From Chloranthus sessilifolius (taxonomy: Eukaryota; Streptophyta; Magnoliopsida; Chloranthales; Chloranthaceae), in the NCBI GenBank assembly GCA_021018995.1, contig CM037588.1, positions 151,113,725 to 151,177,724 of the forward strand: a stretch of 64,000 bases of DNA, in the 5' to 3' direction. Each line of letters opens with the position of its first letter. Position 1 is the first letter of the stretch. The position numbers were made by a program, and so were the translations under genes. A model generated the notes under the pieces. The model was not told the origin of the DNA. It saw only the letters and a program-made list of their open reading frames with translations, and made no database searches. Positions 1-64,000 of the stretch are shown here, one piece after another.

Positions 1-388
1 TTCCATTATATCATTATTAAAGGATTTCCCAAATTTCTTTTTATGCATAATGTTAATTGGCTGATCATAATTCAGAGTCGATGGTGTTCGTCACACTATT
101 TAATTATGAAATATGATTTTTTTAATAAGCTATTAATTTTATTTTTTTTTTGAGAAAAATACGCTATTTAAAATTATAAATATGCAAAGGATATATATGC
201 CAGGTCATCTCTTTTTGAAAAACTTCTCATTTATTTATTTAATTTTTTTTTTGTAACAAGGCAGCAATGCCCTTTCCACCTAACATGAATGAGGTCTCAT
301 TTCCCAATTGCAATGGACGAGGATGGATTTGGCAATAGGATATCGGGGTTTTATTTTCTTTTCAAAAAGCACTATAGGATAATGCTAA
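1..388. other. AT-rich sequence, no gene
   Basis: This stretch is AT-rich with several T and A runs. I see no coding frame, RNA gene or terminal repeat in it. If gene A (3' exons at 11295) has its 5' exons to the left of the window, this is probably intron sequence, but that is inference. Confidence 0.5.
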
Positions 389-1427
389 GAGTACCTTTAT
401 TTCAACCCACAAAATCTCTGAGTTCACCCACTTATGAGTGTGTATAACTTTAAAACCAAAATTTTAAGTTCACCCATTCATTCAGGTGAATATTTTGTAA
501 ATGATTCACCCACGTGAATTCTTTCGGCACACCCACTCGATGACGGCGATGTCGGTGACAACGATGCCGATGTTGGTGATGTCGATGCCGAGGAAGAAGA
601 AGCCTACGAAACCTCTTAAAACCCTAAAAAGAAGAATACATGAATTTTTGGAACCCTAAGAAAGCTATGAAACCCTTTTAAAACTCTAAGAAGAAGAAGC
701 CATGGAACTTTCTTAAAACCCTTAGAAAAGAGAACAAAGAGGAGAAGAGAAAGAAAACTTCAAAACTCATGTACTCTTGAAAAATCTCTGAAAAGAAGGA
801 GAAACGTAAGAATAAAAAGAAGGAAAAAAAATGTGTCTGACAGTGGATACTCACCGTCAATGGGTAACCATCGTAGTTTAAAGCTGACGGTGGGTACCTA
901 CTGTTAGAATTAAATTACTAACTGTGGGTACCCATCGTCTCACATACTGACAATTATTTTTTTTTTTTTTTCCTTTTTTCCTTATGTTTCTCATTTCTTT
1001 CAAGGTTTCCAAGGAATTTTTGTTAGTTTAAAAAGGGAGGAGAAGATGAAGAAGTGAGTTTGTTCTCCTTTCACAAGGATGTATGACTGGTCTGAACGGA
1101 GGACTCGTCAGAATGAAAGGAGAAGAAGTGGATTTCATGGGGATATACGATTCCCCGAACTAAAAGACTCGCTGGAATTTATGGAGATGAAGAAGTGGGT
1201 TCCAAGGGGATTTCATGGGGATGTATGACTCACCAGAACGAAAGACTCACCGGAACGATGGAGGAAGAGGAAGAAGATGAAAAATAACACCCAAATAACT
1301 GGGTGAACTTCAAGATTCACTCATCACCAAACCGAATCTTTGAGAGCACCCACAAATTGCCTCTTTTTCCATTCGCACGTGTCTACGTGGGTGAACTCAA
1401 AGATTTGGTGGGTGGAAATAAAGGTAC

Positions 1428-2518
1428 TGATGCGGGAACTTACTAAATGCAATGCTATGGCTGAGATAAGGATTAAAATTAATTTAATCAATTAAAAATA
1501 ATAATCTGTCATAACAAATTACCACGAAAAATTCTAGAAATTCAATTAGGTGATTTAATTTAGGCCCAAAATAGTGTTACTTTCGTGTACGTTTCCTATC
1601 GTGGATCTAGAAGTCTAGGGTTCTTATGAACGACTAGATCTCTGATAGTTTTAGCGCGTCGAACGAACTCGCAAGCGGGTTCTCTCGATACCAAACGAAA
1701 ATAAAAGACTAATAAAATTAGTGATGAACAAAATATTGATTTAGGGCTTTTATAAGATCAATAAAATAATTAGGATTACGTTACTTAAGCAAACCGTAGA
1801 TCTAAAGAAGATAAGGAAGAAGAGTTGGTCTCGCACCAAACTGCAAGCGGGAATCGAAGAATCGCTCTCCGTTTTGAGAGAATCACACCCTCACGAAAGT
1901 TTAGAACTCTCAATTTGCATAAGCAATTTTCATTAACAAAAGACTTATAATAAAAGTGTTTACAAACCTTTAAATAGACTAACCAATGCATAAAATTAGA
2001 AATCCTAGTATAACTCTAATTCCTAATTCAAATAAAAGAAATATCTTAATTCTTCTAAAATAATCAAGTTCTAAACAATAAGGAAATTAATTTTATTTCT
2101 AATAAAAGAAACAACTCTTACTTTCTAAAATAAAATAATAAAAGAGACTAATCTTAATTCAATTAGGATTCTTGAAATTCGTTACTTTATGTGCAGCCTT
2201 CGAAAACTGACAATAACTTTTTCAATACTTGTCGGAATTGTTCAAATTTTGGCTCGTTGGAAAGCTACTTCGATAAGCTTTCAAGTATGACCAATTTCGC
2301 ATCAATCCGACTTTGTTTGACACTTTAAAATAGGCCAAACATAAAAGTTACGGGATTGAAAGTTGAAGACCCTAATAAATTTTGGATTTTCTACTTTCTG
2401 ATCAAACGGGTCTTTAACGGGCCTTTTTAAAAAAACCCATTCGTGGGTCCACTTTCTCTTTTGTCGTCTCCTCTTTATTCGACCACGATTCAAACAAGCG
2501 GATCTAAAATGCACATCA
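1428..2518 (-). repeat. Gypsy LTR, copy A (3' end of array in element orientation)
   Basis: On the + strand it starts TGATGCGGGAAC and ends GCACATCA, so on the element strand it reads TGATG...CATCA. It is the only copy with T at the outermost base of that end; copies B, C and D have C there. On the - strand a TATTTAAAGG-like TATA box lies near 1968-1980, followed by a putative transcribed part. Splice, primer or polyA sites were not resolved. Confidence 0.8.
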
Positions 2519-3812
2519 ATCCCCTCTACTTTGAAAAAATTCGACCTCGAACTTTGGTTGGCATGAATTTTCACGGTCGCGATCACAGACAATATATAGG
2601 GAACCTCGATCGGAAGCGGCTTGAATCGGATGTCTCCATCAACTCTCCTCGGGTTAGAAGGATGCATTCCCGATGAATACTAGTTGTGATAGAGCTCCAA
2701 GAGATTCGGGTCAATCTGCTGAAATTCTTATGTAATCCACGTGTTCTCCGAATCACTATTGTTCTTCCACTTGACCAACTACTTCTAAAGTCCCCCGTGG
2801 TTGGTGGACATAATTTGATCTTCCAACACATCTTCGATGATCTCATCGATTTGCCAAGTAGTTGGGGCTAACGATGTGGGAAGGGAAATAATTTGGTCAT
2901 CGGATGTAGAAAGCTCAAAGGGATTGGCAGGGATGGTTGAAGGGCCATGAAATGGAACAAGGTCCTCCACACTGAAAGTCGTGCTAATCCCCAATTCCAG
3001 CGAAAGATTTAAGATGTAAGCATTAGAATCGGCACGCTTCAGGATCTGATAGGGTCCAGCACTACAAGCTTGTAACTTCTTTGCAAATCCTTGCGGGAAT
3101 CGCTCGGGTCTATTTCGAACCATCGCAAAATTACCCTCTTGAAATTCTTTGAACCATCTGTGAAAATCTGCAGAGAACTTGTATTTATCATTCTTTAAAT
3201 TAATTATTTTCTTAATCTCAGCATGCGACTCATGAATGCAATATGCAAAAGTGGATGCAGACTCTGATGACCTTTGATGAATGGATGTTGGGAAAAAATT
3301 TATGTATGTTTTAGTATTCGGCTTACCCTTCCACTTGATGAGGTATGTCTGATGTTTCTCAGATTGTGTTCTCCTTGCAGTCCAAGTGTTGTTAATTTTC
3401 GGTTTACCTTTCCACTTAAGCAGATGCTTTCGATATGTTTGGTGTGTCTTTACCTTAGTAACAAAATATGGATCTCCCAAAATTTTTCCATCTAACCTCG
3501 TCACATATTGTTCAGGCCGGTATTTAGAAATCAATGAGTAGATAGGATTGAGCTCAGGTAGATGGGTATCAAGGAATAGGTCTGAAGGTTTTTTTGCTAG
3601 GCCTAAAAAAGGTGTACGTGCATCTACAGACTCTATAGGCTCATGTGTAAGTGTCACTACTGACACTAACGACTCTTGTGTGAATAGTGCAAAGGGCACT
3701 ACTGGCTCATGTACACTCGACTTGATTAACTCGTGTGTACTCACTTCAACTAAAATCAAAGACTCTGGGGTATTCGATTTAATTGATACTAATGGTTCTT
3801 GTGTATCCAGTT
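2519..3812 (-). pseudogene. Internal segment A: integrase C-terminus with chromodomain-like motifs
   Basis: One frame is open over 363 codons (3876 down to 2785). Its C-terminal half has the Ty3 integrase tail: a HAEIKKII helix, MVRNRPERFPQG, and the GPY/F core AGPYQILKR..SNAYIL, ending in VEDLVPFHG. A chromodomain follows (LVKWKN..SENTW), but a TAG stop (CAG in segment B) cuts it off. Upstream are two further KWKGKP motifs (about residues 160-205) and a Thr/Glu/Pro-rich N-terminus with repeated HEP and QEP units. There is no gag, protease, RT or RNase H, so it cannot be autonomous. The reading frame begins inside the LTR and has no convincing ATG. Confidence 0.75.
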
Positions 3813-4909
3813 CGATGCGGGAACTTATTAAATGCAATGTTAGGGTTGAGATTAGGATTAAAATTAATTTAATCAATTAAAAATAATAATTTGTCATAAC
3901 AAATTACCACGAAAAATTCGAGAAATTCAATTAGGTGATTTAATTTTAGTCCAAAATAGTGTTACTTTCGTGTACGTTTCCAATCGTGAATCTAGAAGAT
4001 TAGGGTTCTTATAAACGACTAGATCTCCGATAGTTTTAGGGCGTCGAACGAACTCGCAAGCAGGTTCTCTCGATACCAAAAGAAAATAAAAGGCTAATAA
4101 AATTAGTTATGAACAAAATATTGATTTAGGGCTTTTATGAGATCAATAAAATAATCAGGATTACGCTACTTAAGCAAACAGTAGATCTAAAAAAGATAGA
4201 GATGGAAGAAGAGTTGGCCTCGCACTAAACTGCAAGCGGGAATAGAAGAATCGCTCTCCGTTTTGAGAGAATCACACTCTCGCGAAAGTTTAGAACTCTC
4301 AATTTGCATAAGCAATTTTCATTAACAAAAAACTTATAATAAAAGTGTTTACAAGCTTTTAAATAGGCTAACAAATTCATAAAATTAGAAATCCTAGTAT
4401 AACTCTAATTCTTAATTCAAATAAAAGAAATATCCTAATTCTTCTAAAATAATCAAGTTCTAAACAATAAGGAAACTAATTTTATTTCTAATAAAAGAAA
4501 CAACTCTTACTTTCTAAAATAAAATAATAAAGGAGACTAATCCTAATTCAATTAGGATTCTTGAAATTCGTTACTTTATGTGCAGCCTCCGAAAACTGAC
4601 AATGACTTCTTCAATACTTGTCGGAATTGTTCAAATTTTGGCTCGTTGGAAAGCTACTTCGATAAACTTTCAAATATGATCAATTTCGCATCAATCCGAC
4701 TTTGTTTGACACTTTAAAATAGGCCAAACATAAAAGTAATGGGATTGAAAGTTGAAGACCCTAATAAATTTTGGATTTTCTTCTTTTTGATGAAACGGGT
4801 CTTTAACGGGCATTTAAAAAAAAACCCATTCGTGGGCCCACTTTCTCTTTTGTCGTCTCCTCTTTATCCGACCACGATTCAAACAGGCGAATCTAAAATG
4901 CACACATCA
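3813..4909 (-). repeat. Gypsy LTR, copy B
   Basis: This is the same LTR as copy A, about 1097 bp, bounded on the + strand by cgatgcggg and cacacatca. The extra CA near its end is a small copy-specific slip. It lies between internal segments A and B in direct orientation, which defines the tandem structure. Confidence 0.8.
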
Positions 4910-6192
4910 ATCCCTTCTACGTTGAAAAAATTCGACCTCGAACTGTGGTTGGCATGAATTTTCACGGTCGCGATCACAGACAATATATAGGGAACCTCGA
5001 TCGAAAGCGGCTTGAATCGGATGTCTCCATCAACTCTCCTCGGGTTAGAAGGATGCATTCCTAATGAATACTAGTTGTGATAGAGCTCCAAGAGATTCGG
5101 GTCAATCTGCTGAAATTCTTATGTAATCCACGTGTTCTCTGAATCACTCTTGTTCTTCCACTTGACCAAATACTTCTGAAGTCCCCCGTGGTTGGTGGAC
5201 ATAATTTGATCTTCCAGCACATCTTCGATGATCTCACCGATTTGCCGAGTAGGTGGGGCTAACGGTGTGGGAAGGGAAATAATTGGGTCATCGGATGTAG
5301 AAAGCTCAAAGGGATTGGCAGGGATGGTTGAAGGGCCATGAAATGGAACAAGGTCCTCCACATTGAAAGTCGTGCTAATCCCCAATTCCAGCGGAAGATC
5401 TAAGATGTAAGCATTAGAACCGGCACGCTTCAGGATTTGATAGGGTCCAGCACCACGAGCTTGTAACTTCTTTGCAACTCCTTGCGGGAATCGCTCGGAT
5501 CTATTTCGAACCATCACAAAATCACCCTCTTGAAATTCTTTGAACCATCTGTGAAAATCTGCAAAGAACTTGTATTTCTCATTCTTTAAATTAATTATTT
5601 TCTTAATCTTAGCATGCGACTCATGAATGCAATATGCAATAGTGGATGCAGACTCTGATGACCTTTGATGAATGGATGTTGGGAAAAAATCTGTGTTTTA
5701 GTATTCGGTTTACCCTTCCACTTGATGAGGTATGCCTGATGTTTCTCAGATTGTGTTCTCCTTGCAGTCCAAGTGTTGTTAATTTTCGGTTTACCTTTCC
5801 ACTTAAGCAGATACTCTCGATATGTTTGGTGTGTCTTTACCTTAGTAACAAAATATGGATCTCCCAAAATTTTTCCATCTAACCTCGTCACATATTGTTC
5901 AGGCGGGTATTTAGAAATCAATGAGTAGATAGGATTGAGCTCAGGTGGATGGGTATCAAGGAATGGGTTTGAAGGTATTTTTGCTAGGCCTAAAAAAGGT
6001 GTAGGTGCATCTACAGACTCTATAGGCTCATGTGTAAGTGACACTACTGACGACTATTGTGTGAAAATGCAAAGGGCACTAGTGGCTCATGTACACTCGA
6101 CTCGATTAACTCGTGCGTACTCGCTTCAACCAAATCCAAAGACTCTGGGGTATTCGATTTAATTGATACTAATGGTTCTTGTGTATCCAGTT
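4910..6192 (-). pseudogene. Internal segment B: frame-broken integrase C-terminus and chromodomain
   Basis: It parallels segment A but is split by frameshifts into frames at 6256-6044, 6044-5595 and 5517-5119. The 132-codon distal frame carries MVRNRSERFPQG, AGPYQILKRAGSNAYILDLP, VEDLVPFHG and the most complete chromodomain of the array (GGLQKYLVKWKN..DSENTWIT). The frame stops just before a tail resembling EEFQQIDPNLLE of chromovirus pol. The upstream part again has two KWKGKP motifs. It is a pseudogene, or at best a non-autonomous passenger. Confidence 0.75.
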
Positions 6193-7285
6193 CGATGCAG
6201 GAACTTATTAAATGCAATGCTAGGGTTGAGATTATGATTAAAATTAATTTAATCAATTAAAAATAATAATTTATCATAACAAATTACCACGAAAAATTCT
6301 AGAAATTCAATTAGGTGATTTAATTTCAGCTCAAAATAGCGTTTATTTCATGTACGTTCCCTATCGCGGATCTAAAAGACCAGAGTTCTTATGAACGGCT
6401 AGATCTCTGATAGTTTTAGGGCGTTGAACGAACTCGCAAGCGGGTTTTCTTGTTACCAAACAAAAATAAAAGGCTAATAAAATTAATGATTAAAAAAATA
6501 TTGATTTATGGCTTTTATGAGATCAATAAAATAATTAGGATTACGCTACTTATGCAAACCGTAGATCTAAAGAAGATATATGGAAGAAGAGTTTGCCTCA
6601 CACCAAACTGCAAGCGGGAATCGAAGAATCGCTCTCCGTTTTGAGAGAATCACACTCTCGCGAAAGTTTAGAACTCTCAATTTGCATAAGCAATTTTCAT
6701 TAACAAAAAACTTATAATAAAAGTGTTTACAAGCCTTTAAATAGGCTAACCAATGTATAAAATTAGAAATCCTAGTATAACTCTAATTCCTAATTCAAAT
6801 AAAAGAAATATCCTAATTCTTCTAAAATAATCAAGTTCTAAACAATAAGGAAACTAATTTTATTTCTAATAAAAGAAACAACTCTTACTTTCTAAAATAA
6901 AATAATAAAAGAGACTAATCCTAATTCAATTAGGATTCTTGAAATTCGTTACTTTATGTGCAGCCTTCGAAAACTGACAATAGCTTCTTCAATACTTGTC
7001 GGAATTGTTCAAATTTTGGCTCGTTGGAAAGCTACTTTGATAAACTTTCAAATATGATCAATTTCGTATCAATCCGACTTTGTTTGACACTTTAAAATAG
7101 GCCAAATATAAAAGTAATGGGATTGAAAGTTGAAGACCCTAATAAATTTTGGATTTTCTTCTTTATGATGAAACGGGTCTTTAATGGGCCTTTTTTTAAA
7201 AACCCATTCGTGGGTCTACTTTCTCTTTTGTCGTCTCCTCTTTATCCGACCACGATTCAAACAGGCGGATCTAAAATGCACATCA
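6193..7285 (-). repeat. Gypsy LTR, copy C
   Basis: About 1093 bp, bounded by cgatgcagg and gcacatca on the + strand. It differs from copies A and B mainly by scattered substitutions, such as gcagg for gcggg at the boundary. Confidence 0.8.
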
Positions 7286-8577
7286 ATTCCCTCTACGTTG
7301 AAAAAATTCGACCTCGAACTGTGGTTGGCATGGATTTTCACGGTCGCAATCACAGACAATATATAGGGAACCTCGATCGGAAGCGGCTTGAATCGGACAT
7401 CTCCATCAACTCTCCCCGGGTTAGAAGGATGCATTCTCGATGAATACTGGTTGTGATAGAGCTCCAAGAGATTCAGGTCAATCTGCTGAAATTCTTATGC
7501 AATCCACATGTTCTCTGAATCACTCTTGTTCTTTCACTTGACCAAATACTTTTGAAGTCTCCCGTGGTTTGTGGACATAATTTGATCTTCCAGCACATCT
7601 TCGATGATCTCACCGATTTGTCAAGTAAGTGGGGCTAACGGCGTGGGAAGGGAAATAATTGTGTCATCGGATGTAGAAAGCTCAAAGGGATTGGCAGGGA
7701 TGGTTGAAGGGCCATGAAATGGAATAAGGTCCTCCACATTGAAAGTCATGCTAATTCGCAATTCTAGCGGAAGATCTAAGATGTAAGCATTAGAACCGGC
7801 ACGCTTCAGGATCTGATAGGGTCCAGCACCACAAGCTTGTAACTTCTTTGCAACTCTTTGCGGGAATCGCTCGGGTCTATTTCGAACCATCACAAAATCA
7901 TCCTCTTGAAATTCTTTGAACCATGTGTGAAAATCTGCAGAGAACTTGTATTTCTCATTCTTTAAATTAGTTAGTTTCTTAATCTCAGCATGCGACTCAT
8001 GAATGCAATATGCAAAAGTTGATGCAGACTCTGATGACCTTTGATGAATGGATGTTGGGAAAAAATCTATGTGTTTTAGTATTCGGCTTACCCTTCCACT
8101 TGATGAGGTATGTCTGATGTTTCTCAGATTGTGTTCTCCTTGATGGCCAAGTGTTGTTAATTTTTGGTTTACCTTTTCACTTAAGCAAATACTCTCGATA
8201 TGTTTGATGTGTCTTTACCTTAATAACAAAATATGGATCTCCCAAAAATTTTCCATCTAACCTCGTCACATATTGTTCAGGCGGGTATTTAGAAATCAAT
8301 GAGTAGATAGGATTGAGCTTAGGTGGATAGGTATCAAGGAATGGGTCTGAAGGTTTTTTTGCTAGGCCTAAAAAAGGTGTACGTGCATTTACAGACTCTA
8401 TAGGCTCATATGTAAGTGACACCACTAACACTAACGACTCTTGTGTGAATAATGCCAAGGGCACTACTGGCTCATGTACACTCGACTTGATTAACTCGTG
8501 TATACTCGCTTCAACCAAAACCAAAGACTCTGGGGTATTCGATTTAATTGATACTAATGGTTCTTATATATCCAGTT
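7286..8577 (-). pseudogene. Internal segment C: frame-broken integrase C-terminus and chromodomain
   Basis: This is the third copy of the internal segment. Frames 8524-8177 (HEP/QEP-rich N-terminus, ending in YREYLLK) and 7893-7621 (MVRNRPERFPQ, AGPYQILKRAGSNAYILDLP, VEDLIPFHG) are separated by stops and shifts. The chromodomain region (about 7600-7500) is present but out of frame. It is the most decayed of the three. Confidence 0.7.
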
Positions 8578-9672
8578 CGATGCGGGAACTTATTAAATGC
8601 AATGCTAGGGCTGAGATTAGGATTAAAATTAATTTAATCAATTAAAACTAATAATTTTTCATAACAAATTACCACGAAAAATTTCAGAAATTCAATTAGG
8701 TGATTTAATTTCGGCTCAAAATAGCGTTACTTTCGTGTACGTTCCCTATCGCGGATCTAAAAGATTAGAGTTCTTATGAACGGCTAGATCTCTGATAGTT
8801 TTAGGGCGTTAAACGAACTCGCAAGCGAGTTCTCTCGATACCAAACAAAAATAAATAGCTAATAAAATTAATGATAAATAAAATATTGATTTAGGGCTTT
8901 TATGAGATCAATAAAATAATTAGGATTACGCTACTTATGCAAACCGTAGATCTAAAGTAGATAGAGATGGAAGAAGAGTTGGCCTCGCACCAAACCGCAA
9001 ACGGGGATTGAAGAATCGCTCTCCGTTTTGAGAGAATCACACTTTCGCGAAAGTTTAGAACTCTCAATTTGAATAAGCAATTTTCATTAACAAAAAACTT
9101 ATAATAAAAGTGTTTACAATCCTTTAAATAGACTAATCAATGCATAAAATTAGAAATTCTAGTATAACTATAATTCTTAATTCAAATAAAAGAAATATCC
9201 TAATTCTTCTAAAATAATAGAGTTCTAAACAATAAAGAAACTAATCCTATTTCTAATAAAAGAAACAACTCTTACTTTCTAAAATAAAATAATAAAAGAG
9301 ACTAATCCTAATTCAATTAGGATTCTTGAAATTCGTTACTTTATGTACAGGCTCCGAAAACTGATCATAACTTCTTCAATACTTGTCGGAATTGTTTAAA
9401 TTTTGGCTCATTGGAAAGCTACTTCGATAAACTTTCAAATATGATCAATTTCGCATCAATCTGACTTCGTTTGACACTTCAAAATAGGCCAAACATAAAA
9501 ATGACGGGATTGAAAGTTGAAGACCTTAATAAATTTTAGATTTTCTTCTTTCTGATCAAACGGGTCTTTAACGGGCATTTTTTTAAAAACCCATTCGTGG
9601 GTCCACTTTTTCTTTTGTCGTCTCCTCTTTATCCGACCATAATTCAAACAGGCGGATCTAAAATACATATCA
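8578..9672 (-). repeat. Gypsy LTR, copy D (5' end of array in element orientation)
   Basis: About 1095 bp. The end at 9672 (catatca on the + strand) is the outer TG...CA boundary, next to the gatac target-site copy. Beyond it the sequence changes abruptly from the internal segment found after copies A to C, which fixes the edge of the array. Confidence 0.8.
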
Positions 9673-10600
9673 GATACTCTAATGTTAAAGTAATACTTTA
9701 TACCAGGTAAACACATTGGACTATAGTTGCTAAGATTGTTATGACGAAAAGGCCAGGTATGAATGATGTCGGTACTCATTTAACTACATTACATCAGGAC
9801 TGGATATTGGGTTTGTAAGTAGAATGGAGTTTTGAAGAGCAATCATCAATGTGGGAACTGACTTGGCTATGATTAAGATCTGTCTGGGCTACTGCCTATT
9901 CGGGAGAGTGATTGCTTCGGATCCTGGGGCCTCTCATGAGTTCTTGTTTCTTCCTCTTTGTATTTTTTTTCCTTTTTTGTCCCCTCTGTGCTCCTCATGC
10001 AGCTTGATCTTGGTTCTTCTTTCCTTTATCAATGAAATTATAAACTTATCAATAGAAAAAAATATTAGTGATATCTGTATGTGACATGCTAATCCACATT
10101 ACTATTAGTTATGAGAACATGTAAAATCTGTACGTTAATTGTCTACATATGTTTGTGGATGTCGCACTGTTCCAACCAGGGGGTGCACCCAATCATCCAT
10201 AGTCAATATATGCTAAAAAAAATAAATCCTCACTTACCTAAAGTAGAAAAACATTACAACAAAAAAAAAACCTCCAAAAATCACGTAGTATAAAAAAAAG
10301 TCAAACAATTTGATTCATGAACTTTAATATCAGGCATTACTAAAACAATTGTTGATATTACAATAAACAGATCAGATGATTTAAATCTCCCTAAAAGGCT
10401 ATTTTTGGATTTGTTGCACTTCAATCTAAGATCGATCACATTGATAGTTCGGATCACCGACATATTAAACCATTGATGGTGTAAGATCAGGCATTTTGGT
10501 GTTTAAATGATGGTTAGGGGAGTCGGGTTCAAACAATTAATACCACAATCAAATATAAAATCATACTCAACATAAAAAATAAAAATAAATAAATAAATAG

Positions 10601-10686
10601 TGTTTAGGAAATGGGTTTAGGGTTTAGAAAATTAGGGATTTAGAAATTAGGGTTTAGTAAAATGGATATAGGGTTTAGGGTTTAAT
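10601..10686. repeat. Degenerate interstitial telomere-like TTTAGGG repeats
   Basis: Several TTTAGGG units, separated by AAATTAGGG and GGATATAGGG-like variants, cluster here in one orientation. This is the plant telomere unit in degenerate form; it could equally be a microsatellite. No terminal element boundary is visible. Confidence 0.6.
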
Positions 10687-10730
10687 TGAGAATTTATAAA
10701 TTAAAATTTAGAAAATGGATTTCAGGTTTG

Positions 10731-10780
10731 GGAGGGGGGGGGGGAGAGAGAGAGAGAGAGAGAGAGAGCGAGACAGAGAG
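10731..10780. repeat. G run followed by (GA)n microsatellite
   Basis: A run of G (10733-10743) passes directly into about 12 GA dinucleotides and then interrupted GAGAGCGAGACAGAG. Confidence 0.9.
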
Positions 10781-11026
10781 GCGGATTAATATTTAATTAA
10801 ACGGTTTTGTTATTTGCGTCAGAAGATTCACTGATCAACTGTTGGTTTCTATCTCTGAGTCTTCGGTTGCAGAGTCCGAATCTTCGGTTGCAAATATATG
10901 TACCAAAGTTAAATCCTTGTAAGTAATTTTTTCTATGGGGGCCCGTAAAAATGGTTTTTACAGAGGCCTTAAAAAAAATTTCATTAGCATTTAAAGGATT
11001 TTTCAGAAGCTTGCTGGTGCCTGGGC

Positions 11027-11226
11027 CCCCACAAGCATCAATGTGCGGACCCTTGGCTCCAACCACATCTATTAAGATGCTACTTCCATTACAATTGCCT
11101 CACATGCTCATCAAACCAAACGACATGCCCCCACAAGCATCAATGAGCGTCCGCCCTTGGCTCCAACCACATCTATTAAGATTCTACTTCCATTACAATA
11201 GCCTCACATGCCCGTGAAACCAAACG
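11027..11226. repeat. Two tandem copies of a 101-bp unit in intron of gene A
   Basis: A unit beginning CCCCACAAGCATCAATG and continuing through TGGCTCCAACCACATCT and ATTACAATTGCCTCACATG occurs at about 11027 and again at about 11128, with a few substitutions. It lies just before the first visible exon of gene A and shows no coding motif of its own. Confidence 0.75.
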
Positions 11227-11294
11227 ATCCATTTATATATTCAGCTCCCTGTTACAGTATATCTAATGCTTTACTGTTCATCTTTGCTACCCAG

Positions 11295-11980
11295 GGTGTT
11301 GTTGCTTCACTTGCTTCTGATAAACATGTCTGGGAAGCTGTAATGAAAAATGAGAAGCTTATGGAATTTTGCCAGTCGGCTTCTGATGAAAATGTCTGGG
11401 AAACTGTAATGAAAAATGAGAAGGTAATGGAGCTCAACCAGTTGCACCAGAGAGGTAAGCATCCATCCATTCCATAAAATCTGAAAATTTGCTCTGATTA
11501 TTTGAACGGTGAGTTCCCCTTCAATGGGGTGTTTGAGTGGGCCCACAGTCCAATTCATGTTGGTTGTGGGTTCTACTATTTTTTATCTCCCTGGGCTGTC
11601 ATGATTCCGTAGATTGTAGGCTCCACTGAATAAGATCTCGCTCTTAGTACAAATTTTCATTTTATTTCTTTGTTTCTGCAGGTGCTGTCCCTGAAGACAT
11701 GACTGGGGAGAAGGGGAATGGTGAGAAACAATCCAGTGAAAGCACCGGAAACAGGTTCAAGGAATTTTTGAAGAGAACCCAGAAGAAAGTGGTGGAAACC
11801 CAGAAGAAAGTGGTGGAAATGGTAAGAAATTTATCAGTTCACTTTGTAAATGGCGGAAATCTTACGGAGGAAAGCAGCTCGACAGACGGAAAGGGAAGCC
11901 CACTCAAAACCCCGTTTGGAGCTTCCTTCTTGGCTTTGCTAATTGCAGTGATGATGGTGATCCTGATGAAGAGGGTTTAG
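11295..11980 (+). CDS. 3' exons of gene A: tail-anchored plant protein with VWxxVMKN repeats (partial)
   Basis: Two exons are supported. Exon 1 is 11295-11454, after acceptor ctacccag and ending at donor gtaagc; exon 2 is 11682-11980, after acceptor ttctgcag and ending with a stop. The phases agree: the G|GT codon is rebuilt across the intron. Exon 1 encodes a VVASLASDKHVWEAVMKN segment followed by a second, 22-residue copy of the SD..VWE.VMKNEK unit. Exon 2 has a duplicated TQKKVVE heptad, an acidic/Ser linker, and near the C-terminus a hydrophobic stretch (FLALLIAVMMVILM) closed by KRV, typical of a tail anchor. I recognise the layout as an unnamed plant family whose N-terminus is like gene B. 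The 5' exons must lie left of the window or be lost. Function unknown. Confidence 0.75.
11313..11444 (+). repeat. 66-bp in-frame tandem duplication inside gene A exon
   Basis: The stretch beginning GCTTCTGATAAACATGTCTG at 11313 recurs as GCTTCTGATGAAAATGTCTG at 11379, giving two 22-residue units with the shared core VWE-VMKNEK-ME. The reading frame is kept. Confidence 0.85.
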
Positions 11981-12477
11981 ATGGAATCCATGCATCGGAT
12001 CATGCTCAATATGCAAGTAAATTTAGGAACATTATGGAAATATAAAAATACATTTAGGTACACTGAGAACCCGAATTGGCTGTATTTTACTTTAATAGGA
12101 GATGAAAATGTTTAACAGCAGAGCAGGTGATTCTTTCTGATGAAATTTTGTGTCCAGCATTAGCGTCCTTATCAACGTTTTAAAAACCGAACCGGAGCCT
12201 AGCTGATTTGGTCAGATCAAAAACCAAAAAATTGAAAAGATAAATCCGTATTTGCTATTTTGAAATTTACTTATTTATTTTCAACTTTTGGAATTAAAAT
12301 AGCATAAAATACCGAGTACTTAATTAGTTTAGAAATTTATACACTTAAATAGTTTATGGAAAAAAAATAGAGAGATGAACTTCTAATCTGATTAGAAAAC
12401 TTTTAAAAGGTGTTTCATAAAAGTCAACAATCCTAGAACATATTTTTATTTAGTGAATTGGTAAATATTAAATAATA
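11981..12477. other. 3' flank of gene A
   Basis: AT-rich sequence following the gene A stop codon. It probably holds the 3' UTR; AATATAAAAATACATTTAGG near 12040 could serve polyadenylation. No other feature is seen before the Helitron boundary. Confidence 0.4.
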
Positions 12478-15400
12478 CCAGTAAAAGTGCATGTGAGTCG
12501 CAGTTGTTAATATGAATGTCGAGATACCATCAAATTCGTCTAATTTCAATGTCATATTCTAAAGATCTTTTATCTTTATGATGACTTAACATAATAAACG
12601 GCCATCATCTCATTCATATTTGACTGTTTTGAGTTATATAATAGAGATTTTATTTTATACCAATTTTTTGCATTAAATATTTTTAGATCATGGCCTTCAA
12701 ATTTGATGGCTAAGATGAAGTTTCCACTTGGCCTAAGTTCTCCAAATATCAAGTTTTTTCTTTAAAGGATAATTCTAATTATACCAACAAAATCTCTAAG
12801 TTGCACTAAAAATCATTAATTGATGTGAACCAGATGATGAAGATTGATTTTTCTTTTCAATCTTTCACATAATGGAACTTTAGATCAATGGTGTACCATT
12901 AGATGGTCAATTTATTGTTCCAGTGGCATACATTGAAAAAAAAGTGATCGAAAATTATGAGGCACACATCATACTCAAATGTGATTTTCGATCACTTTTT
13001 GGGATGTTTTATTTACACAATGTGCAATAAAAAATTGACTGTCAGTACCCTCATGATCTTAAGATCTACGATTTGAGCGAAAACGATCGTTATTGTCTGA
13101 TTCAAAACAGTCAATGGTATTCGACTATGGTGTTCTTCAAAATTGATTTCCACTTCAATCTTCCACATGATGATCCTAAGGAAAATGGTGTACCATTAGA
13201 TTGTCAATTTTTAATTTACGAACAGTAAATGAAAACCATGTGGCAAACATTATGTTCAAACATGATTTTCGATAATGTTTTGAAACGTGCAACACTTAAA
13301 ATAAAAAGTTGATTGTCGGTACACCTATGATCTCATACATTATGGGGAAGACTGAGCGACAAACGATCTTCATCTCTTGATTTGCAATAGTCAATGCTTT
13401 TTTATTTAATAGTCAATGCTTTTTTATTATAGTATCATTAAAAATTCGGTCACTATAAATAGAACGGTTCGATTTTCGTTTTAACCTTTCATCCCAAAAA
13501 ATAACTGGATATCATGTGGCACATGACATGTTTAAACATGATCATGGGCATACAATCAAAAGGGTAGAGAGCTATATAGCTTACTAATTTTTTGAACATG
13601 TACCAGCATTTGGTTCATGCAATTGGCAGACCATCTCATGCATTTGACATTCAATCGATTTATTGATTATATAATTAAAAAGTTATAATCATTAATTATA
13701 AATCTCATAAAAATGCATGCGCAATGCACATGTTGCCAAAATAAAAAATTTCAACTGAAAAATGTGGTAGAAGATGTATAATAGTCACTTGCACTACATA
13801 TCAATATATGGTGTCAAAATAGTGCCCTATATATAAAATCTCTAACCTTAATTTTATAGACATGCCATTATTTTAAAGTCATAGGTCATATGATTCACAT
13901 GATCATCATATAAATCATATTATGTTAAAATAACATTTAAAAAAAATATGATTTAGAACCTAAAAGTAAAGTTGCCAATAGGTCGTGTTAAATGTTTGAC
14001 TGTCCGATTGGTAAATAACATATGTTGGCTTGACCCGATGGTGCACCCCGACTCGACCTAATTCTCGAAGGGGTCAAGGGTATATGCCCAACCCGACGAC
14101 ACCTATCCCGACCTGAACCTGAAGGGTCGAGGGTATATGCCTAACCTGACTTGACACTTGACCCGACGCCTAACCTGACCTGATTGAAAACACTATATTT
14201 TATTATTATTATTATTAGTAGTAGATAAAATCTTGTAACTTGAGATTAGTCGACCAAATTTTTTCTTTACCCGACTCAACCATACCTATAGATTGTGTCT
14301 GACACTTCATGCATAACTTAGCCCAACATGTCAAGTTTACTGCCTAACCCAATAAAAAAGCCATCTCGAGCAGGTCGAGTATCAAGTCTACCTAATTTGT
14401 TAAGAGCCCTATGTAAAAGTATCATATGGTTATCCAAGTCAAATAAAGCTAAGTGTTCGCCTAAGTCTTACAACCAACATATATATAAGTTCAAGTTTTG
14501 AACCGAAATCTGAACCCCACCCGAAAACCTAACGAATTGAACCAGCCACAACTGACCCGAAAATCGATTCAGACCGAACCAATTCTAGTTCAGTCTGATT
14601 TCGATTTTAGGTGGGAAAAGCCGAAAATCGATTAGGTTGGATGAGAAAATTTGATCAAGGGTACATTAATCATGGCTTAAAGGGTTTCAACTTTCCAGTA
14701 AATTATTATTTTGGTAACTTTATTAACACCCGCCGAATCTTAGAGGGCACCTATGCTAAAAACCATCGACTCTTTGTATTAGTTGATGGAGATAATTTTT
14801 TGGCCCAATCTTCCATATAAGGGATCTTGATATTGTGGGCTTACCATTAGATGATCATTTTTTTATTTCATGCGGCGAAGATCCCAAAATATGGCCCATA
14901 AATTACATGGCATACATCATGCTCAAATTTAATTTTTTGGCTATTTTTTTGTGATCTATGCCACATAATTCAAAGCAAGTCAAATATTTTATGGTAAAAT
15001 TGTTATTTCTCTTAACTTTGTGGGTTTCTTTGAAGGAGCTAAAAATAAGGAAGGAAAGAAAACTTATTTGGGTGCCATTATTTATGTATTCCTATTGAAA
15101 AAAGGATTCTATATGGGTATCATTATTTACACCCCTTAAAATTGTGACCTCACCTATATCCTCTAGTACATATGAAATGACTGCCTTGAATCAGAAGATG
15201 CATATCATTGTTTATCCCCATCTTACCCAAATGATTTTGGGATCATGAGAGTATCATTAGACCGTCGATTTTTTATTTTATACGGCGCACGTCTAAAAAA
15301 TGATATTAAAATCATGTTTGACAGTGATGTAGGCCATATGATTTTAGAGTCACTTTTTGGGTTGTGTGCCAAGTGAAATAAACTGTTACTGTCTGATGAT

Positions 15401-15674
15401 ACAACTAAGATGTCAAGATCAACTATATAGAAGATTGAGATGAAAAATAATCTCTATCGTATGATTCAAAGCGAGCAATATATTCGGATTGAAGGAGGTG
15501 GGACGAGGTTATAGTTTTATTGATGGTAAATAATGACACCCATTTTAATTTTATTGTCACAACTTAGGAGTGTATATAGGGGCAGACTGGGTTGGTAAAG
15601 AAGGGCATTTAGTTCCTAAAGTGTGGAAATAAAACTTGACAGAAACTATTCTTACTTTTATATGGTAGTAAGGA
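12478..15674 (-). mobile_element. Non-autonomous Helitron, copy 1
   Basis: Read on the - strand it starts TCCTTACTACCATATAAAAG at 15674 and ends CTTTTACTGG at 12478, meeting the Helitron rules 5'-TC and CTRR-3'. It sits between host A (12477) and T (15675), with no target duplication. The 3' hairpin has decayed (see copy 2). The 3.2-kb interior has no Rep/helicase. It contains several inverted-repeat MITE arms (about 12826-13115, 13140-13415, 14766-14990, 15180-15495) and a block of short GGGTCAAGGGTATATGCCC-like repeats (14030-14180). It is homologous over most of its length to copy 2. Confidence 0.8.
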
Positions 15675-15746
15675 TAAATTTGTTGGATACCTCTATTCCG
15701 CCCATGCGTGCTTTGAAACCTCCCACTTCCGAGAACCCTTGAAATT

Positions 15747-16053
15747 TGTTGATTGCTTAGGTTTTGATGATGGAGATCGTGTCTCACCCGGATCTTCCAC
15801 CAAATGGATCTTGAGATTATGGCTCATCTATCATCTCCAATTTTTATTCCATGTTCCCCAAATCTCCCAAAAATGGCCCTAAAATCACATTTGAGTGAGA
15901 TGTGTCATATGATTGCAAAGCCATTTTTTGGGGATGTGTGACACATGTAAATCCAAAATAGACTGTTAGATAGGTGTGCCATGATATCAAGATCCATTGT
16001 GTGGACAATCGGAGTGGAATAAGGTCTCCATCATTTGATCCGAAGCAATCAAC
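15747..16053. mobile_element. Foldback MITE of the GATGATGGAGATC family
   Basis: Ends TTGATTGCTTAGG..GATGATGGAGATC and its inverse GGTCTCCATCATTTGATCC..GCAATCAAC form long imperfect inverted repeats around a centre with TGATGTGTCATATG. About fifteen relatives occur in the window. No clean target duplication was seen. Confidence 0.65.
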
Positions 16054-16081
16054 AATTTTTAATGAGTCAAGGACGTAGGCG

Positions 16082-17388
16082 TGATGAGGTGTGACATATG
16101 ATCATATTTCACACCTTAAAACCTACATTTAGCCACCCGATGAAAGCACACTGACAGTTTTGTGAAGTTTTGACTGTTTTAGAAAAATCTGACCGTTGGA
16201 TGCATTTGATAGTGTAGAAAAGCATAAAAATAACCAACACCGGATAAGTGGACCAAAGGAATTGTCGAGTTTTGAAAATCATGAAAAATCAATCAATCGA
16301 CCATGTCCATCGATCAATCGGGACATGGTCGAAACTAAGAAATTTCAAACAGAGGCCCTATTTAAGTGAAAATTAGAGTTGGGATTAGGAGTCTCTCCCT
16401 TTGGGGAGCCTTTTTTCTTTTCTTAGTTTTTATTTTTCTTCAAGCACTTTTTAGCCTAGTTTTCTTTTTCCATTTTTAAGATTGTTCTTCCATTTCTTAA
16501 TTAGAGCTTTGACTAATTTTAATTTCTGCAACTGAGGAAAGATTGTACCTGCTTGGATTAAAGCTTTTGTGGATTTTACTGGAGCCACCTTACGGTATTT
16601 TAATGTCATTTTCAATTTATTTCTTTATTTTATTGTTTATTTCAATCATGCGTAGCTAAATCTCTCTGAGGATGGGGGTCTAATGAATCCCATCCAAGGT
16701 TGCCTATTTATAATGATATAGATCTATAGTTGTGATATTATTTCATCAATAGATGTTGTGATTATTAATGCCTCATTGCTCTTGCCGATGTGTGAACTCT
16801 GATTGTCATTTAAGATATGGGTGCTAGTCATGCTTCTCCCATGATCTCGGATCTGCAATGAGGAATTTACTCCGGATTCTTTCTCGATAATATTTGTGGC
16901 ATTAATTCATCGTCATTAGAAACCTCTTTTACGGTGAATGTTTCGTCACATTTCTTTTACGGTTGTAGGAAGACCATACTTTAGATCTGATTTTGTGGAT
17001 TTAATGATATATTTTTCGTAAATATTTGATTAAGTTCAATATTTATGTATATCGCATCTTGTGATGATATCGTATCTCATCTAATAGATTTATATTTCAT
17101 AAATAGTAAACCAAGGATGAGAGGAGTTAGCATCTCGATCTTCTCTTTCATTCTTTATTTAATTTAAATTTTATTGCTTAGTTTTTTTATTTATTTTGTC
17201 CATCAAACTCTCAAAATCATAAACTAGTTTGAATATTGTGCTAGATCTGTGATAGTTATTTTGGTTAATTTATGTTTTATCCTTATAATTTTCTAACCCA
17301 TCTTCGTAATAACGATCTTATACTCGGCACTCACTAACTGCAATTCGATTCGTGCGCTTGCGAGTAAAACCAGATTAAAATTATAACA
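16082..17388. mobile_element. Solo LTR, Tat/Ogre-like Ty3/gypsy, copy 1
   Basis: It begins TGATGAGGTGTGACATATG and ends GCGAGTAAAACCAG...TTATAACA, flanked on both sides by aggcg (16077-16081 and 17389-17393), a perfect 5-bp target duplication. The start (ATATTTCACACCTTAAAACC, CATTTAGCCACCCGATGAA) and the end (CGTGCGCTTGCGAGTAAAAC) match the second copy at 51079. CTATTTAAGTG near 16368 is a TATA-like signal. No internal region follows, so it is a solo LTR. Placing it in the Tat/Ogre lineage rests on LTR resemblance only. Confidence 0.8.
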
Positions 17389-17532
17389 AGGCGTTTTCAT
17401 AAAACGCATGGGCGCGAGTAGAGGTACCCAAATTTGTTATTGTTTAAATATTTTAAAATTAATAAAAATATTTATGTTAAAATTAAACTCTATCTATATA
17501 TAGGAATATGCTTTCGAGTCCACAGTGGTGAC

Positions 17533-17698
17533 CAAGGGTCAAAATGTTAGATATAGAACTGGTTGAAATCGAAATTTTGCAGTTTGGCCAATATACTATT
17601 AAGCCCAAAATTCTGGTCTTAAATTTCATTTTAGTACTGACCGAAACCGATATAATTTGGCTAATAATTTGAATTATCGGCCGGAATTTTGATCCATG
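17533..17698. mobile_element. Short hAT-like MITE (CATGGATCAAAAT family), 166 bp
   Basis: The left end CAAGGGTCAAAATGTT and the inverse of the right end, CATGGATCAAAATTCC, are terminal inverted repeats. The flanks gtggtgac (17525-17532) and gtgatgac (17699-17706) form an 8-bp target duplication with one mismatch, as in the hAT superfamily. The interior has TTATCGGCCGGAATTTT. Relatives are at 29640 and 37632. Confidence 0.75.
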
Positions 17699-18101
17699 GT
17701 GATGACTATACACTTTGATGCCCTATCACGTGCCATGTAGCACATGATCGCTAGTTACAACCATTCTCTAAGGGTCCACCCACCTATCTCCCTTGGATTT
17801 AGTAAAAAAAAATGTAATTTTTGAATTTTTTTTTTGCCTTTTAAGTCACAAGTCAAAGTTTCCAACTGATGGTTGAATTTGGTGCATCAAAATTTTGCAC
17901 CTTTGACCAACTTTTCGGCAGTGAATAAATATCCTTTTTATTTACTTATTATGGTACTTGATTGACCTTGGGCAAGTTCTGTGGCACCTGATCCTTTGGT
18001 TGGGTGCCACATGGTGCCCAATTGGTTTGAACGCATGTCCACATGACGCCCAATTTGCAACCATTTTTCCTGTGAAGAGCACTCTTTCATAGGAAAAAAT
18101 T

Positions 18102-18252
18102 GTTGACTACCTTAAATCAGGCGATGGAGATCGTTTTTTGTCCCATGGAACCAATATCTGATCGTTTGATAGGTGCACTATGTTCTCATGATCTATTGTG
18201 TGGAATATTGGGACGAAAAACGATCTCCATCGTCTGATTCAAGGCAGTCAAC
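18102..18252. mobile_element. Compact foldback MITE, about 150 bp
   Basis: The left arm GTTGACTACCTTAAATCAGG..GATGGAGATCGTTTTTTGTC and the right arm GGGACGAAAAACGATCTCCA..GATTCAAGGCAGTCAAC are near-perfect inverse complements of about 45 bp. It is the shortest and cleanest member of the family in the window and could fold into one hairpin if transcribed. Confidence 0.75.
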
Positions 18253-18381
18253 AGGTTTCCAATGAAAGAGCGTGTGCGGCCACATCTTATCACCATACGC
18301 TATGCGAAGGAAGAAGAGTACATAGCTTGGGGAAGAAAACTCACTAGAGAAAGTCAGGTGTAACCTCTTCAAGTCACCATC

Positions 18382-18382
<1 letters not shown>

Positions 18383-18414
<32 letters not shown>
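18383..18414. repeat. (TTA)n microsatellite
   Basis: About ten ATT/TTA trinucleotides in an uninterrupted run. Confidence 0.95.
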
Positions 18415-18980
18415 TAGGGTAAGTTGGGCTTGAATCTTTAAAAAATCGAATCTTTAAGTTCATCCACTTATTCGGGTGAATATTTTGTAAAGGATTCATC
18501 AACGTGAATTATTTCTGTACACCCACTTCTTCCCCACTCGACGACACTGATGATGATGTCAGTGACGACGATGCCTACCGGTGATGCCAATGCTTATACC
18601 AGCAATGTCGAGGAAGAAGAAGTCCACAAAACCTCTTGAAACCCTAAGAAGAAGCCATGAACTTTTGAAACCCTAAGAAGAGTCATGAAACCCTTTTGAA
18701 ACTCTAAGAAGAAGAAGAAGCTATGAAACTCTCTTGAACCTCTTTAAAAAAAAGAACAAGGAGAAGAAGAGAGAAAACTTCAAAATTCTTGTACTCCTTT
18801 TGAAAAATCTCTAAAACGAATGAGAAAAGTAAGAAAAAAAATGTCTGTGTGCATGACGGTGGATACCCATTGTAGTTTAAAGTTGACGGTGAGTACCCTC
18901 TGTTAGATTTAAAAAATTGATTGTCGGTACCCACCGTCACACACACAGACAAGTTTTTTTTTTTCTTTTTCTTACGTTCT

Positions 18981-19658
18981 TGTAAGGTATTTTGTCATAA
19001 TCATGATGTAACCTAATATTGCTCCCAAAGTATTTTTTAATTGCCAAGTAAAATATTGTGAAAATTTTGTCGTCACAATCTGGTGTACGGACGTCCGTGG
19101 TTGACCCCACGGACATCCGTGGTCACGGACGATCGTGAGTGATTCACGGACATATATGCCCCGACAGTATTTAAGTGAAAATTCAGCTCGGGTAGTTATG
19201 TCTTCCGTGAAAAATTTCTCTATTCTGAAAAATTGAGACTGATTTTCCTTCTGTCTTTGAGATACCTTTACACCATTCAATTTGGATTTATTTCTCAAAG
19301 AATTACTCCTTTATCATTAAGATCTAAAGGTTTAGATTGTTGACTCGTGTGATATGAGTGGGTCATCATTAGATGCATTGATTTACAACGAAAGATGTTC
19401 ACTATGGAACTAATGGTTGTGGGATGCGGTCATGATTTGTGAGGAGAGTGATAGGACATATCATTCACAAAACACTGTAAGGTTTATTTTGTTCAAAGTG
19501 GATTTTTAGTTTGGATCTGAGATAGATCCCGTGATTTTTACCTGTGCTAGGATTTTTCATGAAAAAATCTCTTGTGTTATTTGTGGGGATGTGAATAATT
19601 CTTTTAATTATTTATATTCTTTATAAAGTGTTAGATCTCTCATTATTCCGAAATTTCA
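18981..19658 (+). repeat. Copia 5' LTR
   Basis: It starts TGTAAGG and ends AAATTTCA, 678 bp. CAGTATTTAAGTG near 19163 is a likely TATA box. Upstream of it, near 19085-19160, is a cluster of the CG-bearing palindrome ACGGACGTCCGT and its variants (ACGGACATCCGT, ACGGACGATCGT). Confidence 0.9.
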
Positions 19659-19660
19659 AT

Positions 19661-19678
19661 TGGTATCAAAGCTAGGGC
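19661..19678 (+). other. Primer binding site, initiator tRNA-Met type
   Basis: TGGTATCAAAGCTAGGGC lies two bases after the 5' LTR. Plant Copia elements usually have TGGTATCAGAGC, complementary to the 3' end of initiator tRNA-Met; this copy differs by one base in that core. Confidence 0.85.
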
Positions 19679-19707
19679 ACTTGATTAATTCTTACGAATT
19701 TAGTGTA

Positions 19708-20679
19708 ATGACTAATTCGAGATATCTTGATCTTCCAAGAGAATGTGCGCCTACTGCTAGACCACCCTTATTTGATGGCTCTAACTATCCTTACTAGAAG
19801 GCAAGGATGAGAGCATTTTTAAGTTTCATGGATCCACACATATGGTATGCTATTAAGGATGGATGGTCGCCACCTACTACGACCTCCGTGATCGATAATA
19901 TTCCTAATATCATAATTAAACCTAGATAATTGTGGACTGATCAAGAGTATGATAATCTTGATTATAATTCTAAGGCTCTTAATGCCTTATTTGGAGCAGT
20001 GACTACTTCCAAATTTCATCGGATAAGTACTTGCACTATTGCAAAGGATGCATGAAAAATCCTTGAAACCACATATGAAGGGACCCCACCCCTCAAGTGA
20101 AGATCTCTAAACTTTAAATGCTTACTTCTCAATTTGAAAATCTTCACATGGAAGATGATGAAAAATTTCCTGACTTTTATATTCGTCTGAATGATATTGT
20201 CAACGGTTCTTTTAATCTTGGTGAACCAATTTCTAATGCAAAAGTTGTTAGAAAAATCTTAAGATCTTTACCTAAACGATTCAGATCTAAGGTCAATGCA
20301 ATTGTTGAATCCAAAGATGTTGATAACTTAAATTTGGATGAATAAGTTGGTTCTTTACAAACCAATGAGTATGAAATACAAGATACTCATGATAGTAAAA
20401 GTGTTACTTTTAGATCACCTAAGAATGATTTTGAATCTAGCAGTGATTCTGATTAATCAGAAGAACTTGCACTTTTTGTTAAAAATGAAGTTCTATAAAA
20501 ATAAGAAACAACCTTTTCAAAGAACTGAGAAGTCAAGAAAATTTCAATTTAAATCATTTGAGAAGAAACCTCAAAAAGACTCATCTGAAATACAATGTTA
20601 TAAATGTCGTAGATATGGTCACTTTACTGTTGAATGTCCAAATCGAAAAAATGAAAAAGGCAAGTTAAAAGCATTGTGA
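19708..20679 (+). pseudogene. Copia gag with CCHC zinc knuckle (broken)
   Basis: The frame starts at ATG 19708 with a gag N-terminus (ARPPLFDGSNYPY, then a stop where the family has Trp, then KARMRAFL). Further stops follow, including another TGA at a Trp position before KILETTYEG, and a frameshift near 20105. The frame then continues as MLTSQFENLHMEDDEKFPDF and SLPKRFRSKVNAIVESKD. The zinc knuckle CYKCRRYGHFTVEC (CX2CX4HX4C) is intact near 20600-20640. Gag would form the particle and package RNA. It is now a pseudogene. Confidence 0.85.
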
Positions 20680-20752
20680 ATCATCTTCTGAAACACATTA
20701 TGAATCATCTTCTGATGATTCTGTTCAAGCCTCACTTGGTTTTAGAGCCTTT

Positions 20753-21208
20753 ATGGCTTCGATTGTTGAGTCGGATACGCTACAATCTAAAAGTACTTTG
20801 ATAAATGAAACTGACTTGGTTAGTTCTTCATCTATTATTTCTAAAAATGATAGTGATGTTCTTGACATAAATACTGCTTACAGTGAATTGTATAAGGAAT
20901 CCTTAGAACTCACTAAAGAAAAATCAAAATTGATCAAAGAAAATTGTGAGTTGAAAAATACAATAATTAATCTTAACCTGCAAATTGAAACTCACATTCA
21001 AGACAAAGTTTCTTTTGAAAATTCTTCTAAATCTTTTGAGAACAAAGTAAAATTTTTAAACTCTAAATTTGTGGAACAAGAAAATAAAGTTAATTCACTA
21101 ACTTTAATCAATGAAAACCTAAAATGTGAGCTTAGTTCCATCAATGTCGAGTATTCCAAGTTTAGTAATGCTAACGAGAAACTTGAGAAAATTTTAAAAA
21201 CTGGTTAA
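20753..21208 (+). pseudogene. Copia post-gag coiled-coil segment
   Basis: A 151-codon open frame (MASIVESDTL onward) is dominated by heptads rich in Glu, Lys, Asn and Leu (ELYKESLELTKEKSKL, ENCELKNTIINLNLQIE). Spacers of this kind, between the zinc knuckle and protease, are known from SIRE-type Copia elements. It has no catalytic motif; the role is probably structural in the Gag-Pol product. It is separated from gag by a stop at about 20678 and from the protease by several stops (21209-21600). Confidence 0.75.
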
Positions 21209-21601
21209 AGAACTACTGATAAGTTTGGTATTGGATACACTTATATATCAAATCAAAAGTCTAAACCTGAAAGCAGTTATGCACCAAAATTTGTTAAGGA
21301 AATATATTCAATTCAAGAAATTCCCAAATCAAACACTAAATCAACTAGCCCCAAAACATCTGAAAGAAGAATTCCAATTTGCTATACCTGTGGTTGGAAA
21401 GGATACACTTTTGTGTACTAACCATTCAATTTTGGAAACTTTTCTTATCCTAATTCAAATTTTAGACAATGGAAGAATCATAAAAGTTTTCAACATGAAA
21501 CTCAATTCATTCCTAGAGTTCGACCTAACACTGTTAAAAAACAATTAATTCAAAGACCTCCGAATCTTAAATATAAAAGTGTTTGGGTTAGAAAATCTGA
21601 T

Positions 21602-22763
21602 TTGTCTGCCCAGGTTGCTCATATTTCTCTTAAAGCAAGTGAATTTTTAAGGTGGTTCCTTGATAGTAGTTGCTCTAGGCATATTACTGGTGATAAATCA
21701 TTCTTTTCTCATCTAAATCTTTGCTATGAAGGAAATGCCACGTTTGGAAATGGGAGCTCATGTAAAATTGTTGGAAAAGGAACAGTTGAAGCCCCTGGTT
21801 GTCTTAAGCTAAATGAAGTTCTTTATGTCAAAGGAATTAAGGCTAATCTAATAAGTATATAGTCACTTGTGTGATGATGGAATGAAAATCAAATTTTCTA
21901 AAAATTTGTGCACTGTTATTGATTCTAGTGGAAATGTGTTTCTTGAAGGGACTAGATCTTCTGATAATTGTTATACATTCAATGATCCCTTTAAGACCAT
22001 TTGTCTCGCAACAAGTATAAATGAACTTGATGTATGGCATTAGAGGCTAGGATATATGAATAAAAATGACTTATATAAATTAGCCTCTGATCAACTTACC
22101 TAAACTAAGCAAACCTGACAAGTTTATTTGTGGTGCTTGTCAGATGGGTAAACAGACTCGTGCACATCGTAAGACAGTAAATATTTCTACCTCTTCTAGA
22201 TTCCTTGAACTATTATATTTTGATCTTGTTGGTCATATGCGAATTAGAAGTTTAGGGGGTAAGAAATATGTTCTTGTTTTAGTTGATAATTTCTCTAGAT
22301 ATACTTGGGTGCTTTTTTAAGAGAAAAATATCAGGCTTTTGATGAGTTTGTTATCATTGCCAAGAGAACTCAGGTCGAAAAAGATCTCTCTATTATTAGA
22401 ATCCGCAGTGATCATGGAAGAGAGTTTGATAACACATCCTTTACTCAGTTTTGTTCTTCTAGTGGAACCAAACATGAGTTCTCTGCTCCATACACACCTC
22501 AACAAAATGGTGTGGTAGAGAGAAAGAATCGCGTTCTTCAAGAAATGGCTCGTGTAATAATAAATGCCAACAATGTGGCTAAAAACTTATGGGCTGAGGC
22601 TATCAGTACTGCTTATTATATATCAAATCACGTATACCTTAGACCTAACACAACTAAGACTCCATATGAAATATGGAATGGGAAAAAGCCTCAAGTTAGT
22701 TACTTCTATATTTTTGGGAGTGTGTCATATCTCAAGGGATCGAGAGTCCCTTGGAAAACTTGA
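21602..22763 (+). pseudogene. Copia protease and integrase (broken)
   Basis: The protease has the motif WFLDSSCSRHITGD near 21650, with the catalytic Asp in DSS (DSG in most relatives). The GAG-pre-integrase region (DVWH..RLGYM, then CGACQMGKQTRAH) follows at 22030-22170 with a stop and shifts. The integrase core runs FDLVGHMRI, VLVLVDNFSRYTWV, then RIRSDHGREFDN and PYTPQQNGVVERKNR, so all three catalytic positions (D, D, E) can be seen. A stop at 22318 and a frame change after VPWKT break it. Confidence 0.85.
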
Positions 22764-23235
22764 ATAAAAAACTGACAAAGGTATTTTTATTGGTTATTCT
22801 TTAAATAGTCGAGCCTACATGATTTTTAATCTAAAGACCCTAACTGTTATAGAATCAATTAATGTTGTTGTAGAGGATATCAACACTATACCTACTCATT
22901 CTCTAGATAGAGATGATGAGACATCATTGGTTCCTATAACTCGTGAAAAATATCGTAATGGAAATAATGTCACTCCTACTGAAACTATCCATGATTCTTC
23001 TACACCTCCTTGTATCACTGAAATGTTAGATGAAGAGGACACTAATCAGAATATCTTTGAATCTCGGTCTACAAATAGGCATACTTATGCACGTAACATG
23101 AAAAGTCACCCTTCAAGCGCCATCATTAGTGATACCACTACCAAAATGATAACTAGACATAAATTCAAAAATCTTATGAATCTCTTATGTCATTTGTGTT
23201 ATACCTCTTCTATTGAACCTAAAAATATAAAAGAG

Positions 23236-24721
23236 GCACTTCTTGATGAACACTGGGTTATGACTATGCAAGAAGAATTCACTCAATTTAAAAGAAATGA
23301 GGTGTGGGAATTGGTTTCTCGTCCATCTAACATTAGAATAATTGGAACAAAATAGATTTTTAAAAATAAAACTAATGAAGAAGGTAAAATTGTGAGAAAC
23401 AAGGCACGATTAGTTGCCCAAGGCTATACACAAGTTGAAGGCATTGATTTTTCATGAAACATTTGTACCTGTGGCTAAACTTGAGTCAATACGTATCATT
23501 TTGGCTATGACTTATCATTTGAAGTTCAAACTATATTAAATGGATGTCAAAAGTACTTTTTTGAATGATTTTCTTTCTAAAGAGGTATATGAGGATCCAC
23601 ATCGACCTCTTGATGTGTTTAGGCTAAAAAAGGCCTTGTATAGTTTGAAACAGGCACCACGTGCCTGGTATGAAAGGTTAGTAAAATATTTAATCAATAA
23701 TGATTTCAAACGTGGTAGTATAGATAAAACATTATTTTTAAAAGAAGAATCATCTCATTTAATTGTTGCGCAAATATATGTTGATGATATTATTTTTGGT
23801 TCCACATTTGATCAACTTGCTCATAATTTTCAAAATCTAATGAGTAATGAGTTTGAAATGAGTTTAATTGGATAATTAACTTACTTTTTAGGTCTTCAAA
23901 TAAAATAAAGTTTTTCTGACATTTTCATTACTCAATCCAAATATGTTAGGGAATTACTTAAGAAATATGGTTTGGAATCTAGTAAAACTACTCGTACACT
24001 TATGAGTACTTCAATGAAATTATCAAAAGATGTGTTTGGTAAATCTGTTGGTGAAACTCTTTATAGGAGTATGATTGGAAGTCTTCTATATTTAACAAGA
24101 AGTAAACCAGACATTGCTTATAGTGTTGGAATGTGTGCTAGATTTCAAGCTGCGCTTAAAGAATCCCATCTCACAGTTCTTAAACGTGTTCTCCGTTATG
24201 TTAATAGAACTATTGATTTAGGTCTCTGATATCCTTTTGATACCACATCAGAGATATTTGGATTCTCTGATTCTGATTGGGCTGGTAATTCTGATGACCG
24301 AAAAAGCACTACTGGAGGGTGTTTCTATGTTGGAAATTATTTTGTTTCTTGGCTTAGTAAGAAACAACCATCTGTATCCTTGTCCACTGCTGAAGTAGAA
24401 TATATTTCTGCTGGAAATGCATGTACACATCTTCTTTGGATGAAGCAGATGTTATCTGGTTACAAGATTTCTCAAGGTGTTATGACTTTATTTTATGATA
24501 ACACAAGTGCCATTTGTATATATGAAAATCCAGTACAGCACTCTAGGAAAAAACACATAGATATCAGACATCATTTCATACGTGATTTGGTTGAAGATAA
24601 AATCGTCCTTCTTGAGCACATAGACACTAAACTTCAATTGGTTAATTTCTTTATAAAATCATTGGATTTTGTTCGATTTGAATTTCTTCGAAAATCCGTT
24701 GGTTTATATTTTCTCGACTAA
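23236..24721 (+). pseudogene. Copia reverse transcriptase and RNase H (broken)
   Basis: The RT part begins LLDEHWVMTMQEEFTQFKRN and continues through [50 protein letters not shown] and the active site [10 protein letters not shown] (about 23780). RNase H follows: IFGFSDSDWAGNSDDRKST, STAEVEYISAG, LFYDNTSAI and the terminal HIDIRHHFIRDLVED. Stops interrupt it (for example near 23353, 23872 and 24228), plus a frame change near 23456. The last frame ends at 24721. Confidence 0.88.
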
Positions 24722-26171
24722 TCTCTCAATTGATTTTTTTGTAAATATTTTTGTGAATATTCAGTTGATTTAAATGTTTTCAAATTGTTTGTGCTATTTG
24801 TTCAAAGAAACTATCTCTTGAATTATTACATGATTTGGTCTGATACAACTATATACACATTAGAAATATGTATGATCAGATGTCATTAAATTTCACTTCA
24901 TTGCCTGTGAGATAGTCTTATTTGAACTCATCACTGTTTAATCAATATTAACTCACTTATTTCATTATTGTTTTCTATAGAGAAATCTATTCTTCTCAAT
25001 CAATATATGTCATTTGCAATAATCTCAAAACTATTCTTAGAAATGGTCAAAATAATGACTGTTATTTTGTGCTACTTACAATATGCATTTTCGACTCGAG
25101 TTATTAAGCCCGTAGGAGTATTCTATATTCAATGCCCTGAGCCAACTGGATTGGGAGTCATTGGCCTAACACTCGTTACATGGGTCGATTAGAAAGCACG
25201 TAAGCCTTAACACTTTTGACTCAGCCTTGTAGCCTTTTTTACTCGAGCAAGTAAAATCGTAGGGATGTTTTAACATCTAATGCCCTAAACTATCTAGTTG
25301 GGAGTCATTATTCTAAAGCTCGTTACATGAGTCAACTAGAAAGTTTAAAAAGGTTTGAGTTTTTTTCTCTTGTACCAAAAGGCTGTCTGTATATAGTTGC
25401 AAGTGAATTTCCAAAATATTGGCATATTATATCATGTATATTTCTTTTTCAGATTACATATTGTGTTAATGAGTAAACTACGATAAATTTTTTTTTTTTA
25501 AATGCCTTCAACATATGAAGTGAAATTTAATGTTATAGGGTCATTATCCATTTAATTTTGGTAATGTATGTTGTTGAATACAAAATTTGTGTGAAATTTT
25601 ATGTATGGAAAATTGTTTCTTTCACTAAATGGCATTTAAATATAAAAAACTATATCAATTTTTTTTTATATAAATCAAGACTTCACATACTTTTCACGAA
25701 CGTCCGTATACTTTTCACGAACGTCCGCATTTTACCGACTCCACTGTTTTTTGTGCACAAATTTGTCCAGACGTCCGTGTAGCATTACAGACGTCCGCAT
25801 TTTAGGGGTCTCACTGTTTTGGCATCTGCGGACGTTCGCAGTACATTACGGACGTTCGTCTATCTGACGGTTCAATTGCCGTGCAGTTAAATTAACTGCA
25901 TTTATTGTCCGTGAACTACCATTCACGGACGTCCGTATTTCAAAATTAACATCCTAGATTCATTTGAGTTTCTTTTCAACGGTTGTTTTTTAGTCATTCA
26001 CGTGGATCCTCAAGTCCACGGACGTCCGTGGCCTACCTTACGGACGTCCGTGGGATTTTTTTTCACAACCATTCGAATTTACATTTAAAATCATTTTTAA
26101 CCGAAAATTTTCACTTTTCATAGATTTTTCGTACGGGTTTTACTTTTTATCACCAAAAATCTCTTCTAAAA
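24722..26171 (+). other. Copia non-coding segment between pol and the extra ORF
   Basis: AT-rich, no coding frame. It contains two diverged direct copies, about 145 bp apart, of a block with AAGCCCGTAGGAGTATTCTA, GGGAGTCATT and CTCGTTACATGGGTC (about 25095-25200 and 25240-25350). Its distal part (25690-26055) is the palindrome cluster listed separately. Confidence 0.6.
25690..26055. repeat. Cluster of ACGGACGTCCGT palindromes in Copia 3' region
   Basis: At least nine copies or one- to two-base variants of the 12-bp palindrome occur here: ACGAACGTCCGT, CAGACGTCCGTG, CGGACGTTCGCAG, ACGGACGTTCGT, ACGGACGTCCGTATT and ACGGACGTCCGTGG among them. Each carries a central ACGT. They precede the extra ORF and recur in both LTRs, where a promoter-like role is possible but unproven. 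Confidence 0.8.
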
Positions 26172-27347
26172 ATGCCTCTAAACAGAAAAAATTCTAGAAA
26201 AAATACCGGTTCGACTTCGGAGTCGGGATCTGCAGAACCCTCTTCAAATGTTCAACGATTCCCAACTCCGGCTCATGAACAACGTTTTGATCATTTATTT
26301 GCGACAAGATCTTTAATAGTTGAACGTCATGTTCTTGAGCAATTTCTTCGTGACCATGATCTTTATGTAATGTTCGAGGAACGAGGATGGATTTCTTTTT
26401 TATCTCTTTCGGGTCCGGCATACACAGATCTTGTTCGGTGCTTCTATGCAAATTTAATCAAGAGCAATCTTGTCGAGGATAGATGTGAAAGTTATGTCAT
26501 ATCATACATTTATGGTAAAAAAATTTGAATATCTCCAGCTATTATTTCTGAAGTCCTTAGTATTCCTTTAAAATTAGATGGGTATAAATATCCTGTTGAA
26601 TCAAGTGAAGTGCATACCCTTCATCACCCATCTTCAGTTTATGACTTCATGTGTGAACGTCCCGACCACCCTACTGGCGCCGCCCTGCACTATTCATCCC
26701 TCAAAATTCATTTTCAGTGGCTCCGACATGTACTTTTTGCCACACTAACTCCTCGAGCAGGAAACAAGGATCAAGTTCGGTGGGAATTTATCTATTTGAT
26801 GTTCCTACTCGAAATCGGACATCCTTTATGTATTTCAACAATTACTTTTGAGATGATAGCTCGTCGAATGCGCGACGAATTTTTGACAAAGTCTCTACCT
26901 TTTCCGATCATCATAACAAAGGTAGTTGCTTCTCAAATGACGCTTCCACCTCTTTTAGCGACCACTAGATCTATGGCTCCACTAGGCAAAATAAAGAAGA
27001 TTGGAAAAAGAGTCAGACTTAACTTGGATGATATTGAATTAATTTTTGAAAGTAGTGATGAAGATGGTGATGAAGTGGTTGCTCATGGAGATGATGGTCC
27101 TGGTAATATTCCTTTTCAGGGACCTGCTGATGATATTCCTATTCCCCCTTATCAAGGTCAAGATGCGCATTTCTACGATCAACGGTTTGATCGTATTGAA
27201 ACTGACATTCATAAACTCGTTGATCGTGTTGAAACGAGCTTCACTTTGTATGGGGAGCAGTTGAATTCTCTTCAGATTTATATGGTTGAAGGTTTTGGTG
27301 CGATGATGCATCGTTTCGATAGTGTCTTTCCGCCACCTGGATCATAG
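26172..27347 (+). pseudogene. Extra ORF between pol and 3' LTR (putative plant transposon protein domain)
   Basis: One frame of 391 codons begins MPLNRKNSRKNTGSTSESGS and is broken only by TGA at 26526-26528, where an Arg (CGA) would fit. The N-terminal half has RFDHLFATRSLIVERHV, a GWISFLSL..PAYTDLVRCFYANL block and IRISPAIISEVLSIPL-like sequence (with the stop at R), the look of the domain Pfam calls putative plant transposon protein (Transposase_32). Then follow a His/Trp block (IHFQWLRHVLFATL), an acidic linker (ESSDEDGDE) and a C-terminal RFDRIETDIHKLVDRVE helix that may be coiled coil. SIRE elements carry an env-like ORF at this place; I see no signal peptide or membrane segment here. 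Function unknown. Confidence 0.7.
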
Positions 27348-27982
27348 TTTCCTCTTCATGATGATCAGTTTCCACTACAGTGACTATAGTGTGTTTTAAT
27401 GGTTTAAGTGCTTGTATGTTCATTTTTGTGGTCGTTTGTTTCTGTGTTGTTTATATGGTTGTTTAAGATTTAGCTATGCTTGTTTTAGATGTGAAAATTT
27501 AAGATGTGGCTAAAGAACTCTTTGTAAATATTCCAAGTTGTTTAAATGTATTTTGTAGATGATTGTTTGTTGACTAATTCAGAAAGATCTATCATCTTCA
27601 TTTTGACTTGTGAACGATTTCATCTCTTATATCATGTGGTTTATCAATAAGTTCTTCTATATTCATCCTTATTTAATTTTTTATTTCTCTCTTTGTCACA
27701 TTATGACAAAAAGGGGCAGAAATTTATTTTATATATCTATTACACTTTATCTTCTTCCATTTTATTATCTCAGGTAACAGGTAATGACATCTACAATTAG
27801 ATAGTCTTTAGGATATTTATTTTACTTGGCAAATAGTTTAGGGGGAGCAAATAAAGTTATAATTTTTGCATTACAAGTTAGATCTTGGTATAGGACTTAG
27901 ATGAGAGCAAATATGATGTAATTTTTTTATTGTTAAGTCCTTGTAAATTAGGTTTTGTCATGATTGTGACAAAGGGAGAGAT
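27348..27982 (+). other. Copia 3' untranslated segment and polypurine tract
   Basis: T-rich non-coding sequence. Purine tracts AAAAAGGGGCAGAAA (about 27708) and GGGGGAGCAAA (about 27842) precede the final tract AAAGGGAGAG (27971-27980), directly at the 3' LTR. The last is the most probable plus-strand primer. Confidence 0.7.
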
Positions 27983-28652
27983 TGTAAGGTATTTTGTCAT
28001 AATCATGATGTAACCTAATATTTCTCTCAAAGTGTTTTTTAATTGCCAAGTAAAATATTGTAAAAATTTTGTTGTCACAATCTGGTGTATGGACGCCCAT
28101 GGCTGACCCCACGGGCATCCGTGGCCACGGACGACCGTGAGTGATTCACGAACGTCCATGCCCCGACAGTATTTAAGTGAAAATTTAGTTCGGGTAGTTA
28201 TCTCTTCCATGAAAAATTTCTCTATTTTGAAAATTTGAGACTAATTTTCCTTGTCTTTGAGATACCTTTACACCATTCAATTTGGATTTATTTCTCAAAG
28301 AATTACTCATTTATCATTGAGATCTAAAGGTTTAGATTATTGACTTGTGTGATACGAGTGGGTCATCGTTAGATGCATTGATTTGCAGCGAAAGATGTTC
28401 ACTATGGTACGGATGGTCGTGGGATGCGGTCATGATTTGTGAGTGATAGGACATATCATTCATAAAGCACTGTAAGGTTTATTTTGTTCATAGTGAATTT
28501 TTAGTTTGGATCTGAGATAGATCCCGTGATTTTTACCTATGATAGGGTTTTCCACGTAAAAAGCTCTTGTGTTATTTGTGTGGATGTGAATAATTCTTTT
28601 AATTATTTATATTCTTTATAAAGTGTTAGATCTCTCATTATTTCGAAATGTC
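27983..28652 (+). repeat. Copia 3' LTR
   Basis: It starts TGTAAGG and ends AAATGTCA, 670 bp, followed by the gttct target copy. It differs from the 5' LTR by scattered substitutions and a few small gaps (for example the GGAGA missing near 28440), so the insertion is not recent. Confidence 0.9.
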
Positions 28653-29374
28653 AGTTCTCTTTCTTTTGAGGGTTTCCAAGGGATTTTTAAAAGTTTAAAG
28701 AGGAAGGAGAAGATGAAGAAGTAGGTTTCAAAAGTGTTTCACTCGTCGGAATCAAAGGAGAAGCAATGGGTTTCAAGAGGGTTTCACCGGGGTCTACGAC
28801 TCACTGGACTAAAGATCTCACCGGAACGTATGGAGAAGAAGAAGTGGGTTTCAAAGGGGGGGTGAATGACTCACCGGAACGGAAGACTTGTCAAAACGAT
28901 GGAGAGGAAGAACTGGGTTTTAAAGGGTGTTTCATGGGAGTGAAAGACTCACCCAAATGGAGTACTCACCGAAATGGACGACTCGCCGGAACGATGGAGG
29001 AAGAGGAAGAAGATGAAAAATAACACCCAAATAAGTGGGTGAACTTCAAGATTTCACTTACCACCAATCGAATCTTTGAGGGCACCCACAAATTGAACTT
29101 TTTCTCTTCCCACGTGTCTACGTGGGTGAACTCAAAGATTTAGTGGGTGGAAATAACAGTACTCATGTTTTATAATTCTCTTAGCTTAGAATCTAAGCTT
29201 TCCCGACAAAAATACTCGGCAAACGAATTGTTGATCTCTCAAAATTGTTAGAAAACGTGTGAGTTCCATAGGACTCTCGATGGTGGAAACCCTTAGATTT
29301 GACACAAAATTTCCCTTTTTCAAGGAAAACACTCAAAAAATGCAAGTGATTTCTGGCTCTTGGATAGATACTTA

Positions 29375-29857
29375 GGTTGTGTTTGGCATTGCTCATTAGG
29401 AGAGTAGAAAAGAGCAACAACCAATCTTTGTTATTGCAAAGAAATGTGGAGAGAGAAGGATTGGAAAAAGATAAAAGGGTGACTGCTCTTTGAAATAGGA
29501 AAAATTCTTTAAACGCATGACTTTTGATCTGTTTTTGAAAGAGGGATGTTTTTCATGTTTCAAAGAGCAGCCTCCCCTTTTTTCTTCCCCCAATCCTTCT
29601 GTTTCCCCACATTCATTTGCAACAACAAAGAACAACAACCATGGTTCAAAATTTCGGCTGATGATTCAAATTATCGGCCGAAATGTATTGGTTTTGGTCT
29701 CCACTGATACGAAAATTTGAACCAAAATTTCGGTCAAAATGTATGGAGGGGAGGCTGCTCTTTTGATGAAACCGAAAACGAAAAGGAACCTGATATTTTG
29801 ATCCTTGGTAGCAACTACTCTTTTCTACTCTTTCAAAGAGCAATGCCAAAAACAGCC
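29375..29857. mobile_element. Harbinger-like MITE with TTA target duplication
   Basis: The left end GGTTGTGTTTGGCATTGCTC and the inverse of the right end, GGCTGTTTTTGGCATTGCTC, are inverted repeats extending about 48 bp (both include GAGTAGAAAAGAG). TTA lies on each side (29372-29374, 29858-29860), the usual PIF/Harbinger target. A smaller hAT-like element is nested inside. A similar inverse end (GGGAGTTATTCCAAACACAC) at about 30084 leaves open a larger composite. Confidence 0.7.
29640..29807. mobile_element. hAT-like MITE nested in the Harbinger-like MITE
   Basis: It begins CATGGTTCAAAATTTCGG and ends TGATATTTTGATCCTTG, the same termini as the elements at 17533 and 37632, and has ATTATCGGCCGAAATG inside. 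The 8-bp flanks acaacaac and gtagcaac match at only five positions, so the target duplication is weak here. Confidence 0.6.
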
Positions 29858-29860
29858 TTA

Positions 29861-31702
29861 TGGTGCTTTTGTATTGCTCCCTACAATTTCTCTCCAGCTT
29901 CACACCTACTCCCCACCAACTCCTTACTAGAACAAGTTTTATCAACTTTAAGTAGGGAGCTTGTTTTTCACTTAAAATAGCTCCCCATTGACGCTATTGG
30001 ATTGGAGAGCTGGCTTACCAAAGGCGCTGTAGGGCCTGAGGGCTCCCCACCATAGATCAAAGTGGCTCTTAATCCAGGGGAGTTATTCCAAACACACCCT
30101 CTAACCTGGCCTCTCTTAAAATCTCTCTTTCCGTGTATTCTTTCTCTCTCAGGCCTCGTTCGAGAGGATTCTAAGTTTTTACTCAAAAAGTGTTGCAAAT
30201 CCGAGTCTTTCTGTGTAAATCTCTTGTTCGGGAGTTTGCATTGGGGCTGCCGCTTTCCGAGTGACAATGACAGGCACGCGTTGGAGTAAATTGGTCGGAA
30301 AGGCTCAAAATTTGAGCTAGTTACTTATACTCCCCCTCTCATGCTACACTGGATAAGAACTAACCTAACGACTATTTTGCAACGACTATTTGGATAATTT
30401 AAATGCCCTCTATTGCAGCTCTGAACATGGGATTTAAGTGAGGAAGAAGGTTGTTGTTATTTCTGGTTCTTGGTCAATTAGAGCTAGTACATAAGACACA
30501 TGAGGCCAATTAATTTTTTTAGTTGATTATTAATTGCAGTGAGCTTAATCTCTCTATAGATTTATGTTGATTGATCTTTAATCTCTCCACAGATTTATTA
30601 CAGTGAGCTGGTACATAAGACACAAATTAATCTCTCCACACAATGATATTTTTGCTATATTCATGTTATGATGAATATAGTGGCAGAGATCTTCCATTGA
30701 TTTGCTCATTGGCTATAATGGTATTTATAATGCATGCTCCCCTTAGTTGATTGTGTGGATTGCAGCAGAGAGGTTGGCTTGCTTTGATTTACAAGTGGCC
30801 AGCAAGGAGGACCATGGAGAAGGACCTCCACAAAAATTAGAGTGCCCTCATGTTTGAAAATGCATTGGATCACACGGTATTTGAGGGATTGTTTTGCATC
30901 TCTTCGATATCTGTGGTCCCTTCATTGGGAGGTCAAAACTGTGATTATGCAATGTTGAAGTGGGCACAACCTTTACTTGGCAGCATTGCCTATGACCCGA
31001 CTTGATGGAATCACAACTCCAAGTACATTTGTTGTCAAATAGAGAACACCATGCTTGACCTGTGTATTTGTAGTAGGCTATTGCAACTCCAAGACCTCAA
31101 GAGTTTACTCACATGGGAAACAATGGCAAGGAATTTGCTTTAGCAGGTGGGATTGAAGTGTGCCAACTTCAAAGCAGTAAATGAAAACAAGAACTAGGCT
31201 TGCAGATTTACCATGTAGCCACCAAATCTACCTTGACTAGCTTAGTAGTAGGATTCGACCAAATCTTGCCTTTGGCTGTTTTTATCTCTATAAATGGGAA
31301 GGCAAACACTGATGAGTTCTTCATCACTTGGCAAATCACTGACCCTAGGTAAGGCAACTTTGCTCCTTTTTTAAATTTCTTTTAGCCAAATTATGTGTAG
31401 AACCGAGCTGAGATGTGAATCTCCATTATAAATTTTTTTCCCTGTGCTCCTGTATTTGTTAAGGATATGATTAGTATTGTGAGCATTTGTTACAAAGGGC
31501 CAAACACAATACTCACTTCTAACGCCCCCATTTGTAATAGCTATTTTTTTTTGGAAAATCTGCATTTGATGGTGTTAAGCATTGATGTAGTAACTCAGTT
31601 AATAGCATCATCGATTTTGAGGTTACGATTGAGTACTGCAGTGAGCGATGTACTTTCCATATACAAAGTAGCATTTATAAGGATGACTCAAGTAAAAATT
31701 AT
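29861..31702. other. Intergenic sequence, no gene recognised
   Basis: About 1.8 kb. 29870-30110 looks like further MITE debris (ends resembling AACTCCC..CCAAACACACCC). 30745-31340 is less AT-rich than its surroundings and may be a relic of transcribed sequence, but no frame shows recognisable motifs. The remainder is AT-rich. Confidence 0.4.
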
Positions 31703-32420
31703 GTGTGGTCTAAGAAGATGGACGATGCATTCATCAAAGAATTGGTAGATCACTACCATCTTCGTAGAAAACTCGCAAATGGATCATGGCAAAAACATGT
31801 GTGGCCAGAGATGGCGGAAAAACTCCAAACATATAATTGCTTCGATGGAAAACTCGATGAACTCACCCGAGACAAATGCTATAACCATTTGAAGACGGTG
31901 AGAGATAACTATTCTCGGATGAAGGCAATCCTAGAATGTAGTGGTTTTGGTTGGGAGGATAGAGACAAAATGGTTATTGTAGAGCCAGATATTTGGGACA
32001 ATCTCTACAATCGACCGATTAGAGACTTCAAATTTTTTCCTTTCACAACAATTGTGTCAGGACTCGACTAGTGTCAGCTGCCCCACTCAGAACTCCACAA
32101 CAATTGTGTTTGGAAGGAAAAGAAAGAGTATGGACCCCCCTGATGGTCATCTTGAATGGTTGGTTGGGTTCCAAGCAACCTTAGACTATATCACCAATCG
32201 CCCTATTCCCAAACCACCATGCAGCGTCCAAAAGGACTTCTTGGAAATGCTGCATGAAATGAGAAGAAATAACTATATAGACCATTCTATGTTTATTGAT
32301 CTACTCATTAGAGTGGAACAGACTAGTTCCCAATTGGATGAGATAGCAATGTTGTTACACTCAGACAATTGCCAGTCCTACCTCTTTGTCGTGACTGCGA
32401 GGGCATGGCTGCCTCCGTAG
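31703..32420 (+). pseudogene. PIF/Harbinger ORF1-like MYB/SANT DNA-binding protein (frameshifted)
   Basis: Frame 1 (31703-32071) has an N-terminal MYB/SANT-like domain: a Trp/Asp start, FIKELVDHYHLRRKL, NGSWQKHVWPEMAEKL, then CYNHLKTVRDNYSRMKAIL, GFGWEDRDKMV and DIWDNLY. These tryptophan-spaced helices are those of the Myb_DNA-bind_3 family, the usual ORF1 of PIF/Harbinger transposons. The protein continues one frame over (32052-32420) with KRKSMDPPDG..EWLVGFQATLDY and a C-terminal helix, so a one-base shift near 32055 breaks it. ORF1 proteins help the transposase reach the nucleus and bind DNA. The transposase relic lies just downstream on the same strand. Confidence 0.75.
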
Positions 32421-32453
32421 GCCAGATGTATTCCATATTGTTCTATATTTTTA

Positions 32454-32455
<2 letters not shown>

Positions 32456-32491
<36 letters not shown>
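32456..32491. repeat. (TA)n microsatellite
   Basis: About 18 TA dinucleotides between the two Harbinger genes. Confidence 0.95.
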
Positions 32492-32492
<1 letters not shown>

Positions 32493-32538
32493 GATAGTTT
32501 ACTCATTTTATCATTATTCATTTTGACAATTAGGTATA

Positions 32539-33060
32539 ATGGCACCCCCTCCCCTCGTGTCCGATGAGGAATTGATTGCAATGTGTGCAATGGGCTTCAT
32601 CGTGACCGTCATTGCCTACATCTTCACACAACGCTCACAAAGGTGGCGACGCTACAATTCGATTCTCACTGGTCCCTTGTATGTTCAGGAAACTTTGAAT
32701 GGTCATCCAGATATTGCATATGAACTCCTTCGCATGCGTACACCTGTATTTAGGAGTTTATGTGACTGCTTAAGGTCGAGGGGTCTCCTACAAGATTCAC
32801 AGAGGATGAGGGTAAAGGAAGCAATTGCAATATTCATGCCTAAGGTAGCACAAAATTAAAAGAATAGAACCGTCCAAGATAGATTCCAATGCTCAGGCTC
32901 TACCATTAGCCTATGTTTTAATAGCGCACTTGATGCTATCTTGGAATTCTATGACGATTTTGTGAAGCTACCCACTACTGCTACTCCTCCAGAGATAATT
33001 AATAAATCGTGGTTCTACCCTTGGTTCGAGGGCTTGTCGTTGCTCTTTCCATTCCTATGA
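32539..33060 (+). pseudogene. PIF/Harbinger transposase N-terminal fragment (DDE lost)
   Basis: The frame (MAPPPLVSDEELIAMCAM onward) carries the N-terminal region of plant Harbinger transposases: TGPLYVQETLNGHP, FRSLCDCLRSRGLL, RMRVKEAIAIFM, then after a stop (32857) RFQCSGSTISLCFNSALDAI and PPEIINKSWFYPWFEG. Right where the first catalytic Asp (GAIDGTH in relatives) is expected, the sequence diverges, and no DDE domain is found downstream. It is a truncated pseudogene. Confidence 0.8.
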
Positions 33061-34464
33061 AGAAGAATTGAACGCTTTACGGACACACATAAACGATCCT
33101 ACATATAACCCACAATGAGTTTCTCAAGTGTCTCTAATGCTCGAGCACACAGACTTAATATATGCGGGTGTGGGCTCCCAATATGTGTGCAGACTATTTG
33201 CACGTGGATGTTTTCTTTGCGTACTATGTATTTTAATTCTGTATATATTACAACTCATGTAATCAATTCATATTGTCTGTATATTGTATATAATTCTAAA
33301 AATGTTTAAAATATATTCTCAGTTAGGTATATGGAATGTGCAGATATGCGCCCCGATTTCGTCTCATCTCGGATATGTTCACCGCCTCGGCGTCTTCGGC
33401 GCAATGCCGGATTGATGTAGTTATTATTGATAATGCAGAGTCTGCTCTATTGGCACCCCTTGTGCATCCCGGATGTAGGCCCCCAGCCCCCTTATAGTTG
33501 GTCCCCTTGCACCATCATGGTTCGTGCTCCTGCCCCCCTCGTTCATGTCGTTCAACCACTCCCCATTAACAACGACATCATAGTTGCCCTCCCACGAGCT
33601 CCGATCCCAATGCGATCGCATCTCCGCCCTATTGGCTGGGATATCAGACTCGCCCGACCCGATGTATATTTGGGAGGGCCCGAGGTGGGAGTCGTCGTCG
33701 TGGGCTTGTCATAGTCAGCTCTAACTCCGACACCTCAAATTTGGACTACCAGCTACCCCTCCATCATTGAGAGGTATTCGACAGATACCATGTAGGCACC
33801 AACTCACAGGGGGGCACTGCGACGACCTCCTACTCTCCCAAGGATGAAGACCACTCTGCTTTATCCATCTTTATGAGTTTATAATCGTATCATATATATG
33901 TATATAAGTTTTTTGGTATAGTCCTTGTAAGAGTCGTATTATGAAAAAAATACCGCCCAATATGTTTAACATCGCATGGATGGACATCACGTAAAATTTC
34001 AACAAAATCGTAGTTTGCCTCATAAACTGATCATTCATAATCGTGTCTACAGTGCGAGCCCAACTAACAAGTCTTCCAATTCTGGGCATTTTGGTGATAA
34101 ACTTAAGAACGATACGATTCTGATTTATTTGGGTAAAAACCAGGAATCAGAGTGACTTAAAAACACATATGAGAAAAGTCAGGAATCCGAGTCTGACAGG
34201 AATCTGTAGGAATATGAGTTTTCAGGAATCTGAGCTTTTCTGGGAGAAATCAGAAAACAACTGAATGAGGCCTCAATCTCTCCCAATGCACTTAGCTAAT
34301 AATAATAATTATAATAATAATTATAATTATAATTATAATAATTATTATTATTAATCCCAATACGTCACATCATGTGAGGTGGAAACTACATGTGTAAAAA
34401 CCATGATATGATTCTTTTACATTTAGAATTCATTAAAAAAAGATCCGTTTACATTTAGAATTCA
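33061..34464. other. Intergenic sequence with an AT-rich palindrome
   Basis: No gene is recognised. 33330-33720 is relatively GC-rich, and an open frame there (33427-33714) has no motif. 34297-34354 is a near-perfect palindrome of AAT/ATT units. TTACATTTAGAATTCA occurs twice just before the Helitron boundary (34420-34463). Confidence 0.5.
34297..34354. repeat. AAT/ATT palindrome
   Basis: CTAATAATAATAATTATAAT is followed by its inverse ATAATTATTATTATTAA, giving a potential cruciform of about 55 bp. Confidence 0.8.
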
Positions 34465-37400
34465 CTAGTAAAAGTGCACGTGCGTTGCACATGTTAATAT
34501 AAATGTGGAGACACCATCGAATCGAATTTTTTTGATTTAAATGTCATATTCTAAAGATCTTCTATCTCTATCATATGACTTAACATAATAAATGGCCACC
34601 CTCTCATCCATATTTGACTGCTTTGAATTATATAATAAAGATTTTATTTATATCAATCTTTTTCATTAAAAATTTTTAGATCATAACCTTCAAATCCGAT
34701 GGCTAAGATGAAGTTTTCACTTGGCTTAAGTCCTCCAAATACCAAATCTTTCCTTTAAAGGACAACTCTAATTATACCAACCATATCTCTAATTGCACTA
34801 CATTCAAAAAATCATTAACTGGTGTGAATCAGATGATGAAGATCGATTTTCTTTTCAATCTTTCACATAATGGAGCTTGAGATCAATGGTGTACCATCAG
34901 ACGGTCAATTTATGGTTCCTGTGGCATACATCCCAAAAAAAGTGATCGAAAACTATGGGGCACACATCATACTCAAACGTGATTTTCGATCACTTTTTGG
35001 GAAGTTTTATTTGTACCACGTGCAATAAAAAATTGACCGTCAATACACCAATGATCTCAAGATCTAAAATTTGGACGAAAATGATCGTTATTATCTGATT
35101 CAAAATAGTCAACGGTATTCGGCTATGGTGTTCTTCAAAATTGATTTCCACTTCAATCTTGCACATAATGATTCCAAGGAAAATGGTGTACCATTAGACA
35201 GTCAATTGTTACTCTGCGTGACACACATCCCAAAACAGTAACTAAAAATCACGTGACAGACATCATGCACAAACATGATTTTCGATGATGTTTTGAAACG
35301 TGCAACACCTGAAATAAAAAGTTGATTGTCGGTACACCCATGATCTCATATATTATGGGGAAGAGTGGGTGACAAACGATCTCCATCTTTTGATTCACAA
35401 TAGTCAATGATTTTTTGTTATAGTACCTTTAAAAATTCGGTCACTGTAAATAGAATAGTTAGATTTTCGTTTTAATCTTTCATCCCAAAATAATATTGGA
35501 AACCATGTGACACACGACATGCTTAAACATGATCATGGGCATACCATCAAAAGGGCAAAGAACCATATAGCTTACTAATTTTTAGAACATGTACCGGAAT
35601 TTGATTCATGCAATTGATAGACCACCTCATGTTATATGACATTTAATCGATTTAATAATTATATAGTTAAAAACTTATAATCAGTAATTATAAATCTCAT
35701 AAAAATGCTTGTGCAATGCACATGTTGCCAAAATAAAATTTTCAATTGAAAAATATGGCAGAAGATGTATAATAATCACTTACACCACGTATCAGTACAT
35801 ATTGTCAAAATGGTGCTCCATATATAAATCTCTAACCTTAATTTTATATACATGCCATCATTTTAAAGCCACATGATTTACATGATCATCATATAAATCC
35901 TATTTATGTTAAAATAACATCAAAAAATAAAAATGAACATATAATTTAGAACCTAAAAGTAGGGTTGCCAATACGTCATGTTAAAGGTTTGACTGTCCAA
36001 TTGGTAAATAGCATATGTTGACCTGACCTATCCTGATGGTGTACCCCGACTCGACCTAATTTTCGAAGGGGTCAAGGGTATATGTCCAACCCGACCTAAC
36101 ACCTATCCTAACCTTCACCTAAAGGGCCTAACCCGATCTGACACTTGACCTAACGCCTGACCTGACTTGGTTGAAAACTCTATTTTATTATTATTACTAC
36201 TACTATTATTGTTATATGAAATCTTGTAACTAGAGCTTAGTCGACCAAATTTTTCCTTAACTCGACCCAACCATACCTATAGATTGTGTCTAACACTTCA
36301 TGCCTAACTTAGCTCAACATGTCTATTTTAGTGCCTACCCTAATAAAAAAACCGTCTTGAGCAGGTTGAGTATCAAGTCTACCCGATCTGTTGAGAGCCT
36401 TATGTAGAAATATCATATGCTTGTCCAAATCAAATAAAGTTAAGTGCTCACTTAAGTCTTACGACCAACATACGTATGGGTGCAAGTTTTGAACCGAAAT
36501 CCGAACTCCACTCAAAAACCTAACGAATTGAACCAACCACAATTGACTAGAAAATCGATTCAAACCGAACCAATTCTAGTTCAGTCTGATTTCAATTTTA
36601 GGTGGGAAAAGCCGAAAACAGATTAGGGAGGATGAGAAAATTGATCAGAGGTACATTAATCGTGGCTCAAAGGGTTTCAACTTTCGAGTAAATTATTATT
36701 TGGGCAGCTTTATTAATACCCGCAGAATCTTAGAGGGCACCTATGCCAAAAACCACAACTCTTTGTATTAGTTGATGGAGATCATTTTTCGGTCTAATCT
36801 TCCACATAAGGGATCTTAATATCATGGGCTTACCATTAGACGATCATTTTTTTATTTCATGCGGCACAGATCCCAAAATATGGCCCTAAAATTACATGGC
36901 ATACATCACGCTCAAATTTAATTTTTGTGCTATTTTTATGTGATTTATGCCACATAAATCAAAACAAGTCAAATATTTTATGAAAAAGTTGTTAATTCTC
37001 TTAACATTATGAGTTTTTTTGAAGGTGCTAAAAATGAGGGAGGAAAGAGAACTTTTATGATAAAATTGTTAATTCTCTTAATTTTGTAGGTTTCTTTGAA
37101 GGTGCTAAAAATAAGTAAGGAAAGAAAATTTATTTGGGTACCATTATTTATGTAATCCCATTGGAAAAGGGGTTCTATTTGGGCATCATTATTTGCACCC
37201 CTTAAAATTGTGACCTCACCTATATCCTCTAGTAGGTATGAAATGACCAGCTTGAATCAGAAGATGGAGATCATTGTTTATCCCCATCTTTACCCAAATG
37301 ATTATGGGATCATGAGAGTATCATTAGACCGTCAATTTTTTATTTTACATGGCGCACGTCTAAATAATGATATTAAAATCATGTTTGAAAGTGTTGTAGG

Positions 37401-38550
37401 CTATATGATTTTAGAGTCACTTTTTTGATTGTGTGCCAAGTGAAATAAAATTTTTACCGTCTGATGATACAACCAGAATGTTAAGATCAACTATATAGAA
37501 GATTGAGACGAAAAATAATTTTCATCGTATGATTCAAAGCGATTAATACATTCGGACTGGAGGAGGTGGGATGAAGTTACAATTTTATGAATGGTAAATA
37601 ATGGTACCTATTTTAATTTTATTGTCACAACCATGGATCAAAATCTCGGCCGAAATTTTAAAATTTCGGCCTAGTCATCTCGGTTTTAGCCTGAATTGAG
37701 ACGAGAATATGTAAAATATTGCCCCCCTTCCGAAAATACCAAATTATTGATCAAAATTTTAAATTATCGGCCGAGACCTGTTTTACATTTAAAAAAAAAA
37801 AAATTGGGTATAAAACCCATTTTTTTTCAAAAATTTGATTTTTTTTCAAAAATTCGATTTTTTTCTTCCTCCTCTTCCTCTTCCGCAAATCACATTTCTT
37901 CTCGTTGGACCTGCCGGATGTTGCCGGGTTTCCAATTTTTTTTTGGGGGTTTAAAACCCATGGAGAAGAATAAAAAAAAAAGAAGAAGAAGAAAAAAGAA
38001 GAAGAAGGGGAAGATGATGAACTGGTGAAGACTTATTTGTTATTCCCCTTTCTTTCTTCCTCTTCTTCCTATTTTTCTTTTAATTTTTTAGTTTGCTTCT
38101 TCTCAGTTTTTTAGGTAATACGGACATGCATATGCAAGGAGTATGGGACCAACTCTCCTGCAAATCACATACACACTAGAATTGTGTTTAAATGATCTTA
38201 GATCATAAGAGTTTATGATGTAGGTGATCTGAACCGTCAACATTATTTTTTAGGAATTTTTAAACGATCTGAACTGTGGACTATAATATTAGCCACCGGT
38301 TTTTATTTAAGGGTAGTTCTTCAATCAGATGGTTCACATTCACTGCCCAGCCTTCAATCTATGATCGATTAGATGGTGTTTAAATGATCTCACACCATTA
38401 AAATATCACTTTTTATTTCACACCATTAAAGTGTAATTTATCATTATGCCATGTGGCACACACCTATAATTTGTCAAATGGTGTTCAAATGATCTTACGC
38501 CATTAAAAACTTTCTTTTATTTTACACCATTAATGTATGATCTATCATTA

Positions 38551-38834
38551 TGATTGCATCAGATCAGATGATGGAGATCTTATTTCACCCTAATCTTCAC
38601 AATTGATCTTGAGATGCGAGGCGGTTAGTTTTTTATTTCAAATGTCATATATCCCACAAAATGACCCTAAAATCATGTTTGAGTGTGATGTGTGCCATAG
38701 GATTGAAGGGAAATTTTTGGAGATCTATGGCATGTGGAATAAAAAATTGACCGTGATAGGTGCGACATGATCTCAAGATCCATTGTATGGAAGATCAGGG
38801 TGAAACACGATCATCATCTGTTTCGAAGCAATCA
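38551..38834. mobile_element. Foldback MITE
   Basis: The left arm TGATTGCATCAGATCAGATG and ATGGAGATCTTATTTCACCC pairs with the right arm GGGTGAAACACGATCATCATC and GAAGCAATCAA. The centre has ATCATGTTTGAGTGTGATG, as in the other copies. Confidence 0.65.
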
Positions 38835-38898
38835 ATGGGTTTAAAGGGGTTACACATATGAGCACTTTCAGAGATTGCGCGAGCGGTAATAGAGGTAC

Positions 38899-39041
38899 CA
38901 CTACAAAAAAGACTATTAGCGGCAACCAAAAACTGCTGCTATTAACAAAAAACTGCCGCTAATAGTCTGTAATAGTTTTTTGTTAATAGTGGCAATTTTT
39001 TGCTCCAAAAAACTACTGCTAATAATCTATTTTTTGTAGTG
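38899..39041. mobile_element. CACTA-type MITE, 143 bp
   Basis: It begins CACTACAAAAAAGACTATTA and ends CTATTTTTTGTAGTG, with tac on both sides (38896-38898, 39042-39044), the 3-bp target duplication of CACTA elements. The interior has repeated AACTGCCGCTAATAG-type units in both orientations. Confidence 0.85.
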
Positions 39042-39812
39042 TACCCATATATATAGAGGTACCCAATATTTCATACAATAGATCTTAAGATAGCAGACGG
39101 TCAGATCTTAATTCCACGTGGCATACATCCCCAAAGTGACCTTGATCATGGGCGTATCATGAGAAGGGTTCTTGGGTCACTTTTGAGATTTATTCAACGT
39201 GGAATCAAAATCTGACAGTCTGATATTCAATTGCATACATCCCCAAAAATCTGACCATTCTTTTCTACACTAGTGAGACCATTCTTTTCTACACTAGTGA
39301 GACCAGACCATTGTGTGATCGATTGGGACAAACATTATCTCCATTGTTGGATTCAATCCAGTCAACAAATCTTAGGGTGTAAATCCTAAGTTTCGCTTAA
39401 TATTTAATTGCAAATACTGATACCCTTATAAAAGAATCAAACTTGAAAAGAATGGTCTCACTAGTGTAGAAAAGAATAGTATAAACTCATGAAAATTAGC
39501 CTCATTAGTGTAAATATGTGTTCTAATAATGTTAAAGAGTTAAAAAAAATCAATAAAATAAAGTTTGGCAAAGTTCGGTAAAGTTCGGAGCATATTTTCA
39601 AAAAAATTCGAAATTTATCGAAATTTTGATCAAATTTTAACCAATTTACGGTTCAAGTCATGAACGAAACTGAAACTGAGATTTTGATCCATGGTCATAG
39701 CTTAGGAGTGTATATAGGGGCAGATTGGGTTGGTTAAGAAGGGTATTTTGTTCCTAAAGTGTAGAAACAAAACTTGACAGAAACTATTCTTGCTTTTATA
39801 TAGTAGTAAGGA

Positions 39813-40427
39813 AAAAAAAGATCTTACCCCTGGATTTGCTATATAAAAATCAAAATATCTCTAAAATACATATTAAGCTTAGATACTTCTATTTACACCA
39901 ACTAAATCTCTAAACACACACACCTTAAAAAATTATTAGGGAACCTTCATTCACACCATCTGTTTACTAAAAGAGCCCAATTAATGATATCCGGCACTGG
40001 AGGGCGCTAGCCCCAAAACATAATAACTTTGAAATAGATGATAGAGATTGTTTTACATCACAATCTTCCACAATTGATCTTGAGCTCATGAGCTTGTCAT
40101 CAAACTACCAATTTTGACGTGATGTGGCATAGATCCCAGAAAAGTGACCCAAAAATTATGTGGCACAGATTTCGCTCAAAGGTGATTTTTGGGTAATTTG
40201 TTTGGATGTATGCTAATCGTCAATGATCTTCATCATCCGATTCAAAGCAGTCAATAATTTTTTGCTCTAAGAGCCTTAGAGAGTCTATGGGTGCCCATAG
40301 AGGTACCCTTCTTGAAATGTCGTAAAGTAGTAGTCTATGGTATGGTAACAAAAAAATGCTGTTTTTGATATAAAAAAACCCCCTATCAAAAGCATTTTTG
40401 ACCGAAATATATGAAAAATTGTTTTAT
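39813..40427. other. Intergenic sequence up to the MULE
   Basis: No gene. A foldback MITE (40021-40254) and AT-rich flanks. The last nine bases, ttgttttat, are the left copy of the MULE target site. Confidence 0.6.
40021..40254. mobile_element. Foldback MITE
   Basis: The arms TTTGAAATAGATGATAGAGA and ATGATCTTCATCATCCGATT..CAAAGCAGTCAA are inverted. The centre has GGCATAGATCCC and ATTTTTGGGTAA-like sequence, as in the rest of the family. Confidence 0.6.
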
Positions 40428-40510
40428 GGGAAATTTACCTGACCGGCCCTGTTAGATGTACCTTTTACTGCAGAGGCCATGTAGTTTCACCTTTACCCAA
40501 ACCGACCTGC
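40428..40510 (+). repeat. MULE left terminal inverted repeat
   Basis: It runs GGGAAATTTACCTGACCGGC to about ACCCAAACCGACC and pairs with 50058-50140. Weaker similarity continues about 50 bp inward. MULE genes are usually transcribed from the TIRs. CAAATCTGTAAGTAAG near 40697-40712 looks like a 5'-UTR splice donor for the + strand gene, which would put array 1 in a leader intron. Confidence 0.85.
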
Positions 40511-40804
40511 TGTGCGCCGAGCCGTCGCCCGCCCTTAGGAAATGCACAAACTACCCCCAATGTAATAAATAGCCGCCTTTTTTTCAACTCTTCACTATTT
40601 ACCTTTTTTCTACTTTTTACTTTTTCGTTCGAAGTCGGTGAAGAGTCGGTGTCACTTCGTAGACGCTAGCGTTGAGTTCTACAATCTTCAAGCTACCAAA
40701 TCTGTAAGTAAGAATTAAAATTACCTTCCATCGCTGTAGATTTTTTTTTTCTCCTTTCGTTGGTGCACATTTTGACATAATTTATTAAGGTTATCCTATA
40801 TACA

Positions 40805-40960
40805 ATTGATATCGACTGTATATGTAATCGTTATCGATTACATAAAGAGTCGATATCGATTACTTATAGAGTCGATATCGATTGTATTTGTAGTCGTAAT
40901 CGACTATATAAATGGTCGATGACGACTCTATAAAAATTCGATATCGACTCTCTCTGTATA
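40805..40960. repeat. TCG-N4-CGA 22-bp repeat array 1
   Basis: About seven units, for example GTCGATATCGATTACTTATA and GTCGTAATCGACTATATAAA, at 22-bp spacing between the left TIR and the first coding frame. Confidence 0.9.
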
Positions 40961-41255
40961 TAAGTAATACCCATCTTATGAATATAATTATTACACATCA
41001 TATTAACTCCTCGATGCCATAATCCATAATAAATCATATGAGGTTTTATATTTATCTCAGCTGACGTTTAATTTCCTTCAATTTATTGCCAACTACCCTT
41101 TTGTAAAACCATTATGGCAAGTAAGCTTGGAAGGATGAGAAAATTTAATACAACGATTCGTATTCTACCATCTAGGCGCTTTAAATACAGGTTTAGTTCG
41201 TCCTTAGCAAAATGAGTCCCTATCATCCCTACTAGCCCATCTTTCCCTATGACAG

Positions 41256-41480
41256 ACGGTAATAAATGATAAAAAAACCAACTATAACCCAATCAAGTTC
41301 TTTCCAGTATGGGAGGACCCACCACCACTACCAGAACCAGATCCTCTACATTTCCAATGGGACGAATACGAGGAAGTGCAGAAAATTTTGGCGAAGGAAG
41401 AAAAGAAAGAGAAGAAGGAAGAAAAGAAAAAGAAGAAAAGAAAGAAAAAGAAAATTAAGACGGAACCACTCTCCTCTTAA
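41256..41480 (+). CDS. Possible terminal exon of a small Lys/Glu-rich MULE protein
   Basis: A frame of 75 codons follows a possible acceptor (ctatgacag at 41255) and ends at TAA 41478-41480. It reads as a Pro-rich acidic segment (PVWEDPPPLPEPDPLHFQW), then DEYEEVQKILAKEE and a long Lys/Arg/Glu tract. I recognise no family. The AATAAAACATTTT stretch after it (about 41585-41615) resembles that after the Ulp1 gene (about 46115-46155), so it may be a separate gene or a duplicated 3' end. No convincing start exon was found; confidence is low. Confidence 0.3.
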   Translation, partial: TVINDKKTNYNPIKFFPVWEDPPPLPEPDPLHFQWDEYEEVQKILAKEEKKEKKEEKKKKKRKKKKIKTEPLSS

Positions 41481-41639
41481 TCTTAGAAGCCTAGGACTGA
41501 TCTTTATCGAAGAATCTTCTATCGGACGTTGCTGTCAGAGTCTTAGTTTAGTGTGTTCAGATTTCATTTTTAACTGTAAATGAAATATTTTGAATGTAAA
41601 TAAAACATTTTGAGTCGATGGAGACTTCATAAAATATTT

Positions 41640-42000
41640 GAGTCTGTAAATTAAAAAATGACTCTAAATGTAATCGATATCGACTCGAATTGTAATCGTT
41701 ATCGAATCTATATGTAATCGATAACGACTATAAATAAAAACGATATCGATTACATTTAGAGTTGATATCGATTACATTTAGAGTCGATATCGATTACAAT
41801 TCGAGTCGATATCGATTACATGTAGAGTCGATATCGATTATATTTAGAGTTGTTATCGATTTTATTAATAGTCGTTATCGATTACATTTAGAGTCGATAT
41901 CGACTACATTTAGAGTCGATATCGATTACATTTAGAGTCGTTATCGATTACATATACAATCGATATCGACTCTAATGTAATCGATATCGGTTTTATATAT
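41640..42000. repeat. TCG-N4-CGA 22-bp repeat array 2
   Basis: About 16 units, the longest array and the closest to consensus (AGAGTCGATATCGATTACAT), ending about 90 bp before the ATG of the Ulp1-like gene. Confidence 0.92.
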
Positions 42001-42949
42001 TATAGTTCAGTTAACATTTAAACTATCCTTGTTAGTATGGGACTCAGTCCTTTCTTTTTTATTACAATTCATTTCAACTAGCTGTCAAGATGGTTGTACA
42101 CCGACTTGTTGCCAAGTGTTCCCCCAGTGCAATTTCGAATCTCTACGATAATGCTACCCTAACTTGAAAGAAGTTGCTGAGAGATTCAGTTTTCGGTGGA
42201 ATATTTCAAATGCCTAATAGTGTGAAATTTTTTTTCGATGTGATCGATGCGATGTTGACGTTTTGGGTTGAAAAAAACCACTTCCGAATCGGGAAGACTG
42301 ATGTCTATCTTCGAAAGTTAGACATTGCATTGATACTGGACCTTGCCGTAGTTGGCCTAGAAAAGTATACCTCGTCTGTTAAACCACTAGAAGAACAAAC
42401 CATTCGATACAAATATTTTCGTGGAATGCCTCCTGAAAAAATTCTTCGTTCTCACATAGATGTTGCAATTTGGAGAGCATAAAGTCATGAAAACTTAGTA
42501 AAGTTATCTCTTCTATATGTGTTATGTATATTTCTTTTTCCCGGGTCCCACCATCAACTGGCGGAAGACCACAACGACCTCATCGATGACGTCGAGAACT
42601 TTAACCAAACTCCGTGGGGTCTCCACATGTACCATGACCTGATAGAGTATATAATGAAGGCCGCGGCGAATAGAAAGACCGCCGAGATGGATAAAGCCCT
42701 TAAGACGTATAACACATATAGATACATATGTGTACTTCAATGGTGGGCTTACGAGATGCTGCCAGATATCTCGCCTTCCCAGATAAGCCTCGAGGTTCCT
42801 TTCCCACGACTTCTGAAATGGTCAGACAGGGTATAGTCAAGGATCAGAGGTTACACACGCGGACAGATGTTAGACAGCAAGGTATGAGGTCTATTAAATA
42901 ATTCAAATAAAATGAGTAGAGAGAACCGATGGCAATTAAAAAAAAAACT

Positions 42950-43235
42950 TGACAATTCATTCTAGAATCAATAACGAGTCATTATGGAATCGATAACGAC
43001 TTACTAAGTAGCCGATAACGATTCATTAAGTAATCGATAGCGATTCTGTAATGAATCGAGACCGACTATTTAATAAGTCGATAGCGATTCATTACAGAAT
43101 CGATAACGACTTACTAAGTAGTCAATACCGATTCATTAAGTAATCGATAGCGATGCAGTATAAAATCGATAACGATTTATTAAATAGTCGGTCTCGATTC
43201 ATTACAGAATCGATAGTGATTTATTAAATAGTCGA
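42950..43235. repeat. TCG-N4-CGA 22-bp repeat array 3 (intron 1)
   Basis: About 13 units, exactly 22 bp apart, with cores such as TCGATAACGA, TCGATAGCGA and TCGAGACCGA and spacers of the CTTACTAAGTAG type. It fills most of intron 1 of the Ulp1-like gene. Confidence 0.92.
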
Positions 43236-43934
43236 TACTTTGCATTTGGAATATATGATCAATTTAGTTTGTTATTTACCATGTTTTCTTTTCTTTCAAA
43301 AGGTTCGCGCTCCCCTCGTGCTTGTTGGCTTCGAATTAGAGATATCCGTCTTAAAAGAATATCTATGGGTTAAAAATGTCGTTGGGGGGAAGAGGAAAGA
43401 ACCTCATGAACTGGTCAAGAAAGCTGTGGAAGAGATGCGACCGAAGAAGAAGAGAAATTACATTCCGGTCGAGAATATTGACGAGGAAGAATGGGATGAC
43501 CAATCGACGTTGGACGAAGAATCATCCTCGAAAAAGGGCCCCGTCCATGCAGGTGTAGAGCGGCTGAGAACTAGGGGGGCCACGAAGAAGAGCCTAGCTG
43601 CGAAAGGGAGCCTAGCTGAATCGTCCACCTCCAATGAGTCGTTGTTGAGGAGGGTCGACGGTTTGGCGCTGGAGAACTTGAAGCTCACCCAAAGAGTGAG
43701 CGATTTGGAGGGAGAGAATAAGGTCCTGGCGAAATGTTGTGCTTCCATAGAGAAACTATACAACTCCTTGAATGAGCGGCTGAACTCAAGGGATGCAGAG
43801 TTGCAGAAGTTGAATCACTACAACTCGTTGATCAGAAAGGGCCAAGGGAATATAAAAGAACATCTTGAAAATTTATTAGACGCGAGACCTAAGGTATGTG
43901 TTGAAACGTGATATTTATGTGTTCATATTTGTTA

Positions 43935-44190
43935 ACAAAAATCGATATCGACTGTATATAGAGTCGATAACGATTATATTGATAATCATTATCGACTTTA
44001 TATAGAGTCGATATCGATTATATGTAAAATCGATAACGACTGTATATCTAATCGTTATCGACTATATATACAGTCAATATCGACTGTATATTGAATCGTT
44101 ATCGACTATATATACAATCGATAACGGCTGTATATGGAATCATTATCGACTATATATACACTCGATAACAATTAAATGTAAAATCGATTT
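43935..44190. repeat. TCG-N4-CGA 22-bp repeat array 4 (intron 2)
   Basis: About 12 units (TCGTTATCGACTATATATAC and variants) occupying intron 2. A few cores have lost a CG (TCATTATCGA, TCGATAACAA). Confidence 0.92.
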
Positions 44191-44904
44191 GGACTTTTTA
44201 AAATATTTTGCACAATTATTTCGATGTTCAGGATGGCGGTATTGAGGAGCTGATATCGAAAGTGTGCGACACAATGGTCGATGAGAATCCATCAACTCCC
44301 CTGCATCAGGATCCTCCCACGGGTGAGGTGACGGCAGCTGCTGACGAGTAGCCTGGGACTCAAACCGATAAGGGTCCAGCTGGTGAAGAGCAAACCTCTT
44401 TCCAATTGCCTCACCAATAAATTGACCTTCGCTTAAGACCTAGGCAAGGGAAACTCATCAAAACAGTTGCCGTCAAACCTAGGACACAGCGAAGGATAGC
44501 GACTGTAAAAAAGCCTATAACCGAGAAGGCCATTGAAAGAAAAATTGCTGAGCCTGGACCGGTGACTGATGCTACCCCTGAGCCTGGGTCTACGGCTGAT
44601 GATGCTACTGTTGTGTTGACAGCGGAGCAGAAATACGCGCTAAAGATATGGAACAAGCCTGAGAAGGAGGACGAGTAAGTTATTCTTCCCAGGAACAAGC
44701 CTGAATCTTTCACTTTATTATTATAAATTTATAAATGTATTATGAAGATTAGTTACGTTGGCCTTTATTTATGTAGTGAATACGTAAGCATCGTCGGTAA
44801 CTAAACGTTGGTGGTGCAATCTTTCAGATGTTTGACGGGCACACAGTACATGGATAATTTTGTAAGTAAAGTAAAGCTATTGTAGGCACAAATAGATAAT
44901 TTAA

Positions 44905-45165
44905 AGCTCTCGACGACTCGAAATAGAGTCGTTATAGACTCTACAATAAATCGGTATCGATTCATTATATAATCGATGACGATGACTTATATAATCGTTA
45001 TCGACTTTACAATAAATCGGTATCAACTCATTTTATATTTGATGGCGATTATATATATAATCGTTATCGACTCTATAACGAATCGATATCGATTCATTGT
45101 AAAGTCGATAACGATTATTTTTATAATCGTCATCGACTATAAAATGAGTCGATACCGATTATTTA
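44905..45165. repeat. TCG-N4-CGA 22-bp repeat array 5 (intron 4)
   Basis: About 12 units in intron 4, with spacers ATTATATAATCG and TTTACAATAAATC-like. The short introns 3, 5 and 6 (153, 76 and 74 bp) have no array. Confidence 0.9.
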
Positions 45166-46174
45166 ACTCTAACTGCATATTTAACTCTAATTGCTTTGGT
45201 TTCAGATTATGGGTGCCTACCTGAGACACTTGGAAGTAATTGATGATGATATTCATCCTGATGTAAAGAACAAAAGCTTCATTATGAGCCCTACTACTCT
45301 GATGTACATGGGCTTTGAACTGAACGATTTCAACAAGTTCCTTCTCGCTAAAAAAATATATGAAGAATCGTTCGAGAGTCAAATTAAACGGTGGGCTGCT
45401 TATAAACAAGAACAGAGCCAAGGCAAGAAGCCAATGGAATTTTTTTTCTTCAATCAGTTTCAGAATTTGTGGGTTCACGAGTGCAGCACAGTATGCTTCT
45501 AACCTCTATAATTTTTCTTTATAATTTTTCTATCATACCCTTTGAGATTATATTGCTTTTTGGTAGATATTTATGCCAATTCATTCACAACAACCATTAC
45601 ACTGGGTGCTTGCGATCGTGAAGGTAGTCGAACGATCGATAATGGTCGTCGACCCTATATTTAATAGGCTCTCTAAGAAAAGATATTCGACCTAATTAAA
45701 AACGTTGGTAAGATATTTTGCTTAGCATATCTTTCATCATTGTTAGCTTAGCATATCTGACATTCCTCTATTTTGAAGCAGACCCAATACCTTTTCGCGG
45801 TTTCATATTCGTACGGTGACTCCATTGCACTGAACACGAAGACCTATCCTTGGTCATCTAGTGACTGCCGGGTCAAAGCCCTTCCCCGACAGACCAATTA
45901 GAGTGATTGTGGTGTGTTTGTGGTGAAGTATGTGGAGTACTTCATGTCGGGAAAGAAATTTGACTTCGCGTAATCAGATATGGATAGGATCAGGACAGAA
46001 ATTGGTCATACACTAGCGACATACATCGGCAATGGGGGAGGAGACTGGAGGAGGACGACAAAGAGGAGGAGGCGCAGCAATAGTGTGGTTGTAAATGTAA
46101 ATGACACATTTTTTGTAAATAAAATATTTTTAATATAATTGAAACATTTTTTAAGTAGTAGTGGTTATAATGTA

Positions 46175-46455
46175 GAATAGAAGTAATCGATAACGACTTT
46201 ATTTAGAGTCGCTATCGACTTTATTTCGAGTCGTTATCGACTATATAAATAATTGATATCGATTCTAAAATGAATCGATATCAACTTTATAGAAAGTCGA
46301 TGGTGATTCTGAATAGAGTCGCTATCGATTATTTATATAGTCGATGGCTACTCTGTATAGAGTTGCTATCGATTATACATATAGTCGATGACGACTCTAT
46401 AAATAATCGGCAATGACTATATATACAATCATCAACGACTATATATACAGTCACT
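46175..46455. repeat. TCG-N4-CGA 22-bp repeat array 6 (between convergent genes)
   Basis: About 13 units lying between the 3' ends of the two converging MULE genes. Core variants include TCGCTATCGA, TCGATGGCTA and TCGATGACGA. Confidence 0.9.
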
Positions 46456-46789
46456 GACATCTCATTTGTACATTCTTGGTTGCATGTTTATGTGTAACTG
46501 TACGGTAAAATTATAACTATTACGAATAAAAAAAATCTAGAATCTGAATTTCTGAGCAAATATATATTCTCGCTTACATTCCATCTATCTTTATTAAAAA
46601 TATACACCATCAACCCATCGGTCCTACTGCCGTGCAACTCCTGCGATTGTGACCATATTCACTGCACCTGCTACACTGTAGGGACCTAACCTCACCCTTA
46701 GACCTTATCCTTCTCTTTCTCGGACGGCCGGCTTGCTTTCGACAATTATAGGGTGGTCTCACTTTTATATTTTCAGGGAGTTGCTTTGC

Positions 46790-49216
46790 TTAGAGCTTCC
46801 ATTGGCTTTTATCGAGGGTGGGAAGCCATTGCTCGCCGTATGTTTGTCTAAAGTAAGCGGTGAAAAACCACTTCTCACAGAAGTTATGGTAGTCGTAATT
46901 TCTCCGATTGATGGTCGTCACGGCATGAGAGCAAGGCAAGCCATGAATGTGCCAACGGCGGCAACTACACGTCTTGTGTTCCAAGTCGACGTGATGAATG
47001 AAATTTTTGAAGTTGACTTGGAATTGATCGCGCCCGTATGGTTGAGCTCTCTTTCTACCGGCCCATTGCAACACCTTCTTCATATGCTCGTCTGCTTTCA
47101 GGCAGAGGAGGGTGGTCCATTTCTCAGATATCTATCTGCGCTTTTAAAAATGATCGACGACTTTCTCTCTAGTAGTTCTAATTAAGTCGATAATTGGTCT
47201 CTCTCGAGCTATCTTTAGTACGCTGTTTAAGCTTTCGGCATTATTCGTAGTCAGAGAATCGTACTGCCTTCCTTCTATATGTGCACGTGCCGAATGCTTC
47301 AGGTCTATTTTTGAAATATACTGTACGGCCTGAGGATCAACAGGATCTTTCTTCATTTCGTTCATAAAATAATCAAATCTCTCTACTGAATATGCACGCG
47401 CAACTTTTCACCATAGACCCTTCACATTGTTCTTGGGATACTTGTGTGCCAAATTTTGTGTCATATGTTGCATGCAGTAGTTGTGATATGCGTTAGGGAA
47501 GATATGTTTCACTGCATTTATTAAACCCTTCGACCTATCAGTGATAAAAATGAAATCTTCGTTAAACCCACCGATCACGAACGCACCTACCCATTCAAAA
47601 AACCACATCCACGTATCCTCTTCTTCTAACTCGACGACGGCAAATGCTAACGGTAATATATGACTATTACCGTCTTGCGCTGAAGCGATAAGTAGGATAC
47701 CTTCGAAACATCCTCGTAGGTGTGTGCCGTCTACAAGCAATATGCGATGAAGTGTATTGTGGTAGCTTCCGATGCACGGGCCAAAACTCTAAAAATATCT
47801 TTGGAACTTACCGTCAAGTGTAAGTTGAAAGGATGCTTGTACATTAGGATCTACCCTCTTCATCTCCTTCACGTAGGCCGATAGATCCACAAATTATCCT
47901 TTCCAACTGCCTCTAATATCATCAAGGACAAGTTCTTTTCCCCTCCAAGCCTTTGCATATGATATTTGCACATTATAATCTTTTGTAATATCAAATATTA
48001 TCGACGTCAGTGTGTAGTCGAATCCTTCCATAAGTTTATCCAGTACATAGTTGGCTATGAAGGAGATTGTTGCATTACGGTGACCGTGCGGTCCGATCTT
48101 AGCAGCCCTCCATGTGTGAGTACTATTGAATGTCTTGATTTGGAAAGAATCGAGCGCAGTCAATTTAGACGCATGTATTCACCACGAACAATCGGGTTCG
48201 TAGCATCTGGCTGTTACTCAATGACTAGCGGTTTTCACAGGTCGAATTTGAAAGTTTTTCTCCACCGCGTGCTCTTTCAATGCTCTTTAAAATATTTGTT
48301 TGTCTCGGAAGATCTCTCCAACTTTAAACGTCTAATTCCGATATTCAGTTTCCACCTCTTCATCGGAGGAGTCGCCCAATGTCTCTGACACTTCGTAATC
48401 TCCGTCTACTATGGGATTATCAATGTCTTTCATAAAAATTTTCAGATCCTCTTTTATAAACCCATCCGGTTCGCTTTCATAATCTTCTTCTAAGGTATCT
48501 TCATTAGTGGGTTGAGGATGACTACGCCATTCACTAGCGGTGTTCTCAGGTGGTTGACTAGATCCTTCACCAAAGGGGTTATGATGTGATTGATTAGATC
48601 CTTCACCGAATCGATAATGGCGTGGTTGACTAGGCCATTCACCGAAGGGGTGCTCATATGTATGGACATGGGATTGGGTTTCTCCGATAATTCCCATCGA
48701 TGGCATGGTAGAACATAATTCGTGAATAAACCAAGTTGTCCATCCACCGAAAAAGATATGACTGAAATCGTCGGTATCCACCGCCCGTTTTGAAGTATAG
48801 TCTAACCATTGACTACATTGTTGTGACCCATGCATGTATTTTAGTGGGTCATCATACGATTCAATCGGAGCATCGTTTAAATTAAAAGTTGCTTTCCTGG
48901 CAGTCATGTTCGCCGTAATATCGCTGTCATCGCCTAACGGGACGGTATCGTATACAGTTTCATCCTCAAACTTACATGACTGAAATTCAGTCCTGCCAAG
49001 ATCTACTTGTTCAGCTTCGACTCGGAAGGATGACTGTTCCTTAATGATGAATACCTTTATGACGTCCACCTCGGATCTATAAAACGTAAATAGGGTGGCC
49101 AAATCATCAGTGTCCAAAATGTCGGCAATCACAAAGGTATTCACTATCTTCATATGAAACTTTGTGGAAATTGTTTCATCCGTCCTCGTAAAACTGACAG
49201 CAGACATTTGCCTCAT
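46790..49216 (-). pseudogene. MuDR-type MULE transposase, single exon, nonsense-broken
   Basis: One frame runs from ATG 49216 to TAA 46790 (808 residues), with nine in-frame stops and no frameshift. The N-terminal third is acidic, with repeated FGEGSSQP-like units (about residues 205-230). The MuDR N-terminal domain follows (VEKNFQIRPVKTASH, then KLTALDSFQIKTFN, FDITKDYNVQISYAKAWRGK). The DDE catalytic core shows D496 in LLVDGTHLRG, D560 in FITDRSKGL with CMQH after it, and E661 in TNNAESLNSVLK. A SWIM zinc finger (CSCRRWHIHGLPCSH, residues 750-765) closes it. Stops stand where relatives have Arg or Trp (for example in place of R in W-IHAS and of W in LW-KVARAY). Before decay it would have cut and inserted the element at its TIRs. 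Confidence 0.92.
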
Positions 49217-49394
49217 GAATTGTTCATAAGAAATACTTGTTTAAATGTTAATAACCCTCCTCCGGCCACCTTTATACAAGCCATCATCGTTTACAAGAAG
49301 GCCATCATAGTGACAAAGAAGAGGAATCCTCACGTCTGTCATCGTCTGTTTAAGAATGAGAAGGAAGGGGTCATAAGACTGATGAAACAAAAAA

Positions 49395-49640
49395 GAAAGA
49401 ACTCTATATACAATCGATTATATATACAATCGATATCGACTGTATATATAATCGATATCGACTGTACAATCGATATCGATTCTATATACAATCGGTATTG
49501 ATTGTATATATAATCGTCATCGACTTTATAGACAATCGTTATCGATTAAATATAGAGTCGATAACGATTATATTTGCAATCGATATTGACTGTATATAAA
49601 GTCGATGACGATTATATTTGCAATCGAGATATATACTTTT
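49395..49640. repeat. TCG-N4-CGA 22-bp repeat array 7 (upstream of transposase)
   Basis: About 11 units (ATCGATATCGACTGTATATA and variants) 180 bp upstream of the transposase ATG. A possible leader donor (GACGCGAGGTATCTTAC on the - strand, near 49795) would place it in a 5'-UTR intron, mirroring array 1. Confidence 0.9.
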
Positions 49641-50057
49641 CAAAAAATGATCCAAGGATACAAAAACTTTCTTATACTGCATGAATAGGAGATCCTAACA
49701 AACTGAAAATGTGGACCAATAAACTTAAATTATTTCTTATATTGCCCCATTAAGAGACCCTAATAAACTAAAAATGAGGTTTATGTAAGATACCTCGCGT
49801 CGCAAGGGCAAACTGCAGGGTCTTCTTGTCACAATGGAGAAATGTACAACTTCTTCTCTCAAGCCTCAGTTTTCTTCTTCGAAATAGCAGAACGGAGAAG
49901 ATCAGACTAAGGAAGAAGACGTCGTCACCTGTGACCTGACCCACCTCTAACTTTTTAGTAGATTAAAATGAGGAAGAAGATGCTTTGTGGGTTAAAGAAA
50001 GTCATAGAAGGGGGTAATTTGGACTTTTTACTCTCCATAGGGTCGGTTAGGCTTGGA
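49641..50057 (-). other. Probable transposase 5' leader region
   Basis: Non-coding sequence between array 7 and the right TIR. On the - strand it has a C/T-rich leader-like stretch (49850-49930) and a possible donor near 49795. No protein frame is seen. Confidence 0.4.
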
Positions 50058-50140
50058 GCTGGTCGGTTTGGGTAAAGGTGAAACTATATGGCCTCTGAAG
50101 TAAAAGGTGTATCTGACAGGGCCAATCAGGTAAATTTCCC
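50058..50140 (-). repeat. MULE right terminal inverted repeat
   Basis: The inverse of the left TIR: GGTCGGTTTGGGTAAAGG to CAGGTAAATTTCCC, followed at once by the second ttgttttat target copy. Confidence 0.9.
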
Positions 50141-50149
50141 TTGTTTTAT

Positions 50150-51078
50150 ACAGGAAAACATATAAAACATTTTTTTTTTCATTTGAAACACATTTTATAT
50201 GTTTTTTATCGTATAAACTATAAACTATATTTTAAACAATTTTTTTTAAATTAAATATATTTTTATATTTTAATATCATTTATTTTTTAATATTATTTAT
50301 TTTCCCTTTTTCTTCTACATTTCAATTTTTTATCCTTTTTTATTATGCCCTTCTCTTACTCTTCATGTACTCCCCCCATTTTTGTACTTGCCCTCCTTTT
50401 CATTGCTTTTTTTTTTTTTCAAATTTTCCCTAACCATTTTATCCTCATGCCTTGGTGACCAAGTTATTAAATATCGGCTAATACCGATACGTATCGGTGA
50501 TATGTATCGATTTATGGCCAACCAATACGTATAAGGTGACACCTATTTGTTATTCCTTTTCTTTATTTTATTGTTTGATACACTTGCCTTTTCTCTCCCG
50601 TTTTAAGTGTTGGTTTGCTTTTTTCTTTGATTTGACCCTGTACCAAATGCAAGTTATCAAATAGTGAATCATTTTTTCCTTGATTTGATTAGTGCAATAA
50701 ATGCAAGTTATCAAGTAATGACTATTGTGGTACTCTCTACACCGCCGGTTTGATTGTTGTTGACTCATGTTTTTCCCTTGATTTGACAAATATACAAATG
50801 AAATGTATCAAGTTAGCACAACTTGACAAGTATACTCTTGTAGTCTACTGTTGGGTACTTCTTGTTGTTGTCGTACTCTAGGGTCCAACATAATCCTAAT
50901 ACATCCGACGGTCAGTCGCTCCGACGATCCTATTCGCAAAAGTAAAAAAGTGAAAAAGTATTACTCTCATATGCCCCGTATCAGCCTTAGCCAATTTGTA
51001 TCAATCCTTCATGGAACGATACCTGAGTTGACACCTTGTTGGTGACTATGGTCCATGTAAAATACCAATGGGGTGCGT
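50150..51078. other. AT-rich intergenic sequence
   Basis: No gene. 50160-50430 is dominated by T and A runs. 50470-50540 has a dense set of ATCGGC/ACCGATACGTATCGGTG half-palindromes, possibly a MITE end. The last bases, tgcgt, are the target copy of the solo LTR. Confidence 0.45.
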
Positions 51079-52899
51079 TGATGAGTACTGAAAAATGAGG
51101 ATATTTCACCCCTAAATACCTATATTTAGCTATCCGATGAAGGCTATCTGATGAGATTGATTAGATTTGAAGTGTTTCAGGTAAATACAAGCCAAGTATA
51201 GAAAACAGTACAAGAATTCTGAATATAATGCCAAAGCACTGCAACTTCGGGTAATCAAGAACTTGGTGCGACTTGCGGCTAAATTTGGACCTTCAAGACG
51301 GCCGAATTACAAAATTTTCAAAACATGAAAGTTGTAGATCTTTTCGTCAGCTTTCCAACGGCGTAAGAATCGTCTCAATCCGAGTTCGGGACAGAACGTT
51401 ATGGCCGAAATACTGAAGCAGTGTCTGAACCACAAGAAGTGCTGAATTTCACGGATTTCTGGGGTCGATGCATCGACCCTACAGATCGATTAATCGAGCC
51501 AGAGTTTCAGTCTGACACGAATCTGACACTGGAAACGTGATTTTTTGGATCTCTTGTCGGCTCGATGCATCGACAGCCCTGGGTCGATTAATCGACCCTA
51601 AAAAGTCGAATTGGGAGACCTTTGCGCGACGGATTCTATTTAAAGACTCAAACACTTCGGAAAGAAAAGGGAGATCTTTTTCAGCATTAGAATTACGTAG
51701 GAATTAAATTTAGGAGAGAGTTTTAGTTTTTAGTGTTCTTAGTTTTTAGCCATTATTTTTCATAGTTAGACATAGAAATAGGAAGTTTTATTATTTCTTT
51801 TTGAGAGCTTTGTTCTTTAATTTTTCAGTATTCAGTTCATAAATTTTGTTCAAAGTTTATTTCTGCATTTATTTCGTTTCTGAAGATCATCATCCGTGTG
51901 GATCAACGTAATTTATTTTGAAGTTTGAGGTAATTTTAATTCATGTTATTTTCCCGTCTTTATTTATTTATGTCAATTCCTTACAATATGTGTGGCTAAA
52001 TTTATAGAGATGGGGATCTAATGATTCCCATCCGAGGGATGTACTTTTAATAATATAAAATTAGGGATTAAAATATGAGATTTTTAATTTATGGTTGTTG
52101 TGCTATCATGAACGAATGAAATCCCCGCCACTAACCGGGATCGCGTGTGTCGAGTCATGCCCGGGATCTCAGATCTGTGACGGTAATTTTACCCTATCAT
52201 TGTTATGGTCTTTATGTTTTCGTTGTGTGGATTTAATTACGATTATGTTCTGGGATCGAGTGTGCCGAGCCATGCCCTGGATCTTGGTTCTGTAATGGTA
52301 ATTTTATCTTAAATAATCCCTAATCTGAATAAAGTGTGCCGAGCCATGCCCTTGATTTCAGATTTGTAAGTGGTATTCTTGTTGGAATTTTCACCCACCT
52401 TGGGGATAATTTTTATTTGAACCGGAGATCATGCGTGTCTAGCCGTACCCTTGATCCCAGATCTATATATATGAAAATCATCTAAGTCCTGATTGCAGGG
52501 ATGCAACGTGGAACCTATTAGGGTGTTGACCATTGATCTTCCATAAAAGATGTTTGTTATCAATGAAATATCTCATAATTTAATTCTTATACTTATATTA
52601 TAGGAAGAACGGACCAAAAATGGGAGGATTTAGTATCTTCATCTTTATCATCATCTTCACTTTTATTTGCGAATCATCAATTGAATTTTAGTTTGTAGTC
52701 ATTAATTACCATCTCATCAACCGCTTAAATCATAAAACTGGTAGAATACTGTTAGATCTTAATAGATTTCTAGAATTGCTTGTCTCTTTTAGATGTTTCA
52801 ACATTAATCCTCGTGGGAACGATCTCGTACTCCGTACCCATTATATACAAACCGATTCGTGCACTTGCGAGTAAAACATTACATAAAAATATCACAACA
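51079..52899. mobile_element. Solo LTR, Tat/Ogre-like Ty3/gypsy, copy 2
   Basis: It begins TGATGAGTACTGAAAAATG and ends ATATCACAACA, with perfect 5-bp flanks tgcgt (51074-51078, 52900-52904). It shares start, end and internal blocks (GATGGGGATCTAATGATTCC, CGTGCACTTGCGAGTAAAAC) with the copy at 16082 but is 0.5 kb longer. CTATTTAAAGACTC near 51648 is a likely TATA box. Just upstream are palindromes GGTCGATGCATCGACC, TCGATTAATCGA, TCGATGCATCGA and TCGATTAATCGA (51470-51600). 52130-52480 has four direct copies of a TGCCGAGCCATGCCC-like unit. Confidence 0.85.
51466..51602. repeat. Paired TCGATGCATCGA and TCGATTAATCGA palindromes
   Basis: The order TCGATGCATCGA then TCGATTAATCGA occurs twice, about 97 bp apart, directly upstream of the LTR TATA box. 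Confidence 0.85.
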
Positions 52900-52957
52900 T
52901 GCGTTGTTGCATCCGTTTTTCCTATGAAGAATAAAAGTATTTCCAATATAAAAAATC

Positions 52958-53256
52958 ATTGATTGGCAAGAATATAATGATGCAGATCATTTTTCGTCCC
53001 AATCTTTCACATAATAAATCTTGAGATCATGTTGTACCTATCAAATAGTCATATATTGATTCCATATGGCATACATCCCTAAAGTGATTGTGATCATAAA
53101 TATATCATGAGAAAGGGTTCTCAAGTGTCACTTTTGGAAATGTGCGCAATGTGAAATCAAGATCTGATCGTCTGATAGGTGCATGATTATCTCAAGATCC
53201 ATGGTGTGGTAGATTGGGAAGAAAAGGATTTCCATCATCTGATTCAAGGCTGTCAA
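52958..53256. mobile_element. Foldback MITE
   Basis: The arms ATTGATTGGCAAGAATATAA and GATCATTTTTCGTCCCAATC pair with GATTGGGAAGAAAAGG..TCCATCATCTGATTCAAGGC. The centre has TGGCATACATCCC and its inverse. Confidence 0.65.
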
Positions 53257-53792
53257 ACATTTTTTATGGTGAGAATCCATGTCCTCTTCACAAGAAAAAT
53301 GGGTGCAAATAATACCACCCAATGCCAAAAATAAGAAAGGGAGCTGCATCTTTGGGAAGAGATTTGTACCATGACATAGATTAAAAAGAAAGACTTGTTA
53401 TTTTTGAGACTTGTGCCATGTGAAACACCATTTCGTCTAACTTAACGGTCATGATGTAGAGATTGTTGTTGCCAAAGATTAACACAAAACATGATCTTTA
53501 TCATATGATTCAAAACATACAAAGTTTATTATATAATTCACTGATTGTCACGAATCAAATGATAGAGATCATGTTTTGTGCCAAGCTTTACCACCAAAAA
53601 TCTTCACCTACGAATCATACCGCTTAGATGGTGTTTCATGTATTGTATGTCCCCATTATGAATCTTTCTTTCTACCGAATGTGCCACAATACAAACCTTG
53701 TGTGCAATTTGTAGCTCCCAATAAAACATCAGGTAGCTCTAAATGTGCCCACACATCCTTTGAAAGCGCCTATGTCGGAATTCCTTAAAAAA

Positions 53793-54106
53793 TCATTGAT
53801 TGTGTAGGATCCAATGACGGAGATGGATGTTTCATCCGATCTTCCACAAAAAAAGAAGTTGAGATCATTTCTCATCTCTCGGATGTTCAGTTTTCCATTC
53901 CATCGTCACATATCTAAAAAATGTAGCTTTAAAATTATGTTTTGAGTGTGATGTATATCATTACGTACAAGGGACATTATTTGGGGTCTGTGAGATTTTA
54001 AATGAAAAATTTACCGTCTGATGGATGAAAATGGATATCAAGATCCTTCGTGTGAAAGATAGGAGTGAAAAAGGATCTCAATCATTAGATCGGACGAAAT
54101 CAACGA
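53793..54106. mobile_element. Foldback MITE next to the gene B promoter
   Basis: The arms TCATTGATTGTGTAGGATCC..TGACGGAGATGG pair with AAGGATCTCAATCATTAGATC..GAAATCAACG. It ends about 240 bp before the ATG of gene B, so it may contribute to its promoter. Confidence 0.65.
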
Positions 54107-54348
54107 AATCAACGGCTTTTAAGGACTGAAACATCAAATAGTAATGGTTGTCGATAAGAACTCAACCGACGCAAGGAACAAGACACGTGGCAGGCCACCA
54201 GTTAATTGCGACTGCAAAATCCACCAAAACCGCATCTCCTTCTGTCGTCAAAGGCTTTCTTTCCCTAGTCTTCGCCTTTTCTTCTATCCTTCAAACAAAC
54301 TTCTGGTTTTAGTGTTTCAGAGGCAGAGAGATATCCAAATTCAAATTA

Positions 54349-56929
54349 ATGGGTGGAGGAGGAGCCATGAGAACAGCAGCAAAAGCTGCTGGTTTCGGCA
54401 TTAATGGCAGTTTCCGAGGGTTTACGTCACCCCCTGTAGCAGAACCAGCGGTGACCGGTTGGAAATATTCGAGGATCGTTCCTCCCATGGTATCCGCAAC
54501 ATCTACGAACGAAGGAGGGAAATCAGGTACGTTCGTTTCTTCTTCTCAGAACGAAAAGATTGATGGGGCGTCGGTTCAGAAGCCGTCGTGGGAGGTCGAT
54601 GACTGGGAATTCGCCGGTGGAGAAGAAGATCTCTTTGATTCATTGCATCCCACGCCTAGGGTTGTTTTTAGAGCCGTTCCGACTCTCGAGGAGGCAAAAG
54701 AGGCGACTTCCGATCTCAAAGATGCTCTAGAGAAGTAATTTTTCCTTTGGATCTGTTATTTGTTTAGTTTTTTATGATTCTGCAAAGCTTGATGGATGTT
54801 TATTTAATAAATTTTAGTCCTATGGAATAAGGAATTTGTCAGGGTTTCGAGGAGTGGATTCGGTTAGTAGGCTGTTTATTGGAAATTTTGGTGAATTATG
54901 TGCTATTTTTCACCGATTTATTTATAGAAAACGGGGAGCCAGATGGGCAGGAAGGAGTCCATAAAATTAGATACCCATAAGCTACTTTGTGTTCGTAATA
55001 CAAAGGATTTTACTAGCTATAAAAAATTATATAATCAATCTTAATAACTTAAGTTGATTGAATCCGACTTTGAAGTACCCTGCAATGCTGCTTCTTAAGG
55101 ATAGTTAAGAGTCTCTTAATCATAGTCACAAAATTTCTCCATTTTTTTTTTGAATTTCAGCGAATTGGGGCTCTACTGAAACTTTCAGCGAAATTTCTCC
55201 TATTTGGCGAATTAATTTTCCAAAATTTCAGCAAAAATTTTACAATGCTATGGTCGATTCACGGTTTAAGTGTACTTCCTATTGTCTCTTTGTAATGTTC
55301 TTTGTTTAAAAATATCAGCTTTTTAAAGTATAAATAAGTTTATATATATATAATTTTATTTTCCCTGGAGTTTTTCCAAATCTTTCCAGAATTAATCCGT
55401 AATGAACCAAAACGAGCCCCCACTGAAATATTGCCAAACCGAACATTATTACTATGCTCTCTATGCACAAAGGATGTTGTAACATCATCTCTGTGGTTCA
55501 ACCAAAGTCCAAAGCCAAACTTCTCTCTAACTCCTAATTAGTTTGCACTATTGAATTGAGACAATTAAATTTCAGTTTTTTATATTTTCGCCTGGGTATA
55601 TATGATTACATTATGTTGGTTTTAGAAAATAGTAGTTGAAATTGTGTACACAAAATTTGTTATTAATAGTGGTATTAGAGATCTAAGGAGGTAATTTTAT
55701 AAAATGAATATCCTCAGAGAATCTCTAAAAGAAAAAAAAGAGACAGGACAATTGTTTAATTTGGCTGTTTCTTGGAAATTTTTGTGAAGTATTGAAAGTT
55801 TTATAAGCCTTGTACCTTCTTTTGTGCTACAGGCCCAATACCTACTCATTAGTTGTTACTTGTTAGTTCATTAGTTCTTATTTAGATAGTTATACTACTT
55901 AAAAGTTGCTAGTTGCTACGTGTTTGGTAAATTGTATAGTTAAAATAAGTTAAAGATCAATAGAATTAGGTATTTAGGTTCTTATTGAAAGTAGTGAACC
56001 CCCCAATCTCAAGGAATGACGGATCCCATCTTCTGGAACCAACCAAGCTCTAACTCTATTTAAGTCTCTTAAATCTCCATTTTGGAATGCCTTGGAAATA
56101 TTAAGAAATATTAAATATTTTCTTTTGTGTATAAACAATTATTTGCTCATTCTTTTTTATAAAAGGCAGTTGAACTTTAAACAACAGAGAAGATTTGTTA
56201 GAGATGTTACATATTAGAGAATCAAGAAGATGGTGAAACAAATCTTTTGTGAGTATCTTTAAGGAGAAGAAAGAAACTATAAGATCTTTTAAAAACAATG
56301 TTTTGGTGCCACATGGAGCATGGATGCATTGTTTTGATCAAGTTCTTAAAAAAAATTTAAAAAACATAAAGTCAAATATTGATGGATTTCAATGGTCCCA
56401 GATTTCATGGAGGGAGGGAGGGACATGTATTCCCTTCATTTTATAGGTCAAAGATATGGGTCCGCCCGAAAATTTCACCATTGAATTTTTGCGTTTGACC
56501 ACAAAATAAACAGTGTAAGATCAAAAAAATTTTGGACAGGTCATTAATCGGCCTTTTGCATGTTCACATGGCACCCAATTCGTTCAAACAAATAGACCAG
56601 GCGTGCGTTTTAACAAATATCCCCGTGTCTCATATATTTATATATATCTTACTTTTAGCAGAAAATAAAAGAATGTCTTGCTGACTTCTCTACTTTTTTC
56701 TTTGTTGTGCAATTATTACCTTTCTAGGATATACTTTCCCTCTTCAAACACCACTGGTTTCAATGACTCTTCTAAAGCTGTTCAAGGGTCTACCTTCTCT
56801 AGGCTTCTGAGCTTGGACGATTCAGAAACTAAAGCTTGTGTTACTAGTGAAAAAGCTGCAATCCTGCCGTCGGTGCCAAAACATGTTTTTCAGGCATTTA
56901 CATTGCTGAATGAAAGTTCTGAAGCTCAG
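54349..56929 (+). CDS. 5' exons of gene B: plant protein with WEVDDWEF and VPTLEEAKEAT motifs (partial)
   Basis: Exon 1 (54349-54734) begins at an ATG followed by GGGGAMRTAAKAAG and ends at donor gtaattt; exon 2 (56728-56929) follows acceptor tttctag and ends at donor gtacca. The phases agree (AA|G). Exon 1 has a basic, Ser/Pro-rich N-terminus that could be an organelle transit peptide, then SWEVDDWEFAGGEEDLFDSL, PRVVFRAVPTLEEAKEATSD and a helix LKDALEK. Exon 2 continues with a Ser-rich linker and SVPKHVFQAFTLLNESSEAQ. In relatives I recall, the next exon starts with a VVASIASD..VW unit, as gene A has at 11295. No further exon appears before 64000, so intron 2 exceeds 7 kb and holds a solo LTR and Helitron 3. 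The function is not known to me. Confidence 0.75.
54735..56727 (+). other. Intron 1 of gene B
   Basis: A 2-kb AT-rich intron. 55130-55260 has repeated TTTCAGCGAA-type units. 55830-55930 has diverged GTTAGTTCATTAGTTCTTA repeats. No element boundaries were resolved. Confidence 0.6.
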
Positions 56930-57045
56930 GTACCAACATGACTTTGTCCTTGATATCAATTAAAGAATTTGCGGAACTACTTTTTTAGCATAATATTGAC
57001 TGGATGATTGGTTGTTGATTGGATGATCATAATTGAGAGGTGGTG
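56930..57045 (+). other. Start of intron 2 of gene B
   Basis: Unremarkable intron sequence up to the solo LTR. tggtg (57041-57045) is the left target copy. Confidence 0.5.
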
Positions 57046-58342
57046 TGATGCAGTAAAAACGTTAAAACCCTAATTATGCAATTTTAAAATCAGTTTGAGA
57101 TTTGATTGAGCAGCAGAGATATAGAAATTAATCCCAAAACATATAAAATATTTAATAACTTTATTAGGGCAATTTAATTGATTCGATTTAGCATTCGTTA
57201 GTATATAAACTTCCCAATCTAGAAAATAGGTCTAAAGATAGACTCTAGTTTCGATCTAGTTTAGGGCACCAAGTGACAATCTCGATGTTGTCTCTTGACT
57301 CCTTGCTGTGATTTGAATAATTTAAGGCCCGAATGGTTTAAATCATTCAAAGGGAATCAACAAATTAGGGTTAGGAATTTAGAAACAAAATCCCAGCAGC
57401 AATATAAAAAAGAAAATATTTCGGGTTTATGAGTTTTCAATAGAAGAAAGAAACTAGGTAAATTACCTTACGATAAGAAAATGATAAGTAGAAAATATAG
57501 AAGATCCAAGGAATCACTCTAAGGAACATAGTTGGCCTCACACCAGATTGCACGTGGAAGAAGAATTGCTCTTCGATTTGAAAGAATCATTCTTTCGGTG
57601 AAAACTCATCTAAAGTTCTCTAAAATTCGCACAAAGCAAAACTCATAAATTTTATTAATCACCAACAATTTTAATATTGTGTTTACAATGCCTTTATATA
57701 GGCTAAGAAACCCTAACTAAATATATAATTCAAAATAAGAAAGTCCTAAAACAAATAAAACTCTAGAACGACAAGTTTTGCCTTAAAACTCGTCTAGCCG
57801 CTAATTTGTTGTACAAAGCAAAACTCATAAATTTTATTAATCACCAACTATTTTAATATTGTGTTTATAATTCCTTTATATAGGCTAAGAAACTTAACTA
57901 AATATATAATTCGAAATAAGAAAGTCCTAAAACAACTAAAACTCTAATTCGAAACAAAACTCGTCTAGCCGCTAATTTGCGGACGAGGCTCACGGATATC
58001 CGTCTGAAGGTTACGGACGTCCGTCATTAATCCTCTATAATGTGCACAAAAACAGAACGGTGTCTAAATCACAGACGTCTTTGGACACGGATGTCCTTAG
58101 TCACGGATGCCCTTGCCTTATTTTTCAAAACACCTTTATTTTACAAAAGTCCATTCTTTGGGCACGGAAGTCCGTTGTATGACGCCTTTTTCTCTCTTTC
58201 CTTTGCTCCCACGTACATGCCTTCCAAGTATTGGGTCTTCTCACACGTCACATGCGTACACATGGGTCTTCGAGGTGTTCCGGAGCTTTGAATCTTCTTC
58301 TTCTGCTTCTTATATACATTGTAGCGTTTGATGTCCCCATCA
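57046..58342 (-). mobile_element. Solo LTR of a gypsy family related to the 1428-9672 array
   Basis: The + strand runs from TGATGCAGTAAAAACG to GATGTCCCCATCA, i.e. TGATG...CATCA on the element strand, like the array LTRs. Flanks tggtg and tgatg are a 5-bp duplication with one mismatch. Blocks CACCAGATTGCA, GTTTACAATGCCTTTATATAGG and TTAATCACCAAC parallel the array LTR (CACCAAACTGCA, GTTTACAAGCCTTTAAATAGG). It has an internal direct duplication of about 180 bp (about 57630-57810 and 57812-57985) and a cluster of ACGGACGTCCGT palindromes (57980-58175). Confidence 0.75.
57980..58175. repeat. ACGGACGTCCGT palindrome cluster in gypsy LTR
   Basis: ACGGATATCCGT, ACGGACGTCCGT, ACAGACGTCTTT, ACGGATGTCCTT, ACGGATGCCC and ACGGAAGTCCGT follow one another within 190 bp, just upstream (in element sense) of the transcribed part of the LTR. 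Confidence 0.8.
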
Positions 58343-59692
58343 TGATGGTTTCTATATGACTATTTAATTTGCAATAAGCTATTTAAAAGTTTAAATATGA
58401 AAAGAATTTATATGCATTCTATTTCTGTTTGAGCAACTTGTCATTTAATTTTTTTTTTGTAAGGATGCCCCTCCACCAATGTAGCTTAACACGTTTGAGG
58501 CCTCACTCTCAAATGCGATGGTCAGGAGATTGGATATGTGAACCATATGGTAATAGGATAAGGATAACATTGATTCAGTAATTAAAGTAATTCTTAATTT
58601 GAGGTAGACACATTGCACTATAGTCTGTAGTCGGCAAGTTTGTAGAATGCAAACTCTTGTAAATTGGATGTCACTGCAATCAGTGTTCTGAGCAGTATCT
58701 AAAAGGTCAAAGCTTCTGGATGAGTCTGTTATTTCATACGCTTGCCACTTACTTGTCCTAGTCATACTTCTGAAGGTTAGAATCAGTGTTAGGGTTTCAA
58801 AGTACATAAGTAGTTTCTTGAGTAGAGGGGTTTTTCAGATTGAAGAAGACCCCTCATTCCCCAAATTGCTTGAGACGCATCTGTTGACAATTAGGGTAAT
58901 GACCCTAATTGCATGAGTTGTGTACCGTAGATTTTAGAAGACAATGACTATGGGGTCATTGAGTGTAGTCCGGTAGCGAGCTTTTTAGGCTTCATGTTAT
59001 GAGGTATGAGTTTAACATTACACTGATCTTTTAAACTCTTTGGATGTACATACTTGCCTCCTGTTTCTTACCTCAAACAATTACTTCGGAAATTGAATTA
59101 TCTAGGAATGCAAATAGCATGCAACCTCCTGATATTTACAAGCAAGGAGTGCAGACTTAATTGGTTCTGCAGTTTTAAAAAGTTGTGAGTGCTTGGTAGG
59201 ACTTCTACCCGCATTAGTAGAGGTCAATACATACTCATGTAGACATCCAACTATTGTCGACACTTACTCATATATCCTTCCCACCGTCAATATTAGCATG
59301 CATCTCCAACTTGTTACTCGAGCATATTATTCCTGCATTGACCTACTTTCCTTCTTAACTGAAAATTGAGGTTTTTATTTGCTAGAGAATTAAAAATCAT
59401 GCCATAATCTGTTGCAGACTCTTGTGTATTGATGCCAAAGCTGTACTTGTTACGGCTGTGCCATGCCCAATAACTATGTACTCAGTAAACAGAATTTCGG
59501 ACCAGGAATGTCAGCTTCCTATGTCTTTTCACATCTCTTGGTTACGTTCTCCTCCTCTTTTTTTTTTTGGTTGCTACATAGGCCCGAGACAGATTTTCCT
59601 TGCATTTGTCCCTTCTTTCTTATTCCCAATTTGAGGAAACTTCTTTCTATACTACTGCCTAGTGCAACTTCATTTCCGTTTCCCGTAGAGCA
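58343..59692 (+). other. Intron 2 of gene B, no other feature
   Basis: AT-rich intron sequence. Open frames at 58445-58807 (-) and 59422-59696 (+) have no recognisable motif and are probably chance. Confidence 0.5.
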
Positions 59693-60254
59693 CTAGTAAA
59701 AATGCAGGTGCGTTGTACATGCTCATGCAAATAAAATCTTAAATTGGATCTTTATTTTTTTCTTTTGAGAATGTATGTAAACAACAAATTTGCGTAGAAT
59801 ATAAATCCAACACAAATCAACCATAACAAAATTCCCTTCGCTAGGAGAGGGTTTTATTGAAAATGGCGGACTTTACACTTCTGGGTATCGCAATTGATTC
59901 CCCGTTAATTACATCAAAATCGAATACCTCTGATTAAAAGCTACTAAAGAAAAGTAAAGTTTAATATCTTCGTCTTCACTGTACGAGATGGACGTGCAGT
60001 ATGCTCTCTTCACTAGAGACTCGGGCAATTTGAAACAAAGGACGTCGGAGATGAGAGCCCCTTCTCCGGATGTTAGGCCCATCCGATTGATAGGCATTGT
60101 CAAATATGAGCATGAGGAGTTTGTGGATGAGTCTCATAATGAATTTATGCTCACTTTTTTGGAAGACGAATTCAAACACCAGATCCATTTTCTGATGTCT
60201 GATCATCTAAAGAATTAGCACTCTTGGTGATGGGGGTATCTAATCACGGGTTGG

Positions 60255-61185
60255 ATAACATCAAATTCCTTAGGATTTGATCATCATAGGTTATTTTGTG
60301 ATGATTTCACCATTAGATCATGTAATGATCTTATAATACGATCATTTGACGTAAAGTTATTGAATCCACCGTTGGATTTGACCAAAATCATGAGATTTGA
60401 TCAATACATAGTAAATCCACCGTTGGATCTTATTATGGTCTTGTATTATGACTGTTTGGCTAAAAATCAACTAGTTCACTGTTAGATTTGACCAAAATCA
60501 AAAGATTTGCTCAACATATAACAAACCCACTGTTGGATCTCGTTACGATTTCATATTATAATCGTCTAACCAAAAGTCGACAAGTCCATCTTTGGATTTA
60601 CCAAAATTACAAGATTTGGTCAGCATGTAATAAATCTATTGTAGGATCTCATTACGATCTCGTATTATGATCGTTTGATTAAAAGTCAACGAGTCCACTA
60701 TTGGATTCTACCAAACTCACAAGATTTGATCAACATGTAATAAATCCACTGTTGAATCTCGTTATGATCTTGTATTATGATCGTTTGACCAAAATTACAA
60801 GATTTGGTCAACATGCACTAAATTCGTCATTGGATCTCGTATTATGATCGTTTGACAAAAAGTCAATAAGTCTACCGTTGGATTTGACCAAAGTCACAAT
60901 ATTTGGTCATGTAATAAATCTACCAGTGTTTCTCGTTACGATTTTGTATTATGATCGTTTGACCAAAATCAATGAGTCCACCGTTGGATTTGACCAAAGT
61001 CATAAGATTTGGCCAACATGTAATAAATCCACCGTTAGATCTCTTATTAAGATCGTTTGATTAAAAGTCAACGAGTCTACCATTGGATTTGACTAAAATC
61101 ACAAGATTTGATCAACATGTAATAAATTGACCATTAGATCTCGTATTATGATCGTTTGACTAAAAGTCAACAAATCCATTGTTGA
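60255..61185. repeat. Tandem repeat of about 110 bp, eight degenerate units
   Basis: Units share CCACCGTTGGATTTGACCAA, then CAAGATTTGGTCAACATG, TAATAAATCC, GGATCTCGTTACGATC, GTATTATGATCGTTTGACC and AAAAGTCAACGAGTC. Starts are near 60370, 60483, 60593, 60703, 60879, 60982 and 61083, with one short unit near 60790. A GATCGT/ACGATC pair recurs in each unit. Confidence 0.85.
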
Positions 61186-61189
61186 AATA

Positions 61190-61800
61190 TTTAACCCATG
61201 CGAGGGTTGCATAAGTGATGGCTTAGCGGGGATACATGGCGAGACATAGCACAGGCGCGGCGAGGATATGGCTTGAGCAAATGCGGCCAAGGCGAGCCAC
61301 GACGAAATACGCATTAATTTTACCATCATAAAAGAATTTTTGATCTCGAGGTTGAGATCTAAACTCTACATTTGAGGGAGTGATGACCGGAATGGCGATG
61401 GAAACTCTAATTCCGAGGTATGATTTAGTTCTGATAAATTTGATGGTTATGACTCGTAGAAGAGTATTTCGGGTGTTGAAGTCCGGAATCATTCTTTAGA
61501 TTAGTAATTGCAACCAATATGAGTATCAGATTTGTGGTTGCAATCCGAGCATACTAAGAGTTAAGCAAGGGATTGTACCCACGTAGCTTAATACCTTCAA
61601 GTACACAAGGAATTGGGTACGTGCCGTAACGCGTAATCCCAAATTGCAACCCTAAATCATACTTAGATAGGATCCGTAACTCTTATCCTAAGTGTACCAC
61701 ATTTAGAAGAGGGCCGTAGCTCTTATCCTAGATGCACCCGTATCAGAGACCGTCCGAATTCAGAATTCCAATATGGATGTATCTCTCTCGTACACTCTAA
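61190..61800. other. Unassigned block inside Helitron 3
   Basis: Less AT-rich than its surroundings, with two copies of a CCGTAACTCTTATCCTA-like unit (61672-61691, 61714-61730). It resembles LTR or captured genomic sequence, but I recognise no coding content. Confidence 0.4.
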
Positions 61801-62044
61801 ATTGAAGTCGATGGAAAAAAGAAGAGGGAACGAAAAGAATTTTGGAGATACCTTAAGGTCTCTTGCAAGAAAATCAAAGTTGGAGAAGTTTTCGGCAGGG
61901 CTCTTGTGTAAGAATTTTCCGATCTCAAATCATAAGAAGAGATATGCTATTTATAGTTTTATGGTTATGGTTGCGGGAAGTTATAATCCTATGGTTTCCG
62001 CAAGAGTTTCATAAAACTCAAGGGTCATAAGGGCTGCATGGGTC

Positions 62045-62440
62045 TTAGCCTTCACGCGGATTGAGAGAAGAATGACCTACGCAGGTGGTTATTTGCTTAA
62101 GCGGAGAAAAGAAGACCAATGTTCGAAGAAGATGACTCACGCATATACCTGTGTGAGCCATTTTGAAAGAGACCCAGACATTGAGCGAAAAATTAAGAGA
62201 GAAAAGAATGAAATGGAAAAGATTGAGATGACCTGTGTGAGTCATATTTCATGAGAAAAAAAGCAAGAGGGGGAAAAGAAAGGAGAAAAAGAACATTGAG
62301 AGAGAAATGAGGAGAGAAAAAGAATGAGACGGCCCACACGTGTGACCTGCGTGAGCCATATTTAGAGAGAAAAAAGAGGACGAGAAAAGAGAGAAAGGGA
62401 TGGCCCATGCAGGGGGTCTGCGTGGGCCGTAAGAGGAGAA
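62045..62440. repeat. Degenerate units with CCTGCGTGAGCC-type inverted motifs
   Basis: Five purine-rich units each contain a short inverted motif: ACCTACGCAGGT, CACGCATATACCTGTGTGAG, CCTGTGTGAGTC, CACACGTGTGACCTGCGTGAGC and CCCATGCAGGGGGTCTGCGTGGGC. Spacing is about 80-100 bp, separated by GAGAGAAAAAG-rich sequence. Confidence 0.65.
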
Positions 62441-62794
62441 AAGTTACAGAAGATAGAGAGAAAAAGAATGGAGAGAAAGGAGGGACAAGTAAGAAAAGAC
62501 ACGTGTCTTCTATTTTCTCTTATCCTTCATCCGGAAGAAAAGATACATTTTTGTGTCTTCTATTTTCTCCAATCATTTATTATATAATATTTGTGTATTC
62601 AGAGATAAGATATCCATAGAACCTGTTGTAGATTTATTATATAATATTTAAAAGACACAAATAATTTGTGTATACTCTCTTCTCTTTTTACATTTACTTT
62701 AGCAGAAATAGACAAAAAACTATTTGTGTCTATAATACAGATTTATATCTGCGACACAAATCTTTTAGGGTTTCTTGCATGAGTTTCTATTTAT

Positions 62795-62796
<2 letters not shown>

Positions 62797-62863
<67 letters not shown>
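62797..62863. repeat. (TA)n microsatellite
   Basis: About 32 TA dinucleotides, with related ATATCTATATCG sequence after it. Confidence 0.95.
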
Positions 62864-62865
<2 letters not shown>

Positions 62866-64000
62866 TTATTTTATCCAAAAAAGGACACAAATAATGTGTG
62901 TATATCTATATCGATATATTTATTCAAGACAAAGACACAAAATTTTTGTGTCTAGAATGTGTGCCAATTATCCTGCAATTAATGAAATATGGTATCTCTA
63001 TTATAAACACGAAAAAATGAAAGTTATACATGCTAGCTTTTAGCAGTGAGAGGTCCACTTCAATAGATCAAGATCTATTAAAGTCAGTGATAGCCGAATA
63101 GCCCATAAATTTTGACAAAATTAAATGTCATTTAAATAGACTCGGTTTCTCTCATATTTACACAAATGTCAATTAATCTAAACAAATGTCTTAAAGATCA
63201 GACCGCCCGTTGAATCAGAGAGGGCATTGGTTCGGTGAGACCGAGTTGGACTGGATCAGTTTAAAATAAATAAATTATTATTTAAACATACATTTAATGT
63301 AATATAAGTTCGAAGTTTAACAAAGAATTCTAATCAAAATCAGTACGGATTAGGTATGTAATATTAATTCTTTGAAGAGTGGGTTTTGGGGAGAGAACAC
63401 CCGGCTCCCTCTTTATATCTCTCCCAAGAGTTTGTTATTAGGTGCTCCAGATATAATGAGTATTGTGGGTGGATCAATCTCTCTACATTAATCTCAAAAT
63501 ATGTGAAAATATTTTGTGAATTTAATTTTAAAATGTTAAAATAATGTTTTAATGGATTAGGGCTCTCAACTGTTTGGGAATCTCTCAAGGTTTGACGAAT
63601 TTTGTAGTGAGAGTTTGGCAAATTCACTGATCTTGCATGCCTAATATAAACTCTTCTGAATGAGGGTTCAGAGTTATCAAATTTTTGAAAGAGGGTAGTT
63701 TTTATGCAATTAACGTTTAGTGTATGTGGATTGGCTTTGAATCGGTGGAGAGACGAGTTTTATCACTTGTATGCCATGCGATTTTTTGAGATGAGTGACA
63801 TGATAGAAATTTTTGGAGATACGTAAGGAAATAAAGTATTAGAATGGGATTGGGATTCTTTTTTTCTATGATTTAAATTTAGGGGTAAATTAAGATCCTA
63901 TTTAGAGGTGTAGATTGTACTGAGGAAGGATAGATTTGTTCCTAAAGTGTGAAAACCCAAAATTGATAGATATATTTCACTTTTAATAGTAGAAAAGATA

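Follow-up and report, generated by a model that had tools for sequence, protein, structure and literature searches.

In the 64-kb stretch of Chloranthus DNA analysed here (the window), a single transposon carries seven arrays of a 22-bp unit, which are probably multivalent predicted target sites of a DUF1985-ULP1 protein encoded by the element's own family. By analogy, they would form part of a VANC-like self-recognition or anti-silencing system. This kind of system is already known; here, it would occur with another motif and in another type of element. The anatomy of the element, the constraint on the core, the compartments in which arrays are kept, the location of six of seven clusters in Mutator-like elements (MULEs), and the presence of another core in the matching intron of a diverged DUF1985 family were observed directly.

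Structure and genes of the element

The element is a MULE with a MURA transposase gene and a DUF1985-like/ULP1-protease gene (Table 1). Its borders were read from the terminal inverted repeats (TIRs), which show 8 mismatches in 83 aligned columns (about 90% alike), and from the target-site duplication (TSD). The latter is 9 bp long, within the 8-11 bp given as typical of MULEs (PMC6446971). Among family copies with both ends, the TSDs at the best-scoring borders were exact in 8/10 and had one mismatch in 2/10. Scored genome matches to the left 133 bp of the element numbered 40, the element itself counted in. Both large genes of this copy are broken by premature stops.

Table 1 Features of the element in the window
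Feature	Position	Strand	Remarks
Whole MULE	40428..50140		9713 bp; from TIRs and TSD
TSD TTGTTTTAT, left copy	40419..40427		identical to right copy
TSD TTGTTTTAT, right copy	50141..50149		9 bp
Left TIR, 84 bp	40428..40511	+	aligned with right TIR
Right TIR, 84 bp	50057..50140	-	aligned with left TIR
Array 1	40806..40947		7 units; 5' of small ORF
Possible small third ORF	41115..41480	+	lysine-rich end; out of frame in window copy
Array 2	41674..41969		14 units; between small ORF and DUF1985-ULP1 gene
DUF1985-like/ULP1 gene	42090..46139	+	splice signals, reading frame, domain matches; up to 8 premature stops
DUF1985-like/ULP1 exons	42090-42881, 43303-43893, 44232-44674, 44828-44861, 45206-45490, 45567-45707, 45782-46139	+	splice signals
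Array 3	42968..43219		12 units; intron 1 (421 bp)
Array 4	43942..44193		12 units; intron 2 (338 bp)
Array 5	44929..45158		11 units; intron 4 (344 bp)
Array 6	46187..46438		12 units; between 3' ends of both large genes
MURA transposase	46610..49342	-	one exon, single frame throughout; 11 premature stops
Array 7	49430..49633		10 units; 5' of transposase gene

The ULP1 part of the first large gene is clear (Peptidase_C48, 4.4e-22), and the catalytic His, Asp, Gln and Cys are all kept in the alignment with SENP2 (1tgz). The DUF1985 match of the window protein stays below the Pfam cut-off (20.1 bits, E 6.4e-4; cut-off 35.1), as does that of the sibling L037 (29 bits). For L025, another copy, the plant mobile domain model outscored DUF1985 (33.4 vs 21.7 bits), both under the cut-off. 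In a tblastn search against seven loci, the DUF1985-like protein resembled L044 (E 4e-38), a DUF1985 locus that exceeds the cut-off (57 bits). Among 8000 scored candidates from a 5.8-billion database, no protein relatives were found at E 0.001. The read-through translation of the MURA gene matched the MULE, DBD_Tnp_Mut and SWIM domains above cut-off (PF10551, 9.8e-19; PF03108, 2.1e-13; PF04434, 1.1e-8).

Between arrays 1 and 2 there may be a small third open reading frame (ORF). In L037 it is a single uninterrupted frame of some 115 codons, and 15 family copies show 78-93% likeness in this region over 300 bp or more. Codon-position bias was looked for among the family copies, and none was seen.

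Arrays in the window and in other family copies

The initial annotation had described seven arrays of TCG-N4-CGA with about 80 units. Chaining of units at 22-bp steps defined seven arrays with 78 units, and all steps are 22 bp save one of 18 bp in array 7. The core spans agree with the compartments described there, namely the long introns, the regions upstream of both genes and the interval between their 3' ends. The exact core is absent from the exons and the short introns (153, 76 and 74 bp) of the window element. Of 58 exact cores in the window, 51 lie within the element, and no two of the 7 outside lie 22 bp apart. Dinucleotide shuffles of the element (n=200) gave a mean of 2.8 and at most 8 exact cores vs 51 observed, and a mean of 0.005 exact 22-bp neighbour spacings vs 32 observed.

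The same seven compartments are kept in other copies of the family in the same genome, where an array was scored as present at four or more units in copies with both flanks. Arrays 1 and 2 were retained in 18/20 and 15/16 copies, arrays 3 and 4 each in 17/17, arrays 5 and 6 each in 16/16, and array 7 in 11/11, and each short intron had an array in 0/16 copies. Across 21 copies, only 7 exact cores had strayed into 89,114 matched bases of coding and TIR sequence.

A diverged DUF1985 family with a different core

The expectation that sibling families carry another core was borne out in part. L044, a diverged DUF1985 gene (32% over 295 residues), holds GCG-N4-CGC at 21-bp steps in an intron matched by eye to that of array 3. 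This pattern occurs in 6/6 sampled loci of the diverged DUF1985 gene family (weakly at L047 and L049), while 5/11 sampled DUF1985 loci have no array. The family is known from its DUF1985 gene: a 600-bp probe at the expected place near L044 gave no MURA-like match. Genome-wide, the pattern GCGN4CGC-N11-GCGN4CGC was rarer than its reversed control (797 vs 3358), thus giving no genome-scale support for GCG arrays.

These loci bear on whether the arrays could instead serve the element's own MURA transposase as internal accessory binding sites, for its loading or synapsis. This is unlikely. The arrays do move with the transposon and sit inside TIR-bounded non-autonomous elements, as such sites might. 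However, three of them are intronic, with 2.5 kb or more between them and each end of the element, and the matched TIRs of 21 copies contain no exact core. Moreover, the other core found in the intron of a DUF1985 gene would tie the choice of motif to that gene.

Distribution of the motif in the genome

The motif was also searched for independently of the element. The opening 3.01 Mb of C1 yielded seven pair-motif clusters. Six of them lie within MULEs, and three of these MULEs are non-autonomous. In L035 and L036, an array is enclosed by long TIRs; L038 resembles them and has just two exact cores. For the remaining cluster, L039, a TIR or gene match was sought in 1.6 kb and none was found. 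A free genome-wide satellite, the alternative raised at the outset, is therefore ruled out in this sample. Across the 2.17-Gb genome, paired TCG motifs numbered 39,345 vs 144 in the reversed control.

Another explanation to consider is that the transposon has amplified cis-regulatory sites, whether of a promoter, an enhancer or an insulator, to which some host DNA-binding protein attaches. A dyad motif is typical of a dimeric protein, the genes are flanked by arrays, and 22 bp amounts to roughly two turns of the helix. We nonetheless regard this explanation as quite improbable: with 6/7 clusters being MULEs, the 3.01 Mb scanned on C1 give no indication of use by the host, the genome-wide excess over the control fits a transposon motif, and the different core of the sibling family is not easily explained.

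Constraint on the 22-bp motif

The unit consensus is a quasi-dyad, A-R-TCG-N-YR-N-CGA-Y-T. The unit had been called palindromic, which overstates it: dyad symmetry holds for the outer 10 positions, within which TCGA usually forms one half and the other may vary. Neighbouring units frequently alternate in orientation. Among the 678 distinct units collected from 21 copies, conservation reaches 97-98% for the T/A of TCG/CGA, and 98% and 94% for the flanking bases A(-1) and T(12), which played no part in finding the units. The eight spacer positions reach 37-82%. The core is thus under constraint relative to the spacer. TCGA occurs in at least one half of 651/678 of these units. In relatives, the half-site rule is looser, with TCGA in neither half of 6/43 exact NTAN cores.

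Neutral tandem repeats expanding wherever selection tolerates non-coding DNA are a very remote prospect: arrays do occur only where a compartment has room for them, vary in unit number (0-23 per copy for array 2) and expand through local duplications (as in intron 1 of L018), but such repeats should drift or homogenise over their whole length, whereas core and spacer differ sharply, window units with TCGA in neither half are rare (2/77 vs 9.8 expected from shuffling), and arrays are retained in a relative with 54% protein likeness.

Indeed, the best matches of array-bearing relatives go down to 54% identity for ULP (265 residues) and 62% for MURA (169 residues). Lasting protection of the arrays from methylation was considered and rejected. 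Core CpGs decay by transition almost like exon CpGs (6.9% vs 7.8-10.7%), a small difference biased by array detection, and hence there is no sign of such protection in these old copies.

Comparison with known systems

The likeness to the Arabidopsis VANDAL elements, proposed at the outset, agrees with the described layout of VANDAL21/Hiun with VANC21 and of VANDAL6 with VANC6 (PMC5735166). These are MULEs with a DUF1985-type protein beside the transposase, in which tandem repeats of short motifs occupy introns as well as intergenic and terminal non-coding DNA, and VANDAL sister families have different motifs (PMC5735166). VANDAL21 has three genes (PMC5735166), and the Chloranthus element shows a possible third ORF. 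The motifs differ. Here, it is a CpG-bearing quasi-dyad at a 22-bp step whose neighbours often alternate, whereas the VANDAL motif is the one-way YAGTATTAY or AGTTGTCC/AC, and VANC21 motifs are reported to point one way (PMC5735166). The present element also differs in its TIRs and in the ULP1 domain of its DUF1985-like protein. VANDALs are described as having absent or degenerate TIRs (PMC10398659, PMC6446971), unlike the 84-bp TIRs seen here, and some of their clade mates do carry TIRs (PMC6446971).

The initial annotation had gone further and suggested an independent system, a view that the protein does not support. Its DUF1985-like region (below cut-off) resembles VANC, and its ULP1 domain has been reported in some Arabidopsis VANC genes, with family-specific recognition (reviewed in PMC13317346). 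Hence, judging from sequence, a divergent branch of the VANC system appears more likely than an independent one.

ULP1 domains also occur in the Kaonashi/KIU-type MULEs of Arabidopsis, grapevine, melon and rice (PMC13317346). In Arabidopsis, the ULP1 genes of this type are described as VANC genes and the MULEs as non-TIR elements, unlike the TIR-bearing Chloranthus element, and the available part of the review describes no TCG-N4-CGA array for Ulp1-carrying MULEs (PMC13317346). With MuDR-type TIR MULEs, the element shares the MuDR DNA-binding, MULE and SWIM domains and the 9-bp target duplications. The second gene of classical MuDR is not known to be related to DUF1985.

Proposed function and significance

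As target sites of the family's own protein, dense and regular units in every larger non-coding compartment would label the DNA as 'self'. We infer that the DUF1985-ULP1 protein reads these sites, binding them as a dimer or pair, and that silencing is lost as a result. The bound protein would strip silencing marks from the element and its non-autonomous kin and leave the host untouched, like VANC on VANDAL. The ULP1 domain might perhaps take SUMO off silencing factors.

A broader idea is conceivable, if doubtful. DUF1985-ULP1 proteins and dyad arrays could form a family of address systems, each lineage having its own XCG-N4-CGX' core and step. Built-in CpGs would let binding sense methylation, making the self-label an epigenetic switch; the label would be shared with array-only non-autonomous elements, and de-SUMOylation would be the effector.

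VANC anti-silencing was worked out in Arabidopsis, and here an apparent high-copy relative is found in a TIR-bearing MULE of a 2.17-Gb plant genome. The reading predicts that array-bearing non-autonomous elements would be de-silenced in trans. Furthermore, given that the dyad site is sharply delimited and that another core occurs in a related DUF1985 family, the TCG and GCG arrays with their DUF1985 proteins constitute natural specificity pairs. Such pairs would allow one to ask which residues recognise the motif, whether this recognition is blocked when its CpGs are methylated, and what role the ULP1 domain plays.

Arrays and repeat unit of the element

The element holds 51 of the 58 exact TCG-N4-CGA cores in the window, compared to a mean of 2.8 in shuffles of its sequence. 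Thirty-two neighbouring cores lie at exactly 22 bp from each other, where the shuffles predict 0.005. Chaining of the cores yields seven arrays with 78 units, in line with the seven arrays of about 80 units described in the initial annotation. A tandem repeat at 60365-61171, with a period of about 100-110 bp, is unlike the 22-bp arrays.

Features of the window element and of related non-autonomous elements (arrays: copies with at least four units among copies, window included, with both flanking segments matched; L loci: positions within the locus)
Feature	Position	Strand	Description
Target duplication	borders 40428-50140		TTGTTTTAT, 9 bp
TIRs			84 bp each, 8 mismatches in 83 columns between them
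Array 1	40806-40947		18/20 copies; L027 and L032 fall short
Array 2	41674-41969		15/16 copies; L031 falls short
Array 3	42968-43219		17/17 copies
Array 4	43942-44193		17/17 copies
Array 5	44929-45158		16/16 copies
Array 6	46187-46438		16/16 copies
Array 7	49430-49633		11/11 copies
Possible small third ORF	41115-41480	+	lysine-rich end; out of frame in window copy
DUF1985-like/ULP1 gene	42090-46139	+	seven exons, GT/AG splice signals
MURA transposase	49342-46610	-	one frame, 11 premature stops, no frameshift
L035	3934-4913		non-autonomous MULE; two arms of ~300 bp, 84% alike
L036	1105-2482		non-autonomous MULE; long TIRs round an array, left end partly lost
L038	301-1154		non-autonomous MULE; long TIRs, two exact cores only between arms

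From 21 copies, 1175 units (678 distinct) were collected, many of them orthologous between copies and thus not independent, with the consensus A-R-T-C-G-N-Y-R-N-C-G-A-Y-T. Because units were detected by a match to at least four of the six TCG...CGA bases, the method of detection accounts for part of the conservation of these six. The flanking A (98%) and T (94%), unused in detection, are more conserved than the spacer (37-82%). Within the window, units share 77% identity over the 14-bp core versus 48% over the 8-bp spacer, and 20 of the 28 core mismatches are CpG transitions. Neither half reads TCGA in 27 of the 678 distinct units (shuffle mean 93, smallest 71), and in two units of the window alone versus 9.8 expected by shuffling. 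This half-site rule is looser in the relatives found by motif, where 6/43 exact NTAN cores have TCGA in neither half. Oriented by their TCGA half, neighbouring units alternate 300 times (shuffle mean 214, largest 243). The alternation is clearest in arrays 4 and 6; array 3 has nearly all its units in one direction.

Conservation among copies

A search of the genome with the left 133 bp of the element gave 2293 first-look candidates. Forty were scored, window included, all at E 3e-42 or better, and 20 of the 39 others were fetched. The arrays occupy the same compartments across these copies, as the initial annotation had suggested checking, with frequencies from 11/11 to 18/20 by array and 0/16 in each of the three short introns. 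Where an array was counted as missing, two to three exact cores remain. Ten two-ended copies show 9-bp duplications at their best-scoring borders (eight exact, two with one mismatch).

The family sampled is decayed. MURA is readable in 16/21 copies, each with at least two stops, and among the readable ULP frames only that of L018 is free of stops, but it has frame-breaking indels. The median dN/dS is 0.51 for ULP (15 copies) and 0.56 for MURA (12 copies). No intact copy was seen among the window and the 20 of 39 other scored matches.

Genes of the window copy

The two large genes of the window copy carry up to 19 premature stops and zero frameshifts; their decay has the pattern of base changes alone. 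In a domain search, MURA contains MuDR DNA-binding, MULE and SWIM domains. The DUF1985-ULP1 frame is 880 codons long and contains as many as 8 premature stops; the last one (45971) may instead be its natural end. A DUF1985-like region is followed by a middle part, where matches are weak and of coiled-coil type, and by a Peptidase_C48 domain (4.4e-22), in which the His, Asp, Gln and Cys align with those of SENP2. The DUF1985 model reaches 20.1 bits in the decayed window copy and 29 bits in the sibling MULE L037, under the cut-off of 35.1. Copy L025 scores higher with the plant mobile domain model (33.4) than with DUF1985 (21.7), both under cut-off.

Arrays 1 and 2 flank the possible third ORF, which is open across about 115 codons in L037. 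VANDAL21 has three genes (PMC5735166). Since substitutions there lack codon-position bias among family copies and 58/86 gaps are not multiples of three, the region may be non-coding in this family.

The stretch 41565-41613 resembles 46096-46152, both being 3' regions just ahead of arrays 2 and 6, and the exon 7 tail has a further match immediately ahead of or at array 2 in 13/20 copies. Such likeness would suit a past duplication of gene ends or of entire array compartments.

Satellite or transposon motif

Genome-wide, there are 39,345 occurrences of the pair motif and 144 of the reversed control. A genome-wide satellite that had merely expanded in this copy had been named as the reading that would overturn the initial annotation. 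However, in the first 3.01 Mb of C1, where the pair motif forms seven clusters, every one sampled at least partly, six can be placed in MULEs from matches to TIRs or genes, which argues against a free satellite. L001-L004 belong to one element (MURA 62% over 169 residues). In the part of L037 that was read (ULP 54% over 265 residues), the arrays sit at the same four positions, and L040 is a MULE by TIR or gene match. The arms of L035 enclose nothing but an array, partly an inverted repeat in itself, and A/T runs; L036 also holds repeated TIR pieces and microsatellites beside its array. The seventh cluster, L039, has no TIR or gene match in 1.6 kb. At the inner TIR edge of L035, GGCGATATCGCC and near copies match GCG-N4-CGC, the core of sibling genes.

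Sibling DUF1985 genes

A PF09331 profile search of the genome gave 4046 first-look candidates, of which 150 were scored, all over cut-off; the best 17 of these 150 are free of internal stops. Eleven loci were read in short stretches. Over about 2 kb each, five of them (L041, L042, L043, L045, L046) contain neither the TCG core nor a comparable tandem array, so the genome also has DUF1985 families free of arrays.

Locus L044 matches the window gene at 32% over 295 residues (tblastn E 4e-38, against 7 loci). It carries a GCG-N4-CGC array in 21-bp steps, in the intron after the exon that completes the LLKW... stretch, equated by eye with the window's intron 1. Its 2-kb stretch has 12 matches at <=1 mismatch, compared to a shuffle mean of 4.07 (0/200 shuffles reach 12); eight of the 12 belong to the array. 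L047-L051, picked for L044's profile range (five of the 14 first selected), have the array at the same place, the shuffle control covering L044 alone. GCG at 21 bp is the best chain in all six (scores 5.8-15.6); the chain is weakest in L047 and L049, neither of which gives a Tandem Repeats Finder hit. The array is thus present in 6/6 loci of the L044 group and 6/11 DUF1985 loci overall (two weak). The exact GCG pair pattern shows no genome-wide excess (797 vs 3358 in the reversed control). The expectation that siblings carry a different core holds, at the level of genes, for this one group of DUF1985 loci read in short stretches.

Function of the arrays

In a literature largely limited to open-access papers, none of the titles and abstract openings on VANC, VANDAL and DUF1985, on anti-silencing, on Kaonashi and Ulp1, or on MULE repeats of palindromic type reports such arrays. 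In the family copies, CpG decay amounts to 6.9% in the core versus 7.8-10.7% in exons. With the core losing its CpGs almost at the exon rate, the sampled old copies had no lasting protection. A system that acts solely during expression of an intact copy is compatible with this, but gains no support from it.

The arrays very probably function as a protein-binding address, considering the constraint on their core, their constant step and compartments, and their presence in non-autonomous elements, with which they travel. Their reader would be, with good probability, the DUF1985-ULP1 protein, given its likeness to VANC and the different core in a sibling gene. By analogy with VANC, the outcome of reading would more likely than not be a loss of silencing, the kind of self-recognition or anti-silencing system first proposed for this element.
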